From positions 806,001 to 870,000 of the forward strand of contig NZ_JACGWU010000001.1 of the NCBI RefSeq assembly GCF_014137865.1: a DNA stretch of 64,000 nt. The letters run 5' to 3'. Under the pieces are notes generated by a model that was not told where the DNA came from, searched no databases, and saw only the letters and a list, made by a program, of their open reading frames with translations. Positions 1 to 64,000 of the stretch are shown here, in pieces. The translations under genes and the position numbers were made by a program. The first letter of the stretch is position 1, and every line of letters starts with the position of its first letter. This DNA is from Alpinimonas psychrophila. GTDB lineage: Bacteria; Actinomycetota; Actinomycetes; Actinomycetales; Microbacteriaceae.

Positions 1-1995
1 GCCAAGCTTCTTTCGAGTCATCTGAACGAGACCCAACGATGTAACCTCAGCAACTTGGTGCTTCGTGCGGTCACGACTCAGGCACTCAATGAGGCGGCGG
101 TGCACGAGATCACGGTTGGATTCCAGCACCATATCGATGAAGTCGATAACGATGATGCCACCGATGTCACGAAGACGAAGTTGACGAACAATCTCTTCAG
201 CAGATTCGATGTTGTTCTTAGTGACGGTCTCTTCCAAGTTTCCGCCAGATCCGACAAACTTTCCCGTGTTGACATCGACAACGGTCATCGCCTCGGTACG
301 GTCGATGACGAGTGAACCGCCAGAGGGCAGGTAAACCTTGCGGTCAAGCGCCTTTTCAATCTGCTCGGTAATGCGGTACTGCTCGAAAGCATCGCGGTTA
401 CCAGTGTGCGCCTCAACGCGATCCAGAAGCTCTGGAGCGACCTGGTTGAGATAGTTCTCAATCGTGGCTTTGGCCTCAGATCCGGAGATGACCATGCGGT
501 GGAAGTCTTCGTTGAAGACATCACGAACAATTTTAATGAGCAAGTCGGATTCACTGTGCAGCAATGACGGGCAGGGCTCAATCTCGGCTTTACGGCTAAT
601 TTCGGCCCACTGCGTTGTCAAACGTTGAACGTCGATCGTGAGTTGTTCCTCCGTGGCACCCTCAGCTGCAGTGCGCACAATGACACCAACGTTTTCTGGC
701 AAGACCTCTTTCAGGATGCGCTTCAACCGCGCGCGCTCCGTGTCAGGAAGTTTGCGGCTAATACCGTTCATCGATCCGTTCGGGACGTACACGAGGTAAC
801 GGCCAGGAAGGGAAACTTGGCTTGTCAAGCGTGCCCCCTTGTGGCCCACTGGATCTTTTGTCACCTGCACGAGGACTTTGTCGCCGGGTTTCAGCGCCAA
901 CTCGATGCGACGAGGCTGGTTACCCGTTTCGGCGGCATCCCAGTCGACTTCACCGGAGTACAAGACAGCATTACGGCCACGCCCGATATCGACGAAGGCT
1001 GCTTCCATGCTGGGGAGAACATTCTGGACTTTACCGAGGTAGACATTTCCAATCAGGCTCGCCTCGGAAGACCGGGCCACGTAGTGCTCAACAAGCACGC
1101 CGTCTTCGAGAACGCCAATCTGGATGCGTTCGTCCTTGTCACGCACAATCATGGTGCGGTCAACTGCCTCACGGCGGGCGAGGAATTCGCTCTCGGTTAC
1201 GACAGTACGACGGCGACCTGCATCGCGGCCATCACGACGACGCTGCTTCTTAGCTTCCAGACGCGTGGAGCCCTTAATCCGTTGGGGCTCGGTAATGAGT
1301 TCCGGTTCGCGAGGAGTGCGAATACGGACAACAGTGTTGGCCGGATCGTTGTTCCCAACGTGCTCCTCTCCCGGGCGGCGGCGCGCGCGGCGGCGAACCG
1401 TTGAACCGCTGTCATTGCCAAAGTCATCATCAGGATCGTTACCGCGATCGATGCCGCGATCGAGATTGCGGTCGAGATTGCGGTCACCGTTTCGATCCAG
1501 GTTGCGATCGACATTCCGATCGTAACGAGGGTTACCCCGAGGCGATTCATTGTCAAAACGCTCGGGGAAACGTTCGTTGAAACGATCGCGGGGAGCCGAA
1601 CGCTCGACGATGGGAGGTAGGTCTGGGGCATAAAACACAAGGTCAGTTACCGAGGTTGCCACCAGAGTCGGGTACTTCGGATTGGCGGGAATCTCAGGCA
1701 CTACAGGAAGAACTTCGACCGATTTCTCGGCAGATTCCTCGACGGATTCTTCCACAGAAGCTTCTGCGGCAGTTTCCTTCACAGAAGCTTCGGCGGCGAC
1801 CAGATCATCCACCGGCATGGCAGCGATCGTCGCCTCATCGAGAATCACGTTCACATGAGCGACTTCGGCAACTTCCAAATCAACCTCCGACGCAACCTCC
1901 GCAGAGACCTCAGCAATGACGTCCTCGATAAGGACTGGAACACTCTCCTCGACAACCTCGACGGGTACGTCTTCAGATTTCTTTCTTCTCACCAT
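1..1995 (-). CDS. rne: Ribonuclease E/G family endoribonuclease (3' end cut by window edge)
   Basis: Endoribonuclease that processes rRNA and degrades mRNA. About 665 residues are visible; the gene runs off the left edge, so the C-terminal part is missing. The ATG at 1995 opens an acidic and then Arg/Asn-rich extension of about 280 residues, with repeated Asp-Arg-Asn units near residues 155-185. An S1-like RNA-binding domain follows (about 295-375), then the RNase E/G catalytic domain with the DVNTGK motif near 570 and DFIDM near 615, the two metal-binding aspartates of the family. The layout (disordered N-terminus before the catalytic core) is the usual actinobacterial one. It is divergent from the VKOR gene. 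The family assignment is firm; rne versus rng naming is a convention. Confidence 0.93.
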   Translation of the reverse strand, partial: MVRRKKSEDVPVEVVEESVPVLIEDVIAEVSAEVASEVDLEVAEVAHVNVILDEATIAAMPVDDLVAAEASVKETAAEASVEESVEESAEKSVEVLPVVPEIPANPKYPTLVATSVTDLVFYAPDLPPIVERSAPRDRFNERFPERFDNESPRGNPRYDRNVDRNLDRNGDRNLDRNLDRGIDRGNDPDDDFGNDSGSTVRRRARRRPGEEHVGNNDPANTVVRIRTPREPELITEPQRIKGSTRLEAKKQRRRDGRDAGRRRTVVTESEFLARREAVDRTMIVRDKDERIQIGVLEDGVLVEHYVARSSEASLIGNVYLGKVQNVLPSMEAAFVDIGRGRNAVLYSGEVDWDAAETGNQPRRIELALKPGDKVLVQVTKDPVGHKGARLTSQVSLPGRYLVYVPNGSMNGISRKLPDTERARLKRILKEVLPENVGVIVRTAAEGATEEQLTIDVQRLTTQWAEISRKAEIEPCPSLLHSESDLLIKIVRDVFNEDFHRMVISGSEAKATIENYLNQVAPELLDRVEAHTGNRDAFEQYRITEQIEKALDRKVYLPSGGSLVIDRTEAMTVVDVNTGKFVGSGGNLEETVTKNNIESAEEIVRQLRLRDIGGIIVIDFIDMVLESNRDLVHRRLIECLSRDRTKHQVAEVTSLGLVQMTRKKLG
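1437..1530 (-). repeat. Asp-Arg-Asn coding repeats in the RNase E/G N-terminus
   Basis: On the minus strand the codons spell successive D-R-N-(V/L/G/I)-D-R units inside the disordered N-terminal extension of RNase E/G. At DNA level the unit is a degenerate 12-mer containing gcgatcg-like words. Such Arg-rich tracts in RNase E homologues are thought to bind RNA or membrane/partner proteins; that role is inferred here. Confidence 0.7.
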
Positions 1996-2334
1996 GACGG
2001 TGCACTCTCCGCCAAATCCGTGCCACCGCGCCTACTGAATTTGGCTAATACTCGTATGGCAAGAAACCGAAGTCTCTCACCTAAATCTTTTGTTAATCTT
2101 CCTGATTTACCGGCTCTAAAGCTCTGGCATCTCAGCGGCAAATCGCGGTGATTCCCCGTGCGCAAGACATGTTTGCCTTGCAAAGTCAATATTTGTCACT
2201 CTGCCCAATATAAAAGACAACACCTTTAGTATCGCACGTCCAGTCACAAGAACACGCTCTCCCGTCAAGCGCGGGGGCCTCCCTCGTCAACACTCATGCG
2301 ATTGTTGGTCCGCGCATGGCATAGTGGACGTCAT
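1996..2334. other. Divergent intergenic region between RNase E/G and VKOR
   Basis: About 340 bases separate two divergently transcribed genes and must hold both promoters. I see no convincing ORF, RNA gene or terminator. It is visibly more AT-rich around 2040-2110 and 2185-2230 than the flanking genes, as expected for promoter DNA. Long RNase E 5' leaders are common; this may be one. Confidence 0.5.
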
Positions 2335-2931
2335 ATGGATACCTCGCAGAGACGCCGCTCGATCGGCATTGCCACTTTCTTCATCATTGCCAGCGCCGTT
2401 GGCCTGCTCGCCGCTTTTGTTTTGCTGGTGGAGAAGCTCCAGATTCTGCAGTTCCCTGATTCAAAGGTTTCTTGCGACTTTGGGCTCGTGGTGCAGTGCG
2501 GTAAAAATCTTGCGTCGTGGCAAGGTTCCCTCCTCGGTTTTCCCAACCCGACTCTTGGCCTCATCGCTTGGCCCGTCGTAATGGCCACTGGTGTTGCGAT
2601 CCTCGCGGGAGCGCGCTTTGCTAAGTGGTACTGGCGCAGCTTCAATATTGTTGCCCTTGCTGCCCTCGGTTTTGTGATCTGGCTGATCTGGCAGAGCATT
2701 TTCTTTCTCGGAACCCTTTGTCCTTGGTGCATGGTTACGTGGTCGGTTGTTATACCGCTGTTTTGGGTATCGACGTTGTGGAATCTGAAACATGGAATCT
2801 GGACCGCCAACGAACGCGCCCGTGAATTTGGGGCACGCCTGTTGGGTTGGTCACCCACTCTGACGTTTGCAAGCTATCTCGTTGTTGCCGTGATAGCCCA
2901 GATTCAATTGGATGTTCTTTCCTACCTCTAA
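2335..2931 (+). CDS. Vitamin K epoxide reductase (VKOR) family membrane protein
   Basis: Integral membrane thiol oxidoreductase. In actinobacteria this family reoxidises DsbA-like proteins using quinone, so it supports disulfide formation outside the membrane. The 198-residue protein has about five hydrophobic segments. It keeps the loop cysteine pair (C47, C55), a nearby serine (S61), and the active-site CPWC (C129-C132). An in-frame ATG exists 13 codons upstream (2296), but the family's usual length and the first transmembrane segment favour 2335. No fused DsbA/thioredoxin domain follows, so the partner must be elsewhere. Confidence 0.9.
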   Translation: MDTSQRRRSIGIATFFIIASAVGLLAAFVLLVEKLQILQFPDSKVSCDFGLVVQCGKNLASWQGSLLGFPNPTLGLIAWPVVMATGVAILAGARFAKWYWRSFNIVALAALGFVIWLIWQSIFFLGTLCPWCMVTWSVVIPLFWVSTLWNLKHGIWTANERAREFGARLLGWSPTLTFASYLVVAVIAQIQLDVLSYL

Positions 2932-3017
2932 GAAAGATATATACCGTTGTGGGAATGAACTAGGGCCAAGCGCGTTGACTCCGTCAGTAGGGCCAACAGA
3001 AAGAGTCACCGCGCTAA

Positions 3018-4526
3018 ATGAATAACAACGTCAATAACACCTCAGATGCGCTCATTCTGGATTCACAAGAGCACGCTGGCTCCGATGGCAGAGCCGTGAT
3101 CCTTGAACCGCGTAGCCGGTTAATCTTGACGGTCCTCTTAATTTCCGCGTTTGTGGTCTTCTTGAACGAAACAATTTTGAACGTAGCAATTCCCCAAATC
3201 ATGGAGCACCTTGGCATCAGTGCCAATACCGGTCAATGGCTAACTACCGCTTACCTCTTGACAATGGCGATTGTGATTCCCGTCACCGGGTTTCTTTTGC
3301 AACGCTTCACCACGCGATCGATGTACATCACCGCCATGTCCCTCTTTAGCATCGGCACCTTCGTTGCGGCCATGGCGCCCGACTTCACAACGCTCATCCT
3401 CGGTCGGATCGTTCAAGCGGTCGGAACAGCCATCATGATGCCGCTCCTCATGACGACCGTCATGGTCCTCGTTCCTTCCAGTATCCGTGGCCGCATCATG
3501 GGCATGATTTCAATCGTCATGGCGGTTGCTCCGGCGATTGGCCCCTCCCTCTCCGGCCTTGTCCTCAGTTTCTTGGACTGGCGGTGGCTCTTCTGGCTCG
3601 TCCTCCCTATTGCCTTGACAACGCTGCTGATCGGGGCCCTTCGCATCACGAATGCAGGAGAGACGCGAAAACTGCGCATCGATATCCTGTCTGTTGTAAT
3701 CTCCGCTTTTGCCTTCAGCGGCCTCATCTTCGGGCTAAGTTCTTTCGGCGACGCCGCGCGGGGCGAGGCTCTCATTTCGCCGTGGATTCCCCTGGGCATC
3801 GGCGCAGCGGCGCTGGTCATATTTATCCTGCGTCAGGTGAGGCTCCAACACACCAACCGAGCGTTACTCGACCTGCGCACGTTCCGCTCCTCGGCGTTCA
3901 GTTCCGCCATGATCTTGATGGGCATTGCCATGATGAGCCTTCTGGGAACCATAATTTTGCTGCCGATCTATATGCAGAATGTTCTCATGCTCGAGCCCCT
4001 GCAGGCCGGCCTATTCTTGTTGCCCGGCGGGCTCGTCATGGGAATCCTTGGCCCCATTGTTGGCCGTCTGTATGACGGCGTTGGTGCCCGAAAGCTACTG
4101 ATCCCCGGCGCCATAGTCGTCAGTGCGGCGTTATGGCTTCTCGCCACATTCAACCAATTCACGGCACCGCCGATGGTTATTGTGGCCCACGTGACGCTCA
4201 GCATCGGTCTGGCGTTCATTTTCACACCGCTCTTTACTCTCGGACTCAGCTCCGTTCCCCCGCAGCTGTACTCCCACGCCAGCGCCACACTGGGCACGAT
4301 TCAACAGATTGGCGGAGCCGCGGGAACAGCATTGTTCGTCACGGTCTTGACCACCGTTTCCGTAAATCTCGGCAATCAAGGTTCGAGCGTCGTCGCCGCG
4401 ACTGCCGGGGGAATGCAGTTCGCGTTCCTCAGCGGAGCCATCTTGTCCGTTGTGGCTATCGGCCTCGCGATCGCCATAAAGAAGCCCGCGAGCCCAGAGG
4501 AATTGGCTCGCGAGCTTCTCCCCTAG
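3018..4526 (+). CDS. DHA2-family MFS drug/proton antiporter, 14 TM
   Basis: Proton-driven efflux permease of the EmrB/QacA (DHA2) branch of the major facilitator superfamily. At 502 residues with about 14 hydrophobic segments it has the family's usual size. After a polar ~30-residue N-terminus come the NETILNVAIPQI helix and the GRIVQAVGTAIMMPL and GRIMGM motifs typical of the group. Substrate cannot be told from sequence. Its TAG stop lies in a CTAG shared with the stop of the convergent ndk gene (4523-4526). No regulator gene is adjacent. Confidence 0.9.
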   Translation: MNNNVNNTSDALILDSQEHAGSDGRAVILEPRSRLILTVLLISAFVVFLNETILNVAIPQIMEHLGISANTGQWLTTAYLLTMAIVIPVTGFLLQRFTTRSMYITAMSLFSIGTFVAAMAPDFTTLILGRIVQAVGTAIMMPLLMTTVMVLVPSSIRGRIMGMISIVMAVAPAIGPSLSGLVLSFLDWRWLFWLVLPIALTTLLIGALRITNAGETRKLRIDILSVVISAFAFSGLIFGLSSFGDAARGEALISPWIPLGIGAAALVIFILRQVRLQHTNRALLDLRTFRSSAFSSAMILMGIAMMSLLGTIILLPIYMQNVLMLEPLQAGLFLLPGGLVMGILGPIVGRLYDGVGARKLLIPGAIVVSAALWLLATFNQFTAPPMVIVAHVTLSIGLAFIFTPLFTLGLSSVPPQLYSHASATLGTIQQIGGAAGTALFVTVLTTVSVNLGNQGSSVVAATAGGMQFAFLSGAILSVVAIGLAIAIKKPASPEELARELLP

Positions 4527-4945
4527 CTAAACCAGAGGGCCAGTTCACGGGTGGCAGACTCCACGGAGTCGCTGCCGTGAACGAGGTTCTGCTGGACTTT
4601 GAGGCCCCAGTCGCGCCCAAGGTCACCACGGATAGTGCCCGGGGCAGCGAGAGTGGGATCTGTCGTGCCCGCGAGGGAGCGAAAACCTTCGATGACGCGG
4701 TTGCCCGCGAGACGAATGGCCACAACAGGACCACTCTCCATGAACTCGACGAGAGGCTCGTAAAAAGGCTTTCCTGCGTGTTCCTCGTAATGCTTGCCGA
4801 GGAGTTCACGATCGGCCTGCACGAGGCGGATATCAACAAGGGCATAGCCCTTGGCTTCGATGCGAGACAGAATCTCGCCCGTCAATCCACGGGCAACTCC
4901 ATCGGGCTTGACAAGGACGAGTGTTTCTTCAATGTGAGCCATCAT
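4523..4945 (-). CDS. ndk: Nucleoside diphosphate kinase
   Basis: Transfers the gamma-phosphate from ATP to other (d)NDPs through a phosphohistidine. The 140-residue protein shows the whole fold from ETLVLVKPDGV at the start to the active-site loop NLVHGSDS near residue 120, whose histidine is the phosphorylated residue. A strong ribosome binding site (AGGAGG at 4951-4956) stands before two adjacent ATGs, 4945 (5-nt spacing) and 4942 (8-nt spacing); either may be used. The first ATG overlaps the DUF4233 stop as ATGA. It is the last gene of the ileS-folC-DUF4233-ndk string. Confidence 0.96.
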   Translation of the reverse strand: MMAHIEETLVLVKPDGVARGLTGEILSRIEAKGYALVDIRLVQADRELLGKHYEEHAGKPFYEPLVEFMESGPVVAIRLAGNRVIEGFRSLAGTTDPTLAAPGTIRGDLGRDWGLKVQQNLVHGSDSVESATRELALWFS

Positions 4946-5307
4946 GAGGCCCTCCTTTTTTCTCGGTCGATTCGTACGCCACTAAACATGGCATAGGTCC
5001 AAATTGCGGCAAAAAGCGCGCCGATGACAAACATCATCGTCACGAAAACGCCACACAAAATCATGAGGCCCTGCAGAACCCATCCAACGGCGGGTGCCCA
5101 CGGGTAGCGCAACAGGCCCGCCGTGGCGAAGAGAGCAAGGCAGAGGGCAGCGCCTCCACCCAGGGCGACCACCGGCGAAACTCCGCCCAAACCATTGACG
5201 ACCAAAGCCGCGAGGCCAACAACCACGGCCTCAAAGACCAGCACGATGGAACCCAGGAGTTCCTGGACCGAACGCTGCCGGCGCGGCCCGGTCGTCACTT
5301 CGTCCAT
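4942..5307 (-). CDS. DUF4233 membrane protein
   Basis: Small integral membrane protein of 121 residues with four hydrophobic segments and a short charged tail. DUF4233 proteins are found in actinobacteria between folC and ndk, exactly as here, and their function is unknown. Its start lies 13 bases inside the end of folC and its stop overlaps the ndk start, so translation is probably coupled. Conserved position suggests a link to folate or nucleotide metabolism, but nothing in the sequence proves one. Confidence 0.85.
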   Translation of the reverse strand: MDEVTTGPRRQRSVQELLGSIVLVFEAVVVGLAALVVNGLGGVSPVVALGGGAALCLALFATAGLLRYPWAPAVGWVLQGLMILCGVFVTMMFVIGALFAAIWTYAMFSGVRIDREKRRAS

Positions 5308-6656
5308 CCGTTGGTGTCATTCGAACGGCCAACGGCTTGGCCGACGAGCGTGATGGAGCCGGTGATCAGCACCGCGCCCTTGGGTGAGTGGGCGGCATAC
5401 CCGCGAGCCATCTCGATGGCGACGTCGGCATCCGGTTCAATAATGACATTCTCGGCGCCAAAAATCTTCGTGGCGATTGCCCCAAGATTAGCCGCCGTGC
5501 GAGTCCGTTCGGAGGGTGCCGTCGTAATGATGACGCGGGCGACCTGGGGTTGCAAAGCCGCAAGGATTCCCTCGGCATCTTTGTCTTCGAGAATGGCGAC
5601 AACGGCCGTGACGTCGTCAAACGTGAAATACGACTCCAGCGCGGTAGCTAGAGAAGCCGCGCCGTGAGGATTATGTGCTGCATCTACGAGAACGGTGGGC
5701 TCCGTCGCAATGAGTTGCAGGCGACCGGGTGACGTGACGGTGGCGAACGCTTCGGCGAGAATATTGGGATCCAATTCGACACTGGCACCCCCTAAGAATG
5801 ACTCCACCGCAGCGATGGCCAAGGCCGCATTCTGTGCCTGATGATCGCCGAAGAGATCAAGGAAAAGGTCGTTGTAGGTGCCGGCGATGCCTTGGATGCT
5901 GAAAAGCTGACCACCCACGGCCATGGTGTTAGAGATCACCGTGACTTCGCGCCCAACATAAGCGAAGGGCGACTCCGTGAGCGTCGTGGCCTCCTCGAGA
6001 ACAGCCAATACGTCTGGCTCTTGAGTTGCGGAAACGACTAGGGCTGATGGCTTGATGATGCCGGACTTGGTGCGCGCTATCGCATCCAAAGTGGAACCAA
6101 GACGATCCATGTGGTCCATCGCAATGGGCGTGAAAACGGCGACGACGCCGTCCGCTACGTTCGTGGAATCCCACTCGCCGCCAAGACCGGCCTCGACTAT
6201 GGCAACGTCGACAGGAGTATCGGCAAAAGTGCCGTACGCCAGAATCGTGAGCACTTCGAAATAGGTTAGGCGCAGTTCATTCTTCGCCTCGAGTTCGCGG
6301 TCCACCATCTCCACGTAGGGCTTCACATCGAGCCAATTCGTCAGCAATGCATCATTGTCGATGAGCTCGCCATCAATGAGAATGCGCTCGGCAAAGGAAA
6401 CGAGGTGCGGACTCGTGAAGAGCCCCGTCCGCAGTCCGTAGGCGCGAAGAATCGCCTCGATCATGCGCGCTGTGCTCGTTTTACCGTTGGTTCCGGCAAT
6501 GTGAATAACCGGATACGCGCGGTGAACGTCACCCAGTAGCTCGACAACGCGGCGTGTAGGTTCCAGGCGTGGCTGCGGGTTGCCTTCGCCGAGGCGCGTG
6601 AGGAGCTCCTGATAGACGAGATCGGCGGCGCGCGCGAATTCTTCAGCTTCAGACAT
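5295..6656 (-). CDS. folC: Folylpolyglutamate synthase / dihydrofolate synthase
   Basis: Adds glutamate to folates (and in many bacteria also makes dihydrofolate from dihydropteroate), in the cytosol. The 453-residue protein has the Mur-ligase-type P-loop GTNGKTSTA near residue 63, followed by the TSPHL folate-binding motif and a second-domain VDAAHNPHG motif near 320, all diagnostic. I chose the ATG at 6656 rather than 6686, because it overlaps the ileS stop by eight bases in the usual coupled arrangement and begins a normal FolC N-terminus. Confidence 0.95.
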
Positions 6657-9600
6657 TGTGGATTCGCTCCTGACGCGAGACGGCAACGATAAAGGTGTCG
6701 GCGTTAGCGTACTGGCCGGCGGTAAACGTCACGAAATGTTCCGGTTGCACCCCTGTCACATTGGCCAACCACTCCGACGCGAGGTCATGAGTGAAGCCAG
6801 TGAGTTGGGGGCTTGAGGTTGGTGAATGGATGGTGAACTCTGTGGCCAACGTGTCGCCCGCGATATCAACCGCAATGACGGACAATAATGCGGTGGCATC
6901 TTGGTCCGCGAAGCACACGACATCAAGGCGAATGCGGTCACTTACGTCGAAACCGGCTGACTTGCGAGTGTCCTGAGTGGCCCGAATAAGGTCGCGCGCG
7001 AGCCCTTCAGCTTCAAGCTCATCGGTGGTGACAGTGTCGAGCAACACGAAGCCCTCCCCCGGCAAGAGTGCGAGCGCCCGCTGGGGGCCGCCTTCCGTCT
7101 CGGCCGTTTCGAGAGTGAGGTCATATTCGCCTTCAACGAGTTCGATGCCACCGGCCGTCACGACCCCGGCGGCCTCCGACCAGTCCCCCGCCTTGGCTGC
7201 CTGAATGATGCGCTGAACATCCTTTCCCAGCCGGGGCCCGGCGGCGCGAGCATTGACCGCCAGTTTGGACGTGATGCCATATTCGGCGGCGCTCGAGGCT
7301 GCCAACAGAACCAGAGTGACCTTCTTGACGTTGAGTTCGTCCCGCAAGATGTCACTGAAGGGCGCCAGCGCAATGGCGTGCTCCGTCACGATGGTGAGCT
7401 CCGCGAGAGGCAAGCGAACGCGTAGACCTGTCTTTTTGCGTAGAGCCAACGTTGATGACGTGATCTCGCGGATCGCATCCATGGACGCCACCAAGCTCGC
7501 GTCGGCCGGGAACTGCTCGGAGTCGGGCCAGTCCGTCAAGTGCACACTGCGGCCCCCGGTGAGTCCCTGCCAAATGTTTTCGGTTACTAACGGCAACAGG
7601 GGCGCCGCCACGCGGGTCAGCGTTTCGAGCACAGTGAACAACGTGTCGAATGCCTCGCGACCGGCACCTTCGCCGGATTCAGCAGATGCACCCGCCCAGA
7701 AGCGGTCGCGCGAGCGGCGCACGTACCAGTTGGTCAGAACGTCAGCGAAGTCCCGCAGCGAAGCCGCGGCCAGAGTGGCATCCAGTGCGTCGAAATGCCC
7801 CTGAACATCGACGATGAGATCACGCGTCTTGGCCAAAAGATAGCGGTCGAGCACGTTCGTCGAGTCGGTACGCCAGGTTGCCTGGTACCCGTCGGCGTTG
7901 GCATACAAGGTGAAGAAATAATACGTGTTCCAGAGCGGCAGCAGCATCTGGCGCACGCCGTCACGGATACCGTCTTCACTCACAACCAAGTTGCCGCCGC
8001 GCAGAACCGAGGAGCTCATCAGGAACCAACGCATGGCATCTGAGCCATCACGGTCGAAAACTTCGGAGACATCCGGATAATTGCGCAACGACTTCGACAT
8101 CTTCTGGCCGTCATTACCGAGCACAATTCCGTGGCTGACCACGTTCTTGAAAGCAGGACGATCGAAGAGCGCCGTGGAGAGAACGTGCAGCGTGTAAAAC
8201 CATCCACGCGTCTGCCCAATGTATTCGACGATAAAGTCGGCGGGGCTGTGCTCGTCAAACCATTCCTGGTTCTCAAACGGATAGTGCACCTGAGCAAACG
8301 GCATCGATCCGGAATCAAACCAGACATCGAGCACATCTTCGATGCGACGCATGGTCGAGAGTCCCGACGGGTCATCCGGGTTCGGGCGCGTCAGCTCATC
8401 GATGTAGGGGCGGTGCAAGTCGGTCGGGCGGACGCCGAAGTCGGCCTCAATTTCGTCGAGGGAACCATAAACATCCATGCGGGGAAATTCTGGGTTGTCG
8501 CTCTTCCACACGGGAATTGGGGAGCCCCAATAGCGGTTTCGGCTGATCGACCAGTCACGAGCGTTACCAATCCACTTGCCGAATTGGCCTTCTTTTACGT
8601 TCTCAGGAACCCAGTTGATTCCCTGGTTGAGGTCTTCCATGCGGTCACGAAAATCGGTCACGCGCACGAACCAGCTGGAGACAGCGCGGTAAATCAGCGG
8701 GTTGCGGCAGCGCCAGCAGTGCGGGTAGGAGTGGTCATAACTTGCCTGACGGATGAGGCGGTTGCCATCGCGCAACAGTTGCGTGAGGGGCTTGTTGGCG
8801 TCAAACACCTGAAGCCCCGCGACCTCGCCGATGACGGAGAGGAACTTGCCCCCGGCGTCGATGGAAATCTGCACGGGGATTCCGGCAGCCTCACAGATTT
8901 TTTGGTCTTCTTCACCGTAGGCGGGGGCTTGGTGAACGATTCCCGTTCCATCGGCCGTGGTCACATAGTCGGCGACCAAGATGCGCCATGCGTTGTTTTC
9001 ATACTCAGGCACGTCGGCGTAGTGATCCCACAGGCGCTCGTACCGAACGTCGGCCAGATCACGTCCTTCGAAGGTGCGCGAAACACCGGCACGGGCATCC
9101 TCAGGACTCTCGTAGCCCAACTCCTTGGCGTAATTGCCGAGAAGGTCATTGGAGAGAAGGTACTCTGCGATACCCGCTTCGCCACCGTCAGTAGCGCCCG
9201 CGGGACCCGCGAGAACAACGGCATAGTCAATCTCGGGACCAACGGCCAGGGCCGCGTTAGTGGGCAATGTCCAGGGGGTGGTCGTCCAGGCCAGAGCCCG
9301 AACGCCGGCGATTCCCAAGGCCTCGGCCTTTTCTCCCTCAAGAGGAAAGGTAACCGTCACGGACTGGTCTTGACGCATCTTGTAGACGTCATCGTCCATG
9401 CGTAGCTCGTGGTTCGAGAGCGGCGTCTCGTCGTTCCAGCAATAGGGCAAAACTCGGAAGCCTTCGTAGGCCAAGCCTTTGTCGTGTAGACGCTTGAAGG
9501 CCCAGATCACACTCTCCATGAAGGTGATGTCGAGCGTCTTATAGTCGTTCTCAAAATCCACCCAGCGGGCCTGGCGGGTGACATATTCCTGCCACTCTCC

Positions 9601-10020
9601 GGTGTATTTGAGAACCGATTCCCGGGCTGCCTCGTTAAAGGTCGCGATGCCCATTTCTTCGATCTCTTCTTTCTTGGTGATGCCCAACTGACGCATGGCT
9701 TCCAGCTCGGCGGGTAGTCCGTGAGTGTCCCACCCGAACCGTCGCTCGACGCGCTTACCCTGCATCGTTTGATAACGGGGGAAGAGGTCTTTGGCATACC
9801 CCGTAAGGAGGTGCCCGTAGTGAGGAAGGCCATTAGCAAAGGGTGGGCCGTCATAAAAGACCCACTCGTCAGCGTCCGCTTCGGCCCGCTGATCGATGGA
9901 CGCTTGGAAGGTATCGTCTGCCTTCCAAAAAGCCAAAATCTCCTTTTCAAGCTCAGGAAAAGACGGCGAAGGCACAATGTCGGCGGGGATTCCAAATGCG
10001 GTGCGGCGGGGATACGTCAC
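6649..10020 (-). CDS. ileS: Isoleucyl-tRNA synthetase, eukaryotic-like long type
   Basis: Charges tRNA-Ile with isoleucine. At 1123 residues it is the longer (type 2, eukaryotic/archaeal-like) class common in actinobacteria and often tied to mupirocin tolerance in that class. The class I signature PHYGHLLTG lies near residue 70, the editing domain occupies the middle, and KMSKSLRN lies near 640, followed by the anticodon-binding domain. It starts with GTG at 10020. A TGGAG 7 nt upstream fits a ribosome binding site. The leader is a T-box riboswitch. It heads the ileS-folC-DUF4233-ndk string. Confidence 0.97.
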
Positions 10021-10225
10021 GGTGGGCTCCAGTTATCGATAATCACTGTGCCAGGACGGAGAATTGCCCCTCCGCGGTACCACCTGAGCTTGCCCGAAAG
10101 TTACCTTTCGAGCCCCTTGTTCTTTGGCTGTGACGGGCCAGACCCGCTCGGCTCTACTGAAGGCCAATGGCCTCGTTCTTCCGAAGACTCCCCGGTGATG
10201 GCCGGATTAGCGTCGTTATCCACCA
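10021..10225 (-). ncRNA. ileS T-box riboswitch, ultrashort stem I (translational type)
   Basis: On the minus strand the leader has the T-box core TGGTACCGCG (10082-10073), which pairs with the uncharged tRNA acceptor end. Upstream is a short stem GCCATCACCGGGG whose loop presents the isoleucine codon AUC (10199-10197) as specifier. This matches the actinobacterial ileS T-boxes with ultrashort stem I, which control translation. No U-run terminator is visible before ileS and the leader ends at the ribosome binding site, consistent with translational control. Confidence 0.92.
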
Positions 10226-10331
10226 TTCTACGCGTTCGGTAAGCTTGAGTCATTCACATTTGAGGCATCTTCGTCAGCTCAATCGCTGGCAACAGACACG
10301 GTGCCGCCCATAGAGAGATCGAGAGATTATC

Positions 10332-12956
10332 GTGACAAACACGCCCGCTAACGTTCCAGAAAAGCCGGCTCTCGAAGGTCTCGAATCCAAATGGAATGGC
10401 CTGTGGGAGACCGCTGGGACCCATCACTTTAAGCGCGAGGGCCAGACCCGTGCCAGCATCTTCTCGATCGACACTCCCCCGCCAACGGCATCCGGATCAC
10501 TGCACATCGGTCACGTCTTCAGCTACACGCACACCGACGTTATTGCCCGCTTTCAGCGCATGCTCGGCAAAGAGGTCTTTTACCCGATGGGCTGGGACGA
10601 TAACGGCCTGCCGACCGAGCGTCGCGTGCAGAACTATTACGGCGTTCGGTGCGACCCGTCGCTTCCGTATGAAACCGGATTCGCTCCTCCCTTTGAAGGC
10701 GGCGACAATAAGAGTTCCAAGGCCGCCGATCAGAAGCCCATCAGCCGCAAGAACTTCATCGAGTTGTGTGAGCGCCTCACGGTTGAAGACGAGAAGCAGT
10801 TCGAAGACGTCTGGCGCATTCTGGGTCTCTCCGTCGACTGGAAGCAGACATACCGCACCATCGGCGACGAGTCGCTCTTTGTGAGCCAGCTTGCATTTAC
10901 CCGCAACGTTGAACGCGGCGAGGCCTATCAAGCGCAGGCCCCCACCCTCTGGGACGTCACTTTTAGAACTGCCGTCGCCCAGGCCGAGCTCGAAGACAAA
11001 GAAATGCCCGGGGCGTATCACCGCCTCGCCTTTCACAAGCCCGACGGTACCGACATCCACATCGAAACAACGCGTCCTGAACTTCTCGCCGCTTGTGTCG
11101 CGCTCGTGGCTCATCCCGATGATGACCGCTTCAAACCGCTCTTCAACACGATGGTCACGACACCGATCTTTGGCGTCGAGGTTCCTGTCCTTGCTCACCA
11201 CCTCGCTCAGCCCGACAAGGGTTCGGGCATTGCCATGGTCTGTACGTTTGGTGACCTCACCGACGTGATCTGGTGGCGTGAGCTTGACCTGCCCATCCGC
11301 GCTGTGATCGGATTCGATGGTCGCCTACTCCCCGAGGCTCCCGAAGGAATTGTCTCCGATGCAGGCCTCGCCGCCTACGCAGAGCTCGCCGGCAAGACGG
11401 TGTTCTCGGCCAAGCAGACCGTGGTCGAAATGTTGACCGCATCCGGCGAAATGATCGGTGAACCCAAGCCGATCGTTCACCCCGTCAAATTCTTCGAAAA
11501 GGGCGACAAGCCTCTCGAGATCGTCTCCACGCGACAGTGGTACATCAAGAACGGTGCCCGCGACGAGGTTCTGCGCGAGAAACTCCTCGGCTTTGGTCGC
11601 GACCTCGAGTGGCACCCCGAGTTCATGCGCGTTCGCTACGAGAACTGGGTGGGTGGCCTCTCGGGCGACTGGCTTATTTCCCGTCAACGCTTCTTCGGCG
11701 TGCCGATCCCTGTCTGGTACCCCTTGGACGCCGATGGCAACCCCGTATTTGAGAAGCCCATGATCGCCACGCGCGAACAACTTCCCGTAGATCCCTCCAC
11801 GGATGTTCCTTCCGGCTTCACCGAGGCCCAACGCGGCGTCGCTAACGGCTTCGTCGGTGAGGTTGATGTGATGGACACCTGGGCCACCAGTTCGCTAACA
11901 CCTCAACTGGCCGGCGGTTGGGAACGAGATGAAGAGCTTTTCTCGCTCGTATGGCCGTTCGACTTGCGCCCCCAGGGACAGGACATCATCCGCACGTGGC
12001 TCTTCTCGACCATGCTGCGCGCCACGCTTGAGCTTGGCGAGAAGCCCTGGAAGCACGCCGCGCTCTCGGGCTTTATCGTGGACCCCGACCGCAAGAAGAT
12101 GTCAAAGTCCAAAGGCAACGTTGTGACCCCGGCTGACATGTTGGAACAACACGGTTCGGATGCCGTTCGCTACTGGGCCGCTTCCAGTCGCCTTGGAACG
12201 GATGCTGCATTTGACCCCCAGAACCCTACACAGATCAAGATTGGTCGCCGTTTGGCCATCAAGGTCTTGAATGCGTCAAAGTTCATCCTGAGCTTCGAGT
12301 CTTCTGACAATGTTCAGGTAACGAACGCGCTGGATCTCAGCATGCTCGCGTCGCTGCGCACGGTTGTCGCAGATGCCACCGCGGCGCTCACCAACTACGA
12401 CCACGCCAAGGCACTCGAAGTGACCGAGAGCTTCTTCTGGACATTCTGTGATGACTACCTCGAGTTGGTCAAGGAACGCGCCTACAACCTTGAGCATCCC
12501 GAGCAGGCTTCGGCTGTGGCGGCGCTTCGCCTCGCCCTCAACGTCATGCTGCGCCTCTTCGCTCCAGTTCTCCCCTTCGCCACCGCTGAGGTTTGGTCGT
12601 GGTACCACGAGGATTCCATTCACCGCAGTGCGTGGCCCGTCGTCGGCGAGTTCGACACGGTCATGGTGGGCGAAAGCGACCCTGCCATTTTGGTCGCAGC
12701 TTCCGCTGCCCTCATTGGTATTCGCCGCGGCAAGACTGACGCCAAGGCATCACAGAAGACCGTGGTTCTCTCGGCAACGGTCAATGCTCCCGCGGCAATG
12801 GTTGCTCTCCTGACCCACGCCCTTGATGACCTCCGTGCGGTCGGTCGCATCGAGGTTCTCACCCTGGCGGTCGCCGACGAACTTTCGGTCACGGACTTCG
12901 AGCTCGCACCGGTCGTGGCCGCAACAATCGAATCTGCCACAAAATTGGGAAACTAG
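10332..12956 (+). CDS. valS: Valyl-tRNA synthetase
   Basis: Charges tRNA-Val with valine and edits misacylated threonine. The 874-residue protein has the class I signature SGSLHIGH near residue 55, the motif GWDDNGLPTERR just after it, the connective/editing domain, and KMSKSKGNV near 590. The GTG at 10332 gives the normal N-terminus; the Shine-Dalgarno match is weak (GAGAG). No C-terminal coiled coil of the longer bacterial ValRS type is obvious. A small ORF follows after two bases. Confidence 0.96.
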   Translation: MTNTPANVPEKPALEGLESKWNGLWETAGTHHFKREGQTRASIFSIDTPPPTASGSLHIGHVFSYTHTDVIARFQRMLGKEVFYPMGWDDNGLPTERRVQNYYGVRCDPSLPYETGFAPPFEGGDNKSSKAADQKPISRKNFIELCERLTVEDEKQFEDVWRILGLSVDWKQTYRTIGDESLFVSQLAFTRNVERGEAYQAQAPTLWDVTFRTAVAQAELEDKEMPGAYHRLAFHKPDGTDIHIETTRPELLAACVALVAHPDDDRFKPLFNTMVTTPIFGVEVPVLAHHLAQPDKGSGIAMVCTFGDLTDVIWWRELDLPIRAVIGFDGRLLPEAPEGIVSDAGLAAYAELAGKTVFSAKQTVVEMLTASGEMIGEPKPIVHPVKFFEKGDKPLEIVSTRQWYIKNGARDEVLREKLLGFGRDLEWHPEFMRVRYENWVGGLSGDWLISRQRFFGVPIPVWYPLDADGNPVFEKPMIATREQLPVDPSTDVPSGFTEAQRGVANGFVGEVDVMDTWATSSLTPQLAGGWERDEELFSLVWPFDLRPQGQDIIRTWLFSTMLRATLELGEKPWKHAALSGFIVDPDRKKMSKSKGNVVTPADMLEQHGSDAVRYWAASSRLGTDAAFDPQNPTQIKIGRRLAIKVLNASKFILSFESSDNVQVTNALDLSMLASLRTVVADATAALTNYDHAKALEVTESFFWTFCDDYLELVKERAYNLEHPEQASAVAALRLALNVMLRLFAPVLPFATAEVWSWYHEDSIHRSAWPVVGEFDTVMVGESDPAILVAASAALIGIRRGKTDAKASQKTVVLSATVNAPAAMVALLTHALDDLRAVGRIEVLTLAVADELSVTDFELAPVVAATIESATKLGN

Positions 12957-12958
12957 GG

Positions 12959-13216
12959 ATGCAGCTCGGAACACGTTGGAACCTTTGGAAGCCGGCGCCG
13001 GCGGGACTTCCCGAATTGGTGCTAGCAGCGATTCACAGCACGGAGGCTGATCTCACGGCTGTGGCAGCAATAAATCCCGACGTGGGGATCGACTCCTGGC
13101 GCTGGACACTCACGTGGCTCGAAGGCCGCCCTGTGGTGGAGTTGGATGACGGCACGACAATTCGCGTTGATACTCACGGCCTCGTAACGGTCACCGACGA
13201 CTCCGACGACGCCTAG
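12959..13216 (+). CDS. Small conserved protein downstream of valS
   Basis: 85-residue soluble protein starting two bases after the valS stop, so almost certainly translated from the same mRNA. It opens with LGTRWNLWKPAPAGLPE, has an acidic helical middle and a beta-rich end (TLTWLEGRPVVELDDG). I recall similar short proteins of unknown function after valS or alone in Microbacteriaceae. There are no catalytic motifs, cysteines or membrane segments. Codon use matches valS. Confidence 0.75.
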   Translation: MQLGTRWNLWKPAPAGLPELVLAAIHSTEADLTAVAAINPDVGIDSWRWTLTWLEGRPVVELDDGTTIRVDTHGLVTVTDDSDDA

Positions 13217-13230
13217 GCACGATTAAGAGC

Positions 13231-14508
13231 CTAGGCTGACTTCTCTGCGCGCACAGGTTCGCGGGCGATGATTGTGGGAGCAGCCCCATCGACCACGGAT
13301 TCGCGCGTGACGATGACTTTGGCAACCTGATCTGTCGAGGGAACCTCAAACATGATAGGGCCGAGCACGTCTTCCATGATGGAACGAAGACCCCGTGCCC
13401 CGGTCTGGCGCAGTACTGCGAGGTCGGCGATGGCCGACAGAGCATCGGTTTCGAATTCAAGCTCAACACCATCGATGGCAAACATGCGCTGATACTGCTT
13501 AATCAGCGCATTCTTGGGCTGAATCAAGATATCGATCAGAGCTTCGGCATCGAGGGGTGTGACCGTGGCAATCACAGGAAGGCGGCCGATGAACTCGGGG
13601 ATGAGACCGAACTTGTGGAGGTCTTCGGGCATGACCTCACTGAAAAAATCACGGTTGTCATCTTTGCTGTGTAGGGGGGCACCGAAACCGATACCTTTTT
13701 TGCCGGCACGAGCCGAAATGATGTCTTCGAGACCCGCAAATGCGCCGGCAACGATGAACAACACATTCGTGGTGTCGATTTGAATGAACTCCTGCTGGGG
13801 ATGCTTGCGGCCGCCCTGAGGTGGTACGGAGGCAATCGTGCCTTCAAGAATCTTGAGTAACGCCTGCTGAACACCCTCACCCGAGACATCACGCGTGATG
13901 GAGGGGTTCTCGGCCTTGCGAGCGACCTTGTCGATTTCATCGATGTAGATGATGCCGCGCTCGGCGCGAGCAACATCGAAGTCTGCTGCTTGCAAAAGTT
14001 TGAGCAAAATATTCTCGACATCTTCACCGACGTAGCCGGCTTCTGTCAGCGCTGTGGCATCGGCAACAGCAAAGGGAACATTGAGGCGACGCGCCAATGT
14101 TTGAGCGAGATAGGTCTTGCCACAACCGGTAGGACCAATCAGAAGGATATTGCTCTTAGCAATCTCAACCTCGTCGGCTTTGGCCTCGGCGGAGGTGATC
14201 TCGTCACTCGCGCGCACACGCTTGTAGTGGTTGTACACAGCAACCGCGAGAGCGCGCTTAGCTTGCTCTTGACCAATGACGTACTCCCCCAGAAATGCAA
14301 AGATTTCTTTGGGCTTAGGAAGGTCGAAATCTTCAAGAACTGCTTCGCCGGCCTCAGCCTGACGCTCCTCGATAATTTCATTGCACAGCTCAACGCATTC
14401 GTCGCAAATGTAGACGCCGGGGCCCGCAATGAGCTGCTGAACCTGCTTCTGGCTTTTGCCGCAGAAGGAACACTTAAGCAGGTCAGCGCTTTCGCCAATG
14501 CGTGCCAT
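13231..14508 (-). CDS. clpX: ATP-dependent Clp protease ATP-binding subunit ClpX
   Basis: Hexameric AAA+ unfoldase that feeds substrates to ClpP. 425 residues, the family's normal length. The N-terminal zinc-binding domain has two CxxC pairs (CSFC, CDEC) within residues 13-40. Walker A GPTGCGKT lies near 125 and Walker B IIYIDEID near 190; the ClpP-binding loop (IGF) is present near 275. GGAG lies seven bases before the ATG. It lies downstream of clpP1-clpP2 in the same direction, separated from clpP2 by 170 bases that may hold its own promoter. Confidence 0.97.
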
Positions 14509-14678
14509 TGTGTGTCTCCATCTACAAAACTTCTTCGGTGTGCAAATTTAGCCTAACCCGAACCGGTGACATCGCCATGCAACCTGCCGGCTCCGTTCAA
14601 CAGCGTGCCGCTCTAGACACGCAGATACAACGAATCCCCAACCGAAGTCAGGGAATCGTCAACAGTGATAAACGCTCG

Positions 14679-15344
14679 CTAGACCGGAACAACCACATTC
14701 TTGCGCGAGGTCAGAACCTGGTCGATGAGACCGTATTCCAGAGCCTCAGCGGCAGAAAGAATCTTGTCGCGATCAATGTCCTTGTTGACCTGCGGAACAC
14801 TGCGGTTCGAGTGCTTCGACAAGGTCTCTTCGAGCCATTCACGCATGCGCATGATCTCTTTAGCCTGAATCTCGATGTCGCTGGCCTGGCCGCGTCCACC
14901 TTCACCAGCGGAAGGTTGGTGAATGAGAACACGAGCGTTGGGCAACGCCAAACGCTTTCCGGGCGTACCCGCAGCCAAGAGAACGGCTGCTGCCGACGCT
15001 GCCTGACCGAGGCAGACGGTCTGAATCTGCGGGCGGATGTACTGCATCGTGTCGTAAATCGCCGTCATCGCAGTGAAGGAACCACCGGGTGAGTTGATGT
15101 ACATCACGATGTCGCGATCGGGGTCTTGGCTCTCGAGCACAAGTAACTGAGCCATGACGTCATCAGCCGAAGCGTCGTCAACCTGAACACCGAGGAAAAC
15201 GATGCGGTCTTCAAACAACTTGGCGTAGGGGTCTTGGCGCTTGTAGCCATAAGCCGTGCGCTCTTCAAACGTGGGGAGGATGTAGCGGCTCTCGGGAGCG
15301 CTCGAAGCGCCGAATGCCGTGCCACCGAAATTAGGGATGTTCAT
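14679..15344 (-). CDS. clpP2: ATP-dependent Clp protease proteolytic subunit 2
   Basis: Serine protease subunit; in actinobacteria ClpP1 and ClpP2 form a mixed tetradecamer. 221 residues. The catalytic serine sits in GQAASAAAV, the histidine in LIHQP and the aspartate in the IDRD region near 180. The N-terminus is longer than that of ClpP1 (an [12 protein letters not shown] tract), as in other ClpP2. I prefer the ATG at 15344 because AGGA lies five bases before it; a GTG six codons upstream (15362) is possible. It follows clpP1 by 30 bases. Confidence 0.95.
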
Positions 15345-15374
15345 GTCAGTCCTGTTCGTCACAATTCTGGTGGG

Positions 15375-15962
15375 CTACTTGGTTGCCGTGCCGCCGCCAC
15401 CGGCAACGTCGTTGAGGGTTTCGCGAACATAGTCAACAAAGCCATACTCGAGGGCTTCCTGGGCAGTGAACCAGCGGTCGCGGTCACCATCAATGTTGAT
15501 TTGTTCGACCGTCTTGCCGGTCTGCGAAGCGGTGATCTCTGCGAGACGCTGCTTCATCGAGTTGATGAGTTGGGCCTGCGTCTGAATGTCGCTGGCAGTG
15601 CCACCGAATCCACCGTGGGGCTGGTGCAACAGCACGCGCGCGTTGGGCGTGATGTAGCGCTTGCCCTTGGTGCCGCTGGTCAGCAAGAGCTGGCCCATGG
15701 AGGCGGCCATGCCGATACCAACGGTCACAATGTCATTGGGAACGAACTGCATGGTGTCGTAGATGGCCATGCCAGCCGTAATCGAACCACCCGGTGAGTT
15801 GATGTAGAGAAAGATATCTTTCTCGGCATCTTCGGCCGCAAGCAGCAGAATCTTGGCGCAAATCTCGTTGGCGTTGTCATCGCGCACCTCTGACCCGAGC
15901 CAGATAATGCGATCTTTGAGAAGTCGCTCAAACACGCTGTTGGGCATTGGCATTTCGGCCAT
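15375..15962 (-). CDS. clpP1: ATP-dependent Clp protease proteolytic subunit 1
   Basis: Partner serine protease subunit of ClpP2. 195 residues with the catalytic serine in [10 protein letters not shown], the histidine in LLHQPHGG and the aspartate in the DGDRDR region. The open frame continues upstream to 16373, but the extension has no ClpP homology and overlaps the start of the divergent lysE-like gene. The ATG at 15962 has GGAG six bases before it and gives the family's N-terminus. First gene of the clpP1-clpP2 pair and probably controlled by a ClgR site at 16046-16063. Confidence 0.96.
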
Positions 15963-16045
15963 GTCACGCTCCATTTCACCTACACACGCCGGTACTTGAC
16001 GCGATATGTCGAATCTATCGGAGCGCACCGACATGACACGGCAGT

Positions 16046-16063
16046 GTTCGCCCTTGGCAAAGA
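16046..16063 (-). promoter_or_regulatory. Candidate ClgR operator upstream of clpP1
   Basis: Read on the minus strand, this 18-mer fits the corynebacterial ClgR consensus WNNWCGCYNANRGCGWWS (as I remember it) with one mismatch. It lies about 84 bases upstream of the clpP1 start. ClgR activates clpP1P2 in Corynebacterium, Streptomyces and Mycobacterium. Binding here is inferred. Confidence 0.55.
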
Positions 16064-16119
16064 ATTTGTACCGGATGTTCGCCTCAGGCGCAGAGAACAC
16101 TGGCCAGTAAGCTGAAGAA

Positions 16120-16752
16120 ATGGTCCTCCCCCTCACCGCGCTCTTGGCCGGCTTGGGTTTTGGCCTCGCTCTCATCGTGGCCATTGGAGCCCAGAACGCC
16201 TTCGTTCTGCGCCAGGGTTTGCGCCGCGAACATGTGCTTGTCATCGTCGCTATTTGCGCCATCTCAGACGCACTACTCATTGGCATCGGCGTTGCCGGGC
16301 TTGGTGCCATCATCAACCAACTGGAGTGGCTCCTTCTCGTCATTGAAGTAATTGGTGGCATCTTTCTCTGCACCTATGGTGTGATGGCGGCCAAGCGCGC
16401 CTGGAAGCCTGAAGTGCTCACGGCCGACACCGGGGGTGCGCCGCTGACACTCAAGGTTGCCGTCGGAACGATATTGGCTCTCACGTACCTAAACCCTCAT
16501 GTCTACCTCGATACCGTTCTGCTCCTCGGTTCGGTGGCCGGCACCTACGAGTCCCAGCGCTGGTGGTTCGGCGTCGGAGCAATGTTCGGCTCGCTCCTAT
16601 GGTTCAGCGTGCTCGGCTTCGGCGCGCGCCTTCTAGCGCCGGTCTTCACAAAACCTGCGGCATGGCGGGTGCTGGATGCCATTATTGCCGTCGTCATGTT
16701 CACCCTTGGAACGAGCTTGCTCGTCAGCTTCGCGCAGCGCCTAATGTCCTAG
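16120..16752 (+). CDS. LysE/ArgO family amino-acid exporter
   Basis: Predicted exporter of basic amino acids (lysine or arginine). 210 residues with about six hydrophobic segments. It keeps the family's [20 protein letters not shown] motif near residue 20-40 and the [14 protein letters not shown] motif near 125. It is divergent from clpP1 and convergent with tig. No LysG-type regulator is adjacent, unlike many lysE loci. LysE and ArgO cannot be separated by eye. Confidence 0.9.
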
Positions 16753-16771
16753 CCAGCTGCACAAGCGAGTC

Positions 16772-16920
16772 GGCGCAATTGGTGGCCTTCCAGCGGATTA
16801 ACTCGTCGAGAAGGCGCAATTGGTGACCGACACGCCGATGGCGGTCACCAAATACGCCGACTCGATGAAGGTGTCGACGGTTCGGGTCACCAAACGAGGC
16901 ATCTCGACGAGAATGGTGAT
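16772..16920. repeat. Intergenic repeat cluster with GGTCACCAA / TTGGTGACC modules
   Basis: The 3' flank of the lysE-like gene holds an exact 13-bp direct repeat (ggcgcaattggtg at 16772-16784 and 16813-16825). It also has a 10-bp perfect inverted repeat (16820-16829 with 16842-16851) and a further ggtcaccaaa at 16888-16897. No ORF is credible here. The same words recur at 54403-54575. Confidence 0.6.
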
Positions 16921-16967
16921 TGTGGTCCGCAGGACGCCGCTGGCGACACCCACTAAGGCAAAAAGAA

Positions 16968-16989
16968 ACCCCCTAGTTTTCTAGGGGGT
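16968..16989 (-). terminator. Rho-independent terminator of tig
   Basis: Perfect 9-bp stem (ACCCCCTAG / CTAGGGGGT) with a four-base loop. On the minus strand it is followed by TTTCTTTTT, placing it just after the trigger factor gene. On the plus strand the following bases are not T-rich, so it mainly serves tig. Confidence 0.85.
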
Positions 16990-17008
16990 CCCAATCAGGC
17001 AAAAAGTA

Positions 17009-18460
17009 TTAGTCCTTTTTGACTGCAGGCTTCTTAGCCGCGGCCTTCTTTGCGGGCTTCTCAGCAGCAGCTTCGTCAGCCGCGTCTACAGCAGCGTCAG
17101 CCTTTGCCTTGGCGGGTGCCTTCTTGGCTGCAACCTTCTTGGCGGGCTTCTCAGCATCGCCTTCAGTAGCCCCCGCATCGGCGGTCGAAACGACCGCGAA
17201 AGCGCTCATGTCGACAGTCTTGCCCTTGGTGTCAACAACCTTGGACTTGCCCAAAACAATGGCAACAGCCTTGTTCCGAGCAACCTCGGCAACAATCGAC
17301 GGGATTTGGTTGTTCTTGGTCAGGATCTCAGCGAATTCGCTGGGCTCCATTCCGTATTGCTGCGATCCCTGAATGATGTACTGGGTCAGCTCGTCCTGGC
17401 TGACTTCAACACTCTCAGCTTCAGCGATGGTGTCGAGCAGAATCTGGGTCTTGAAGGTCTTGGTGCTTTCTTCGGTGACCTCGGCGCGGTGCACATCATC
17501 TTCGAGGCGACTTTCGCCCTCAAGGTGGTTGTGGACCTCGGTCTCGATGAGGCCGGCAGGAACAGGGATGTCAATCGACGTCAGCAGTTGCTCAATGAGC
17601 TTCTCGCGGGCAACACGAGCGAGGTCGCCTGTCTTGCGACGCTCAACCTCTAACTTCAAGTTGGCCTTGAGCTCAACGATGGTGTCGAATTCGCTGGCAA
17701 TCTGAGCGAAGTCGTCATCCGCCTTGGGAAGTTCGCGCTCCTTGACAGCGGTCACTGTGACGGTGATCTCGGCGATTTCGCCTTCGTTGTCGCCACCAAG
17801 CAACTTGGACTCAAACGTCGTGGTTTCCCCTGCGGTCAGCGAGTCAAGTGCCTCATCGATGCCCTCGATCAGTTCGCCACTGCCGAGCTCGTAGGAGATG
17901 CTCGAAGCGGTGTCGACCTCTTTGCCTCCGATAGTTGCAACCAGGTCAAGCTGAGCGAAGTCGCCCTTCTTGGCGGGGCGGTCAACCGAAATCAGGGTGC
18001 CGAAACGGCTGCGCAAGTTGTCAAGTTCTTCCAAAATTTCATCAGCGGATACCGACAGGGGCTCAACTTCAACCTTGAGACCGTCGAAGTCGGGAAGCGT
18101 AATGACGGGGCGAACATCCACCTCGATGGTGACAACGAGGTCACCAGTGAAGTCTTCGAAGCTCGGCCACGTCGTAATGTCAGCTTCAGGCTTGCCAAGG
18201 GGACGAATCTTGTTCTCGACAACAGCCTGACGGTAAAAGCCTTCGAGTCCTTCGTTGACGGCGTGCTCCATGATGGCAGCCTTGCCCACACGCTGTTCCA
18301 GAATGCGCGCAGGAATCTTGCCCTTGCGGAATCCGGGAATCGTGATTGTCTCGGCAATGTGCTCGTAGGCATGTGTCAGAGCGGGCTTGAGCTCCTCCGG
18401 CGTCACGGTGACCGTGATCTTTGCGCGAGTGGGGCTCAGGGTTTCGACCGTGGTCTTCAC
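17009..18460 (-). CDS. tig: Trigger factor (ribosome-associated chaperone and PPIase)
   Basis: Folds nascent chains at the ribosome exit. 483 residues. The ribosome-binding domain has the signature [14 protein letters not shown] (about 44-57). The FKBP-type PPIase domain lies at about 160-245 and the C-terminal chaperone arms follow to about 420. The last ~60 residues are a Lys/Ala-rich tail of repeated AKK, PAKK and AAKK units, resembling histone H1 tails; such tails are known in some actinobacterial trigger factors and make this one longer than the ~430 residues of E. coli. tRNA-Pro lies upstream. Confidence 0.96.
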
Positions 18461-18532
18461 GTAGGGGTACTCCTGTGATGTGGTGTTGGGTGGTTGTGGA
18501 TCTGGCCGTGCTGGTGTTTCTTTTCTTTCGTG

Positions 18533-18607
18533 TCGGGGCGACAGGATTCGAACCTGCGACCTCCCGCTCCCAAAGCGGGCGCTCTAGCCAAGCTGAGCTA
18601 CGCCCCG
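18533..18607 (-). tRNA. tRNA-Pro (anticodon UGG)
   Basis: On the minus strand a full cloverleaf is visible: acceptor CGGGGCG/CGCCCCG, D-arm, anticodon stem CCCGC/GCGGG with loop TTTGGGA giving anticodon TGG, and T-arm with GGTTCGAATCC. It is 75 nt with discriminator A; CCA is not encoded. It lies 72 bases upstream of tig. Confidence 0.96.
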
Positions 18608-18732
18608 GATCCTTATTTGCCAGAAGCAAACATGGGCTGCGTGTCATTCCCGCCGAAGCGAGAAGACCAAGAGCAACTCTAACGTATAGAATGAGTACCA
18701 GTGCCGAGCGACGTTATCGTTGCCAGCCCTTC

Positions 18733-18803
18733 GGGGATGTAGCTTAATGGTAGAGCCTTAGTCTTCCAAACTAATGACGCGGGTTCGATTCCCGTCATCC
18801 CCT
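18733..18803 (+). tRNA. tRNA-Gly (anticodon UCC)
   Basis: Acceptor stem GGGGATG/CATCCCC, short D-arm, anticodon loop with TCC and T-loop GGTTCGATTCC form a complete 71-nt tRNA with discriminator U, typical of tRNA-Gly. CCA is not encoded. Confidence 0.96.
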
Positions 18804-18817
18804 CGTAACGCAGAAAT

Positions 18818-18847
18818 GGTCCGCCCTCGTGGCGGGCCATTCTCGTT
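18818..18847 (+). terminator. Terminator after tRNA-Gly
   Basis: Stem GGTCCGCC / GGCGGGCC (one G-U pair, short loop) followed by a pyrimidine-rich ATTCTCGTTTCTCT run, 15 bases after the tRNA. Confidence 0.7.
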
Positions 18848-18935
18848 TCTCTAGTGCCTGTGAATCGAAGGAGAGTTTGAGACCTCTACTCAAACTCGGC
18901 GCTCCCGTCATCCAGCTATCCTTCAAATAAATCGA

Positions 18936-19205
18936 CTAAAGATCTCGATAAACCTCTCGACGGTGCCCCATAGTCAGCACGAGAACAATGAGACGTTCGT
19001 CTTCAACCATGTACACGATTCGACAATCGCCCACCCGCACGCGCAAATATCCGGTATAACCGACAAGAGCCTTTGACGCGGGAGGCCTCGGCGTGTCCTT
19101 CAGAAGCGTGAGCGCGCCAAGGATTCGTCGCTGTACCTGTCGATCAAGTTTTCGAAGCTGGCGACCAGCCTGGGCAGAAAGCTCAACGTAGTACCCGTTA
19201 GCCAA
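18936..19205 (-). CDS. relE: RelE/ParE-family toxin
   Basis: 89-residue ribosome-dependent mRNA interferase of the RelE type, by family. It has the expected RQLRKLDRQVQRRI helix, the central strand GYLRVRVGDCRIVYMVEDE, and the C-terminal GHRREVYRDL with the conserved HRR..Y. Its start overlaps the antitoxin stop by eight bases, the usual coupled order. Complete and apparently intact. Confidence 0.9.
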   Translation of the reverse strand: MANGYYVELSAQAGRQLRKLDRQVQRRILGALTLLKDTPRPPASKALVGYTGYLRVRVGDCRIVYMVEDERLIVLVLTMGHRREVYRDL

Positions 19206-19461
19206 GGGTGATGCCGAGCTCCTTGGCGATGTCGTCTAAAGAAATCGGGATACCCCCGGACGCCATCTCGGCGTCAGCCGCCTTCGCATCTGCAATATCT
19301 TGGGCATCCTCGAGCGCCTCCAACGCGCATTTTGCCACCGCCGCATCGAGCAACACCACGCTGGCACGCCCATGCTGAGTGATTGTGACTGGTTCGCGGT
19401 GAGCAAGCTCGAGAGTCTGGGCCCACTTTTGACGGGCTTCGGTAGCAGGAATAATGGTCAT
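19198..19461 (-). CDS. relB: Phd/YefM-type (RelB-like) antitoxin
   Basis: 87-residue antitoxin with a Phd/YefM N-terminal DNA-binding domain (IPATEARQKWAQTLELAHREPVTIT) and an Ala/Asp-rich toxin-binding tail. I place the start at the ATG at 19461. A further in-frame ATG at 19476 lies inside the operator and has no ribosome binding site. A TACAAT box ends seven bases before the chosen ATG, which suggests a leaderless mRNA. Confidence 0.88.
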   Translation of the reverse strand: MTIIPATEARQKWAQTLELAHREPVTITQHGRASVVLLDAAVAKCALEALEDAQDIADAKAADAEMASGGIPISLDDIAKELGITLG

Positions 19462-19462
19462 A

Positions 19463-19482
19463 GCTAAATTGTACATTTTAGC
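19463..19482. promoter_or_regulatory. RelBE autoregulatory operator over the promoter
   Basis: A 20-bp near-perfect palindrome (left arm gctaaattgt, right arm acattttagc, one mismatched pair, centre TGTACA) overlaps the putative -10 box TACAAT of relBE. Antitoxins of this family bind palindromes with central GTAC at their own promoters. Function is inferred from position and symmetry. Confidence 0.65.
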
Positions 19483-19493
19483 GTGGTAGGAGT

Positions 19494-20768
19494 CTAGGGC
19501 TTTTTCGTTTCTGGTCGAGAAGCCAGCACGTATGCCGCGACGAGCAGGAAAACGGCGATGGCGCCTGCCACAAAGAATGACTGCGGGACTCCTGACGTTT
19601 GAATGACAATCCCGGCTATTGCACTGCCTATAGCGGCACCAATGTTATGGCCGGTGTTGACCCAGGTCGTCGATTCTGTTTTGCGGGTGTCTCCCCCGAA
19701 ATCATTTGCCCCAAAATAAGCCACGATCATCACCGGTGAGAAGAAGAGACCGGTGACCACGATTGCCGTTGCCACCCAAAACCCATTGCCGGTGAGTCCC
19801 GAAATCACGCCGACGAGTGTCGACAGTCCCGAAAGGATAAGAGCAATCAGGATGACCTGGAATCGCGGTCGTCCCGCAATCGGCATAGCACCAAAGATCA
19901 GACCACCGACGGCGCTGCCGCCTGCGAAAAGTCCGAGAACAATGCCCGCGGCTGCGGCACCGGATGTTCCAGGAAAGGCTGCGGGAACGGCAATTGTGAG
20001 GTTGCCGGAGATGAGACCAGCAACGATGGCGGGCAACAGAAGGCCGAGGAAATGAGGGTTTCGAAGCAACGTGGGGCGCTTTTTCGTTCGAGCTTTAGGG
20101 CTCGACTCGGAGCTTGAATGGGGGTTCGATTCAGCATTCACCGGAAAAACCGTTGATACGGGGGGCTCGCGTCGAATGGCGGGTGAGGAGACGAACATCA
20201 CCGTGCCGGAGATCACAAGCACGGCGGGAACCAAGAGGACGAATCCTGGGGCAAACACAGCTAGGGCGAAACCCGCAGCGGCCGGGCCAACGAGCCAGAG
20301 CAACTCCTCCACGACGGAGTCGAAGCTCAGCGCTTTGCGCAGGAGCGCTGGTTGGGGTGTCAATTCGGCCCACGCCACACGCATCGATGGTCCCACCGGC
20401 GGCGCGACACTGCCCGCTAGCGAGGCGAGGACAACCATGAAGGCGCCCGGCCACGACATAAGCGCTCCCGCTGCCAGAGCGATGATGAACCCGCCAAAGG
20501 CAAGCGCCAGCACAAGAAGAACTACATATCGACCGTGACGATCGATGAGCGCAGCACGAACGGGTGCCAAAAACGACGCCGTGGCCCCGAATGCTGCGAC
20601 AGCAATTCCGGCAGAGGCGACCGAACCCGAGGTTTCCTGAACGGCGAAGAACAGGGGCAGAATCACCAGTGCGTAGGCGGATCGTGCGACAAGAGCGCTG
20701 AGGAACGTGCGGGGAACATTCGGCAGTGTCAGAACGTCGACATAGCGTGCGCTCGTGAGCGAAGACAT
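19494..20768 (-). CDS. MFS transporter, 12 TM
   Basis: 424-residue major facilitator protein with about 12 hydrophobic segments and a ~40-residue charged loop between the two halves (residues ~195-230). It resembles the drug-exporter-like MFS found in actinobacteria, with unknown substrate. The ATG at 20768 has GGAG eight bases upstream; the frame is open for 19 more codons but these have no hydrophobic or conserved content. It is divergent from the PadR operon, and the shared intergenic space carries the PadR-type repeats, so it may be under the same regulator. Confidence 0.85.
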   Translation of the reverse strand: MSSLTSARYVDVLTLPNVPRTFLSALVARSAYALVILPLFFAVQETSGSVASAGIAVAAFGATASFLAPVRAALIDRHGRYVVLLVLALAFGGFIIALAAGALMSWPGAFMVVLASLAGSVAPPVGPSMRVAWAELTPQPALLRKALSFDSVVEELLWLVGPAAAGFALAVFAPGFVLLVPAVLVISGTVMFVSSPAIRREPPVSTVFPVNAESNPHSSSESSPKARTKKRPTLLRNPHFLGLLLPAIVAGLISGNLTIAVPAAFPGTSGAAAAGIVLGLFAGGSAVGGLIFGAMPIAGRPRFQVILIALILSGLSTLVGVISGLTGNGFWVATAIVVTGLFFSPVMIVAYFGANDFGGDTRKTESTTWVNTGHNIGAAIGSAIAGIVIQTSGVPQSFFVAGAIAVFLLVAAYVLASRPETKKP

Positions 20769-20885
20769 GGGAGAAACTCCAAGATGGGCGGGGAGGCGCG
20801 AGACCTGATCAGGCTCGATGTGCATCTGATGAATCTACCCTGCAGGGCCAAGGTCGCGGAGGCCCAACAGCCTACAATCTATCAT

Positions 20886-20918
20886 GTATACATTGCGCGT
20901 ATACGCATTGTGTATAGT
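20886..20918. promoter_or_regulatory. 13-bp tandem GTATAC operator and -10 box of the PadR operon
   Basis: GTATAC at 20886, GTATAC at 20899 and GTATAG at 20912 are spaced exactly 13 bp. The first two are embedded in longer palindromes (atgtatacat and gcgtatacgc). The third overlaps TATAGT, a good -10 box, which ends seven bases before the PadR ATG, implying a leaderless mRNA. PadR repressors usually bind ATGT...ACAT-type palindromes at their own promoters. Confidence 0.7.
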
Positions 20919-20925
20919 TGCATTT

Positions 20926-21453
20926 ATGGATAACACGCAGACCCTTTTGGGCATCCTCGGCACGGGTCCCAGTTATGGCTACGACGTAAAGCGAAGCTAT
21001 GACCGCTACTTCGGTTCCAAAAAACCGATGGCCTTTGGGCAGGTCTACGCGACACTGGCAAGGCTATTGCGCGACGGCCTCATCGCGATGCTGGGTGAGG
21101 AAACGGGCAGCGGACCCGATCGCAAAAGATACGAAATAACCGAGGTTGGGCGTAAGCGCGTATCTGAATGGATGTTCACCCCCGACGTTCCTGAGGCCCA
21201 GCTACAAAGCAACCTTTTTGCTAAAACGGTCATTGCTCTCCTGTTGGAAGATGATGCCGAAGGGCTTCTCGATATCCAACGTGGCGAACACATGGCGCGT
21301 CTTCGCGAGCTGACGTCCGCGAAACGTGGAGCCAACGTCATGGAGGTTCTGATGTGCGACCATGCGATGTTCCACATTGAAGCCGATCTGCGGTGGATTG
21401 ACCTCACGGCGGCGCGACTGACGGAGTTGCGCGCACAGGTGACAGGAGCATGA
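20926..21453 (+). CDS. PadR-family transcriptional regulator
   Basis: 175-residue repressor. The winged-helix domain (residues 1-85) has the family pattern LLGILGTGPSYGYDVKRSYDR and GQVYATLARLLRDGLI, followed by the C-terminal Vir_act_alpha_C-type helical dimerisation region. The ATG at 20926 was chosen over 20884, because the latter lies inside the operator. Its stop overlaps the ABC ATPase start (ATGA), so it is the first gene of a three-gene operon and probably senses the compound the transporter handles. Confidence 0.92.
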   Translation: MDNTQTLLGILGTGPSYGYDVKRSYDRYFGSKKPMAFGQVYATLARLLRDGLIAMLGEETGSGPDRKRYEITEVGRKRVSEWMFTPDVPEAQLQSNLFAKTVIALLLEDDAEGLLDIQRGEHMARLRELTSAKRGANVMEVLMCDHAMFHIEADLRWIDLTAARLTELRAQVTGA

Positions 21454-22193
21454 GCATGGAAATGGACATGAGTCTTGGCTGTAATTCCTCGGGAGTTCCC
21501 CTTCTCTCGTGCCGTAATCTCCGCGTTTCCTTCGGAGTGACCGAGGCCCTTCGCGGTGTAGACGTGGATATATATCCTGGCGAAGTTCTGGCGGTGATGG
21601 GACCATCCGGTTCGGGCAAGTCGACCCTGCTTCATGCCCTCGCGGGCGTTGTGAAACTCGATACCGGCACCGTCACCTACAACGGCAGTGACGTCACGGC
21701 ATTGAGCGAGGCCGAGCGTTCGGCACTCCGGCTGAGCGCGTTTGGGTTCGTCTTTCAATTCGGTCAGCTCCTGCCTGATCTCAGTGCCGTCGACAACGTT
21801 TCACTGCCCCTCTTACTCGCGGGAATCCCCAGGCGTCGGGCACTGCAACAGGCAAAATCCTGGCTGGATCGGTTAGGACTGGCGGGATTCGGCGACAAAC
21901 TCCCGGGCGAAATGTCGGGAGGCCAGGCCCAGAGGGTTGCGATTGCGCGGGCGCTAGTCAACGCGCCCAAAATTCTGTTTGCCGACGAACCTACGGGATC
22001 ACTGGATTCGCTGGCTGCCGAGAATGTGATGCTGACTCTCACGGACTTGGCGCGAGCTACGGGAACAACAGTGGTCATCATCACTCACGACCCTAGAACC
22101 GCCGCCCATGCCGACCGCGAGATCATCGTGCGAGACGGGCTCGTGACATCCGGATCCGTCGCATTTTCACAGGCTTCGGATGTGCCCCAATGA
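21450..22193 (+). CDS. ABC transporter ATP-binding protein (LolD/MacB type)
   Basis: 247-residue ATPase of the MacB/LolD/FtsE class. Walker A GPSGSGKST is near residue 51-59, the Q-loop near 100, the signature MSGGQAQRVAIARAL near 155, Walker B ILFADEPTGSLD near 175 and the H-loop ITHDP near 210. It overlaps padR upstream and the FtsX-type permease downstream, four bases each (ATGA), so the three proteins are made together. These systems usually export peptides or antibiotics or act mechanically rather than import. Confidence 0.95.
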   Translation: MSMEMDMSLGCNSSGVPLLSCRNLRVSFGVTEALRGVDVDIYPGEVLAVMGPSGSGKSTLLHALAGVVKLDTGTVTYNGSDVTALSEAERSALRLSAFGFVFQFGQLLPDLSAVDNVSLPLLLAGIPRRRALQQAKSWLDRLGLAGFGDKLPGEMSGGQAQRVAIARALVNAPKILFADEPTGSLDSLAAENVMLTLTDLARATGTTVVIITHDPRTAAHADREIIVRDGLVTSGSVAFSQASDVPQ

Positions 22194-24424
22194 GCTTCGA
22201 CGTCACCAGACTGCTCATTGCCCACGACCGAGACTCAAAGAAGCGCCTCCTAGGGATTTCTGCCGGCGTTGCCGTCGGCGTCTCACTGATTCTGCTCATT
22301 TGGGGCACGTACAACGGGCTTCTGAACCGCGAGCTGCGCTCGGCCTGGACGCAGCTGGGGCCACAGTCCGCCTTGCCTTTCTACGTCTTCTCGAATCACC
22401 TCCCGAACCAAGGGGCGGCGCAGGCCGAGCTGACGGATTCCCAAGCGCTCGCATCGGTTTCCAGCGATTACTATCAGGGCCGGTCCATCGAGCGCATCAT
22501 GATTGCAGTTCCCCCTGGCTACACCGGCAGCATTCCGGGCATCGCCCGTATCCCGGAGCCGGGGACCTATCTGGCGTCGCCCGCCCTCGCGGCCCTCATC
22601 AATTCGGTGCCGGCCGACCAGCTGGCGAGCAGGTTTGGCACTCTCAGAGGAGTGATATCGGATGCCGCCCTTGCCAGCCCCGATTCGCTTGTCGTCCTCA
22701 TTGGTCAGTCGCCAGCATCCGTTAGCCAGACGTCAAACGCCAAGATTGTCACCGAGTTCACGGGTGCTATCTATGGGGGCAACGTCAACTATCTGACCCT
22801 TGCGATCATTGGCGCCATCGCCACTCTGATCCCCGTCCTGCTTTTGGTCGGTATCGTGACCGGGCTTGGCGTTGCCCAGCGCCGAGAAAGATTCGCCACG
22901 CTGCGTCTCATCGGCGCACCTCCTGGCGTGGTTTCGCGGATCGCCGCTTCCGAGACCGCACTGACGAGCACCCTTGGTGCGGTGGCTGGGGTCATTTTTG
23001 CCCTTCTCTTGGCTCCTCTGGCGGCCAAGATTCCCATCGACGGGATGACATTCTTCGTCTCCGATATTGTGTTGGATCCTCTCAGCGTGGGCCTCGTCGC
23101 GGTTGTCACAATCGTCGTCACCACCCTGGTGGCCTGGATGCGGGCCCGCCGCGTTGGCTTCGGCTCTCTGGGCACCACTCAACAGCAACACGAAAAACCT
23201 CCAAGAGCCTTCGCGCTCATTCCGCTAATCCTCGGCATTGTGGCTGTGCTCACCCCTGCAGCGACCAGCAAGGTCCAGGGTTTTCTTCATCGAGATGACC
23301 TCGCTATTTTTACGGGATTCTCACGCCCCGAGTTCTACATCCTTGGGGGCTTTGTGCTCACGACGATCGGATTGTTGGTTGCCGGGCCTTATCTGACCTT
23401 CCTGACCAGCCGTTTGGCCGCGCACCAGGCCCGCAGTGCGGCCGGAGTCGTCGCTTTCAACCGCATCCGCCGCTTGCCACGCGCTATGTTTCGCTCGGTG
23501 AGCGGTCTGGTAGCTGCGCTTTTTCTCGTGACAGTCTTTGCCACCGCTGTCACCACCGTTTACCGAGCCACGGCATTGGCCGACGATGCCGAGCACTTGT
23601 CGATGTCCACCTTGATCTCACGCCCCCTGGCAGACCCGACACCTGAGCAGATGCGGGTTCTGAATGACGCGCCTGGCGTGACCCATGCGGGCCTCGGGCT
23701 TTTCAGCCTCGAGACAAGCGCCGGTCTCTATTTCACGCGAACCGATGCTCAGCGCCTCGGACTGATGACGGCGACACAGGGCGCGACCATCACGACGGAC
23801 TATGTCGAAGTTAATTCTGGGATCGAGAACAACGAACCGGTCGCCGTGCGTGAGGCTCCTGGTGTTCTTGCAACAGAACTGGAGAATTCCATTCTGTTCG
23901 TCGCCACTGACGGCACGCCGGCGAATGTCGAGAAAGCCCGAACATCCGTCATTCTCAGCGACATCGAAATGTACACCAGCCCCAGCACGAGGTCAGAGCT
24001 GCAAGCCAACGACATGGACACCCTCGCCAGTAGCTTCGCCACCCTCGCCAACATCGGCATCTTGATTACCGCGCTCATCTCCGTGGTTTCGCTCGCGGTC
24101 GCCACGATTGGTGGAGTACTCGATCGGCGACGAATCTTCGGTTTGCTGCGCCTCATGGGCATGCCCGTGCGAACGTTGCGCCGCATTATTGCGAGCGAGA
24201 CGGCGCTTCCGTTCGTGACGGTTTTCGGCGTCTGTATTGCTCTGGGCGTTACCGTTGCGTGGGCGATCGTCACGGGTCTCTCGCCGAACCGCACTATCGA
24301 TTGGCCCGACCCGTCGTTCCACGTCGTCATTGCGCTCAGTCTTGCTCTGGCCGCGCTTTCAATAGCAGCAACGTTGAGAAGTGCCGAGAAGCACACGGGC
24401 ATCAGTGCGACGAGGTACGAGTAG
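22190..24424 (+). CDS. FtsX-like ABC transporter permease
   Basis: 744-residue membrane protein with two FtsX/MacB-type permease modules, each with a long external loop. The first group of three TM segments lies at about 205-320 and the second near 620-730, with extra TM segments around residues 15-40 and 345-470. Such duplicated permeases in Gram-positives work with a LolD-type ATPase in antimicrobial-peptide resistance or export. It starts on the ATPase stop and has the operon's last stop. The substrate is unknown. Confidence 0.92.
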   Translation: MSFDVTRLLIAHDRDSKKRLLGISAGVAVGVSLILLIWGTYNGLLNRELRSAWTQLGPQSALPFYVFSNHLPNQGAAQAELTDSQALASVSSDYYQGRSIERIMIAVPPGYTGSIPGIARIPEPGTYLASPALAALINSVPADQLASRFGTLRGVISDAALASPDSLVVLIGQSPASVSQTSNAKIVTEFTGAIYGGNVNYLTLAIIGAIATLIPVLLLVGIVTGLGVAQRRERFATLRLIGAPPGVVSRIAASETALTSTLGAVAGVIFALLLAPLAAKIPIDGMTFFVSDIVLDPLSVGLVAVVTIVVTTLVAWMRARRVGFGSLGTTQQQHEKPPRAFALIPLILGIVAVLTPAATSKVQGFLHRDDLAIFTGFSRPEFYILGGFVLTTIGLLVAGPYLTFLTSRLAAHQARSAAGVVAFNRIRRLPRAMFRSVSGLVAALFLVTVFATAVTTVYRATALADDAEHLSMSTLISRPLADPTPEQMRVLNDAPGVTHAGLGLFSLETSAGLYFTRTDAQRLGLMTATQGATITTDYVEVNSGIENNEPVAVREAPGVLATELENSILFVATDGTPANVEKARTSVILSDIEMYTSPSTRSELQANDMDTLASSFATLANIGILITALISVVSLAVATIGGVLDRRRIFGLLRLMGMPVRTLRRIIASETALPFVTVFGVCIALGVTVAWAIVTGLSPNRTIDWPDPSFHVVIALSLALAALSIAATLRSAEKHTGISATRYE

Positions 24425-24445
24425 CGGCGTCCAGTTCAAGACACT

Positions 24446-25930
24446 CTAAAGTACGGAGTGCGTGACGCGACCGGCAACCATCGTGAGCATGACGGGCATG
24501 TTGCGCAGCTCATCCACGGAGGACAGCAGCGGGTCGTAGTCAATGATGACGATGTCGGCCGGCTCCCCCACGGCGATACGCGAGCGAGCGGAGGCAGCGA
24601 GAGCGGCCTCCGGTGCAATGCGCTGCTCAGGATGCCAGGGCGGCAACCCGCCACGAGTGCGCTCCACGGCCGAAGCAATGGCGAACCATGGATCCAGCGG
24701 CGCCACAGGCGCGTCCGAACCGAAAGAAAGGGTAACTCCAGCGGTCAACAAGTCTCGAAATGGATAGGCCTCGGATGCGCTACCAGCCCACAAGGAATCG
24801 GCAGATTCGCGGTCATCCATGGCATGTTCCGGTTGAACACTGGCTCTGACTCCGAGCTCGGCAAAACGAGCAATGTCGGCGTAGGTCAGCAGTTGCGCGT
24901 GTTCAATTGACCCTTCACAGTGCACGGCCTCGAAGGCGTCGAGCGCCAGGGTGTTGGCGCGGTCGCCAATGGCGTGAACGGCAAGGGACAGTCCGGCGGC
25001 CCACGACTTCGCCATGATGCTCACCAAGTCGCTATAGGCAACGTTGAGAACGCCGTGAGCGTGAGGTTGACCCGCCATTCCGGGATACTCGGCGTAGCAA
25101 AAAGCGGTGCGCGAGCCCAAAGATCCGTCACTAATGATCTTGTGCGACCCGACGCGCAGGAGGCCGTCGGTGGATGCAATCGTATCGCCGGTGCGGAGGC
25201 CCATTTCGATCGCCCGGTCGATATCGGAGGTGTAAATGCCGAACTCCACGCGAAGCTGGTTGATGCCGTTTGCGATGCGCCGACGCCATGTGGCAACGTT
25301 CCAGTCCATCTCGAAATCGACGATGCCAACGATTCCCCGAGCCGCCGCCGCCCTTGCCGCATCGGCCGCGAAGGCGTCCCCTTCGGCGGCGCTAACGTTG
25401 CCGAGCACCATCATCACGTCGAACGCGTCTTGTTCCACGAGATACCCCGTGGCGTGGCCTGCCTTGCCCTGTTCGGCAAGGGCCGCCGAGTTGAGCCAGA
25501 CACTATGGAGGTCGGCGCTCAGAACATAGACCGGGGTGTCGCCAGAGACGTCATCAAGAGCAGAAAAATGCGGCTGAACAGGCCACCGGTTCGCGAGGAA
25601 TTTTGCGCCCAAGAAGGGGCCCTTCCCTGCGTCAACCCACTGCCGAACAATGCCCACAATTTGCTCTAGCGAATTGGAGGCTGAGACGTCATAGCGCCTT
25701 CGCGCTTGCGCCCAGTTGGAGAAGTGCACGTGGTTATCCCACAGCCCGGGAACAATGTAGCGCCCGCCTAAGTCGATCGTGTCCCCCTCGACTTCGGTGA
25801 GCGAGATCACTCCAGTGGCCCCCACAAAGTCGATGCCGCGAATGACGCCGTCGTCGATCACAACGTTGATAAGCGCGCCAATCAGGCTGCGTTCACCAGG
25901 AATCCGGGCATTCAAGAGGGTGAGGGTCAT
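24446..25930 (-). CDS. Amidohydrolase family protein (YtcJ-like)
   Basis: 494-residue metal-dependent hydrolase of the amidohydrolase_3 branch. The metal-binding DNHVHF motif is near residue 65-70, HAIGDRAN near 305, IEHAQL near 330, and SFGSDAPVAPLDPW near 400, covering the expected His/Asp ligands. The C-terminal beta-sandwich VGEPADIVIIDYDPL is intact. Members hydrolyse amides or N-formyl groups, but the substrate here is unknown. The Nei-type gene ends six bases upstream, so the two are probably co-transcribed. Confidence 0.9.
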   Translation of the reverse strand: MTLTLLNARIPGERSLIGALINVVIDDGVIRGIDFVGATGVISLTEVEGDTIDLGGRYIVPGLWDNHVHFSNWAQARRRYDVSASNSLEQIVGIVRQWVDAGKGPFLGAKFLANRWPVQPHFSALDDVSGDTPVYVLSADLHSVWLNSAALAEQGKAGHATGYLVEQDAFDVMMVLGNVSAAEGDAFAADAARAAAARGIVGIVDFEMDWNVATWRRRIANGINQLRVEFGIYTSDIDRAIEMGLRTGDTIASTDGLLRVGSHKIISDGSLGSRTAFCYAEYPGMAGQPHAHGVLNVAYSDLVSIMAKSWAAGLSLAVHAIGDRANTLALDAFEAVHCEGSIEHAQLLTYADIARFAELGVRASVQPEHAMDDRESADSLWAGSASEAYPFRDLLTAGVTLSFGSDAPVAPLDPWFAIASAVERTRGGLPPWHPEQRIAPEAALAASARSRIAVGEPADIVIIDYDPLLSSVDELRNMPVMLTMVAGRVTHSVL

Positions 25931-25936
25931 GATTTT

Positions 25937-26944
25937 CTAATTCTGACAGCCCGGGCACCAATACAGCTTGCGCGCGCCCATGACATCCAAACGAATGTTG
26001 GTGCCGCACCGCCGACACGGCAGCCCCTCACGTTTGTAGACCCAATAACGTTCGGCTCTCGTGTCTTGAAGAGGGGCATCTGCACCCAGTCGGGTGAGCA
26101 TTCTGCCTTCCCGGATTCCGATGGGCAACAGTTCACACCAGTCACGCCAGAGGGCGCGCACCGTGTCGATCGGCACCAAGTTTGCGGGAGTGTAGGGACT
26201 GAGGTGGGCACGAAAGAGCATCTCGGCCCGGTACACGTTGCCGATTCCGGCGACGATGGATTGGTCCATCAGCAACTGGCCGATGGGCACTTTGCGTCGC
26301 GTTACAGCGTCCACGAAGCGCTGTTCGGCTTCCGGGCCAAGATCCGTTACCGGGTCGGGCCCCAAGCGATTCAGCACTAGCTGCACTCCCGACGCGTCCA
26401 GTACCTCGCACGCGGTCGGGCCACGCAGGTCCGCCACGGTGTTCGGGGTCAAGAGGCGCACGCGCACTGCGCCCACGGGCTCGTGTGGAAAAGTTTCATC
26501 GAGCGGCACGCCCAGATCACGTTCATCCTCGGAGACCCGCACGTTACGACGTTGCCCCTCGCTGGCGTACTGCACGCCACTGCGAGCGCCAGCCCCCCGC
26601 GGCGCTCCGACACTGTGGGATCCACCCTCGTCGGCACCACCCTCGGCGGCCGAGAACAGGGGACTCACGATTCCCGCGAAATCCCAGGCACCATAGATGC
26701 CGAGGTGCACGCGCAGCCACACACCAGAGTCCAGGCTTGCATTAGAACCGGGCGCATCAACGCCAGAATCGAACCCGAGAAACATCTGCTTGCCCACGGC
26801 CTTCGCCTCGTGCAGCGTCATTCCGTCGAGAACCGCTGCACCCTCGGCAAACCGCCCCTGAGGGGACGATGCAGCAATGGCGTGCCCCACGAAATCGCGC
26901 TGAAACTGAAGGGCTACCCGGTGAACACTGTGACCTTCGGGCAC
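25937..26944 (-). CDS. Fpg/Nei-family DNA glycosylase-lyase
   Basis: Base-excision repair enzyme for oxidised bases. The N-terminus MPEGHSVHR supplies the catalytic Pro-2/Glu-3. The H2TH region (QLLMDQSIVAGIGNVYRAEMLF) is near 215-240 and the C-terminal zinc finger has two CxxC pairs (CRRC, CPGC). At 335 residues it is longer than Fpg (~270), because an Ala/Gly/Ser-rich insert of about 55 residues lies at about 95-150, between two N-domain strands. The SVHR start is typical of actinobacterial Nei2. Four bases separate it from the upstream rpiB. Confidence 0.92.
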   Translation of the reverse strand: MPEGHSVHRVALQFQRDFVGHAIAASSPQGRFAEGAAVLDGMTLHEAKAVGKQMFLGFDSGVDAPGSNASLDSGVWLRVHLGIYGAWDFAGIVSPLFSAAEGGADEGGSHSVGAPRGAGARSGVQYASEGQRRNVRVSEDERDLGVPLDETFPHEPVGAVRVRLLTPNTVADLRGPTACEVLDASGVQLVLNRLGPDPVTDLGPEAEQRFVDAVTRRKVPIGQLLMDQSIVAGIGNVYRAEMLFRAHLSPYTPANLVPIDTVRALWRDWCELLPIGIREGRMLTRLGADAPLQDTRAERYWVYKREGLPCRRCGTNIRLDVMGARKLYWCPGCQN

Positions 26945-26947
26945 GGG

Positions 26948-27436
26948 TTAGTGATCAACGCCCTTGCCAGCGATGTCACCGGTGGTCTCGAACTCGGCCA
27001 GCTGGGCGATGCGGCGCACGTGACGCTCATCCCCGGAGAATGGCTCCGCAATGAAGGCGTCTATGAAACTCACGGCCTCTTCCAAGGTGTGTTGACGGGC
27101 ACCAATCGAAATCACGTTGGCATCGTTGTGCTGGCGGGCCAGCTCCGCGGTCGAAATACTCCACACGAGCGCCGCTCGAGCACCGGCAACCTTGTTGGCC
27201 GCCATTTGCTCGCCGTTACCCGAGCCGCCGAACACAATTCCGAGCGCCGACACGCCAGCGCTCTGGTCCCGAACAACACCGATCGCGGCGTTGATGCAGA
27301 AGGCGGGGTAATCATCCAAAGCGTCATAGTCAACCGGTCCATGGTCAATGACCTCATGCCCGGCAGCACTCAGGTGCGTCTGCAGAAACTGGCTGAATTC
27401 GAGTCCGGCATGGTCGGTGGCGAGGTGAATGCGCAT
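26948..27436 (-). CDS. rpiB: Ribose-5-phosphate isomerase B
   Basis: Interconverts ribose 5-phosphate and ribulose 5-phosphate in the pentose phosphate pathway. 162 residues, typical of RpiB. The sugar-phosphate loop (ATDHAGLE near residue 6-13), FGGSGNGEQMAANKV near 68-83 and HNDANVISIGARQH near 102-116 are all present. The anion hole GSGNGE differs slightly from the common GTGIGM, as in the actinobacterial branch. Divergent from pepN. Confidence 0.95.
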   Translation of the reverse strand: MRIHLATDHAGLEFSQFLQTHLSAAGHEVIDHGPVDYDALDDYPAFCINAAIGVVRDQSAGVSALGIVFGGSGNGEQMAANKVAGARAALVWSISTAELARQHNDANVISIGARQHTLEEAVSFIDAFIAEPFSGDERHVRRIAQLAEFETTGDIAGKGVDH

Positions 27437-27531
27437 TTCCCAATTTTAGGGGCGGATAGGCTGGTCCGTGGGGCACAGCCGTTTACACCCCTCGACTGTT
27501 TTGCCCGACACACCTGTTGGAAGGAATAACG

Positions 27532-30099
27532 TTGCCCGGAGAAAACCTCACTCGCGTCGAAGCCCGCGAACGCGCAGACATCATTGCCGTAGACAGCTAC
27601 ACCGTCGAGCTTGACCTCATGCGCGGAGACACCGTCTTCGGTACCACGACCACGGTTGCGTTCGCCGCCACCCATGGTTCTTCCACGTTCATTGACGCCA
27701 TAACGGCCAAGGTTCACAGCATCACGCTCAACGGCGCTGAGCTTGACCCCACTACGGTCAGCGACGGCATCCGCATTGCCCTCGACAATTTGCTGGAAGC
27801 CAACGTGCTCACCGTTGTCGCCGATGGCGCCTACACAAACACGGGTGAAGGCTTGCACCGCTTCGTTGACCCCGTGGATGGTGAGGTGTACCTCTATACC
27901 CAATTCGAGGTTCCGGATGCGCGTCGCATGTTCTCCGTCTTCGAACAGCCCGACCTCAAGGCCACGTTCCAGTTCACGGTGAAAGCACCCGCGCGCTGGC
28001 AGGTCGTCAGCAACCAGACCACCCCCGCGCCGACCCCTCACGCCGATGGCAGCGCCACCTGGGTCTTCGCGCCCACCCCCCGTATCTCCTCCTACATCAC
28101 GGCGATCGTTGCCGGCCCCTATGACGTTGTGCGCAGCGAGCTCACCTCCAGCGATGGCCGCGTGATCCCCCTCGGCGTGTTCTGCCGAGCATCCTTGGCC
28201 GAATACTTAGATGCCGACTACATCTTCGAGAAGACCCGCCAGGGCTTCGCGTACTACGAAGAGAAGTTCGATTACGCGTACCCGTTTGAGAAGTACGACC
28301 AGCTCTTCGTTCCCGAGTTCAATGCCGGGGCCATGGAAAACGCGGGCGCTATCACGTTTACCGAGACGTATATCTTTAGGTCCAAGGTGACGGATGCCAT
28401 TCGCGAGCGCCGTGTTGTCACGATCTTGCACGAGCTGGCTCACATGTGGTTTGGCGACCTAGTTACCATGCGCTGGTGGAACGACCTGTGGCTCAACGAG
28501 AGTTTCGCAGAATACGCCTCCACATTGGCGACCGCGGAGGCCACCGAGTGGACCGAAGCCTGGACCACGTTCGCCGCGACCGAAAAGAGCTGGGCGTACC
28601 GTCAGGATCAGCTTCCGTCTACGCACCCGATCGTTGCAGAGATTCGTGATCTCGATGACGTGCAGGTCAACTTCGATGGAATCACCTATGCCAAGGGCGG
28701 CTCGGTTCTCAAGCAGCTCGGAGCCTGGGTGGGGCAGGAGCAGTTCCTGGCCGGAGTTTCGCAATACTTCAAGAAGCACGCCTTCGGAAACACCGAGGTC
28801 AGTGACCTCATGGTGGAGTTGGAAGCCACCAGCGGCCGCGACCTCTCGTCCTGGACCAAGTTGTGGTTGCAGACGGCCGGGGTCAACACGCTGCGCCCCG
28901 TTTTGGGGACCGACGCAGACGGCACCATCACCGAGTTTGCGGTTGCCCAAACGGCCCCCGTTGACTGGCCCACCATCCGCCCGCACCGCCTGGCCATTGG
29001 GTTCTACAATTTGGTCGGCGGAGCGCTCGAGCGCGTACACCGCCTGGAGCTTGACGTCGATGGCACGCGCACCGAGGTGCCTGAGCTTGTGGGTCGCCCC
29101 CGCCCCGACTTGATTCTCATCAACGATGACGACCTGGCCTACGCCAAGATTCGCCTCGATGAGGACTCGATGCGGGTTGCCATTGCGCACCTCAAGTCCA
29201 TCACCAACCCGCTGGCACGGTCCCTCGTGTGGGCATCGGTGTGGGATTCCACGCGCGACGCCGAGACCACGGCCAGCGACTTCATCGACTTGGTACTGGG
29301 AAACATTGCCACCGAGACCGAATCCACCACCACGCGCACCGTGCTCGGGCAACTTCAACTGGCCGCCGCCGCGTACACCGCACCGGCACACCGCCAGAGG
29401 CAACTCGACCGCATTGCAGCGGCAATGTGGAACCTCGCCAAGGAAGCTTCAGCCGGCAGCGACAACCAGTTCCAGTTCCTGCGCTCCTTCGCCCAGGTGG
29501 CCTCCACCGATGTTGACTTGGCAATTGTTGCCCAGGTTCGCAGCGGGGAAATCGCTCTGGACGGCCTCGACATCGATACCGACCTCGGCTGGGACTTGCT
29601 GATTGCGCTCGCCGGCGGCGGCAAAGCCACCGCCGCCGAAATTGATGCCTACCTTGCCAGCGACAACACGTCCACCGGTCAACAGTCGGCCGCGCATGCT
29701 CATGCTGCCCTTCCAACCCCTGAGGCGAAGAATGCTGCCTGGGCATCAGCTTTCGATGCGGACACCGCGCCGAACACGATCGTGCGCGCCACCGGAATGG
29801 GCTTTTTGAAGGTCAATGACACCGCTCTGTTGGAACCGTTTGTGGCTCGGTACTTCGAGAACATTACCCGCGTCTGGAAGGCTCGCAGCTTCTCGATCGC
29901 CTCGGCGCTCATCACCGGTTACTACCCGAGCCCCTTGTTCTCTCAAAGCCTGGTTGATGCCACGAACACGTGGCTTGCGGCGAACCCCGAGGAGCCCGCC
30001 CTGCGCCGTCTGGTCGTGGAGAACCTCGCCGGCATTGAGCGTGCTCTCATCGCGCAGGCGCTGGATGCTAGTGCCGTCGACACGATGACGAAGGACTAA
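27532..30099 (+). CDS. pepN: Aminopeptidase N (M1 family)
   Basis: Zinc exopeptidase that releases N-terminal residues in peptide turnover. 855 residues. The substrate-binding GAMEN motif is near residue 266, the zinc site HELAHMWFGD with the downstream NESFAEY near 300-325, and an ERAP1-like C-terminal helical domain completes it. I chose the TTG at 27532, because AAGGA lies six bases upstream and the resulting MPGENLTR start is standard for actinobacterial PepN. The open frame from 27517 would begin on the ribosome binding site. Confidence 0.96.
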   Translation: MPGENLTRVEARERADIIAVDSYTVELDLMRGDTVFGTTTTVAFAATHGSSTFIDAITAKVHSITLNGAELDPTTVSDGIRIALDNLLEANVLTVVADGAYTNTGEGLHRFVDPVDGEVYLYTQFEVPDARRMFSVFEQPDLKATFQFTVKAPARWQVVSNQTTPAPTPHADGSATWVFAPTPRISSYITAIVAGPYDVVRSELTSSDGRVIPLGVFCRASLAEYLDADYIFEKTRQGFAYYEEKFDYAYPFEKYDQLFVPEFNAGAMENAGAITFTETYIFRSKVTDAIRERRVVTILHELAHMWFGDLVTMRWWNDLWLNESFAEYASTLATAEATEWTEAWTTFAATEKSWAYRQDQLPSTHPIVAEIRDLDDVQVNFDGITYAKGGSVLKQLGAWVGQEQFLAGVSQYFKKHAFGNTEVSDLMVELEATSGRDLSSWTKLWLQTAGVNTLRPVLGTDADGTITEFAVAQTAPVDWPTIRPHRLAIGFYNLVGGALERVHRLELDVDGTRTEVPELVGRPRPDLILINDDDLAYAKIRLDEDSMRVAIAHLKSITNPLARSLVWASVWDSTRDAETTASDFIDLVLGNIATETESTTTRTVLGQLQLAAAAYTAPAHRQRQLDRIAAAMWNLAKEASAGSDNQFQFLRSFAQVASTDVDLAIVAQVRSGEIALDGLDIDTDLGWDLLIALAGGGKATAAEIDAYLASDNTSTGQQSAAHAHAALPTPEAKNAAWASAFDADTAPNTIVRATGMGFLKVNDTALLEPFVARYFENITRVWKARSFSIASALITGYYPSPLFSQSLVDATNTWLAANPEEPALRRLVVENLAGIERALIAQALDASAVDTMTKD

Positions 30100-30108
30100 C
30101 GAAGCACC

Positions 30109-31158
30109 ATGGATGGATTCTGGGCCTGGCTTTCCGGCACCTTTACGACGTTTGAAATCCCGCTGATAATTCTCTTCACCGTTATTGGCGCGGTCCTCCT
30201 GCGGTGGATTTTGCTGCTTATCAACCGCCGCGTGGTTCGCCAGATTGTCACGGGAGTGAAGCGACGCGAACGCACCGATGACACGCAGGCCATCATGTCA
30301 TCTCCGCTGGTGGCCAACCGCATCGTTCAGCGCACCCGCACCATGGGAAGTGTGCTCGATAACGTCGTCACCTGGATGATCATCGCGGTTGCCATCATCA
30401 TCATCCTGCAGGTGTTGGGGGCCTCCATTACGGCGGTGGTGGCATCTGTTGGTTTCATCGGGGTTGCCCTCGGAATTGGGGCCCAGTCCACCGTAAAGGA
30501 CCTCCTGAGCGGCCTGTTCATGGTTTTCGAAGATCAGTTGGGTGTTGGCGATGTCGTTGACCTCGGTGTTGCCACCGGCATCGTGGAGTCCGTGGGCGTG
30601 CGCATCACCACCTTGCGGGACGTGAATGGCACCCTCTGGTTTGTGCGTAACGGTGAAATTGAGCGTGTGGGCAACATGTCGCAGGGCTGGGCGCGGGTCA
30701 TCATCGACCTTGCTGTGCCTTATGACACGGATGTCGACGCCGCCCAACAAACAATGCTCGAGACCATGACCTCCATGGCAGAGAGCGCCAAGTGGCGTTC
30801 CTACATTCTCGAAAAGCCGGAAGTCTGGGGGCTGGAGACGATTTCCGCCGAAGCCCTCGTGATTCGTCTGGTCATGAAAACCCGCGCGAATTCAAAGGAT
30901 GATGTGGCGCGCGAACTCCGCAACCGTTTGAAGAAAGCCCTCGATGAGATGGGCGTGCACCTGCCGGCCCTCAATACCGTCGTGCTCGCTGGGTTTGACG
31001 GGGCCGCCAGTGTTCGGGGGGCACGTCCGCCCAAAACAGCCACCCTCCCCACCGTTGCCGAGGCTGCGGCCCTGGCTGCCGCTGCCCGCCCTACCAAAGC
31101 GGTCCCCAAGACGCCCCGCGCTCCTCGCGCACCGCGCGCGCCGAAGGCGAAGCCGTGA
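30109..31158 (+). CDS. MscS-family mechanosensitive ion channel
   Basis: 349 residues. An N-terminal TM segment (about 15-37) is followed by a second pair (about 85-135) that includes the pore helix with the GVALGIGAQ and KDLLSG patterns of MscS TM3. The cytoplasmic beta-domain follows (EDQLGVGDVVDLG..GIVESVGVRITTLRD). The last ~55 residues are a Pro/Ala/Arg/Lys-rich disordered tail. It starts nine bases after pepN and its stop overlaps the globin start, suggesting a pepN-mscS-glbO transcript. Confidence 0.93.
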   Translation: MDGFWAWLSGTFTTFEIPLIILFTVIGAVLLRWILLLINRRVVRQIVTGVKRRERTDDTQAIMSSPLVANRIVQRTRTMGSVLDNVVTWMIIAVAIIIILQVLGASITAVVASVGFIGVALGIGAQSTVKDLLSGLFMVFEDQLGVGDVVDLGVATGIVESVGVRITTLRDVNGTLWFVRNGEIERVGNMSQGWARVIIDLAVPYDTDVDAAQQTMLETMTSMAESAKWRSYILEKPEVWGLETISAEALVIRLVMKTRANSKDDVARELRNRLKKALDEMGVHLPALNTVVLAGFDGAASVRGARPPKTATLPTVAEAAALAAAARPTKAVPKTPRAPRAPRAPKAKP

Positions 31159-31598
31159 CCGATAAAGAACCCATCATCACTCCAGTGACATTGCGCTCCA
31201 GCGAATCCGGAGAGGCCGAACTTCGCACGTTCTACGATGACATCGGCGGCCAGCCGACGTTCATCAAGCTGGCCCACGAGTTCTACAAGGGTGTCGCCAC
31301 GGACCCCGTGCTGCGCCCGATGTACCCCGAGGAAGACCTCAGCCCGGCCGAAGAACGCATGCGAATGTTTCTCGAGCAGTACTGGGGCGGTCCCACGACC
31401 TACAGCGATAGGCGCGGTCACCCCCGCCTGCGCATGCGTCACATGCCCTTTGCGATCAACCCGGATGCCCGCGACCGCTGGCTCCTGCACATGACCGCAG
31501 CGGTGGACACTCTGAACCTCGCGCCGCTGCACCGCGAAACCCTGATGGATTACCTCGACCGTGCCGCGCACGCCATGGTCAACACCTTCGACGCTTAG
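31155..31598 (+). CDS. glbO: Truncated haemoglobin, group II
   Basis: 147-residue haem protein that binds O2 and is linked to oxidative and nitrosative stress. GGQPTFIKLAHEFYKGV begins the globin core, QYWGGPTTYSDRRGHPRLRMRH carries the group II WGGP loop and the proximal-histidine region, and the ligand-site tryptophan (DRWLLHM) is present. The first ~25 residues are a charged extension. It starts at a GTG overlapping the mscS stop (GTGA). Confidence 0.94.
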   Translation: MTDKEPIITPVTLRSSESGEAELRTFYDDIGGQPTFIKLAHEFYKGVATDPVLRPMYPEEDLSPAEERMRMFLEQYWGGPTTYSDRRGHPRLRMRHMPFAINPDARDRWLLHMTAAVDTLNLAPLHRETLMDYLDRAAHAMVNTFDA

Positions 31599-31628
31599 GC
31601 ATCTGCCGCCAAATGCACGAGAAGTTTT

Positions 31629-32264
31629 CTAGCGAACGAGGATATGACCGCGTGCGGTGGTCAGCCGCATCCAGTTCGCACTGCGGGAGAGTTGTGGTTC
31701 ATCTTCGCCGAGGAATCCAAGCCCAAACGCCGCGAAAGCCGCTCCTGAGACAAACTGCGTCATGGCAGGGTCAGAGCTGATCGGCCTCCCCCACACCTCA
31801 CGCCGAGCTCTGGTCACAATGATTGTGCCCAAACCATTCGACCCGGCGATTTCTTCGATGCCGGCGCGCGCAATGGCTTCGAGGTCGGCTGCCGAAAAAG
31901 TACCGAGTAGCTTCCAATCGGAACGCGGGGCCGAGACACCTGCCCACGCAATACCGGCTTCGGCGACGGGCAGGGCAAACGTCAGCTCGGATCCGGTGAT
32001 GCGTGCCAAACGATCCAGCATTCCGCGAATCGTCACCACGATATCCAGCGCCGCGGAATCGTCACGCTCAAAAACCCGTAGCCCTAAGACTGTCGGGGCC
32101 GTGTCGAGCAACCCACTGGGAACAAGCACCCCCACATACGCGGCCATAACAGACCCCGCCCCGATCAGACGCACGTGTTCGCAGCCCAGCTTGGCGGCAC
32201 GTTCCAGAAAGACACTCAGGTCGGAAGCATCGTGTTCACTGGGAAGGGTCAGGTTCATACTCAT
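31629..32264 (-). CDS. Conserved actinobacterial protein of unknown function
   Basis: 211-residue soluble protein, Ala-rich with alternating hydrophobic strands and no clear catalytic motif. It shows RLIGAGSVMAAYVGVLVPSGLLDTAPTVLGLR near the N-terminus and WAGVSAPRSDWKLLGTF in the middle. Proteins of this kind are common in actinobacteria beside thioesterase and globin genes; I cannot assign a role. It is convergent with glbO and divergent from the tesB-like gene. Codon use is like its neighbours. Confidence 0.75.
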   Translation of the reverse strand: MSMNLTLPSEHDASDLSVFLERAAKLGCEHVRLIGAGSVMAAYVGVLVPSGLLDTAPTVLGLRVFERDDSAALDIVVTIRGMLDRLARITGSELTFALPVAEAGIAWAGVSAPRSDWKLLGTFSAADLEAIARAGIEEIAGSNGLGTIIVTRARREVWGRPISSDPAMTQFVSGAAFAAFGLGFLGEDEPQLSRSANWMRLTTARGHILVR

Positions 32265-32371
32265 TGCAGTTCTAAACTATCGAACAAAGACTTCAGCACG
32301 GAACACCAGCACGGAAACAACCACGCACCAGCACGATGCCACAACGAGCGCGAGCAACTTCGGGAGACTTC

Positions 32372-33247
32372 ATGCACAACAATGTTCAGGCTCTCCTTGA
32401 CACCCTCAACCTCACCGACGTCGGCGCCCGCACCGAAGAGGACATCTTCACCGGCCCCAGCCAGCCCATGCCACACGGCAGAGTCTTTGGCGGCCAAGTA
32501 CTCGCGCAGTCTGTTGTGGCGGCAACGCGAACCGTGGATGATGAGCGCACTATCCACTCATTGCACGGTTATTTTCTGCGTCCCGGCGACCCGAATCTGC
32601 CGATTACCTTTTCGGTGGACCGCATCCATGATGGCCGTTCGTTTGCCACCCGTCGCGCCCAGGCGTACCAAAACGGGCAGCCCATTCTCTCGATGATTGC
32701 GTCATTTCAGGTCGAAGATGAGGGGTTAGATCACCAGGTTGATATGCCCACGGATCTCCCCGATCCGGAGTCGCTTCCCAGCATGTCGGATGTTCTCGGC
32801 ACCATCGACCACCCCGTCGCCCAGTACTGGGCCACCGGGCGGCCCTTCGACATTCGCTACGTTGAATCCCCAATTTTTATGACGGCCTCCGGCCCCCGTG
32901 TTGCCCACCAGGCCGTGTGGATGCGCTGCGTAGACACCCTCCCCGATGACCCCACCCTGCACCGCGCGGCCCTTGCCTACGCCAGTGATTACACCCTTTT
33001 GGAGCCTATTTTTCGCCGGCACGGCATCCCGTGGTCAACACCGGGGCTCAAATCGGCGAGCCTGGATCACGCCATGTGGTTCCACCGTTTTGCACGCGTT
33101 GATGAGTGGATGTTGTACGTTGAGGAATCCCCCAGCGCTCAAGGCGGTCGGGGTCTTTCCCTCGGGCGCATCTATTCGCAATCCGGTCTACTTCTGGCTA
33201 CAGTTGCTCAAGAGGGCATGATTCGCGTTCCTGGAAAGGGAAAATAA
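32372..33247 (+). CDS. tesB: Acyl-CoA thioesterase II
   Basis: Hydrolyses acyl-CoA to fatty acid and CoA. 291 residues with two hot-dog domains. The N-terminal domain has GRVFGGQVLAQ and IHSLHGYFLRPGDP, and the C-terminal domain has SLDHAMWFHRFARVDEWMLY with the conserved Asp of the catalytic triad, as in E. coli TesB. GGGAG lies five bases before the ATG at 32372; the frame is open from 32336 without family sequence. Its stop overlaps the next start (TAATG), so a Rieske lipoprotein is co-translated. Confidence 0.94.
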   Translation: MHNNVQALLDTLNLTDVGARTEEDIFTGPSQPMPHGRVFGGQVLAQSVVAATRTVDDERTIHSLHGYFLRPGDPNLPITFSVDRIHDGRSFATRRAQAYQNGQPILSMIASFQVEDEGLDHQVDMPTDLPDPESLPSMSDVLGTIDHPVAQYWATGRPFDIRYVESPIFMTASGPRVAHQAVWMRCVDTLPDDPTLHRAALAYASDYTLLEPIFRRHGIPWSTPGLKSASLDHAMWFHRFARVDEWMLYVEESPSAQGGRGLSLGRIYSQSGLLLATVAQEGMIRVPGKGK

Positions 33248-33654
33248 TGCCTGCCAAAAACTTGACACGTCGAACCGTCCTTTCGGCCGGCGGCGTCGGC
33301 TTGGTCGCCGGGGTTGCCCTTCTGAGTGGATGCGCGGCCACGCCCACCGCGAAGGCGAAGTCCGGCACTGTGGTCACCAAGCTCAGCAATGTTCCCGTGG
33401 GCGGGAGCTTCAACGTTGACCTCGATGGAAACGGCCTAGTGGTCTCCCAGCCCACCGCCGGCGTGGTGACGGCGTTTAGCTCAGTATGCACGCATCAGGG
33501 TTGCAAAGTTGGCGGCCGCGACGGCGTTCTACACTGCCCGTGTCACGGTTCAGAGTTCAGTATCTCAACGGGGAGTCCCACGACGGGGCCCGCAACGACT
33601 GCCCTCACCGAGGTCAAAGTCGCGATTGACGGCGACAATGTCGTGGTTCTCTAG
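33247..33654 (+). CDS. Rieske [2Fe-2S] lipoprotein with Tat signal
   Basis: 135 residues. The N-terminus has a twin-arginine signal (TRRTVLSAGG), a hydrophobic stretch and a lipobox LSGC, so it is exported folded and then lipid-anchored. The Rieske cluster motifs are CTHQGC (about residue 78-83) and CPCHGSEF (about 97-104), with two Cys and two His ligands. It resembles small stand-alone Rieske proteins of actinobacteria, not a full QcrA subunit. Partner unknown. It shares CTAG stop bases with the convergent thioesterase. Confidence 0.92.
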   Translation: MPAKNLTRRTVLSAGGVGLVAGVALLSGCAATPTAKAKSGTVVTKLSNVPVGGSFNVDLDGNGLVVSQPTAGVVTAFSSVCTHQGCKVGGRDGVLHCPCHGSEFSISTGSPTTGPATTALTEVKVAIDGDNVVVL

Positions 33655-34145
33655 CTACTCTTCTTCTTGAACACAACGGGGGCTTCAACGAAGGAAGCGA
33701 CCGCGAGGCGTTCAGCCTCCGTCAGCCGGCGCGGGGCCATTGTCTTCGAGTCGACCAACACGATGGTCGTCGACGCTCGGCAAAACAGCGTCTGTTCAGG
33801 CTGAACTTTACCCTCGTTCACCAGCGGCGTGAACACTTCGTAGCACACGTCGAGGCTGGCCCCGCCAAGGTGGCCAATCCATAACTGGATATCCAAGGGA
33901 TCCCGAAGGTAGGGAATGGGCGCGAGGTACTCAATTTCCTGATGGGCAATCAGCGAGAACGTGGTGGCATCCGGGCCGCCTTCCAGAATGCGCGTCGGGA
34001 AGTGATCGTCGGCAACGCCATCACCACCCGCCCAGAACGCGTGAATGCGGGCCTCCTCAAACAGGCCAAACATTTGAGCGTTATTGACGTGCCCGTAGGC
34101 ATCCAGATCGGACCAGCGAAGCGAGGTAGGGATATGCAATCTCAC
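33651..34145 (-). CDS. Acyl-CoA thioesterase (4HBT hot-dog family)
   Basis: 164-residue single hot-dog protein. RWSDLDAYGHVNNAQMFGLFEEAR near residue 10-33 is the active-site segment of 4-hydroxybenzoyl-CoA-type thioesterases (catalytic Asp and the GHVNN turn). The later VCYEVF and TTIVLVD strands complete the fold. Its ATG overlaps the hflX stop by four bases, so it is co-translated after HflX. Substrate is unknown. Confidence 0.9.
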   Translation of the reverse strand: MRLHIPTSLRWSDLDAYGHVNNAQMFGLFEEARIHAFWAGGDGVADDHFPTRILEGGPDATTFSLIAHQEIEYLAPIPYLRDPLDIQLWIGHLGGASLDVCYEVFTPLVNEGKVQPEQTLFCRASTTIVLVDSKTMAPRRLTEAERLAVASFVEAPVVFKKKSS

Positions 34146-35701
34146 GATAAGTCCTTTTCTTGCTGTGGTGGGTTGGTCTTTTGGGCAGGTTGAGCCACGA
34201 GGAATTCGTCGAAGCTGGCCACATCCGTCGGTTTCACACGCACGTGGAGCCGGGTTCCGCCCTCTTCGTAGTCCGTTGTCGAAATGGCCCCGCGCTCGTG
34301 CAACGTCGACACGATGTCACCACGCTCGTAGGGTACCAAGAGGTCGAGCTCAACGTTGGGACTCGGAATCCTCTCGGCGATAACCGCCAGAATCTCCTCG
34401 ACTCCCTCCCCTGTTCGGGCGGAGGCAAAAATGGCGTTGGGGGCAAGGCCGCGCAGTAATAATCGGGCATCTGCATCGGCGAGATCGGCCTTGTTGAAGA
34501 TGACCTGTTCGGGCACCTCCGAGGCACCCGCTTCGCCGATAACATCGCGCACGGTCTTCAGCTGTGATGCCGGGTCGGCATGTGAGGCATCCACGATATG
34601 AAGAATCAGGTCGGCATCGGCCACTTCTTCGATGGTCGAGCGAAAGGCTTCGACCAGTTGGTGGGGAAGGTTCCGCACAAACCCGACGGTGTCAACAAAC
34701 GTGAACACGCGACCATCGGCCGTCGTGGACTTGCGCACGGTGGCGTCCAGGGTTGCAAAGAGGGCGTTCTCGACCAGCACGCCGGCACCGGTCATGCGAT
34801 TCAGCAGTGAGGACTTACCGGCGTTTGTGTAACCAGTGATGGCCACCGCCGGAATATCGTTGCGCTTGCGGTTCGCACGCTTGGCATCCCGCGCGGGCTT
34901 CATCTCTTTGATCTGTTTGCGCAGGCGTGACATGCGGGTGTGGATGCGGCGGCGATCCAGCTCAATCTTGGTCTCACCGGGGCCACGCGATCCCATTCCC
35001 GAACCGCTGCCACCAACTTGGCCACCGGCCTGGCGGGACATTGACTCGCCCCAGCCGCGAAGACGCGGGAGCAGGTACTGCAATTGGGCAAGTTCGACTT
35101 GAGCCTTACCCTCACGGCTCTTGGCATGCTGGCTGAAAATATCGAGAATAACCGCTGTGCGGTCGATGACTTTGACCTTGACGGCGTCCTCGAGGGCGCG
35201 TCGCTGGCTGGGGGCAAGCTCGGTGTCGGCAATGACCGTATCGGCCCCCAGTGCCTGAACGATGTCGTGCAGCTCTTGCACCTTTCCACGACCGAGGTAC
35301 GTGGCGTTATCGGGGGTGGGGCGGCGCTGCAAGAGCCCGTCCAGCACGGTTGCCCCGGCCGTTTCTGCTAAAGCCGCAAGCTCCCGCAGAGAGTTTTCGG
35401 CGTCCTCTTGCGAGTGGCCCGCATACACGCCGATGAGCACCACGTTTTCGATGCGCAACTGACGGTACTCAACCTCGGTGACGTCTTGCAGTTCGGTGGA
35501 GAGCCCCGGCACGCGCCGAAGCGAGATGCGATCCGCCAGATCTTGCTGGGCACCATCAAAGTTTTCGCCGGTGTTGACGCTTTCGCTGAGGGCAAGGGCC
35601 CGCCCCGAAGAAAAGAGATTGACGCGGGCCTTTGCCGCATCATCGGTTGCCGCCCGGGCAAGAACGCGGTCTACCGCGGAGGTGCTGTCATCTTCAGTCA
35701 T
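34142..35701 (-). CDS. hflX: GTPase HflX
   Basis: Ribosome-associated GTPase that splits stalled 70S ribosomes. 519 residues. The HflX N-domain includes NATYLGRGKVQEL (about 138-150) and the glycine-rich linker near 220-240 (GESMSRQAGGQVGGSGSGMGSRGPGE). The GTPase domain has G1 GYTNAGKSS near 290, G3 DTVGF near 340, and G4 NKAD near 405. The first ~90 residues are an actinobacterial extension. It is divergent from the XRE gene and transcribed before the 4HBT thioesterase. Confidence 0.95.
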   Translation of the reverse strand: MTEDDSTSAVDRVLARAATDDAAKARVNLFSSGRALALSESVNTGENFDGAQQDLADRISLRRVPGLSTELQDVTEVEYRQLRIENVVLIGVYAGHSQEDAENSLRELAALAETAGATVLDGLLQRRPTPDNATYLGRGKVQELHDIVQALGADTVIADTELAPSQRRALEDAVKVKVIDRTAVILDIFSQHAKSREGKAQVELAQLQYLLPRLRGWGESMSRQAGGQVGGSGSGMGSRGPGETKIELDRRRIHTRMSRLRKQIKEMKPARDAKRANRKRNDIPAVAITGYTNAGKSSLLNRMTGAGVLVENALFATLDATVRKSTTADGRVFTFVDTVGFVRNLPHQLVEAFRSTIEEVADADLILHIVDASHADPASQLKTVRDVIGEAGASEVPEQVIFNKADLADADARLLLRGLAPNAIFASARTGEGVEEILAVIAERIPSPNVELDLLVPYERGDIVSTLHERGAISTTDYEEGGTRLHVRVKPTDVASFDEFLVAQPAQKTNPPQQEKDLS

Positions 35702-35970
35702 TTCCCTCAGAATACCGCGGTGGCCTGCACAAGCGCTGAAGGATTCTCTGCCCGCGAACAGAGAAAGCGGAACCAGAACTGTCTTTAGCGTCTAGTAACA
35801 TTTTTGGTATACATTTAAACACACCGGCCTTGCCCCTAGACCACTCCGGTTTCCCCCACTACCGCCATGAATGTGTTCTGTGCGAAAGTAGATGGGAAAT
35901 TCTTGTCTTTTTTGGCACGCGAATGACGACCCCCAAGAAACACAAACCACGCCAGGAAAGGCACACCACC

Positions 35971-36216
35971 ATGGCAGACGCCCCTTCTCCAGCACTCTCC
36001 CCCGAAGAAACAGGAGTTGACGGGCTTTCCCAGTTTGGCGCCAGGGTGAGAGAGTTCCGCAAGGCACGCGGTCTCACCCAGCACCAGCTTGCCGAGACCG
36101 CCGGGATTGATCGCAAAACCATCAACCGCATTGAAAACACACGCTACTCTCCCACTCTGACGAATGTTTTTGCCATCGCCGACGCTCTTGAAATACCGGC
36201 CAATAAGTTGCTTTAG
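35971..36216 (+). CDS. Small XRE-family transcriptional regulator
   Basis: 81-residue DNA-binding protein. The last ~65 residues are a Cro/CI-type HTH (FGARVREFRKARGLTQHQLAETAGIDRKTINRIE), with a short acidic N-terminus. The ATG at 35971 is chosen because AGGAAAGG lies about ten bases upstream; in-frame ATGs at 35923 and 35830 give basic extensions without XRE similarity. Regulated genes are unknown. It stands alone between hflX and the RsmC-like gene. Confidence 0.88.
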   Translation: MADAPSPALSPEETGVDGLSQFGARVREFRKARGLTQHQLAETAGIDRKTINRIENTRYSPTLTNVFAIADALEIPANKLL

Positions 36217-36325
36217 CGCAACATATTCTGTGTTTTTACGCAACAAACCCTCCGGGGCACTTCGGTCTGTTGCATCACGCGTAACAGGCCCGGCGCGGTG
36301 AGTGCCTGACGGTAATCTAGACAGC

Positions 36326-37024
36326 ATGCCCGAAACAAACGCCCCCGTGCCCGAAGACGCCGTTTTTGAATCCGAAACCGGCTCCGAGGCCGCAGCACCC
36401 GAATCGCTAGCCCCTGCGACGGAGCACTACTTCTCGCCTCAGCCTGTCGGCGACTTCAAAACCGCCGAGATCGAGGTCAGCCTCGCCGGGCGCGAGCTCA
36501 CGATCGAGACCGCGGGCAGCATCTTTAGCCCCGAGCGCCTCGACATGGGGACCGACGCACTCATGCGAATCGTGCCCCAAACTCCCGAAACGGGTAACTT
36601 TCTTGACCTCGGATGCGGCTGGGGACCCCTCGCCATCACCATGGCCCTTGAGGCTCCCGACGCCGCCATTTACGCTATTGATGTCAACGAACGAGCGCTC
36701 GAACTGACGCGCCGTAACGCTAAGCGCCTGAAGCTGGCCAACATCCACGTGTCAACGCCTCAGGATGTTGCGGCCAACGTCACGTTCGACATCATCTGGT
36801 CCAACCCGCCTATTCGCGTGGGCAAGGCCGAGTTGCACGCGATCATGGAGCAGTGGATCCCTCGCCTCGTCGTGGGGGGCATCGCATACTTCGTGGTGGC
36901 CAAGCACCTCGGTGCCGATTCCTTCGAGAAGTGGCTGCGCGCCGAGTTCGCAGGTGCCTACGATGTTTTCCGCGAGGACCACTACAAGGGCTTCCGGGTC
37001 GTGAAGGTCACGCGCCTTTCGTAA
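36326..37024 (+). CDS. Class I SAM-dependent methyltransferase, RsmC-like
   Basis: 232 residues. After a ~35-residue acidic linker, the SAM-binding motif FLDLGCGWGPLA is near residue 95 and the base-methylation motif WSNPPIR near 155, as in RsmC/RlmG-type rRNA guanine-N2 methyltransferases. Only one MTase domain is present, so it corresponds to the C-terminal half of RsmC. A TAATCT box seven bases before the ATG hints at a leaderless mRNA. Target nucleotide is inferred from family only. Confidence 0.9.
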   Translation: MPETNAPVPEDAVFESETGSEAAAPESLAPATEHYFSPQPVGDFKTAEIEVSLAGRELTIETAGSIFSPERLDMGTDALMRIVPQTPETGNFLDLGCGWGPLAITMALEAPDAAIYAIDVNERALELTRRNAKRLKLANIHVSTPQDVAANVTFDIIWSNPPIRVGKAELHAIMEQWIPRLVVGGIAYFVVAKHLGADSFEKWLRAEFAGAYDVFREDHYKGFRVVKVTRLS

Positions 37025-37089
37025 GTTTCACCAACCCATCACAACGGGCTCCGCGCCCAATGTCAGTGCCCTCTTGTAGAGTGCACATA

Positions 37090-37205
37090 GGTTCCAGAGT
37101 CACAGTGCCAAGTACCTAGCTTGCTGTGCGGCAACCCCCTTCCATCGAGTGGGGTGCCCTAGGGGAAGAACCGGCCCGTCGGCACCAGCTGTCGGGCAAG
37201 TCGAT
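37090..37205 (+). ncRNA. SAM-IV-like (SAM-I/IV clan) riboswitch
   Basis: Helix P1 is GGTTC (37090-37094) with GAACC (37168-37172). The core words GCGGCAACCCCC and GGGGTGCCC...GGGGAAG match the SAM-I/SAM-IV binding core. A downstream hairpin GCCCG/CGGGC (37175-37179 with 37192-37197) and a possible pseudoknot CTTGC (37120-37124) with GCAAG (37196-37200) fit the SAM-IV layout and not plain SAM-I. It is found 40 bases before the start of the 91-aa ORF. Confidence 0.8.
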
Positions 37206-37238
37206 GGAGGGCCCCGCCCTCCTCACACTCCAGAGGAG
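37206..37238 (+). promoter_or_regulatory. Expression platform with ribosome-binding-site sequestor
   Basis: CTCCTC (37219-37224) can pair with the Shine-Dalgarno GAGGAG (37233-37238) across an 8-nt loop, hiding it. Alternatively GGAGGGC (37206-37212) pairs with GCCCTCC (37216-37222), which would free it. No U-run terminator is present, so control would be translational. The mutually exclusive pairing is read by eye; the direction of the SAM effect is not known. Confidence 0.6.
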
Positions 37239-37244
37239 ACTCCC

Positions 37245-37520
37245 ATGTCGGAAAACACCATGCCCTACACCGACGGTCTTGGCAACTATGACCGCGTTCA
37301 GCACGCCCGCGAAGAAGCCCTGTGGGCGCCGCTCTCCCCGGGCGAAAGGCGCCAATGGTCGCAGTGCCTCGTCGATTTTCGCCCCGACCGTGAAACCCCC
37401 ATGACGAACCGCATGCTCGACTCCATGATGGGTCGTTACGGAGTCATCAGTCTCGAGCGCTGGGTCGAGCCCGTGCTCGCCTTTGACGCGGCCCGTTTCT
37501 CCGCGCAAGATTGGCGTTAA
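37245..37520 (+). CDS. Unrecognised 91-aa protein under SAM riboswitch
   Basis: 91-residue soluble protein with ATG at 37245 and AGAGGAG six bases upstream. It is rich in Arg, Trp and Met and shows LSPGERRQWSQCLVDFRPDRETP and YGVISLERWVEPVLAFDAARF. No signal, membrane segment or known domain is visible. It is the only gene behind the riboswitch (the next gene is 109 bases away with its own ribosome binding site). Genes under SAM riboswitches normally act in methionine, SAM or sulfur metabolism, so that is the inference. The frame extends upstream to 37149 through the riboswitch, which I reject. Confidence 0.8.
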   Translation: MSENTMPYTDGLGNYDRVQHAREEALWAPLSPGERRQWSQCLVDFRPDRETPMTNRMLDSMMGRYGVISLERWVEPVLAFDAARFSAQDWR

Positions 37521-37628
37521 CTGCACTTTCTGCAACAAAAGCAATCCTTCGCGCGCAATCGAGAATTGGCGAACACTGAAGCCGATAGTGCTACCGCGAA
37601 TCCACCCCTCAATTTAAGGAAACCTCCT

Positions 37629-37853
37629 ATGACAAACACCGCTATCACCACTGAGAAAAGCTTCGTTGTTGCCCTGCTGCTGTCGATCCTGCTCGGTACG
37701 CTCGGCATCGACCGTTTCTACCTCGGCAAGATCGGTACCGGCGTCCTCAAGCTCCTCACGGCTGGTGGTTTCGGCATCTGGTGGATCATCGACATCATCC
37801 TGATCGTGACCGACAAGATGACCGACAACGCTGGACAGCCCCTCGCTCACTAA
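37629..37853 (+). CDS. TM2-domain membrane protein
   Basis: 74-residue protein with the TM2 pattern. It has two hydrophobic segments joined by the GIDRFYLGKIGTGVLKLLT turn, a polar N-terminus (MTNTAITTEKS) and a GIWWIIDIILI second helix. Function of TM2 proteins is unknown in bacteria. AAGGAAA lies upstream of the ATG at 37629; the frame starting at 37566 has no such signal. A strong terminator follows, so it is probably monocistronic. Confidence 0.9.
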   Translation: MTNTAITTEKSFVVALLLSILLGTLGIDRFYLGKIGTGVLKLLTAGGFGIWWIIDIILIVTDKMTDNAGQPLAH

Positions 37854-37879
37854 GGTGTGAGCCAGAACGTTCACGAAAC

Positions 37880-37926
37880 GCCCGTCTCGAACATTTCTTT
37901 AACGGATGCTCGGGGCGGGCCTTTTT
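37880..37926 (+). terminator. Rho-independent terminator after the TM2 gene
   Basis: GCCCGTCTCGA (37880-37890) pairs with TCGGGGCGGGC (37910-37920) with two G-U pairs, followed by TTTTT at 37922-37926. Stem of 11 and loop of 19 bases. Confidence 0.8.
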
Positions 37927-37983
37927 GCACCCTCCCGCTGGACCTTCAGTTATTTTTCTACACGGTGCCGGTAGGCTGAAATT

Positions 37984-38367
37984 ATGACCTCCAACGCGAC
38001 GATCGTCCGAAACACCTACAAATCAATCTTTGCTAACGACGTTGAGGCTGTCATGGACATACTTTCTGACAACGTTGTCTGGCATACCCGCGGTTGGGGG
38101 CCGTTGACGGGTGACTACCAAGGCAAGGACGAGGTCAGGGGATTGCTTCAGAAGTTCTCCATGCTGACGGAGGGTTCTGCTGAGACCGAGGTGGAGTCTT
38201 TCTTAGAGGACGGCAACCGCATTGTGACCGTCATGTCGACGCGTCAAGAAAAGCCACAAGTGCATGAAAGTAAGCACGTCGACATCTGGGACATGCGCGA
38301 CGGAAAGCTCGTCGAATACTGGGGCATCCAGGCTGACCAAACCGGTGCGGCTCAGGCTTTTAGCTAG
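37984..38367 (+). CDS. SnoaL/NTF2-like fold protein
   Basis: 127-residue protein of the SnoaL-like (NTF2 superfamily) type. It has an N-terminal helix pair (NTYKSIFANDVEAVMDILSDNVVWHTRGWGP), the strand VESFLEDGNRIVTVM, and the C-terminal HVDIWDMRDGKLVEYWGIQADQ. Such proteins may be small enzymes or ligand carriers; the function is not clear. A TAGGCT box seven bases before the ATG suggests a leaderless transcript. Convergent with the following small basic protein. Confidence 0.85.
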   Translation: MTSNATIVRNTYKSIFANDVEAVMDILSDNVVWHTRGWGPLTGDYQGKDEVRGLLQKFSMLTEGSAETEVESFLEDGNRIVTVMSTRQEKPQVHESKHVDIWDMRDGKLVEYWGIQADQTGAAQAFS

Positions 38368-38370
38368 GCC

Positions 38371-38607
38371 TTACTTCTTTCCAAACAAACCAAAGAGCGT
38401 CGGAAACCGCCCCTTCGACGTCTGCCGCACTGCCCGCACCTCAGGTGAGTACAACCCGACACTTTGCTTGGCCCTTTGCTTCAGCCGCGACGGTTGCGTC
38501 CACCCCTGCACTTGCGAGATCCCCAACTCGCGCTTCACCTGGCGCTTGATCTTGGTGACCCCCAGCATCCGGCGCATGGATGGCTTGCGGTACCTAAACA
38601 GCTTCAT
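38371..38607 (-). CDS. Small, highly basic protein of unknown function
   Basis: 78 residues, about a quarter Lys/Arg, with no membrane segment. It begins MKLFRYRKPSMRRMLGVTK and ends GRFPTLFGLFGKK. A good ribosome binding site (AGGAAGG, seven bases before the ATG at 38607) supports translation; the frame is open to 38673 without one. The amphipathic basic sequence suggests RNA, DNA or membrane-surface binding. It is the last gene before the left boundary element of the defence island. Confidence 0.7.
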   Translation of the reverse strand: MKLFRYRKPSMRRMLGVTKIKRQVKRELGISQVQGWTQPSRLKQRAKQSVGLYSPEVRAVRQTSKGRFPTLFGLFGKK

Positions 38608-38700
38608 AATGTGACCTTCCTCTTGGGGCCACCGTACTCCCCTCGGGTGACATCGCTGCCAGGTTCCCGGCAACGTCTGTTACAGTGATTTCAAAGCAAC

Positions 38701-38800
38701 GCGTGTAGCTCGGTCGGCTAGTTTCTAGTCCTCACAGCGAGGCGTTATGCCCCGGAAAGTCTAAGGACGCCCCGGGGCTGCTTTTATTTAACGCGGATGC
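38701..38800. repeat. Left boundary element of the defence island (copy A)
   Basis: Homologous to copy B at 49339-49436 in the same orientation. Shared exact blocks include ctagtttctagtc (13 nt) and aggacgccccggggc (15 nt). It can fold a small hairpin (GGCTAG/CTAGTC), a GGCGTT/GACGCC helix and a GCCCCGG/CCGGGGC stem followed by TGCTTTTATTT, which looks like a terminator. No ORF. It may be a small RNA gene, a terminator or an insertion boundary; I cannot name a known class. Confidence 0.65.
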
Positions 38801-38820
38801 TCGATTCCGCCACGCGGACC

Positions 38821-40977
38821 CTAGGACTCCTGCAATTCCTCCTGCACAGCCGCGTCAGCGTTGAGCGACTCGAGATAGTCCTGCCGCACGTCAGACAAAC
38901 AGCGATCACTTTCCATGTCGACAAGCCAAAACCACCACCCGCCCTCGGACTGATTACCGGTAACGGCTCTTGCCGCAGCGCTCAATGTCTCGAATCGTTC
39001 CTCCCCAAGGAAGATTCCACCGTCTTCGCTGATCTGGCATCTTTCTCCGCGCTTAGCAACGACTCGAGCGAAGAGATCTTGCCCCGGCGACAAGAGCCCG
39101 GCCCGGACTAACTCAGAGACTGTCACTCGGTACGTTGCAAGTTCACTTGTGCCCGCGATGACACCGAAGTGGCCAACCGGAACGGGCCAAATCTGGAGGA
39201 TGTCGTCAATCATGCTGACCGTTCGCGCATGGATTCTCTCGTCATCCCAGTCCTTTTCTCCCTCTTCGCAGACTTGCCGGGTGAGGAGCAAAGTCGTGAA
39301 TTTAGAAAACGACTTCTTTTTTCCCTTCTCGCCCTCCCAGGCACCATTCGACACCTTGCTATTGAGAGCCTGTGTGATGAGAGTGAGGTTTCCCAATGTC
39401 TGAATCGTGTCGTCTCGCAAGACTCCTTGTTCGTCGATTTCAGCACCGGGCCAGAAGGCTCGCCACTCTTGGGGCATGACGTGTTCGATTGTGCAGGCTC
39501 CCCGCACCACACGCTGCACATCCAAAGGAGACCTTTGATCGAACCCTCGACGATGATCTTCGATGGCCTCAAGGACCATCCGCAGTCTTCCCCGAGCGAA
39601 GCGACGATAAATTGGCAGTGTCTTGAGTTCTCGTCGAATCTCAGCGTCGCCCGGCCAGTAAGTATTGGGGCTATCTTGCCGAGCTAGCGTGTCACGAATC
39701 GTCGTTCCTGCTGTTTCTCGAGGAGCAGCACTTGCAATTTTCATCATGTCAACAATGAATCTGTTGTATGCCTTCGTCGATCCGCGCACAAAAGCACGCC
39801 GCACAAGCCAGCTCTCCAGACTAACGAGTGCAAGGTTAAGTTGGGGTCCAGGTATTTTCGCCAACTCAGGGTCGAGCAACCACAGCAACAAGGGCTTAAC
39901 GACTTCCGAATCAAGCGTGGCAGTGCGATAAACGAACATGTTGACTCGGTTAAGGGGGCCATCGGCAACAGCTGCGCCCTCAGTGAAATCCCGGTAAATA
40001 CCGGCTGACTCACGCACCTTCGGTAAAAGTGCATCCACCGGTGTGCTCGCATCCGTCACGTGATGTTTAAATTGTGAGAACACTTCTCGCGCCGGCACGT
40101 CCTTGAGCGTCTTTGAGACGAGCCACTGCGTCAGAAAGAGTGAACTGCGGCTGTAGAGGATGCGGCCGGCCGACACTTCCTTCTCCCAAAATGGGGTCTC
40201 GAATTCCTCCCAATACTTGCGATACGCCTTCTCGGACTCCGCTGGTGATGCTTCAAGCCTTTGGAATACGAAATTCTTGATGAGATCCGCAGCAGTGAGT
40301 GGAGTTCCCCGGGCATTGAGGGTCTCAAAGATTTCTTGAGCGTCCTCGTCGACCTGGAGATCAATGACGACAATCTGCAAATAGTTACTGATGGTCTGCA
40401 CGAGAGCTGTTGCGCGCGTTTCGGAGTCACCCTCTTCGAGCCAAGCGCCGATCTCGCCAGAGAAGAACTTGTGCGCAAGCGCCATTCGGCTTGAAGCTGC
40501 TTTCAAGGCCGTGTAGTCAACAGGGGTGGGAGCAGACATGACTTCGTTGAACGCTGCACGATCTCTGTTCGTTGGCCAGACCTTGAACTCATCCTCTTTG
40601 GTATTAGTGAAGTAGACGGGATTCTGCACAAGACCCAACACCTGTTTTGCGAGGTTCTCGAAGCCGGCAGTCTGAACACGATCGTGTACCGCGTCGAGAA
40701 ATAGTTGAAGGGTGGTCAAGCGCTGCTGACCGTCAATAATGGTGCGAACGCCAAGCGTGCCAATCTCTGTCTGCTGCTGCTGAAGAACGACCGCCCCGAG
40801 GAAATGAGGAGTTGCTTGCTCGTGCCGCTCGACCCGCCCAGCCACTCGACGTATGTCATCCCACAAAGGAGCCCATTGTCCTTCTTGCGACCAGACGTAG
40901 GGCCGTTGAAACAAAGGAACCAAAAGGCGCTGCGGGTTGAAGAAGATTTCTTGAGGTGTCTTTACTTGAGTGAGCAA
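38821..40977 (-). CDS. GmrSD-like DUF262/DUF1524 protein with RAMA-like C-terminus
   Basis: 718-residue predicted NTP-dependent nuclease of the GmrSD (type IV restriction) class, which cuts modified foreign DNA. The DUF262 part has PLFQRPYVW near residue 20, IIDGQQRLTTL near 80-90 and NARGTPLTAADLIKN near 220. The DUF1524 HNH-like nuclease part has EHVMPQEW near 500 and LGNLTLITQALNSK near 527. Residues ~610-690 (LVRAGLLSPG ... ISEDGGIF ... SAAARAVTG ... GWWFWLVD) look like the RAMA domain. It is transcribed toward copy A, 20 bases away. All motifs seem intact. Confidence 0.85.
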   Translation of the reverse strand: MLTQVKTPQEIFFNPQRLLVPLFQRPYVWSQEGQWAPLWDDIRRVAGRVERHEQATPHFLGAVVLQQQQTEIGTLGVRTIIDGQQRLTTLQLFLDAVHDRVQTAGFENLAKQVLGLVQNPVYFTNTKEDEFKVWPTNRDRAAFNEVMSAPTPVDYTALKAASSRMALAHKFFSGEIGAWLEEGDSETRATALVQTISNYLQIVVIDLQVDEDAQEIFETLNARGTPLTAADLIKNFVFQRLEASPAESEKAYRKYWEEFETPFWEKEVSAGRILYSRSSLFLTQWLVSKTLKDVPAREVFSQFKHHVTDASTPVDALLPKVRESAGIYRDFTEGAAVADGPLNRVNMFVYRTATLDSEVVKPLLLWLLDPELAKIPGPQLNLALVSLESWLVRRAFVRGSTKAYNRFIVDMMKIASAAPRETAGTTIRDTLARQDSPNTYWPGDAEIRRELKTLPIYRRFARGRLRMVLEAIEDHRRGFDQRSPLDVQRVVRGACTIEHVMPQEWRAFWPGAEIDEQGVLRDDTIQTLGNLTLITQALNSKVSNGAWEGEKGKKKSFSKFTTLLLTRQVCEEGEKDWDDERIHARTVSMIDDILQIWPVPVGHFGVIAGTSELATYRVTVSELVRAGLLSPGQDLFARVVAKRGERCQISEDGGIFLGEERFETLSAAARAVTGNQSEGGWWFWLVDMESDRCLSDVRQDYLESLNADAAVQEELQES

Positions 40978-41065
40978 CGTAGGTTCCAGTCCTTGAGTCC
41001 GTAGAACGAATTTTTCAATTAGGGCCAGTCTGGCGCAGTCTCGTTAACACTGGTTGCATTTTCTA

Positions 41066-41282
41066 CGCCTTACCCTTCCCCGAATATGAACTACTACGCC
41101 AGCACGTCCTCCGCGAACTCCCAGTTGTGAAAACGCTGTAACGGTTACGTGGAATCTCCCACGCTTCAATGCCGGCACGAGCAAGAGCCTCCCGCACGCG
41201 TTCATCGTTCGCCTCACCGCGCAGATTCAAATATTCCGGATACCGAACACTGCCAACATCGATTACCTCGAACGCGTATCAA
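41066..41282 (-). pseudogene. Decayed coding fragment, minus strand
   Basis: An open stretch of about 70 codons with no start codon of its own, beginning after a TGA. It reads FEVIDVGSVRYPEYLNLRG, then EANDERVREALARAGIEAWE and IPRNRY, a fluent protein-like sequence ending in a garbled tail. I do not recognise the family. It is probably the end of a gene cut by rearrangement, back to back with the plus-strand nuclease fragment. Confidence 0.4.
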
Positions 41283-41324
41283 ATCTCGAGGCGCCCGGCG
41301 TTTCAGGGAAGGCACTCTGAACCC

Positions 41325-41996
41325 ATGGAACTGCAGCGCGAGAACGTGCTGGTGGACCTGTATCCCATCGTGCGTCAGACCCTGGGGATCGGCAGCCCCA
41401 GCTATTCCCTCAAGGAGCTCGAGCCCCTATACATGGGCGAGGCTGAACGTGAGGGGGTCGCCGATGATGCGGATTCCGTGGCCCTGTACGCGCAGTTCTG
41501 TGACGAACGCGACACCGGGGTCACCGAAGGCGCCACCAAGACGCTGGCCGACATCGAGCAGTACAACACCCACGACTGCCGCTCCACTCTCGAGCTGCGC
41601 AACTGGCTGATCACCCGGGCGGGCGAGAATAACATTACCTTGGCGTCGGCTTGTGATCTTGAACTGGATGTGCACATCATCGACTTCGATCCCGTGCACG
41701 GCAAGCTGCAGGCCTTGCTCGCGGATGTGACCCTGGAGAACCGCACACCCCACGACACTGCCATTGCGCTGGCCGCCGCAGCCATTGACATTCACCGCCG
41801 GGACGACAAGAGCTTCTGGTGGGCACACTTTGCGCGCCTCAGTTATCCGCTGGAGGATTGGGCGGAGACCCGCGACGTCTTGGCGGTGGAGAGCTTCACT
41901 GTCGAGCGGGAGAACATATGGAGCGGCTCCGGCGCTCTGTTCGAATACCTCATGCAAATCACCCCGCTGGGTCAATCGGCACCATTTGAGCCCTGA
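41325..41996 (+). pseudogene. Truncated TM0106-type RecB-like nuclease
   Basis: The frame (open from 41169) resembles the middle part of the large TM0106-family RecB-like nuclease/helicase of actinobacteria: VDLYPIVRQTLGIGSPSYSLKELEPLYMG, then IEQYNTHDCRSTLELRNWLI, then FWWAHFARLSYP. The normal protein exceeds 1,000 residues. Here the N-terminal nuclease part and the C-terminal helicase are gone, leaving about 220 residues. It is most likely a relic of the pre-insertion locus, not a working gene. The ATG at 41325 is only the first Met of the recognisable part. Confidence 0.7.
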
Positions 41997-42013
41997 TTCG
42001 TATAGCGAACAAG

Positions 42014-42967
42014 TTACTTCATTGTAGTCAAGCGACCTGAGTCAACCCGCGACTGCCATGTGTCGAGGACGAACTCCGCGACTGAAACAGTGCTGTTGAG
42101 CGCCAGCCTCGCGTGACGGGCAAGGGCTGCGCTGCGGGTCAACTTGCCGTGGTCAATTCCGAGTTCGTTTCGCAATTCGGCGAGCGAGCTGACGGTCGTC
42201 ACAAGGGTTCGCAGAATCTGTTGCGAGGTCTGGCTTGCTCGGGCGTTCTCGGGTACCGACTCAGCGCTCAGTTCGAGCAGCGTGGCTACTTTGCGGTAGA
42301 GCTGCGGAATGTCGTCCCTTGCACCATATTCGACCTGGCTGCGGTCGAGGATGATCCTAAAGAGGCTCTCGAGTAGGTTCTTGCTCGAGGAGATCGCGGC
42401 GGGCGGATCGGAAGCGAGTCCACGACGGATCCTCGTGAGATGTTCCTCCAGAACAGCAGGCTCGGTCAGAAGCGTGCGTTCCTGCAGCTTGAGCTCGGGG
42501 GTGACTCCGTGGAAGGTATCGCGTCGACGCCATCCGTAGACCGCATGTCCGCTGATCCAGTCGGCCGGAAATAACTCGTACCCGTCCCGTGTGAGCGCGT
42601 CGTTGAAAGACGTGAGGAGGGCAGCGACTTCACTCTCATCTGCACGAACGAGAGGGTGGAGCATCTCAGCGAGAAAACGCAGGATGATTTGATCGTCGCC
42701 GCGCTGCAGCCCAAACCTGGCGTCGGTAAAAACCCAGTCGTTTTCCCAATCCGCGGGATTGTTAACTCGGTGCTGCCAGATGTCTGCAGCAGCATTCCCA
42801 AATCGTGTGTCAGTGCTCGCCAAGCTCTCAAGGTCGTAGATTCGCGCAAGAAAATCGGGCTCTTCTAGCCTGCCTGCCCACCAAATTTTGGACAACGCGA
42901 TCGAGTCGAACAGCTTGCGCCGAGTGACTTCCGTAATCTCCGTGATCTCTATGTTTTCATTTGGCAT
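42014..42967 (-). CDS. AbiJ-like abortive-infection protein
   Basis: 317 residues. The C-terminal third has the Abi_C pattern (AISSSKNLLESLFRIILD ... LAELRNELGIDHG ... ARLALNSTVSVAEFVLDTW), found in AbiJ-type phage-abortive proteins. The preceding ~140 residues (IWWAGRLEEPDFLARIYDL ... FLAEMLHPLVRADESEV ... LFPADWISGHAVYGWR) fit AbiJ-NTD3, the N-terminal domain common in such proteins. The biochemical activity of the family is poorly known; it is thought to kill or arrest the infected cell. It ends 17 bases from the nuclease relic. Confidence 0.75.
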   Translation of the reverse strand: MPNENIEITEITEVTRRKLFDSIALSKIWWAGRLEEPDFLARIYDLESLASTDTRFGNAAADIWQHRVNNPADWENDWVFTDARFGLQRGDDQIILRFLAEMLHPLVRADESEVAALLTSFNDALTRDGYELFPADWISGHAVYGWRRRDTFHGVTPELKLQERTLLTEPAVLEEHLTRIRRGLASDPPAAISSSKNLLESLFRIILDRSQVEYGARDDIPQLYRKVATLLELSAESVPENARASQTSQQILRTLVTTVSSLAELRNELGIDHGKLTRSAALARHARLALNSTVSVAEFVLDTWQSRVDSGRLTTMK

Positions 42968-43234
42968 GTCCGAATCGTATCCTGACGTCGGAATTGCACG
43001 CCACAGAGGCGGTCAATGGCGGCCCAGGACTTGAGGCCGCACATCATTTGGGTCAGTGAGAGACGGAGGTCTGTTAGCTCGCAGGCGACGGTGACGGACA
43101 CGGTCGGCGTCGTGGTGCGGGTGATGAGACCGTAATGCTTCAAGGAGCACAGCGTCGGAGTGCGCATCTTCTAGCTGACGTCACCCAGTAGGCGAGACGA
43201 CGAGACGGCGAGTCTTAGCGTCGGCTGCACAGCT

Positions 43235-43570
<336 letters not shown>

Positions 43571-43876
43571 CGTGGTTCTCACGGACAACAGCTATCAGGA
43601 TCTGTGCCATTCGTGCTGGATTGACCTGCGGATTCACCAAGCTGTTGATCTTCGCGACGTATGGCCTGCCGCGACCGGGCATTTGTGGGGTGCCATCGCG
43701 TGCAAACGCACGTCGCACCGGGTAACGTGGCCGCACGCGCCACTAACGCACCACAAAAAGCTCGCTCAGCACCGTTCCGCTTTTCTACCCCATCCCATCA
43801 ACATGACCACGGCAAAGGGAACCACCTGACCAGATGTACTACCGAGTTACGTTACTTATTCAAGTAAAGCGCGCGG

Positions 43877-45547
43877 CTACGCCGCGCCCTTTATGCACCC
43901 TAAAGGTATTGGGCCCACGATGGTCTGTAATACGGAAGCAAGAGTCCGATCTGACTTGACCCGCACTCGGACGGCAGATTCATAGTCCCTGTAGGTCCGG
44001 AAACCGAGCTCTGCGGCGACACTAGTCCGCAGAGGGGTCTCACGAATGGGAAGCAATCGGACTAAACCATCGAGATCGTCAGCATCCGAGAGGGCCTGTA
44101 TCTCGCCCAAGATTCGGCCGAAGGGTGATGAGATCGACAACTCGATTGTTTCATCGTAGGGCCCTATTGTTGTCGGCAACTCTTCGCCCAGTTTCCGCCG
44201 CACTTCAGCTAAGGCCAATTTGCTAGCCAATCGCTCGAACGTTCCATTGGACCGAAGAGACTCAAGGGCGGCATCCCTCGCACCGGCCTTCATCGCATCG
44301 GCATCGCCGCCGATGGTGAGCGCCTGGGATTCGGCAATAGAGCTCCTTACCTCAGACAGGTAGTAGAGACTTTCAATCTCGCTAACTGGCAGCGGCAACA
44401 CGCCTTTAGTGATGTAGGTTTGGCGTTCTTGCTCAGTGCGACCATCACCATCGATAATTCCTCGCGCCTTTACCCAATGATGCTGCTGACTGGCTTGGAG
44501 GCCGGCAACCGCTCGAATTACTTGGTCTGCGCCACCCGACGGCGTCACAGTCCAAAGCGGAAAAAGAATCCCGTACAGCTTGTTGTCCAAACTTTCGGGG
44601 TCACCTTCGACAAACAATAGGTTTTGCCGACCGCCGAGTATCGCGGCACGAACACTGTCAGGAGTCCCTGCGGACGGCTCGATTGCGTAGAGCGCCCAGC
44701 CCGTGACCGTATTGTCGACCCAAAGGCAACCGGTGAGAACCAATGCCTGACCGTTTCCCATACTCAACGCTGACGCCAGTTCGAGATCGTGAGTCAGGAC
44801 AACAAAATGGCAATCGGGTCGACTCGCGATGACGGCCTCGACCATCCCCGACGAGATTGAGCGATGCAAATGGCGTTCGGGTTCATCGATGATCAAGATC
44901 GATCCGGTGGCTGCACTCAACACCTCAGAAGCAAGTAGGATAGCGCTCTTCTCGCCATCTGACATCTGAAAAATTGGGTACTCCGCACCACGCAGCGCAT
45001 TGACAGCACTAAATGTTTGACGATCGGTGAGCTTAAGATGGACAGGCAACCCGGAGTCTCTCAAGATCGTGTTCAGGCGGTCTATCACCGGCGCGCCCTC
45101 TGCGCTCTGAATCTGTGCCAGATCTGATCCGGCTAGTGCGAGATCGGCAATCCGCCGATTCTGCCCATTCATGAGGGCGAGGAAGTCGAAGAGCACGATT
45201 CCTGCGCGCTGTCCATCAGCGTGGTCCAGATAACGCGACTCATCCATACGGCTCCACTGCTCCATGTTTCGTCTAGTGTCCTCGCGCTGGGCAGGACTGA
45301 TATCTGGTCCCGCCGAGGCAAACCACAATCGCCGATGAGCGATAAGACGCTTTACAGGTGCGCCGCCAGCGTTCAGGAGCATCCACAATCCCAATGCCGA
45401 TTTGCCCGCGCCATTGGCCCCTACTATCACTGTCGCTTCTCCCGATCGAGCAGTTATGGACTGCACACAGCCGGAAACGATGCTAGGCAAAGTCCAAGTT
45501 GCCAAGGGAACGGATGCAACGCTCGGTTCTTCTTCTTCAAGTGACAT
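43877..45547 (-). CDS. ATPase-TOPRIM defence protein (OLD-like / fused PARIS-like)
   Basis: 556 residues. The N-terminal half is an ABC-type ATPase: Walker A VGANGAGKSA near residue 43-51, signature-like MSDGEKSAILLASEVL near 193, Walker B ILIIDEPERHLH near 214-225 and switch VVLTHD near 246. The C-terminal half has TOPRIM-type acids (LLFVEGDPESLD near 310, GIIDGDGR near 365), resembling DUF4435. ATPase plus DUF4435/TOPRIM is the content of PARIS (AriA+AriB), here in one chain; OLD-family nucleases are the alternative. It follows the PaeR7I-type R gene by 243 bases, same strand. Confidence 0.75.
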   Translation of the reverse strand: MSLEEEEPSVASVPLATWTLPSIVSGCVQSITARSGEATVIVGANGAGKSALGLWMLLNAGGAPVKRLIAHRRLWFASAGPDISPAQREDTRRNMEQWSRMDESRYLDHADGQRAGIVLFDFLALMNGQNRRIADLALAGSDLAQIQSAEGAPVIDRLNTILRDSGLPVHLKLTDRQTFSAVNALRGAEYPIFQMSDGEKSAILLASEVLSAATGSILIIDEPERHLHRSISSGMVEAVIASRPDCHFVVLTHDLELASALSMGNGQALVLTGCLWVDNTVTGWALYAIEPSAGTPDSVRAAILGGRQNLLFVEGDPESLDNKLYGILFPLWTVTPSGGADQVIRAVAGLQASQQHHWVKARGIIDGDGRTEQERQTYITKGVLPLPVSEIESLYYLSEVRSSIAESQALTIGGDADAMKAGARDAALESLRSNGTFERLASKLALAEVRRKLGEELPTTIGPYDETIELSISSPFGRILGEIQALSDADDLDGLVRLLPIRETPLRTSVAAELGFRTYRDYESAVRVRVKSDRTLASVLQTIVGPIPLGCIKGAA

Positions 45548-45790
45548 ATCGAAATGGTATATGCCAGTGTTGGTTCCGATCGGCCCATTCTGAGAGGGTG
45601 GTATTTGCGAGTTGTCCCGAGGGCCTGATGGCTCTGCAATTTAGGTGTGTATTAAGATTTTGCAGGCTTGCCTGTCTCTTTGAGTCCGACGATTGAAAGG
45701 ACCCCATTGTCCAGATTGATCGTGCAGCTTTGAGCAGACCAAATCCTCTGGTTTCTGCCATCACAAGCATCATTAGGAACGATTCCGCGC

Positions 45791-46528
45791 TTAGAGGGCA
45801 GCCTCCGCCGCGATGTGCCCTGAGAATGAAGCAACGAATCGCTTGAAACTAGTGATGTCGCTCATGACGCCATGCTCACCATCAATACCACCTTCGCGTG
45901 TCGAGGTGATTAGGGTTGCCTCGGTGTAGAGGTTCTCCTGCACCAAGCGGCGACAGAAGATCTCGTACCTCTGCAAATACGAAGCGTTCTTGAATTCAGG
46001 GAAGGTCGGGAAGTGCTTCGAGGCGTCGCGCTGACCCGGCTTTCGCGACTTGATGGCGTCCTCGACGAGCACGATCCATCCCACGAACGGACGTGATTGC
46101 TCCCCGAGCGCACCTTCGCGGAAGGCAGTCCACAGGTCGTGCGCCGTGCCGATAGCTTCTTCAGTCCGGTTGTTAAAGTTATTGCCAAACGAAGGTCCGA
46201 CCTGACTCTTTAACTCAATTGCCGCGATGAGCCTTCCCTGGCGGATCACCAGTACATCCCAGTCTTTGGTCGGTCGGAAGTAGCCGGGAAGGGTGACGAG
46301 CCCCTTAGAGGTGCAGACCTGCGCATCATGCAGGCCGTTAACCTTGACCAGATCAGCAATGAGCTTCACAAATCCGTCCATGTTCTTGCCAGACGTAACT
46401 CCGGCGCGCTCGCCCTGATCGGCCCGGCCTTTCCTCAGCTGTTTCTCTGCCGCCACTGTCCGAGTCAGCCAAAACATGCTGACAGCATCTGCGGTTTTTT
46501 TCTCGTAGTTTGCGAGGTCGATCCCCAT
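45791..46528 (-). CDS. PaeR7I-type type II restriction endonuclease
   Basis: 245 residues, matching PaeR7I (about 246) along its length. Examples are [11 protein letters not shown] near residue 45, [16 protein letters not shown] near 80-95 with the first catalytic Asp, [20 protein letters not shown] near 98-118 with the E-x-K part of the PD-(D/E)xK site, and [11 protein letters not shown]. The family (with XhoI) cuts CTCGAG; the same site here is inferred. It starts two bases after the methyltransferase gene, which precedes it in the transcript. Confidence 0.92.
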
Positions 46529-46530
46529 GT

Positions 46531-48228
46531 TTAGTTTTCTCCTTCGAGGAACGCAAGGTCCCCGGTTTCAAGTTGGTAAATACGCTCCAGTAGCTCTGCC
46601 GAGAGCTTTTCCCCTGCCTCGCCAGCGCTGGTCATTTCCTGCTGATCGACGAGCGCCACCTCATCCCAACGCGGAATCCGAATCCGCCGCAGGTTCTGCG
46701 CTTGGAACCGCAGATACCCGCCGCCGATCTTCACCGAATAGGCCTCAACAAACATGTGGGCAATGCCCGAGCGCAAGAGCGCCTGCAGTGCGCGTAAGTT
46801 CCAGGCGCTCGAAGTAATGAAGTAAAGGTTGTGGTGCGGATAGAGAGTCCCCGGGTCGTATGCGATTGCGTCGCCATTCCCCTTGATATCTGGAATAAGA
46901 AGCTTTGGCTCCAGCATCAGACTGGGTGTGACGCGGTCAATCGTCTTGTACCAGCGGCGAACAATGTCTGCCTTCGCGGTGTGACGCTTCTCAAGAACCC
47001 CACGGTGCTGTTCAAGATGTGCGGCGAGACGCGGATACTCCGCGAGATCGACCAGCCGGCCTGCGTCTGTGTAAGGGTTAACAACACCCTTTCCGGTCCA
47101 TTTTAGCCGCCCTCCCTCTACATCCTTGTTCGTGGCAAGAGGTAGCTTTCGGTCATCCTCGACGTCGAGCTCATCGAATGGTGCGATGAAGACTTTATCT
47201 GCGCCGGTAGCGACACCAATGCCTATCCGGCAGCCGGCATCTTGCAACGTCGGAAATCGCGATTCCATGTCGCGGATGATGGACAACGAGTGATTTACGC
47301 TCAGGAGCCACGGGTTGGCCCCATTGGCGACGCGATCAATCTCGCTAACCGCTACTCTCTTACCTGGTCCATCGGGTTCTAAGAGTGCGTCGCGAAGACC
47401 GGAGAGATAATTTCGGTCCGCGGATTCGGACTTTGCAACACGGCTAACGCCCGGCTTGGCCCGCTCGATGACAGTGATTGACGGGTATGCTCCGACGCTA
47501 ACTTCAAAGGCGGAGACTCCGTACATGTCCACATAGAAGCGCAGGTGGAAATCATCCGCGACCTTTTGCCGCAGTAAACGTCCATACTCGTTTTTCACCC
47601 AGGCGTCGGCACAGATGAAACTGAATTGCCCATTGGGCTTCAAGAGATCAAGCGATCGCTCAATGAACGGAACATATAGATCGGCCCGACCGACCATCGT
47701 TTGAAATGACCTCCGGTAGGCAGCTAGCAAATCTGGGACGATCAGTTCCTGACGAACATATGGTGGGTTCCCGATGATGAAATCGAACCCTTCCAGAAAC
47801 TCAGTCCACAAGAAATCGTCGTGAATGAGCCATGTGTTGACGAGGTGTATCGACGCGGCCTTGGCAATGCCGTGGCCCATCAGATGACTCTTCAGCTCTG
47901 CCTTAAATCCAAGGAAAGTCTGTGTGTCGAGCTCGACCGCGCGTATTGAATCAAGAAGCGCTTCGTATGAATCATGCTTGTCACTTAGCTTCCAACTACT
48001 GATAAGTCGATCGACTGCAGAGAGCACAAATCGACCGCCCCCAAATGACGGTTCGAGAAGCCGTTTCTCGTGCAGATTTGCGCTTGGGACGTATCCGATC
48101 AAATCCAACATGAAATCCACGACAGAGTGCTTCGTGAAAATGGCGCCGCGCTTCTTCTCTTCATTCCCGTAGCTTTGCTCAGCAGAAATCAGGGCAGTCG
48201 TGGAAGCTGAAGTCAGGAAAATCGTCAT
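46531..48228 (-). CDS. PaeR7I-type N6-adenine DNA methyltransferase
   Basis: 565 residues, gamma-type N6-adenine methyltransferase. A SAM-binding region follows [19 protein letters not shown] (near 28-45), with the [11 protein letters not shown] motif I after it. The catalytic motif NPPYVRQE is near residue 155. The C-terminal half is a TaqI-like target-recognition domain ([20 protein letters not shown] ... [13 protein letters not shown]). It protects host DNA from the endonuclease encoded downstream. M before R is the PaeR7I order. Both reading frames are intact. Confidence 0.92.
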
Positions 48229-49338
48229 CGTCTCTCCAGCGTAGCCAGCGCTACTGACATCGCAGACCCGGCCGGGTCACTGTCAAGTCGTGTCGTGTCG
48301 TGTTGGAGAAGTATCGATGCGTCCTTTTCTCGTTAATTTATTTCCTCGCGAACATTCCCTCATCATTCTGCGCCCGATTATGAGGACCGCGACCAATCTC
48401 TTCAATGGCCAAACAATCACGATTCCACAACGAGCTACTTCGGTCCGGATACTGAACAATTCCGAGATGAGCGCATAATTCGTCATCCACCCCTCACTCC
48501 CCTGAGATTTCAAGAGGAACCATTCCGGTTCATCGGCCGCATCAAGGATGAGGAGGTGGCTCAAATGAGTGAGACATCCGGAAACCCACAGCGCGCGGGA
48601 TCCACCTGTCAGATGCGCACCCTTGCGGTTCGCATCACCGATGCCGAGTGCCAGTGGGAAGAGGAGCGAGTGATCCTCATGAGAGTGGCGTCGTCGTCAT
48701 CCGGCATGAAGAAACCGCTCTAAAAGGGTGACCGGGTTGAACGAGACCTGCTCGAAGTTATCGACGCGGACACTGTTAGTGGCCACCCCGACGCTGTTGA
48801 ATTGCATGACCTCGTTTTCGGTCTCGCCACTCAGGATCACGTACACATCCATTTGTCAAGCTACGACGGTGGGCCGAAGGGCACCCCGGTAACCGAATCA
48901 GATTTCTGGCTCGGTGCCGCGATTGGATGGCTCGTCGCGGAGGTGAGTGAGCCGGGCGGCATTACATCCCCCCAGACTCTGGTACTCAGATGGAAAGCAT
49001 TTGACATCCAGCGCCGTCGTCGGCGGCCTCATGGGACACTTAGCCCGACTCGTTGCTTGAGGGTACGGATCACCGCCGTCGGACACCTTCGAAAGGGATT
49101 CCCTCCTGGTGGCGGCAGCTAGCGAGATCCACGCGGATATTTTGATCACTAACCGTCCCTCGCTTCTTGCTGCGCGGACGCTGAACACGCCGGAACCGAT
49201 CACGATCCCAACTCCGGCCGAACGTCGCCGCGGATGGGTGAGTACCTAGGGCCGTTGCCGTTGCCGTTGCCGATTTTCTCGTTGAAATTCAGGCTCCCGA
49301 TTCTCGGGTCGCCCTGCTCGGGTTCACACAAAGGCAGC
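48229..49338. other. Right part of the island without an intact gene
   Basis: Over 1.1 kb between the methyltransferase gene and copy B of the boundary element. I find no intact gene, only a decayed plus-strand gene (48520-49250). The start of the methyltransferase lies at its left edge, so the promoter of the R-M operon is expected at 48229-48300. Confidence 0.5.
48520..49250 (+). pseudogene. Decayed plus-strand gene of unknown family
   Basis: Three protein-like pieces follow each other. First FQEEPFRFIGRIKDEEVAQM to about 48720 ends at TAA. Then in the same phase come RVERDLLEVIDADTVSGHPD, DLVFGLATQDHVHIHLSSYD and WLGAAIGWLVAEVSEPGG. After a frameshift near 49070 come LVAAASEIHADILITNRPSL and LNTPEPITIPTPAE. 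The pieces read as one gene with a stop and a frameshift. A GGAGG stands before an ATG at 48565. The family is not recognised. Confidence 0.45.
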
Positions 49339-49436
49339 GCGAGTAGCCTGGTCGACTAGTTTCTAGTCAAAAAGTCAGGCGTCACGCCCCAGAATTCTCA
49401 GGACGCCCCGGGGCGGCTGATATTTAACCTGCATGC
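49339..49436. repeat. Right boundary element of the defence island (copy B)
   Basis: Partner of copy A (38701-38800). Its 5' hairpin is a perfect GACTAG-TTT-CTAGTC; a GGCGTC/GACGCC helix and a CGCCCC/GGGGCG stem follow, then TGATATTTAAC. Changes relative to copy A inside the two helices (A to G, C to T) turn Watson-Crick pairs into G-U pairs, so pairing is kept. The copies are related but not identical, so this is not a fresh target-site duplication. Confidence 0.65.
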
Positions 49437-49463
49437 GCCAGTTCGGCTGAAGGGCGCCCTGCG

Positions 49464-49904
49464 TTAGAGGCTTGGGGTCGCGCTCAGGATGGCGCAACGA
49501 GCCGTGATGCCGGCAACAGCACCGGTGACGCCGCCCAGGTCAGGCATGGTGCCAGTAGCTAAGAACTGGGCAAGGCCCGAATTGTCGCCAACGGTGAGGG
49601 TGGTGACCTGGGTTTTGAGATCCGTTAAAGCTTCTGTGAGAGGGCCGTCAGTGACGTGCGAGAGCGCAGTGTCGACCTGGGCCGGAATGGCCGATGCCAC
49701 CGTTGCGAGCGCCACAAGATCGCCCGAGGTCAACTTCGATGTGACCTCGCCGATGGGCCCCGTTATCGCCCCACAAGCTGTCTTGTTAGCCGCGTTGTCC
49801 GCAGCGTTCAAGCTGGGGATTTGATTGCACGCGGTCAGCCCTAACGCAAGGGTTGCCACGGCCAGCGTTGCGAACAGGGGCTTGATCAATGTGTGAGAGC
49901 GCAT
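49464..49904 (-). CDS. Small predicted lipoprotein
   Basis: 146 residues with a clear lipoprotein signal: basic start, hydrophobic LFATLAVATLALG, lipobox LTAC. The mature part is Ala/Thr-rich and mostly helical, with two cysteines (ACGAI near residue 45 and ARCAI near 137) that may form a disulfide outside the cell. No known domain. It is next to the arsenate reductase gene but nothing ties it to arsenic. It is the first intact gene right of the island. Confidence 0.8.
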   Translation of the reverse strand: MRSHTLIKPLFATLAVATLALGLTACNQIPSLNAADNAANKTACGAITGPIGEVTSKLTSGDLVALATVASAIPAQVDTALSHVTDGPLTEALTDLKTQVTTLTVGDNSGLAQFLATGTMPDLGGVTGAVAGITARCAILSATPSL

Positions 49905-49932
49905 GACTTTAGGTTATCGGGGAGGATGGGCG

Positions 49933-50586
49933 CTAGCTGGGAGAAAGCTCGGCGAGCAACTGCTGAACAAGCACGCGAATCTGCTCCCGCACCTCGGCCA
50001 CGCCTTCGGCCGACATGCCGTCGGGGTCGGGCAGGTTCCAGTCGATGTAGCGCTTGCCTGGGTACACGGGGCAGGCGTCGCCACAGCCCATGGTGATCAC
50101 AACATCCGCGGCTTGAACGACATCGTCGGTGAGCGGCTTCGGAAACTCACTGGTGATATCGATACCGATGTTATCCATGGCGGTAATAACGGTGGCTGAA
50201 ATGTCGGATGCCGGCATCGACCCCGCCGACCTCACGTGCACGCGCCCACCAGCCAGCTCGTTCATGAGCCCCATGGCCATTTGCGAGCGGCCCGCGTTCT
50301 GCACGCACACGAAGAGAACTTCGGGAACATCCTTGGGGGCAGCATCCAGCGTCTGGGCCAGGGCGGTGAGACGCTCGCGCACGAAACGTGCCGTCGTGGT
50401 GATGAGGTGCGCCTTGATGGTGCTGGTGCGCAGGCGTGCCGCGTAGGATTCCAGCACGTAGCGGCCCACGGTCTGGGCCGAGAAAATGCCCTCGTACTCG
50501 GTGGCCAATTCGGTCGCTAGACGCTTGAGGGATTCCTCGGGGAATGCCAAGCCGGGCAGACCCCGCTGCTCTTCAATCGTGGACAT
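49933..50586 (-). CDS. arsC: Arsenate reductase with N-terminal helical domain
   Basis: 217 residues. Residues ~90-215 form a low-molecular-weight protein-tyrosine-phosphatase-type arsenate reductase with the P-loop VCVQNAGRSQM and the later MGCGDACPVYPGKRYIDWNLPDP. The extra ~85 N-terminal residues are a helical bundle often seen fused to actinobacterial ArsC. The P-loop cysteine and the following arginine are present; the second cysteine pair is CGDAC. It lies 32 bases after the second arsC gene and is the last gene of the arsR-arsC-arsC transcript. Confidence 0.92.
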   Translation of the reverse strand: MSTIEEQRGLPGLAFPEESLKRLATELATEYEGIFSAQTVGRYVLESYAARLRTSTIKAHLITTTARFVRERLTALAQTLDAAPKDVPEVLFVCVQNAGRSQMAMGLMNELAGGRVHVRSAGSMPASDISATVITAMDNIGIDITSEFPKPLTDDVVQAADVVITMGCGDACPVYPGKRYIDWNLPDPDGMSAEGVAEVREQIRVLVQQLLAELSPS

Positions 50587-50618
50587 GGGGTCTCCTTGGC
50601 GTCAGGTTGAGAGGGGGT

Positions 50619-51047
50619 TTAGGCAGCGGGGGCGATGTCGGCGATGAGGGCTTCGACGCGCGCGCGAATGTCGTCACGAATGGGGCGAACGGCCTCGATA
50701 CCCTGGCCTGCGGGGTCATCCAGCTGCCAGTCTTCGTAGCGCTTACCGGGGTAGAACTTGCAGGCGTCACCGCATCCCATGGTGATGACGACATCGCTAT
50801 CTTGCACGGCCTCATCGGTGAGAATCTTGGGGGTGTTGGTGGCGATATCGATGCCCTCTTCGAGCATGGCGGCAACGGCAACCGTGTTGATCGTGTCTTT
50901 GGGGGCGGAGCCGGCGGAGAGAACCTGGATGCGGTCCCCCGCGAGAGCCTGCAGGTAACCGGCGGCCATCTGCGAGCGGCCGGCGTTGTGAACGCAGACG
51001 AAAAGAACGGTGGGCTTGGGCTGTGTGGCGGCGTTCGTGGGGGTCAT
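50619..51047 (-). CDS. arsC: Arsenate reductase, single-domain
   Basis: 142-residue LMW-PTP-type arsenate reductase with P-loop VCVHNAGRSQM, SAGSAPKDTIN and MGCGDACKFYPGKRYEDWQLDDPAG, the same pattern as its neighbour without the helical domain. It turns arsenate into arsenite, in actinobacteria usually with mycothiol/mycoredoxin. I took the ATG at 51047. The open frame to 51200 overlaps arsR and lacks similarity. AGAAGG stands about 12 bases upstream, rather far. Confidence 0.92.
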   Translation of the reverse strand: MTPTNAATQPKPTVLFVCVHNAGRSQMAAGYLQALAGDRIQVLSAGSAPKDTINTVAVAAMLEEGIDIATNTPKILTDEAVQDSDVVITMGCGDACKFYPGKRYEDWQLDDPAGQGIEAVRPIRDDIRARVEALIADIAPAA

Positions 51048-51100
51048 GAGATTCAGGATGCCTTCTGTTGGTGGACGGGAGGTTAAGGGTCGTGAAGGGG

Positions 51101-51454
51101 CTAGCTGCAGGAGGAGATGAGGCGAGGGTCGACCAGTTCGTCGAGGCCCAGAGCCGTGATGACCGAGCGGCCTTCGGTGGTGGGCTCGAAGTAGGCCCAC
51201 TTTCCACGCTGAGTACGGGTGACGAGGTCGGCGTCGACGAGCACCTTCATGTGGTGGCTGAGTGTGCTTTGGGCGAGCTGCGTCTCGGGCGTGAGATCGC
51301 AGATGCAGGCGCCGTTATCGCCGGTGCTGGCCGCAACGTTGAGCAGCAGGGTGAGGCGCGTTTCGTCGCCGAGAGCTTTGAGCTGCTGGGCGCGCTTGGT
51401 GAGGGGCGAGGCTGTTGTAGCGGCCTCGGGGAAAAGAATCGCGGTGGTGGACAT
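51101..51454 (-). CDS. arsR: ArsR-family arsenite-responsive repressor
   Basis: 117 residues, winged-helix ArsR/SmtB protein. LKALGDETRLTLLLNV leads the fold, ACICDL near 49-54 supplies cysteines 50 and 52 that probably bind arsenite, and TQLAQSTLSHHMKVLVDADLV is the recognition helix. A further cysteine lies at the C-terminus (SSCS). Start at 51454, because the longer frame to 51517 runs through the operator. It is divergent from arsD. Confidence 0.93.
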   Translation of the reverse strand: MSTTAILFPEAATTASPLTKRAQQLKALGDETRLTLLLNVAASTGDNGACICDLTPETQLAQSTLSHHMKVLVDADLVTRTQRGKWAYFEPTTEGRSVITALGLDELVDPRLISSCS

Positions 51455-51465
51455 ACGTTCAGCAT

Positions 51466-51485
51466 ATATCGATAAATTACGATAT
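51466..51485. promoter_or_regulatory. ArsR operator 1 (near arsR)
   Basis: ATATCG-N8-CGATAT, a perfect 6-bp inverted repeat, 12 bases upstream of the arsR start. Confidence 0.7.
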
Positions 51486-51504
51486 GAACAGGCGTAGAGT
51501 GAAC

Positions 51505-51522
51505 ATATCGAAAACAATCGAT
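51505..51522. promoter_or_regulatory. ArsR operator 2 (near arsD)
   Basis: ATATCG-N8-CGAT, the same half-site and spacer as operator 1, upstream of arsD. Two copies with one architecture make ArsR control of both directions likely. Confidence 0.65.
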
Positions 51523-51557
51523 GCGAATAATGTATTTATTTTGTTAGGAGAAATGCC

Positions 51558-51989
51558 ATGCAAGTCCGCGTTTTTGAACCAGCACTGTGTTGCAACACCG
51601 GAGTGTGTGGCCCAGACATGGCTGCAGACAGTGACGACAGCCTCGTCGTGTTTACAGCCGACATGGCCTTCATCAAGTCGCAGAACGGTGACATTGAGCG
51701 TCACAACATGGCCAATGACCCGATGGCCTTTGTCAGCAGCGAGACCGCCAAGTCTTTTCTCGAAGTCGCTGGTAGCGAAGGTTTGCCACTGACCACCGTG
51801 GATGGCGTGACCGTCATGACAGGTCAGTACCCCACGCGCGAGCAGTTGCTGAAGTTTGCCGGATTGGGTGCTGTCGCCCCGGCGAGCGCACCCGCAGCTC
51901 GGCCGCTGCTGACCATGATCGACGTGAGCACTGATGCCAACGCCGATTCGGCTCCAGGCAACGTGTGTGGCCCCTCCGGTTGCTGCTAG
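51558..51989 (+). CDS. arsD: ArsD arsenic metallochaperone
   Basis: 143 residues. The N-terminal EPALCCNTGVCGPD has the three arsenite-binding cysteines (C11, C12, C17), equivalent to C12/C13/C18 of E. coli ArsD. An extra C-terminal cysteine cluster (CGPSGCC) is also present, as in ArsD R773-type proteins. It passes arsenite to ArsA. AGGAG is seven bases before the ATG. arsA follows after 18 bases. Confidence 0.94.
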   Translation: MQVRVFEPALCCNTGVCGPDMAADSDDSLVVFTADMAFIKSQNGDIERHNMANDPMAFVSSETAKSFLEVAGSEGLPLTTVDGVTVMTGQYPTREQLLKFAGLGAVAPASAPAARPLLTMIDVSTDANADSAPGNVCGPSGCC

Positions 51990-52007
51990 TTAGTAACGGA
52001 CAATCCC

Positions 52008-53798
52008 ATGACGACGCTCGCGTTTCTCGATACCCCTCCCCGCTTTCTCTTTTTCACCGGCAAGGGTGGGGTCGGCAAGACCTCCGTTGCCTGTGCGACC
52101 GCTATTCGTCTAGCCCACGCCGGTCAACGCGTTCTGCTGGTGAGCACTGATCCGGCGTCGAATGTGGGGCAGGTGTTGGGCATCCACATTGGGAACACCA
52201 TTACGCCAATCCCCCACGTTGTGGGGCTCTCGGCGCTAGAGATTGACCCCGAGCAGGCAGCTGCCGCCTACCGCGAACGCATCATTGCGCCTGTGCGCGA
52301 CTTGTTGCCGGCGGTGGAGATCACCCTCATGACCGAGCAGCTTTCGGGCTCGTGCACCACGGAGATTGCGTCGTTCAACGAGTTCACCGACTTGTTAGCC
52401 ACCCCCGAACTGACCGCGGCCTATGACCACGTCATCTTTGATACCGCTCCCACGGGGCACACCATTCGGTTGCTGCAACTGCCCGGATCGTGGACTGACT
52501 TCTTGAACGAAGGCAAAGGCGATGCCTCGTGCCTGGGACCTCTGTCCGGTCTGGAGAAACAGCGTGCGACCTACGCGCGCGCGGTGGATGCCTTGAAGGA
52601 TCCCGCCATAACGCGTCTGGTACTCGTCTCTCGTGCGCAAAAGTCATCGCTGGCCGAGGCTGCCCGCACCCTCAGCGAGTTGGCCACCATCGACATTGCG
52701 TGCACCAACCTTGTAATCAACGGGGTACTGCCGGCCAGTGTTGGCGCCAAACCTGGTGCCAGTGAGGACGAGCTGACCACCGCCATCCGTACCCGCGAAT
52801 CCGCTGCTATTGCCCAGATGCCTGCCGCCCTGGCGGCGATCACCACCGACATCATCGATCTGAAGATTGCCAACATGATGGGCGTTGAGGCCCTCGTGGG
52901 GCTGCTCGCAGATGAACAAGCGGTTGAGCACGAAGAGGGTGTTGGCGGAGCACCCTGGGTATTGGGCGTTATGGAGGCTCCTCATGCACCCCTGCGTGCC
53001 ATCATCGACCAGCTGGAGGCCGACGAGCACGGCTTGGTGCTGTGCATGGGCAAGGGTGGTGTGGGCAAGACCACGGTTGCGGCGGCCATTGCGGTGGCGC
53101 TCGCCCATCGCGGACACGACGTTACCCTCACCACGACCGACCCGGCGGCGCACCTCTCGGAGACCCTGCAGGGTGAGGTGCCGAGCCTCACGGTGACGCG
53201 CATTGACCCCGAGTCGGCGACGCAGATTTATCGTGATCGTGTGATGAAGAGCAAGGGTTCCAAGCTCGATGACATTGGCAAGGCGGCGCTGTGGGAAGAC
53301 CTGCAGTCCCCCTGCACCGAAGAAGTTGCGGTCTTTCAGCAGTTCTCGCGGGCCGTACACGAGTCGCAAAATAAGTTCGTGATCGTTGATACTGCTCCCA
53401 CCGGGCATACCCTCTTGCTTCTGGATGCCGCGGGCTCCTACCACCGCGAGGTCGCCCGGCAAATGGGTGACTCGATTGCGTACATCACGCCCTTGATGCG
53501 GTTGCAGGATCCGGTTGCTACCAAGGTCGTTATTGTGACCCTGGCCGAGCCCACCCCGGTGATGGAGGCGGCCGAATTGCAGGATGATCTGAAGCGGGCT
53601 GGCATTGCTCCTTACGCATGGGTGGTCAACAACTCGCTCGCAGCTGCGGGGCCGTCGAGCCCGTTTCTGCGTCAGCGGGCGGCCAACGAATTGCCGCAGA
53701 TTGCGCGGGTCGAGGAATTGGCGCCGCGGGTGGCGGTCATTCCGTTGCTGGCCGAGGAGCCCATCGGTGAGGCGCGGTTGACGGCGCTCGGGCGCTAG
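52008..53798 (+). CDS. arsA: ArsA arsenite-stimulated ATPase, two-domain
   Basis: 596 residues, the usual A1-A2 tandem. P-loops GKGGVGKTS (near 18-26) and GKGGVGKTT (near 347-355) are complete, as are both DTAPTGHT motifs. The three metalloid-binding cysteines are kept (C116 in GSCTTE, C175 in ASCLGP, C436 in SPCTEE). ArsA normally energises the ArsB permease. No ArsB or Acr3 gene is present in this window, so its partner must lie elsewhere. A ~400-codon antisense open frame here is a shadow. Confidence 0.96.
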   Translation: MTTLAFLDTPPRFLFFTGKGGVGKTSVACATAIRLAHAGQRVLLVSTDPASNVGQVLGIHIGNTITPIPHVVGLSALEIDPEQAAAAYRERIIAPVRDLLPAVEITLMTEQLSGSCTTEIASFNEFTDLLATPELTAAYDHVIFDTAPTGHTIRLLQLPGSWTDFLNEGKGDASCLGPLSGLEKQRATYARAVDALKDPAITRLVLVSRAQKSSLAEAARTLSELATIDIACTNLVINGVLPASVGAKPGASEDELTTAIRTRESAAIAQMPAALAAITTDIIDLKIANMMGVEALVGLLADEQAVEHEEGVGGAPWVLGVMEAPHAPLRAIIDQLEADEHGLVLCMGKGGVGKTTVAAAIAVALAHRGHDVTLTTTDPAAHLSETLQGEVPSLTVTRIDPESATQIYRDRVMKSKGSKLDDIGKAALWEDLQSPCTEEVAVFQQFSRAVHESQNKFVIVDTAPTGHTLLLLDAAGSYHREVARQMGDSIAYITPLMRLQDPVATKVVIVTLAEPTPVMEAAELQDDLKRAGIAPYAWVVNNSLAAAGPSSPFLRQRAANELPQIARVEELAPRVAVIPLLAEEPIGEARLTALGR

Positions 53799-53854
53799 GC
53801 GCGGGTCTTCAGCGGCTTTCCGCCGGTTCGCCTCCTCCATAGGCCCCTCTGCGA

Positions 53855-54090
53855 TTGGCATTTGACTTTTATTCAGTCGATGTCGCCTCTCTCAGTCGAG
53901 GACTCTGGGAAGTCCGAATTACATTGGACCATCGAATCGGACGCGTGCTTTTCTCACCTGAGCTTGAGAAAGGTTGCAACGTGGTGCTTTTTGCCGGGAT
54001 CAACAAAGACAAAGAAAACACCACCCTCCTGGATGAACCTTTCGATCAAACGGAGAAAGTTATGGCGACAACGACAAATATCGGATTAAA
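53855..54090 (+). pseudogene. Frameshifted HigB-type toxin
   Basis: The first frame reads SRGLWEVRITLDHRIGRVLF then VVLFAGINK, the middle of a HigB/DUF891-type toxin. The next frame then supplies KTPPSWMNLSIKRRKLWRQ, the expected C-terminal half. A single frameshift near 54005 joins them. The start is also unclear. It is probably inactive. Confidence 0.6.
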
Positions 54091-54104
54091 CTTTTATCGT
54101 TTAG

Positions 54105-54326
54105 AAATGATATTTCTCACATCGGAAGGCTGCCGGGATGACCCAGACAGACGTTGCCAAACTCATGGAGACTCATCAGTCCGTCATCTCAGACTTCGAG
54201 CTCATGGGAGGAAGCCCAAAAATTCAAATAATCCAGCGCTACGCGCGCGCGGTCGGCTATCGCGTGCTCCTTGAGCTCGCACCGACAACACCCGTTGCCC
54301 AAGATACCAAGGCAACCACCTCGTAA
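54105..54326 (+). pseudogene. Truncated HigA-type (XRE) antitoxin
   Basis: A Cro/CI-type HTH, AAGMTQTDVAKLMETHQ then IQRYARAVGYRVLLELAP, is in frame from about 54117. Upstream the frame meets a TGA and the N-terminal half of the antitoxin is out of phase. The intact part from the ATG at 54138 is 62 residues and could still be made. With the toxin relic it forms a decayed HigBA module. Confidence 0.55.
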
Positions 54327-54606
54327 TCGAGACATTCCCGCTCACGATTCACTCGCCAACGCGGCAATCGTAGAGCCGTCCACTCGAGATTTCCGTCTGA
54401 AGAATCGACTGGTCACTAGTGGTCGCAATGAAGACCCTATGGCGTATCGAGTCGCCCCAAATGGCTGCATTTTTCACCGCAAATCGACCATTTGCGACCT
54501 CCCGGTGAAGGAATCTCTCGGGAGGTCACCACTGGTGACCGTTTGATTATGGATGACCGAACGTCGGTCACCAAAAGGCCCGCTAGGTCTATCGATCGCG
54601 AGCGAA
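54327..54606. other. Intergenic repeat-bearing region before dapF
   Basis: No gene seen. It contains GGTCACCA-C-TGGTGACC (54524-54540, perfect inverted repeat), GACCGA-ACG-TCGGTC (54554-54568) and ggtcaccaaaa, and related words at 54403-54420. These match the cluster at 16772-16920. Confidence 0.6.
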
Positions 54607-55524
54607 CTACGCGAGTTCGACGATCCCAGTAAATACCAGCTCAGCCGGGCCGGAAAGTGATACATGCTCGCCCTCCTCGGTGGGAAACATGCGCACGGCC
54701 AACGATCCACCGGGCACCTCGACGCGCCAACTATTGGGGGCGCCGGCGCCAGCCCAGTGCCGGGTTGCCAACGCTGCTGCCACAACTCCGGTGCCACAGC
54801 TGAGCGTTTCGCCGCTCCCGCGCTCGTGCACGCGCATACGAATCTGGCCCACGCCATCTTTGACCATAGGGTCGCGCATGACCACGAGTTCCACGTTGGC
54901 ACCTTCGGGCGTCGCCGGGTCGAGCTGAGGAACGAACGTCAAATCCGCACCGTCTAGCTCGGCATCGTGCGAGAGCGCGACGACCACATGCGGGTTCCCC
55001 ACGTTGATGCCGATACCCGGGCGCTGAACGGCCACACCCTTGACGCGCACGAGCGGTTCGCCGCCATCGAAGCGCCAGCGCCCCATGTCGACCTGAAAAT
55101 TATTGCCACTGTTGGTGAGATCCCGCACTCCTCCGCGCGTGCCAATAGCCATCGTGTCGCCAGGGTTGATAACGGCCAGACCTGACTCGAGTAAATACTT
55201 GGCATACACGCGGATTCCGTTGCCACACATCTCGCTCAGGCTGCCGTCGGCGTTGTAATAATCCATGAACCATTCGGCGGCGGAATCTTCGGTGAGGGCT
55301 GAGGCTCCCGCGGGATCCGGTATTAAAGCACCATCGCTGCGCAAGGTATTGAGGTTCTTGCTTTTCACCGCACGGATCACGCCGTCAGCCCCGATGCCGA
55401 AGTGACGATCGCACAGACTCGCAATTTGGCCGGGGCTCAGCGGCCGCTCGCCCTCGGGGTCGCTGTACAACACGAAGTCGTTGCCGGTGCCGTGTCCCTT
55501 GGTGAAGTGCAGTGCCGTTGCCAT
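54607..55524 (-). CDS. dapF: Diaminopimelate epimerase
   Basis: Interconverts LL- and meso-diaminopimelate for lysine and peptidoglycan. 305 residues. The N-terminal [10 protein letters not shown] and the two catalytic-cysteine motifs EMCGNGIR (near residue 99) and LSCGTGV (near 240) are present, as is GNPHVVV. The gene starts at an ATG at 55524 with ten bases to the upstream membrane-protein stop, so they may be co-transcribed. Confidence 0.96.
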
Positions 55525-55533
55525 GGCTCAAGC

Positions 55534-56673
55534 CTACGGCGTGAGAGGGATGGATCTCTTAGGAGGCGCGACAGGCACGCGCGCGACGTCGTCGCCGTCG
55601 GCGAGAGCCGCCGAAGAGTTGCGCACAAAGATGACAATCCAACAGAAAATCAGGGAGCCCGTGAGCATCTCATAGGAGGTCAAGTTGAAGTACTGCACCG
55701 GGTAATACAGCACCGCCGCAACCGCCAACGAGGCCACCAGAATCCAGTCAGCAATGTAAAACATGGCGGGAAACCCGGGAACGATTAAGCGGTTAAAGAC
55801 GAGGAGAAATAGGAAAATAATAGTCAGAGCGTTTGCGGCAATGTTATGCACAATGAGGGATTGGTTGACTGGAATCAGCCCGACGATCACGAGGGAGACG
55901 CCCAAGCCGAGAAATGACCAGCGGATGACGCGCGTGCGCCACGGTCGATAATGTGGCCGGCGCTTGAAAACGGTATCCACATCATTGACGAGGTAGTCGG
56001 CCAAAACGATGATAATCACGCCAGATAAAGCCACGGTGACGTTGAACGTGAAGCCGGCGAACCCATCTGTGATGCCCAGGGCGCTCAGATTCATGTCAAA
56101 CCAGCGGCTATCGGTCGCCGCCAACATGCTGGCCACCCCGCCACTGACGAGGAAGACGACAAACACGTTAGCCAAGGAGGTCGAGGACACGTTTGCCCCC
56201 GACAGATACGAGAAATAGGCCGAAATCGAGCTGGCAACCCCCACGCAGATGGAACCCGCAAGAACATCAAATTTTACGTCCCCGAAGACGCTTTGCATGA
56301 GTGTGAAGATCGTCAAGATGGCGAGCAAAATAATGGCGCCGTGACACACAGCGAGGCCAAACGTGTCAAAGGCTCGCTTCGTGCGCGATAGGTGAGGAGT
56401 GTGACGGCGGTGCCAACCATCTTCACCCGAGATGGACGGCACATAGGCGGCGGGAAAGCTCAGGATGGCACTTATCGCACCAACGGCGGCCGCAACTTGG
56501 CCCACGGAGTTGGCCCCGAAAAGGGGCCAGACACCACCCCACATTGTCAAGCCGCCGACAAGCAGGCCCACACCGAGGAAGATTGCCGCGGCTAGAAGCG
56601 CCTTCGCCTCATGCTCGAGAGCACGTACCGGAGCAATGTAACTGGTTCGTGGCGGCCCTCCATGCATTGGCAT
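55534..56673 (-). CDS. Multi-pass membrane protein of unknown function
   Basis: 379 residues with about ten hydrophobic segments in two runs (about 25-190 and 210-360), a cytoplasmic-type basic loop (FKRRPHYRPWRTR) between them, and a charged C-terminus. I do not recognise the family; it resembles none of the common transporter motifs (no MFS, ABC or P-type pattern). Its position before dapF could be chance. Codon use is normal for the window, so it is unlikely to be recent transfer. Confidence 0.8.
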   Translation of the reverse strand: MPMHGGPPRTSYIAPVRALEHEAKALLAAAIFLGVGLLVGGLTMWGGVWPLFGANSVGQVAAAVGAISAILSFPAAYVPSISGEDGWHRRHTPHLSRTKRAFDTFGLAVCHGAIILLAILTIFTLMQSVFGDVKFDVLAGSICVGVASSISAYFSYLSGANVSSTSLANVFVVFLVSGGVASMLAATDSRWFDMNLSALGITDGFAGFTFNVTVALSGVIIIVLADYLVNDVDTVFKRRPHYRPWRTRVIRWSFLGLGVSLVIVGLIPVNQSLIVHNIAANALTIIFLFLLVFNRLIVPGFPAMFYIADWILVASLAVAAVLYYPVQYFNLTSYEMLTGSLIFCWIVIFVRNSSAALADGDDVARVPVAPPKRSIPLTP

Positions 56674-56710
56674 ACCAATAGTGTCGCAAACAGACGTGGT
56701 TTAAGCGACC

Positions 56711-57409
56711 TTATTGGCCTGCAACTTCTTGGTTCTTCTGAATCCAAACCCGGGCGAGCTCCAGCTCGCTCGCATCAATGCCATGGCCACCGGCGCGCTC
56801 GTGGCGCTCCACGCTCACGCCGTGCGCCGTGGCCACAGCCTCGAGATGACGAACGCTCGCGGCGGGAGCCATCGGGTCGGTGGCACCGTTCAGCAACAGG
56901 AGCGCAATCGGAGAGGCCGGGGCAGGGTCGAAAGTGATGGGATCACGGTCACCGAAGGGATACATGCCCGAAAGTGCGACGACCCTAGAGACGGCATCGG
57001 GATGCAACAGCGCCGTCGCCAGGGCAATGTTGGCGCCGTTCGAGAATCCGACGGCAACGAGCGGCTGACCGATGAGGCCGTAATGCTCCCGTGCTGCCTC
57101 AACGAACCCAGCGAGTTCGCCCGCGCGCACAATGACGTCATCCACGTCGAAGTTGCCTTCGCCGAGGCGCCGGAACCAGCGGTTCATGCCCTGTTCGGTC
57201 ACGCGCCCGCGCGGGGCGAGAATCGTGGCCTCTGGGTCGAGGTGAGCGACGAGTTTCGAAATCTCAACCTCGTTGCCACCCGTGCCGTGCATCAGCAGGA
57301 GCACGGGGGCGCCCTCAGCGCCGCGATGAAATTCGTGGGGCCATTGATTGACGAGGGTTGCAGCATCCGTCATCGTCATGTCGCCGTCGGTGGCCACGCT
57401 GTCGCTCAT
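56711..57409 (-). CDS. Phospholipase/carboxylesterase-family alpha/beta hydrolase (MhqD-like)
   Basis: 232 residues, serine hydrolase. LLLMHGTGGNE carries the oxyanion-hole region, AVGFSNGANIA (near residue 115) has the GxSxG nucleophile, LLLNGATDPM gives the aspartate and AGGHGI the histidine. Start taken at the ATG at 57409, which overlaps the dioxygenase stop as ATGA. In Bacillus, mhqO- and mhqD-type genes are partners in quinone and electrophile resistance; the same pairing suggests that role. Confidence 0.88.
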   Translation of the reverse strand: MSDSVATDGDMTMTDAATLVNQWPHEFHRGAEGAPVLLLMHGTGGNEVEISKLVAHLDPEATILAPRGRVTEQGMNRWFRRLGEGNFDVDDVIVRAGELAGFVEAAREHYGLIGQPLVAVGFSNGANIALATALLHPDAVSRVVALSGMYPFGDRDPITFDPAPASPIALLLLNGATDPMAPAASVRHLEAVATAHGVSVERHERAGGHGIDASELELARVWIQKNQEVAGQ

Positions 57410-58380
57410 GCGGCGTCCGCGATCTCGGGGTTGTTCTCTTCGGGAACGTGAATGGGAATGACGGCATTTTCGATCTGCTCGCGGTTGGGCTCGAGCCATG
57501 GTGGCAGTTTCAGCGAGCGGCCAAGTTCCAGCAGCGGCTCGTCGATGTCAAAGCCGGGGGTGTCCGTGGCGATCTCAAAGAGCACGCCGCCGGGTTCCCG
57601 AAAGTAGATCGACGTGAAGTAGCTGCGATCCAGAATCTGCGTGACTTGGTGTCCGCGCGAGGCAAGGTCTTGGCGCCAGAGTTCCTGCGTTGCCCGGTCG
57701 GGCACCCGAAAGGCGATGTGGTGCACGGTGCCACCTGCCTGCAAACCCTCGGGGGTCAGCGTCGAGCCAAAGACATCGACGAGAGCACCGGGAGCACCAT
57801 CCCCCATGCCCACGCGGGTGCGATTGCCGACTTCTTCCACCACGTGCATGCCGAGGTCGTTGACCATCATGGCCACGGTCGTCTGCGGGTTTCGCACCGT
57901 CAAAACGGAGGAGTGCTGGCCGCGAATCGCGAATTCTGCGGGAACGGATGCCGAATCCCAAGGATCACGGGGATCCTCGGCGTGAGTGGCCACCAGCTCA
58001 ATGTGGAGGCCATCAGGGTCCTTGACCAGCAGGCGCTCCTCCGATGAGGATGTGCTCGTGATGGTGCCCTGTATTCCTAAGTCGGCAAAGTGCTTGGTCC
58101 AGAAGCCCAACGATCCGGCGGGCACCGAGAAGGCGGTGGAGGTGGATTGACCGGCACCGACTGTTCCGGGGCGAATGCCCTTCCACGGGAAGAACGTCAT
58201 GAGCGAGCCGGGGTTGCCCGCAGTGTCACCGTAATAAAGATGATACGTACCCGGGTCGTCAAAGTTCACTGTCTTCTTCACCAACCGAAGGCCCAAGCCC
58301 TGAATATAGAAATCAATGTTTTTCTGGGGGTCGCCAGCAATCGCCGTGACGTGGTGCATTCCCGATGTGGTGACAGTCAT
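57406..58380 (-). CDS. MhqO-like ring-cleaving dioxygenase (glyoxalase fold)
   Basis: 324 residues with two vicinal-oxygen-chelate domains. The metal ligands are in MHHVTAIAG (His near 10), VHHIAFRVPD (His near 225) and FREPGGVLFEIATD (Glu near 275). The pattern fits the MhqO/MhqE family thought to cleave hydroquinone-like compounds. I take the ATG at 58380, which gives the family start (the frame is open to 58521), but no ribosome binding site is seen. It is divergent from the flavin-dependent oxidoreductase gene. Confidence 0.88.
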   Translation of the reverse strand: MTVTTSGMHHVTAIAGDPQKNIDFYIQGLGLRLVKKTVNFDDPGTYHLYYGDTAGNPGSLMTFFPWKGIRPGTVGAGQSTSTAFSVPAGSLGFWTKHFADLGIQGTITSTSSSEERLLVKDPDGLHIELVATHAEDPRDPWDSASVPAEFAIRGQHSSVLTVRNPQTTVAMMVNDLGMHVVEEVGNRTRVGMGDGAPGALVDVFGSTLTPEGLQAGGTVHHIAFRVPDRATQELWRQDLASRGHQVTQILDRSYFTSIYFREPGGVLFEIATDTPGFDIDEPLLELGRSLKLPPWLEPNREQIENAVIPIHVPEENNPEIADAA

Positions 58381-58522
58381 GAAAGAGGTAACTCGCGTGA
58401 GCGAGCTGGCATTCCTGACCGTATCCATTGGCTGGGAAGAAATATCTTTGGTCTTACCAGCGTTGCCTTTCATGACGGTCGTGTCTTGGGCCCGAATCGG
58501 CTCGAGAAATGAAGGAGACACC

Positions 58523-59563
58523 GTGCAAATTGGCGCCTACAGCTTTGGGGATACCCAAAGAAACAACAACGGCACTCTGCGCAGCACGGCCGAGGCCATT
58601 CGCAACCTGTTCGAGGCGATAGTTCACGCCGACAAAGCTGGTCTGGACTACTTTGCGGTCGGCGAGCACCACACCCTCTCAATGCCGGCCTCCTCCCCCG
58701 GCACGGTCTTGGCCGCCGCCGCGGGTGCGACCACCAACATCATTCTGGGAAGTGGCGTGAGCGTCATCTCTACCGATGACCCCGTGCGCATCTTTCAGCA
58801 GTTCGCCACAGCCGATGCGATCTCCGGTGGTCGCGTCGAAATTACGGCCGGCCGCGGGTCCTCGGTCGAATCCTTCCCGTTGTTCGGTTACAGCCTGAAC
58901 GATTACGACCGGCTCTACGCCGAAAAACTTGACCTTTTGATGACTCTCAATAACGACACGGATGCCTCCACCACCTGGTCTGGCACCGTGCGCCCCGCGC
59001 TCGAAAATGCCGTAGTGGTGCCGCGCCCCACCCATGGTTCACTCCCCCTCTGGTTGGCCACGGGCGGATCTGCGCCTTCTTCGGTACGTGCCGGTGAACT
59101 CGGGCTCTCCATCGCCTACGGCATTATTGGCGGAATCCCCTCACGCTTCTCTGCCCTCTCGGATCTGTACCGGCGCACCGCGGCGGCCGCAGGGCACGCG
59201 GGGGAAAACATCCGGGTATCAGTCGCCACCCTGGGATTGGTCGCGTCCACTACCGCCGAGGCTCAGGACCGTTTCTATCCCGGCTGGCACAACCTGCAAG
59301 AAGAAATGGGACGGTTGCGGGGGTGGCCTGCGCCGAGTCGCGGCGACTTCGAATCTCAAGCAACGTTCCCTGGACCCTATTACGTGGGCGATCCCGATTC
59401 GGTGGCTGAACGCATGGTAGACCTCCACCACCACATGGGGCACATGCGCCATTTCTTACAGGGCGATTTTGGCGGACTCCCCCAGGACCATTTTCTGGAG
59501 CACCTCACTCTGCTGGCGACAGAGGTAAAGCCCCGCGTCACTCGCTTGCTTGGCAAGAAGTAA
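58523..59563 (+). CDS. LLM-class flavin-dependent oxidoreductase
   Basis: 346 residues, luciferase-like monooxygenase family, CE1758-like branch. YFAVGEHHT near residue 45-53, SVISTDDPVRIFQQFATADAIS near 80-100 and RVEITAGRGSSVESFPLFGY near 105-125 are characteristic. It binds FMN; the substrate is unknown. Start at the GTG at 58523 with AAGGAGA four bases upstream. The longer open frame to 58316 is antisense to the dioxygenase gene. It is probably a partner of the electrophile-response genes on the other strand. Confidence 0.9.
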   Translation: MQIGAYSFGDTQRNNNGTLRSTAEAIRNLFEAIVHADKAGLDYFAVGEHHTLSMPASSPGTVLAAAAGATTNIILGSGVSVISTDDPVRIFQQFATADAISGGRVEITAGRGSSVESFPLFGYSLNDYDRLYAEKLDLLMTLNNDTDASTTWSGTVRPALENAVVVPRPTHGSLPLWLATGGSAPSSVRAGELGLSIAYGIIGGIPSRFSALSDLYRRTAAAAGHAGENIRVSVATLGLVASTTAEAQDRFYPGWHNLQEEMGRLRGWPAPSRGDFESQATFPGPYYVGDPDSVAERMVDLHHHMGHMRHFLQGDFGGLPQDHFLEHLTLLATEVKPRVTRLLGKK

Positions 59564-59610
59564 CACGGGGCTTCGCTCTGGGTCAGTCGACCCGAGCCGC
59601 GCGTAAATAT

Positions 59611-60363
59611 CTACCGTGCGGTGTAACCGCCATCGACGACATGCTGAGATCCGGTAATGAAGCTTGCCTTCTCCGAAAGGAGGAAGACGACCAAGTCGGC
59701 AACTTCTTCTGCCGTTCCGAGGCGCCCGATGGGGTGAAGCCCAACGAGACCGTTATAGGCCTCCTCGGGAAGTCCACTCAGCAGTGGCGTGTCAATGTAA
59801 CCAGGGTGAACGGAGTTGATGCGAACACCTTGGCCGGCATAGGTGAGTGCTGTTGCTTTAGTCAAGCCAGAAACAGCATGCTTAGCCGCGACGTACGGAG
59901 CAGCTCCGGCATCTCCCACGAGCCCCAGAATTGAAGACGTGTTGACGATGGCGCCGCCACCGGCCTTGATAATTTCGGGAATCTGGTACTTCAGGCCGTA
60001 GAAGACCGAATGAAGATTGATATCGATGAGTTGCTTGTAAGCATCAATGTCAATATCTGTAATTGGGCCAAGTGGGCCACCGATGCCTGCGTTGTTCACG
60101 GCAAGGTTGAGCCCGCCATACGTCTGGACAGCCTTGTCCACAGCCGCTTTCACGTCCTCGGGCTTGCCAACGTTTCCCGCAACGGCTGTTGCCTTTCCGC
60201 CCGCGGAAACAATCGTGTCGACAATGGCCTGGGCAACATCAAGCATCAGATCGTTAACTACAACATTGGCGCCATCTGCCGCCAGCGCGAGGGCAACGGC
60301 CTTACCGATGCCAGAACCTCCGCCGGTGACCAGTGCGGTTTTGCCTGCAAATTGAGTACTCAT
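59611..60363 (-). CDS. Short-chain dehydrogenase/reductase
   Basis: 250 residues, classical SDR. The NAD(P)-binding TGGGSGIG is near residue 14-21, NNAGIGG near 90 and the catalytic YVAAKH (Tyr-x-x-x-Lys) near 155, with the catalytic serine in VNTSS just before it. AAGGAG lies six bases before the ATG at 60363. The ASP in the second strand (NDLMLD) suggests NAD+ preference. Substrate is unknown. Convergent with the LLM gene. Confidence 0.93.
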   Translation of the reverse strand: MSTQFAGKTALVTGGGSGIGKAVALALAADGANVVVNDLMLDVAQAIVDTIVSAGGKATAVAGNVGKPEDVKAAVDKAVQTYGGLNLAVNNAGIGGPLGPITDIDIDAYKQLIDINLHSVFYGLKYQIPEIIKAGGGAIVNTSSILGLVGDAGAAPYVAAKHAVSGLTKATALTYAGQGVRINSVHPGYIDTPLLSGLPEEAYNGLVGLHPIGRLGTAEEVADLVVFLLSEKASFITGSQHVVDGGYTAR

Positions 60364-60532
60364 TGTGAACTCCTTTGTGCTTGGTAGTGCCATGAAATCT
60401 AACGCCGAAACATTGACCGGCACTTAAGGCAACCCTGCGAACGCGGAACCTATTCCATTCTCACACCGTCTTCGTGTTTCTACCAGCAAACATCCATGCT
60501 GTGCACGATTATCGAAGTTATTGTGCCCTGCC

Positions 60533-61219
60533 CTACCAGGGTGCCCAACCGAGCTTGCTGGTGCCAACGCCGATGACAGCGCAATACACGGCGAAGATCG
60601 CGAAGACGATCGCCAATATCTCGAATTGGTGATCCATCGTGAATCGATAGAGGTGTCCCAGCGACACCGTGGCTTTGGCACCCCGAATCAGGCGCCAGAG
60701 CGGCGGCACGATGACCGGTGACAGTGCCAAGAAGTACAGCACTCCCACCGCAATGATTTGCCAAAATAACTCGATACCCGAGGAAGAAATGTCATGGATG
60801 GCCGGCAGGAGTAAAGCGAAACTCGAAACATCTTTGATGCTGAGGGCAAAGGCGAGAGCAAAGAACGTGATCGTCTTGGCCTTTCCCATGCGGTTCGTCA
60901 GTGACGTCTCGACTTTGGCGCGAAGTTCGGGGTGCGGCATGAATAAGTAGACCGATACTGTCGCCAAAATTATCCCCACGGCCAACCAGACGGCGCCGCC
61001 GAGCGGATCGCTGCCGGTGTGGGGTTTGGGGAGTGACGCCGCCCCCAAGAGCAGGGCCGTGCAGGCGATCGCAAACGCGGAAGCCGCACCTGCGAAGACG
61101 GCGAGGGACCGAGCCTTCCACGGAGTGTTCGACGCCATCAGAATCTGAAGACACAGCAGCGAGGGGGTAAGCGCGGCCCCGATGCCCAGCGGCGCAATGC
61201 GCCAGATCAGCTCAAGCAT
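60533..61219 (-). CDS. GAP/Sap-family membrane protein (LysE-like)
   Basis: 228 residues with six or so hydrophobic segments. It resembles the GAP (Sap, sulfolipid-1-addressing) membrane proteins of actinobacteria, related to LysE: an [15 protein letters not shown] start helix, [17 protein letters not shown] and [25 protein letters not shown]. The family moves lipids or peptidic compounds in mycobacteria; the substrate here is unknown. Its start overlaps the miaA stop by eight bases. Confidence 0.8.
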
Positions 61220-62219
61220 GAGCGCCCGATGCGAGCTCCATTGTCGCCGACCCGTTCGTTTCTTGCGCCTTCGCTGCTGCGTAGGCCTGAACGATTATGG
61301 CCGCGTTTGCCGCATCTCCGGCCGTGAGCCAAACGAGATCGGCGTAGCGCTTAAACCAGCCGACTTGGCGACGGGCATAGCGCCGCGTGAGGGCCTGGGT
61401 TTCCTCAATTGCTTGGGCCTGAGTCTTCGTGCCCTGCAGTTGAACGAGGGCCTGAGCATAGCCAATGGCACGGCGAGCCGTGACGCCGTCCTCGAGACCG
61501 TGCTCACGCAAGGCATCGGCTTCGGCAACGAGGCCGGCCGCCCACATTTTCTTCACCCGAGAATCGAGACGTTCGACCAACGCGGCACGTTCGGCGGCCA
61601 ACCCAAAGATGACCGCCGGCCGCCAGTACACGGGCTTAGCGGGCAACGTACCGAGAGCGGCGGTGTCTCCGGTCACCTCGAGCACTTCAAGCGCACGCAC
61701 GATTCGCCGCGGGTTCTTCTCATCGATGCGCTCGGCGGCCGCTGGGGCTAATTCCTTGAGACGGCGGTAAAGAATGCCAGGTCCCAGCTCTGCGAGCTCG
61801 GCCTCAAGCCGGGCGCGAACCGCATCGTCATGTCCCGGAAAATCAAAATCAAACAGCACACTCGAGACATAGAGGCCCGATCCGCCAACCAGAATGGGCA
61901 CGGCCCCACGGCCAATGATGGCGTCAATGGTGTCCCGGGCCAGCCTCTGATACTGGGCGACGGCGGCTTCTTCCCGAACCTCCAACACATCGAGCAGGTG
62001 GTGCGGCACTCCCTCGCGCTCGGCCAAAGTTAACTTGGCCGTGCCAATATTCATTCCCCGATAGAGCTGCATGGCATCGGCATTAACAATCTCGGCTGCA
62101 CCCCCAGATTCACGGATGCTCCGCGCCACCGCCAGCGACAACTCCGACTTTCCCGTGCCGGTCGCCCCGACAATCGCGATAATCGTCACGGCAAGGCACT
62201 CATCATGAGTGCTCACCAT
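61212..62219 (-). CDS. miaA: tRNA dimethylallyltransferase
   Basis: Adds a dimethylallyl group to A37 of tRNAs reading UNN codons. 335 residues. P-loop GATGTGKSE near 19-27, [11 protein letters not shown] near 45-55 and the GGSGLYVSS motif near 112 are complete, and the C-terminal [14 protein letters not shown] follows. Start at the ATG at 62219; a GTG at 62189 is a possible alternative. It follows miaB by 12 bases, an order typical of actinobacteria. Confidence 0.95.
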
Positions 62220-62231
62220 GAGGGCTAGCCA

Positions 62232-63917
62232 TCAGCGCTGACCGTCAGACGTGTCGTAGATCGGCGTCGTCGAAACACGCACTGTCGGCAGGCCGAGACC
62301 GATGACGGGTTTGCCTGATGCTCCTAGGCTCGCCGTTGTCAAGCGTGTCGACCCAATGCTCGTCGACCCCAAGTTTTTGGCACCGCCAGATGCGGGAACA
62401 CCGCAGCTGGCGGCTTGCGCGCGGTCCCAGGCGTCGCCGGCGCGCGTTCGGCGGATCACCAATGGTGCTCCGGTTGGGTCGTCGGCAATCAAGAAGAAGG
62501 GTTTCGCGTCGGTCACGGTGACAGTCACAACGTCACCGGGGCGGGGAATATCGCTAGCGTGAGGAACCTCGAAGTGCACGAGGCGGGAGTCCGGTGCGCG
62601 GCCGCTCAGGCGATGCGTGGCGGCATCTTTGCGACCCTCGTTGTTGGCCACTAACAGGTCAAGAGTGCGACCGACTTGGAGTTGGTTTTCTTCAAATGCA
62701 ATCGAATCCTGCAAAGCAACGAGTCGCAGGAACCGCTCCTGAACGACGTCCTTGGGCACCTGATCGGGCATGTCGGCGGCCGGCGTGCCGGGGCGCTTGG
62801 AGTACTGAAAGGTAAAGGCCGTGGCAAAGCGTGAGGCGGCAACAACGCGCAGCGTCTCGGCAAAGTCCTCCTCGGTCTCCCCCGGGAATCCCACGATGAT
62901 GTCGGTACTAATCGCGGCGTTGGGAATTGCCGCACGCACACGATCGAGAATTCCGAGGAACTTCTCGCTGCGGTAGGAGCGACGCATCGACTTCAAGATG
63001 CGATCGCTGCCGGACTGCAGGGGCATGTGAAGTTGCGGCATAACGGCGGGAGTCTCAGCCATGGCCAAGATAACGTCGTCGGTGAAGGCCGCAGGGTGCG
63101 GGCTGGTGAATCGGATGCGCTCCAACCCTTCAATCTTTCCCGCGGCTCTCAGTAGCTTGCCAAAGGCCTCGCGGTCACCGAACTCAACGCCGTAGCTGTT
63201 CACGTTTTGGCCCAGCAACGTGACCTCGATGACGCCGTCGGCAACGAGGGCTTCTATCTCGGCCAAAATATCGCCGGGGCGACGGTCCATCTCTTTGCCG
63301 CGAAGGCTCGGAACAATACAGAACGTGCACGTGTTGTTACAGCCAACAGAGATCGACACCCACCCCGAGTAGGTGGAGTCACGCTTGGTGGGAAGGGTGG
63401 AAGGGAATGTCTCGAGGGACTCAAGAATCTCGATCTGGGCTTCTTCGTTGTGCCGAGCGCGCTCGAGCAAACCGGGCAAGGACCCCATGTTGTGGGTGCC
63501 GAAGACCACGTCAACCCAGGGAGCCTTTTCTAACACGATGTTCTGATCTTTTTGCGCCAGGCATCCGCCGACGGCGATCTGCATGCCGATATGTTTCTCT
63601 TTCACGCGAGCCAAGTGGCCGAGGTTGCCGTACAGCTTGTTGTCGGCGTTCTCGCGCACCGCACAGGTATTGATGACGACCACGTCGGGCTGTTCGGAGC
63701 TGGCACTTCGCTTAAAGTCTGGGTCGGCTAAGGCCTCAGGACTCACCTCAAACTTGACGTAACCGGCGGCCTCCATGGCCCCACCCAAACGTTCACTGTC
63801 GTGAATGTTCATCTGGCAACCGAAAGTGCGCACCTCAAAGGTGCGCTGGCGACCGGAGTCGTCAAGCGCCGCATCCGACACGGGGATGATGGTGGGCGCT
63901 TCGGTGACGTTACTCAT
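62232..63917 (-). CDS. miaB: tRNA-2-methylthio-N6-dimethylallyladenosine synthase
   Basis: Radical SAM methylthiotransferase that turns the miaA product at A37 into ms2i6A. 561 residues. The N-terminal cluster cysteines are in [15 protein letters not shown] and VGGCLAQ; the radical SAM motif CNNTCTFC is near 193-200. A TRAM domain ([12 protein letters not shown] region) follows. The last ~80 residues are an extra Gly/Ser/Thr-rich tail absent from most MiaB. Miab and miaA act in sequence and are probably one transcript. Confidence 0.95.
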
Positions 63918-64000
63918 ATCTTGACAAGTTTACGCGCGCCAAAAGCCGCCCCGCGCCCCTAACGAACGCGCACGAACCTAGCTATGCGCGCTGCTGGTTT

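Follow-up and report, generated by a model that had tools for sequence, protein, structure and literature searches.

Results

The window analyzed, a stretch of 64,000 nucleotides from Alpinimonas psychrophila (contig NZ_JACGWU010000001.1 of assembly GCF_014137865.1, positions 806,001–870,000, forward strand), harbors a SAM-IV riboswitch aptamer at 37091–37208 on the plus strand. The aptamer is followed by a Shine-Dalgarno sequence, GAGGAG, read from the sequence at 37233–37238 (+), 6 nt 5′ of the ATG codon of an open reading frame of 91 codons (37245–37520, +). A gene for a 718-residue DUF262/GmrSD-type protein, named by reading of its sequence, is present on the opposite strand at 38821–40977. 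As the first-pass annotation had stated, no methionine or cysteine gene is present downstream of the 91-residue ORF, as judged from the ORFs of the window.

Structure of the aptamer

The SAM-IV class (RF00634) was reportedly described by Weinberg et al. in 2008. The first-pass annotation proposed a SAM-IV-like riboswitch with a visible P1 helix, SAM-binding core, and downstream hairpin. The class assignment was borne out by cmscan, which aligned the region to the full RF00634 model (positions 1–116) with a score of 79.1 bits (E = 2.1 × 10–12) for a gathering score of 38 bits, and all three elements were found. This aptamer is the only SAM-IV copy of the genome, and its leader is 97.5% identical to that of a sister species. 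P1 is formed by GUUC (37091–37094) and GAAC (37168–37171), the core segments CGGCAACC, GGUGCC, and GA.GA are intact, with CGGCAACC preceding GGUGCC, and the cmscan alignment places the P5 hairpin, named according to PMC6890682, at 37174–37197 (+).

In the SAM-IV structure, PK-1 joins the P2b loop to the strand before P1 and PK-2 joins the P3 side to the 3′ end that follows P5 (PMC6890682). Both pseudoknots were found in the window. The 5′ strand of PK-1, CCUAG (37115–37119, +), was read from the sequence together with its partner CUAGG (37159–37163), and the pair covaries in relatives, the partner changing along (CCUGG/CCAGG). Complementarity of loop and tail revealed PK-2, comprising UCCAUCGA in the P3 loop (37141–37148, +) and UCGAUGGA (37201–37208, +). 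In 87 non-redundant leaders, the loop-tail score was 9.15 for the leaders' own partners versus 8.30 (sd 0.16) when tails were swapped between leaders, and compensatory changes were detected, such as CCAUUGA/UCAAUGG and CGCUGA/UCAGCG. A further pseudoknot, CTTGC/GCAAG, claimed in the first-pass annotation, did not withstand comparison: full pairing is possible in just 3 of 75 related leaders, and CTTGC (37120–37124) is the 3′ strand of P2. The SAM-I/IV variant (RF01725) differs from SAM-IV by the absence of PK-1, the presence of a P4 helix, and an unsplit P2 (PMC6890682). This identity was ruled out, PK-1 being present and RF00634 having prevailed in the clan comparison. The riboswitch of the window is an ordinary member of the SAM-IV class.

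The same SAM-IV subtype is located directly upstream of metK in Canibacter zhoujuaniae (L169:4153–5473) and also in L051. Because the core segments are intact and the subtype precedes metK in C. zhoujuaniae, SAM is the likely ligand.

Expression platform

The sequence that follows PK-2, UCGAUGGAGGGCCCCGCCCUCCUCACACUCCAGAGGAGACUCCCAUG, contains two hairpins identified by a layout search and by folding. The first, an anti-sequestor (37206–37222, +) pairing GGAGGGC (37206–37212) with GCCCTCC (37216–37222), would free the Shine-Dalgarno sequence. The second, a sequestor (37219–37238, +) pairing CTCCTC (37219–37224) with GAGGAG (37233–37238), would hide it. The two are mutually exclusive since the middle strand is common to both, and the 5′ arm of the anti-sequestor additionally overlaps the 3′ strand of PK-2. 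The anti-sequestor appears in the minimum-energy fold with the PK-2 strand free; the sequestor appears once the PK-2 strand is kept unpaired. A mutually exclusive helix able to hide or free the Shine-Dalgarno sequence, as had been surmised from the sequence of the window, therefore exists. It also recurs: in a strict search, in which the exclusive helices had to end in the Shine-Dalgarno zone, the three-strand layout was present in 39 of 79 related leaders versus 7.3 expected from shuffles, and is thus absent from approximately half of them. Keeping the PK-2 strand unpaired decreased the computed accessibility of the Shine-Dalgarno sequence of the window from 0.40 to 0.13. Over the leaders, the shift in the mean was small (0.39 to 0.34; Wilcoxon P = 0.016 in a run in which the Shine-Dalgarno sequence was picked by anti-Shine-Dalgarno pairing, after an earlier run with a cruder choice had not reached significance, P = 0.16). 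With shuffled linkers, accessibility was unchanged.

The three-strand layout predicts a translational OFF switch under SAM, the direction of switching and its dependence on the ligand both being inferred. Binding of SAM would allow PK-2 to tie the P3 loop to UCGAUGGA, thereby taking away the 5′ arm of the anti-sequestor, so that CTCCTC would be available for binding to GAGGAG and translation would be turned off. Without SAM, the anti-sequestor would form and the Shine-Dalgarno sequence would be released.

A protein family associated with the riboswitch

The first-pass annotation found no recognizable domain in the ORF, in agreement with searches of Pfam, NCBIfam, PHROGs, and PADLOC, which all returned no match. 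Scanning the contigs of close relatives with the 91-residue protein as the query also gave no match. Unlike this query, a pattern of the riboswitch recovered homologous loci. The pattern of the aptamer subtype drew 112 stretches of reference genomes, and an iterated profile of 136 positions matched the ORF with an E value of 6.1 × 10–17. The ORF belongs to an unnamed, all-helical, and fast-evolving family, designated SAM-IV-associated protein, family A/B, in this work. Members of the family are very divergent (ca. 15–30% identity). The profile search of relatives identified a 31% identical homologue in another genus; this copy and a copy from the same genus are both located behind SAM-IV.

In Actinobacteria, a member of this one superfamily lies behind 89 of 115 riboswitches of the window subtype, in Microbacteriaceae, Brevibacterium, Rhodococcus, Speluncibacter, Glutamicibacter, Sanguibacter, Flaviflexus, Trueperella, and Helcobacillus. 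Among 400 Microbacteriaceae genomes, the family is patchily distributed (34 genomes with a profile hit at E < 10–3), and SAM-IV is immediately upstream in 31 of these 34, an association that is not fully independent as the seeds of the profile were themselves riboswitch loci, which also inflates its hypergeometric P of 10–23. The first-pass annotation had raised the question of whether the gene always follows this riboswitch. It does so in these 31 genomes and across many genera, with a few exceptions: near the family homologues of G237 and G403, no SAM-IV was detected even when the threshold was relaxed to E ≤ 1. The refuting observation named in that annotation, a homologue elsewhere that always lacks the riboswitch, was therefore not made. 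Inside the Microbacteriaceae-like group, the gene after SAM-IV nearly always encodes an unknown protein of 120–260 residues; outside this group, SAM-IV often precedes classical genes, such as those for metY-type enzymes.

Searches with the family against Pfam, NCBIfam, PHROGs, and PADLOC returned nothing convincing; PADLOC gave a single marginal match (E = 0.0076) for 17 members. No recognizable sulfur or SAM enzyme domain was detected in the profile libraries searched, and a sequence profile search of the PDB revealed no relative. The riboswitch pattern was unmatched in viral contigs and the family protein was unmatched in phages. No paper in the literature searched connected SAM-IV to these genes or to defence.

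Further unknown families, among them families C and D, are located behind SAM-IV. Family D, characterized by the motif GRGYT..V..NYPGWTWN and unrelated to A/B, was found in L155, L160, L139, L133, L207, and L177, and is fused to a family A domain in the latter; its AlphaFold model was poor (pLDDT 62.7). A third group, whose proteins carry the motif C..Y.PGH..H at the N-terminus, is found behind SAM-IV in other members of the order (L048, L053, L061, L062, and L063). Pfam searches with the other SAM-IV-controlled proteins returned nothing convincing. In Glutamicibacter uratoxydans (L148:291–546), two tandem aptamers of the subtype separated by ca. 200 nt precede one gene.

Truncation of the gene in A. 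psychrophila

A same-genus sister copy (L056, identical to L213, from MAG Jr-03apr18-52) is 195 residues long and is 74% identical to the 91-residue protein over 89 residues. Alignment of the two sequences revealed that the window matches L056 up to the residues AQDW, where similarity ends. In comparison to the sister, the window lacks ca. 1 kb upstream from the TM2-domain gene, including ca. 100 C-terminal codons and a neighboring regulator gene, and the deletion junction with replaced DNA is located at 37514–37628 (+). The ORF thus retains the core domain of the family (profile positions 2–72 of 136) and is truncated at the C-terminus; by this alignment, its size of 91 residues is specific to the shortened copy of the window. 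The first-pass annotation was right in describing an unnamed protein controlled by SAM-IV and overlooked that this ORF derives from a longer gene by truncation.

For the 91 shared codons of the window and sister copies, dN/dS was 0.22 (dS 0.99), bracketed by the values of two neighboring genes (0.115 and 0.33). Together with the 97.5% identity of the leaders, this ratio indicates that the gene was under selection. The ORF stops inside a putative helix-turn-helix (HTH), the second helix and the wing being gone and the second half of the predicted fold being absent. Because of this loss, the window copy is probably impaired, or reduced to the core domain. Core-only members (family B) occur in Leucobacter and others. 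Intact ORFs also encode short homologues, for example L220 (135 residues).

Predicted fold

AlphaFold2 modeling of a full-length member (L149, 142 residues) with an alignment of 39 sequences provided a mostly helical model (pLDDT 92, pTM 0.85). Foldseek searches of the PDB and BFVD with this model gave nothing below an E value of 0.001. Re-alignment of the fold matches led to a list dominated by MerR-type DNA-binding domains (CueR, CarH, TnrA, GlnR, and RacA), the match to CueR being weak (VIA Z 3.4, rmsd 3.1, 61 residues; Foldseek E > 1). The MerR-like stretch covers residues 61–142 of L149, and the sequence pattern is consistent with the MerR fold (helix-GFTP-helix, a wing, and D.W..W..L..G..P..A...L). 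The Pfam MerR profile did not match any of 17 members. The C-terminal half of the family may bear a weak resemblance to a MerR-type winged helix, which is a lead rather than a family assignment.

Genomic neighborhood

Homologues of the DUF262 protein of the window were detected by phmmer near the same riboswitch cassettes (L237, L251, L254/L157, L255, and L146) and in none of 20 control regions; DUF262 by itself was counted in 4 of 20 SAM-IV loci versus 0 of 20 controls. PADLOC (E ≤ 10–8) identified, around 20 SAM-IV loci, BREX components (PglX, PglZ, and BrxL), AbiEi/AbiEii, the DISARM protein DrmD, a type III methyltransferase, type IV restriction, and DUF262-type proteins; the 20 control regions, located 200 kb away, gave generic matches alone. 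Strong defence matches were present at at least 7 of 20 loci versus 0–1 of 20 controls (Fisher P = 0.008–0.04), a comparison of 20 versus 20 loci in which part of the assignment of matches to loci relied on inspection of the sequences. The DISARM-like locus of this sample (L253) encodes a family C protein, not a member of family A/B. Housekeeping genes adjoin the chromosomal loci of Brevibacterium and Rhodococcus. Variable regions also gather many unrelated genes, which tempers the link with defence.

A conjugative Rhodococcus plasmid also carries a family member with SAM-IV upstream. The public record names the plasmid member (L276; NZ_CP126457.1, 90200–90658) a "mandelate racemase/muconate lactonizing protein", an annotation that is probably erroneous. 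An RsmC-like methyltransferase gene (36302–37024) is located just upstream of the riboswitch in the window, and a homologue occupies a position downstream of the family gene in G047 (L041/L240). The family gene of Flaviflexus (L131) is followed, ca. 1.6 kb downstream, by an apparent CRISPR array consisting of an ORF with repeated WLPLIGEHFIEA.

Discussion

SAM-IV riboswitches generally go with sulfur and methionine genes. The novelty here lies in the genes found behind the riboswitch. They encode a fast-evolving family that has no name and whose leaders repeatedly contain the three-strand expression platform, and other unknown families are likewise located behind SAM-IV. The first-pass annotation had put the ORF forward as a candidate gene of SAM or sulfur metabolism. 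This proposal is unsupported by the divergence of the proteins, the lack of an enzyme fold match, the patchy distribution, the presence of a copy on a conjugative plasmid, and the higher number of defence neighbors than in controls; the family gene is not evidently metabolic.

Our preferred reading, to which we would give somewhat less than an even chance, is that of a SAM-repressed accessory gene from a mobile and fast-evolving family that probably binds DNA and acts in genetic conflict rather than in methionine metabolism. The cassette formed by the riboswitch and the gene would travel through Actinobacteria with a tendency toward variable, defence-rich regions, and the accessory factor would be produced when SAM drops, owing to starvation or to depletion of SAM by a phage. 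Degradation of SAM by phage SAM lyases is known (PMC7877911) and BREX methylation consumes SAM (PMC11842806), which makes a SAM-triggered conflict gene plausible, as is a conflict or defence role for the family. A bolder version appears improbable to us: actinobacterial SAM-IV riboswitches would be sensors of intruders or stress, and a drop in SAM, due to a phage SAM lyase or heavy use by methyltransferases, would induce mobile DNA-binding proteins acting in, or regulating, neighboring defence systems, both SAM-dependent and other.

The family could instead contribute to SAM or methionine homeostasis as a regulator or small adaptor, its proximity to defence genes being due to chance. Control by a SAM riboswitch, the metY-type enzymes and metK found under SAM-IV in the same order, and a lowish methionine content (1.25% versus 1.67% in control ORFs), expected of proteins made under methionine shortage, all point in this direction. 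We nonetheless consider this possibility rather unlikely, given the spread limited to 34 of 400 genomes, very fast divergence, the plasmid copy, the lack of a conserved sulfur neighbor gene, and the control of unrelated families (A/B, C, and D) by the same riboswitch. A mobile and fast-evolving cassette that is frequently lost or, like the window copy, shortened could also be selfish or neutral cargo, with a riboswitch that silences a mildly harmful small protein in well-fed cells, the protein being of no benefit to the host. Purifying selection between the window and sister copies and the near-identity of their leaders, as well as an architecture kept across many genera, argue against cargo, which has in our view a slim probability.

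A separate question, either answer to which would fit all of these readings of the family, is whether the window copy alone is a decaying pseudogene preceded by a relic riboswitch. This is a serious possibility, if not quite the expected outcome, as the deletion removed ca. 100 codons, among them those for the wing and the second helix of the HTH. The leader and Shine-Dalgarno sequence are, however, fully conserved, the 91 codons evolved at a dN/dS of 0.22, although most of the divergence may pre-date the deletion, and core-only or short members exist elsewhere in the family.

Beyond A. psychrophila, a SAM-IV subtype defined by its sequence controls an unnamed family in Microbacteriaceae, Brevibacterium, Rhodococcus, Glutamicibacter, and others. 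The riboswitch provides a handle since SAM should allow the genes to be induced or silenced, making their function testable. If the association with defence regions is true, genetic conflict would be connected with the sensing of a core metabolite.

Three known systems are closest to the cassette. Genes for regulators and accessory proteins of defence islands, which neighbor BREX, AbiE, and GmrSD/DUF262, are similar in their adjacent location in several genomes, but no PADLOC family matches the SAM-IV-associated protein, and the literature searched yielded no description of such genes under a metabolite riboswitch. MerR domains (CueR 4wls, CarH 5c8d, and TnrA 4r22) would share with the family, over residues 61–142 of the model, a helix-G(F/V)(T/S)-helix, a wing, and a helix pair. 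They differ in that the match has a Z of just 3.4 with no Pfam sequence match, and in that the family has extra N-terminal helices and no effector domain. The riboswitch itself matches the full SAM-IV model (RF00634; cryo-EM structure, PMC6890682) in P1, P2, P3, P5, PK-1, PK-2, and the core sequences. It departs from that model system in controlling an unnamed protein family rather than sulfur-metabolism genes and in the overlap of its PK-2 strand with the anti-sequestor of the Shine-Dalgarno sequence.
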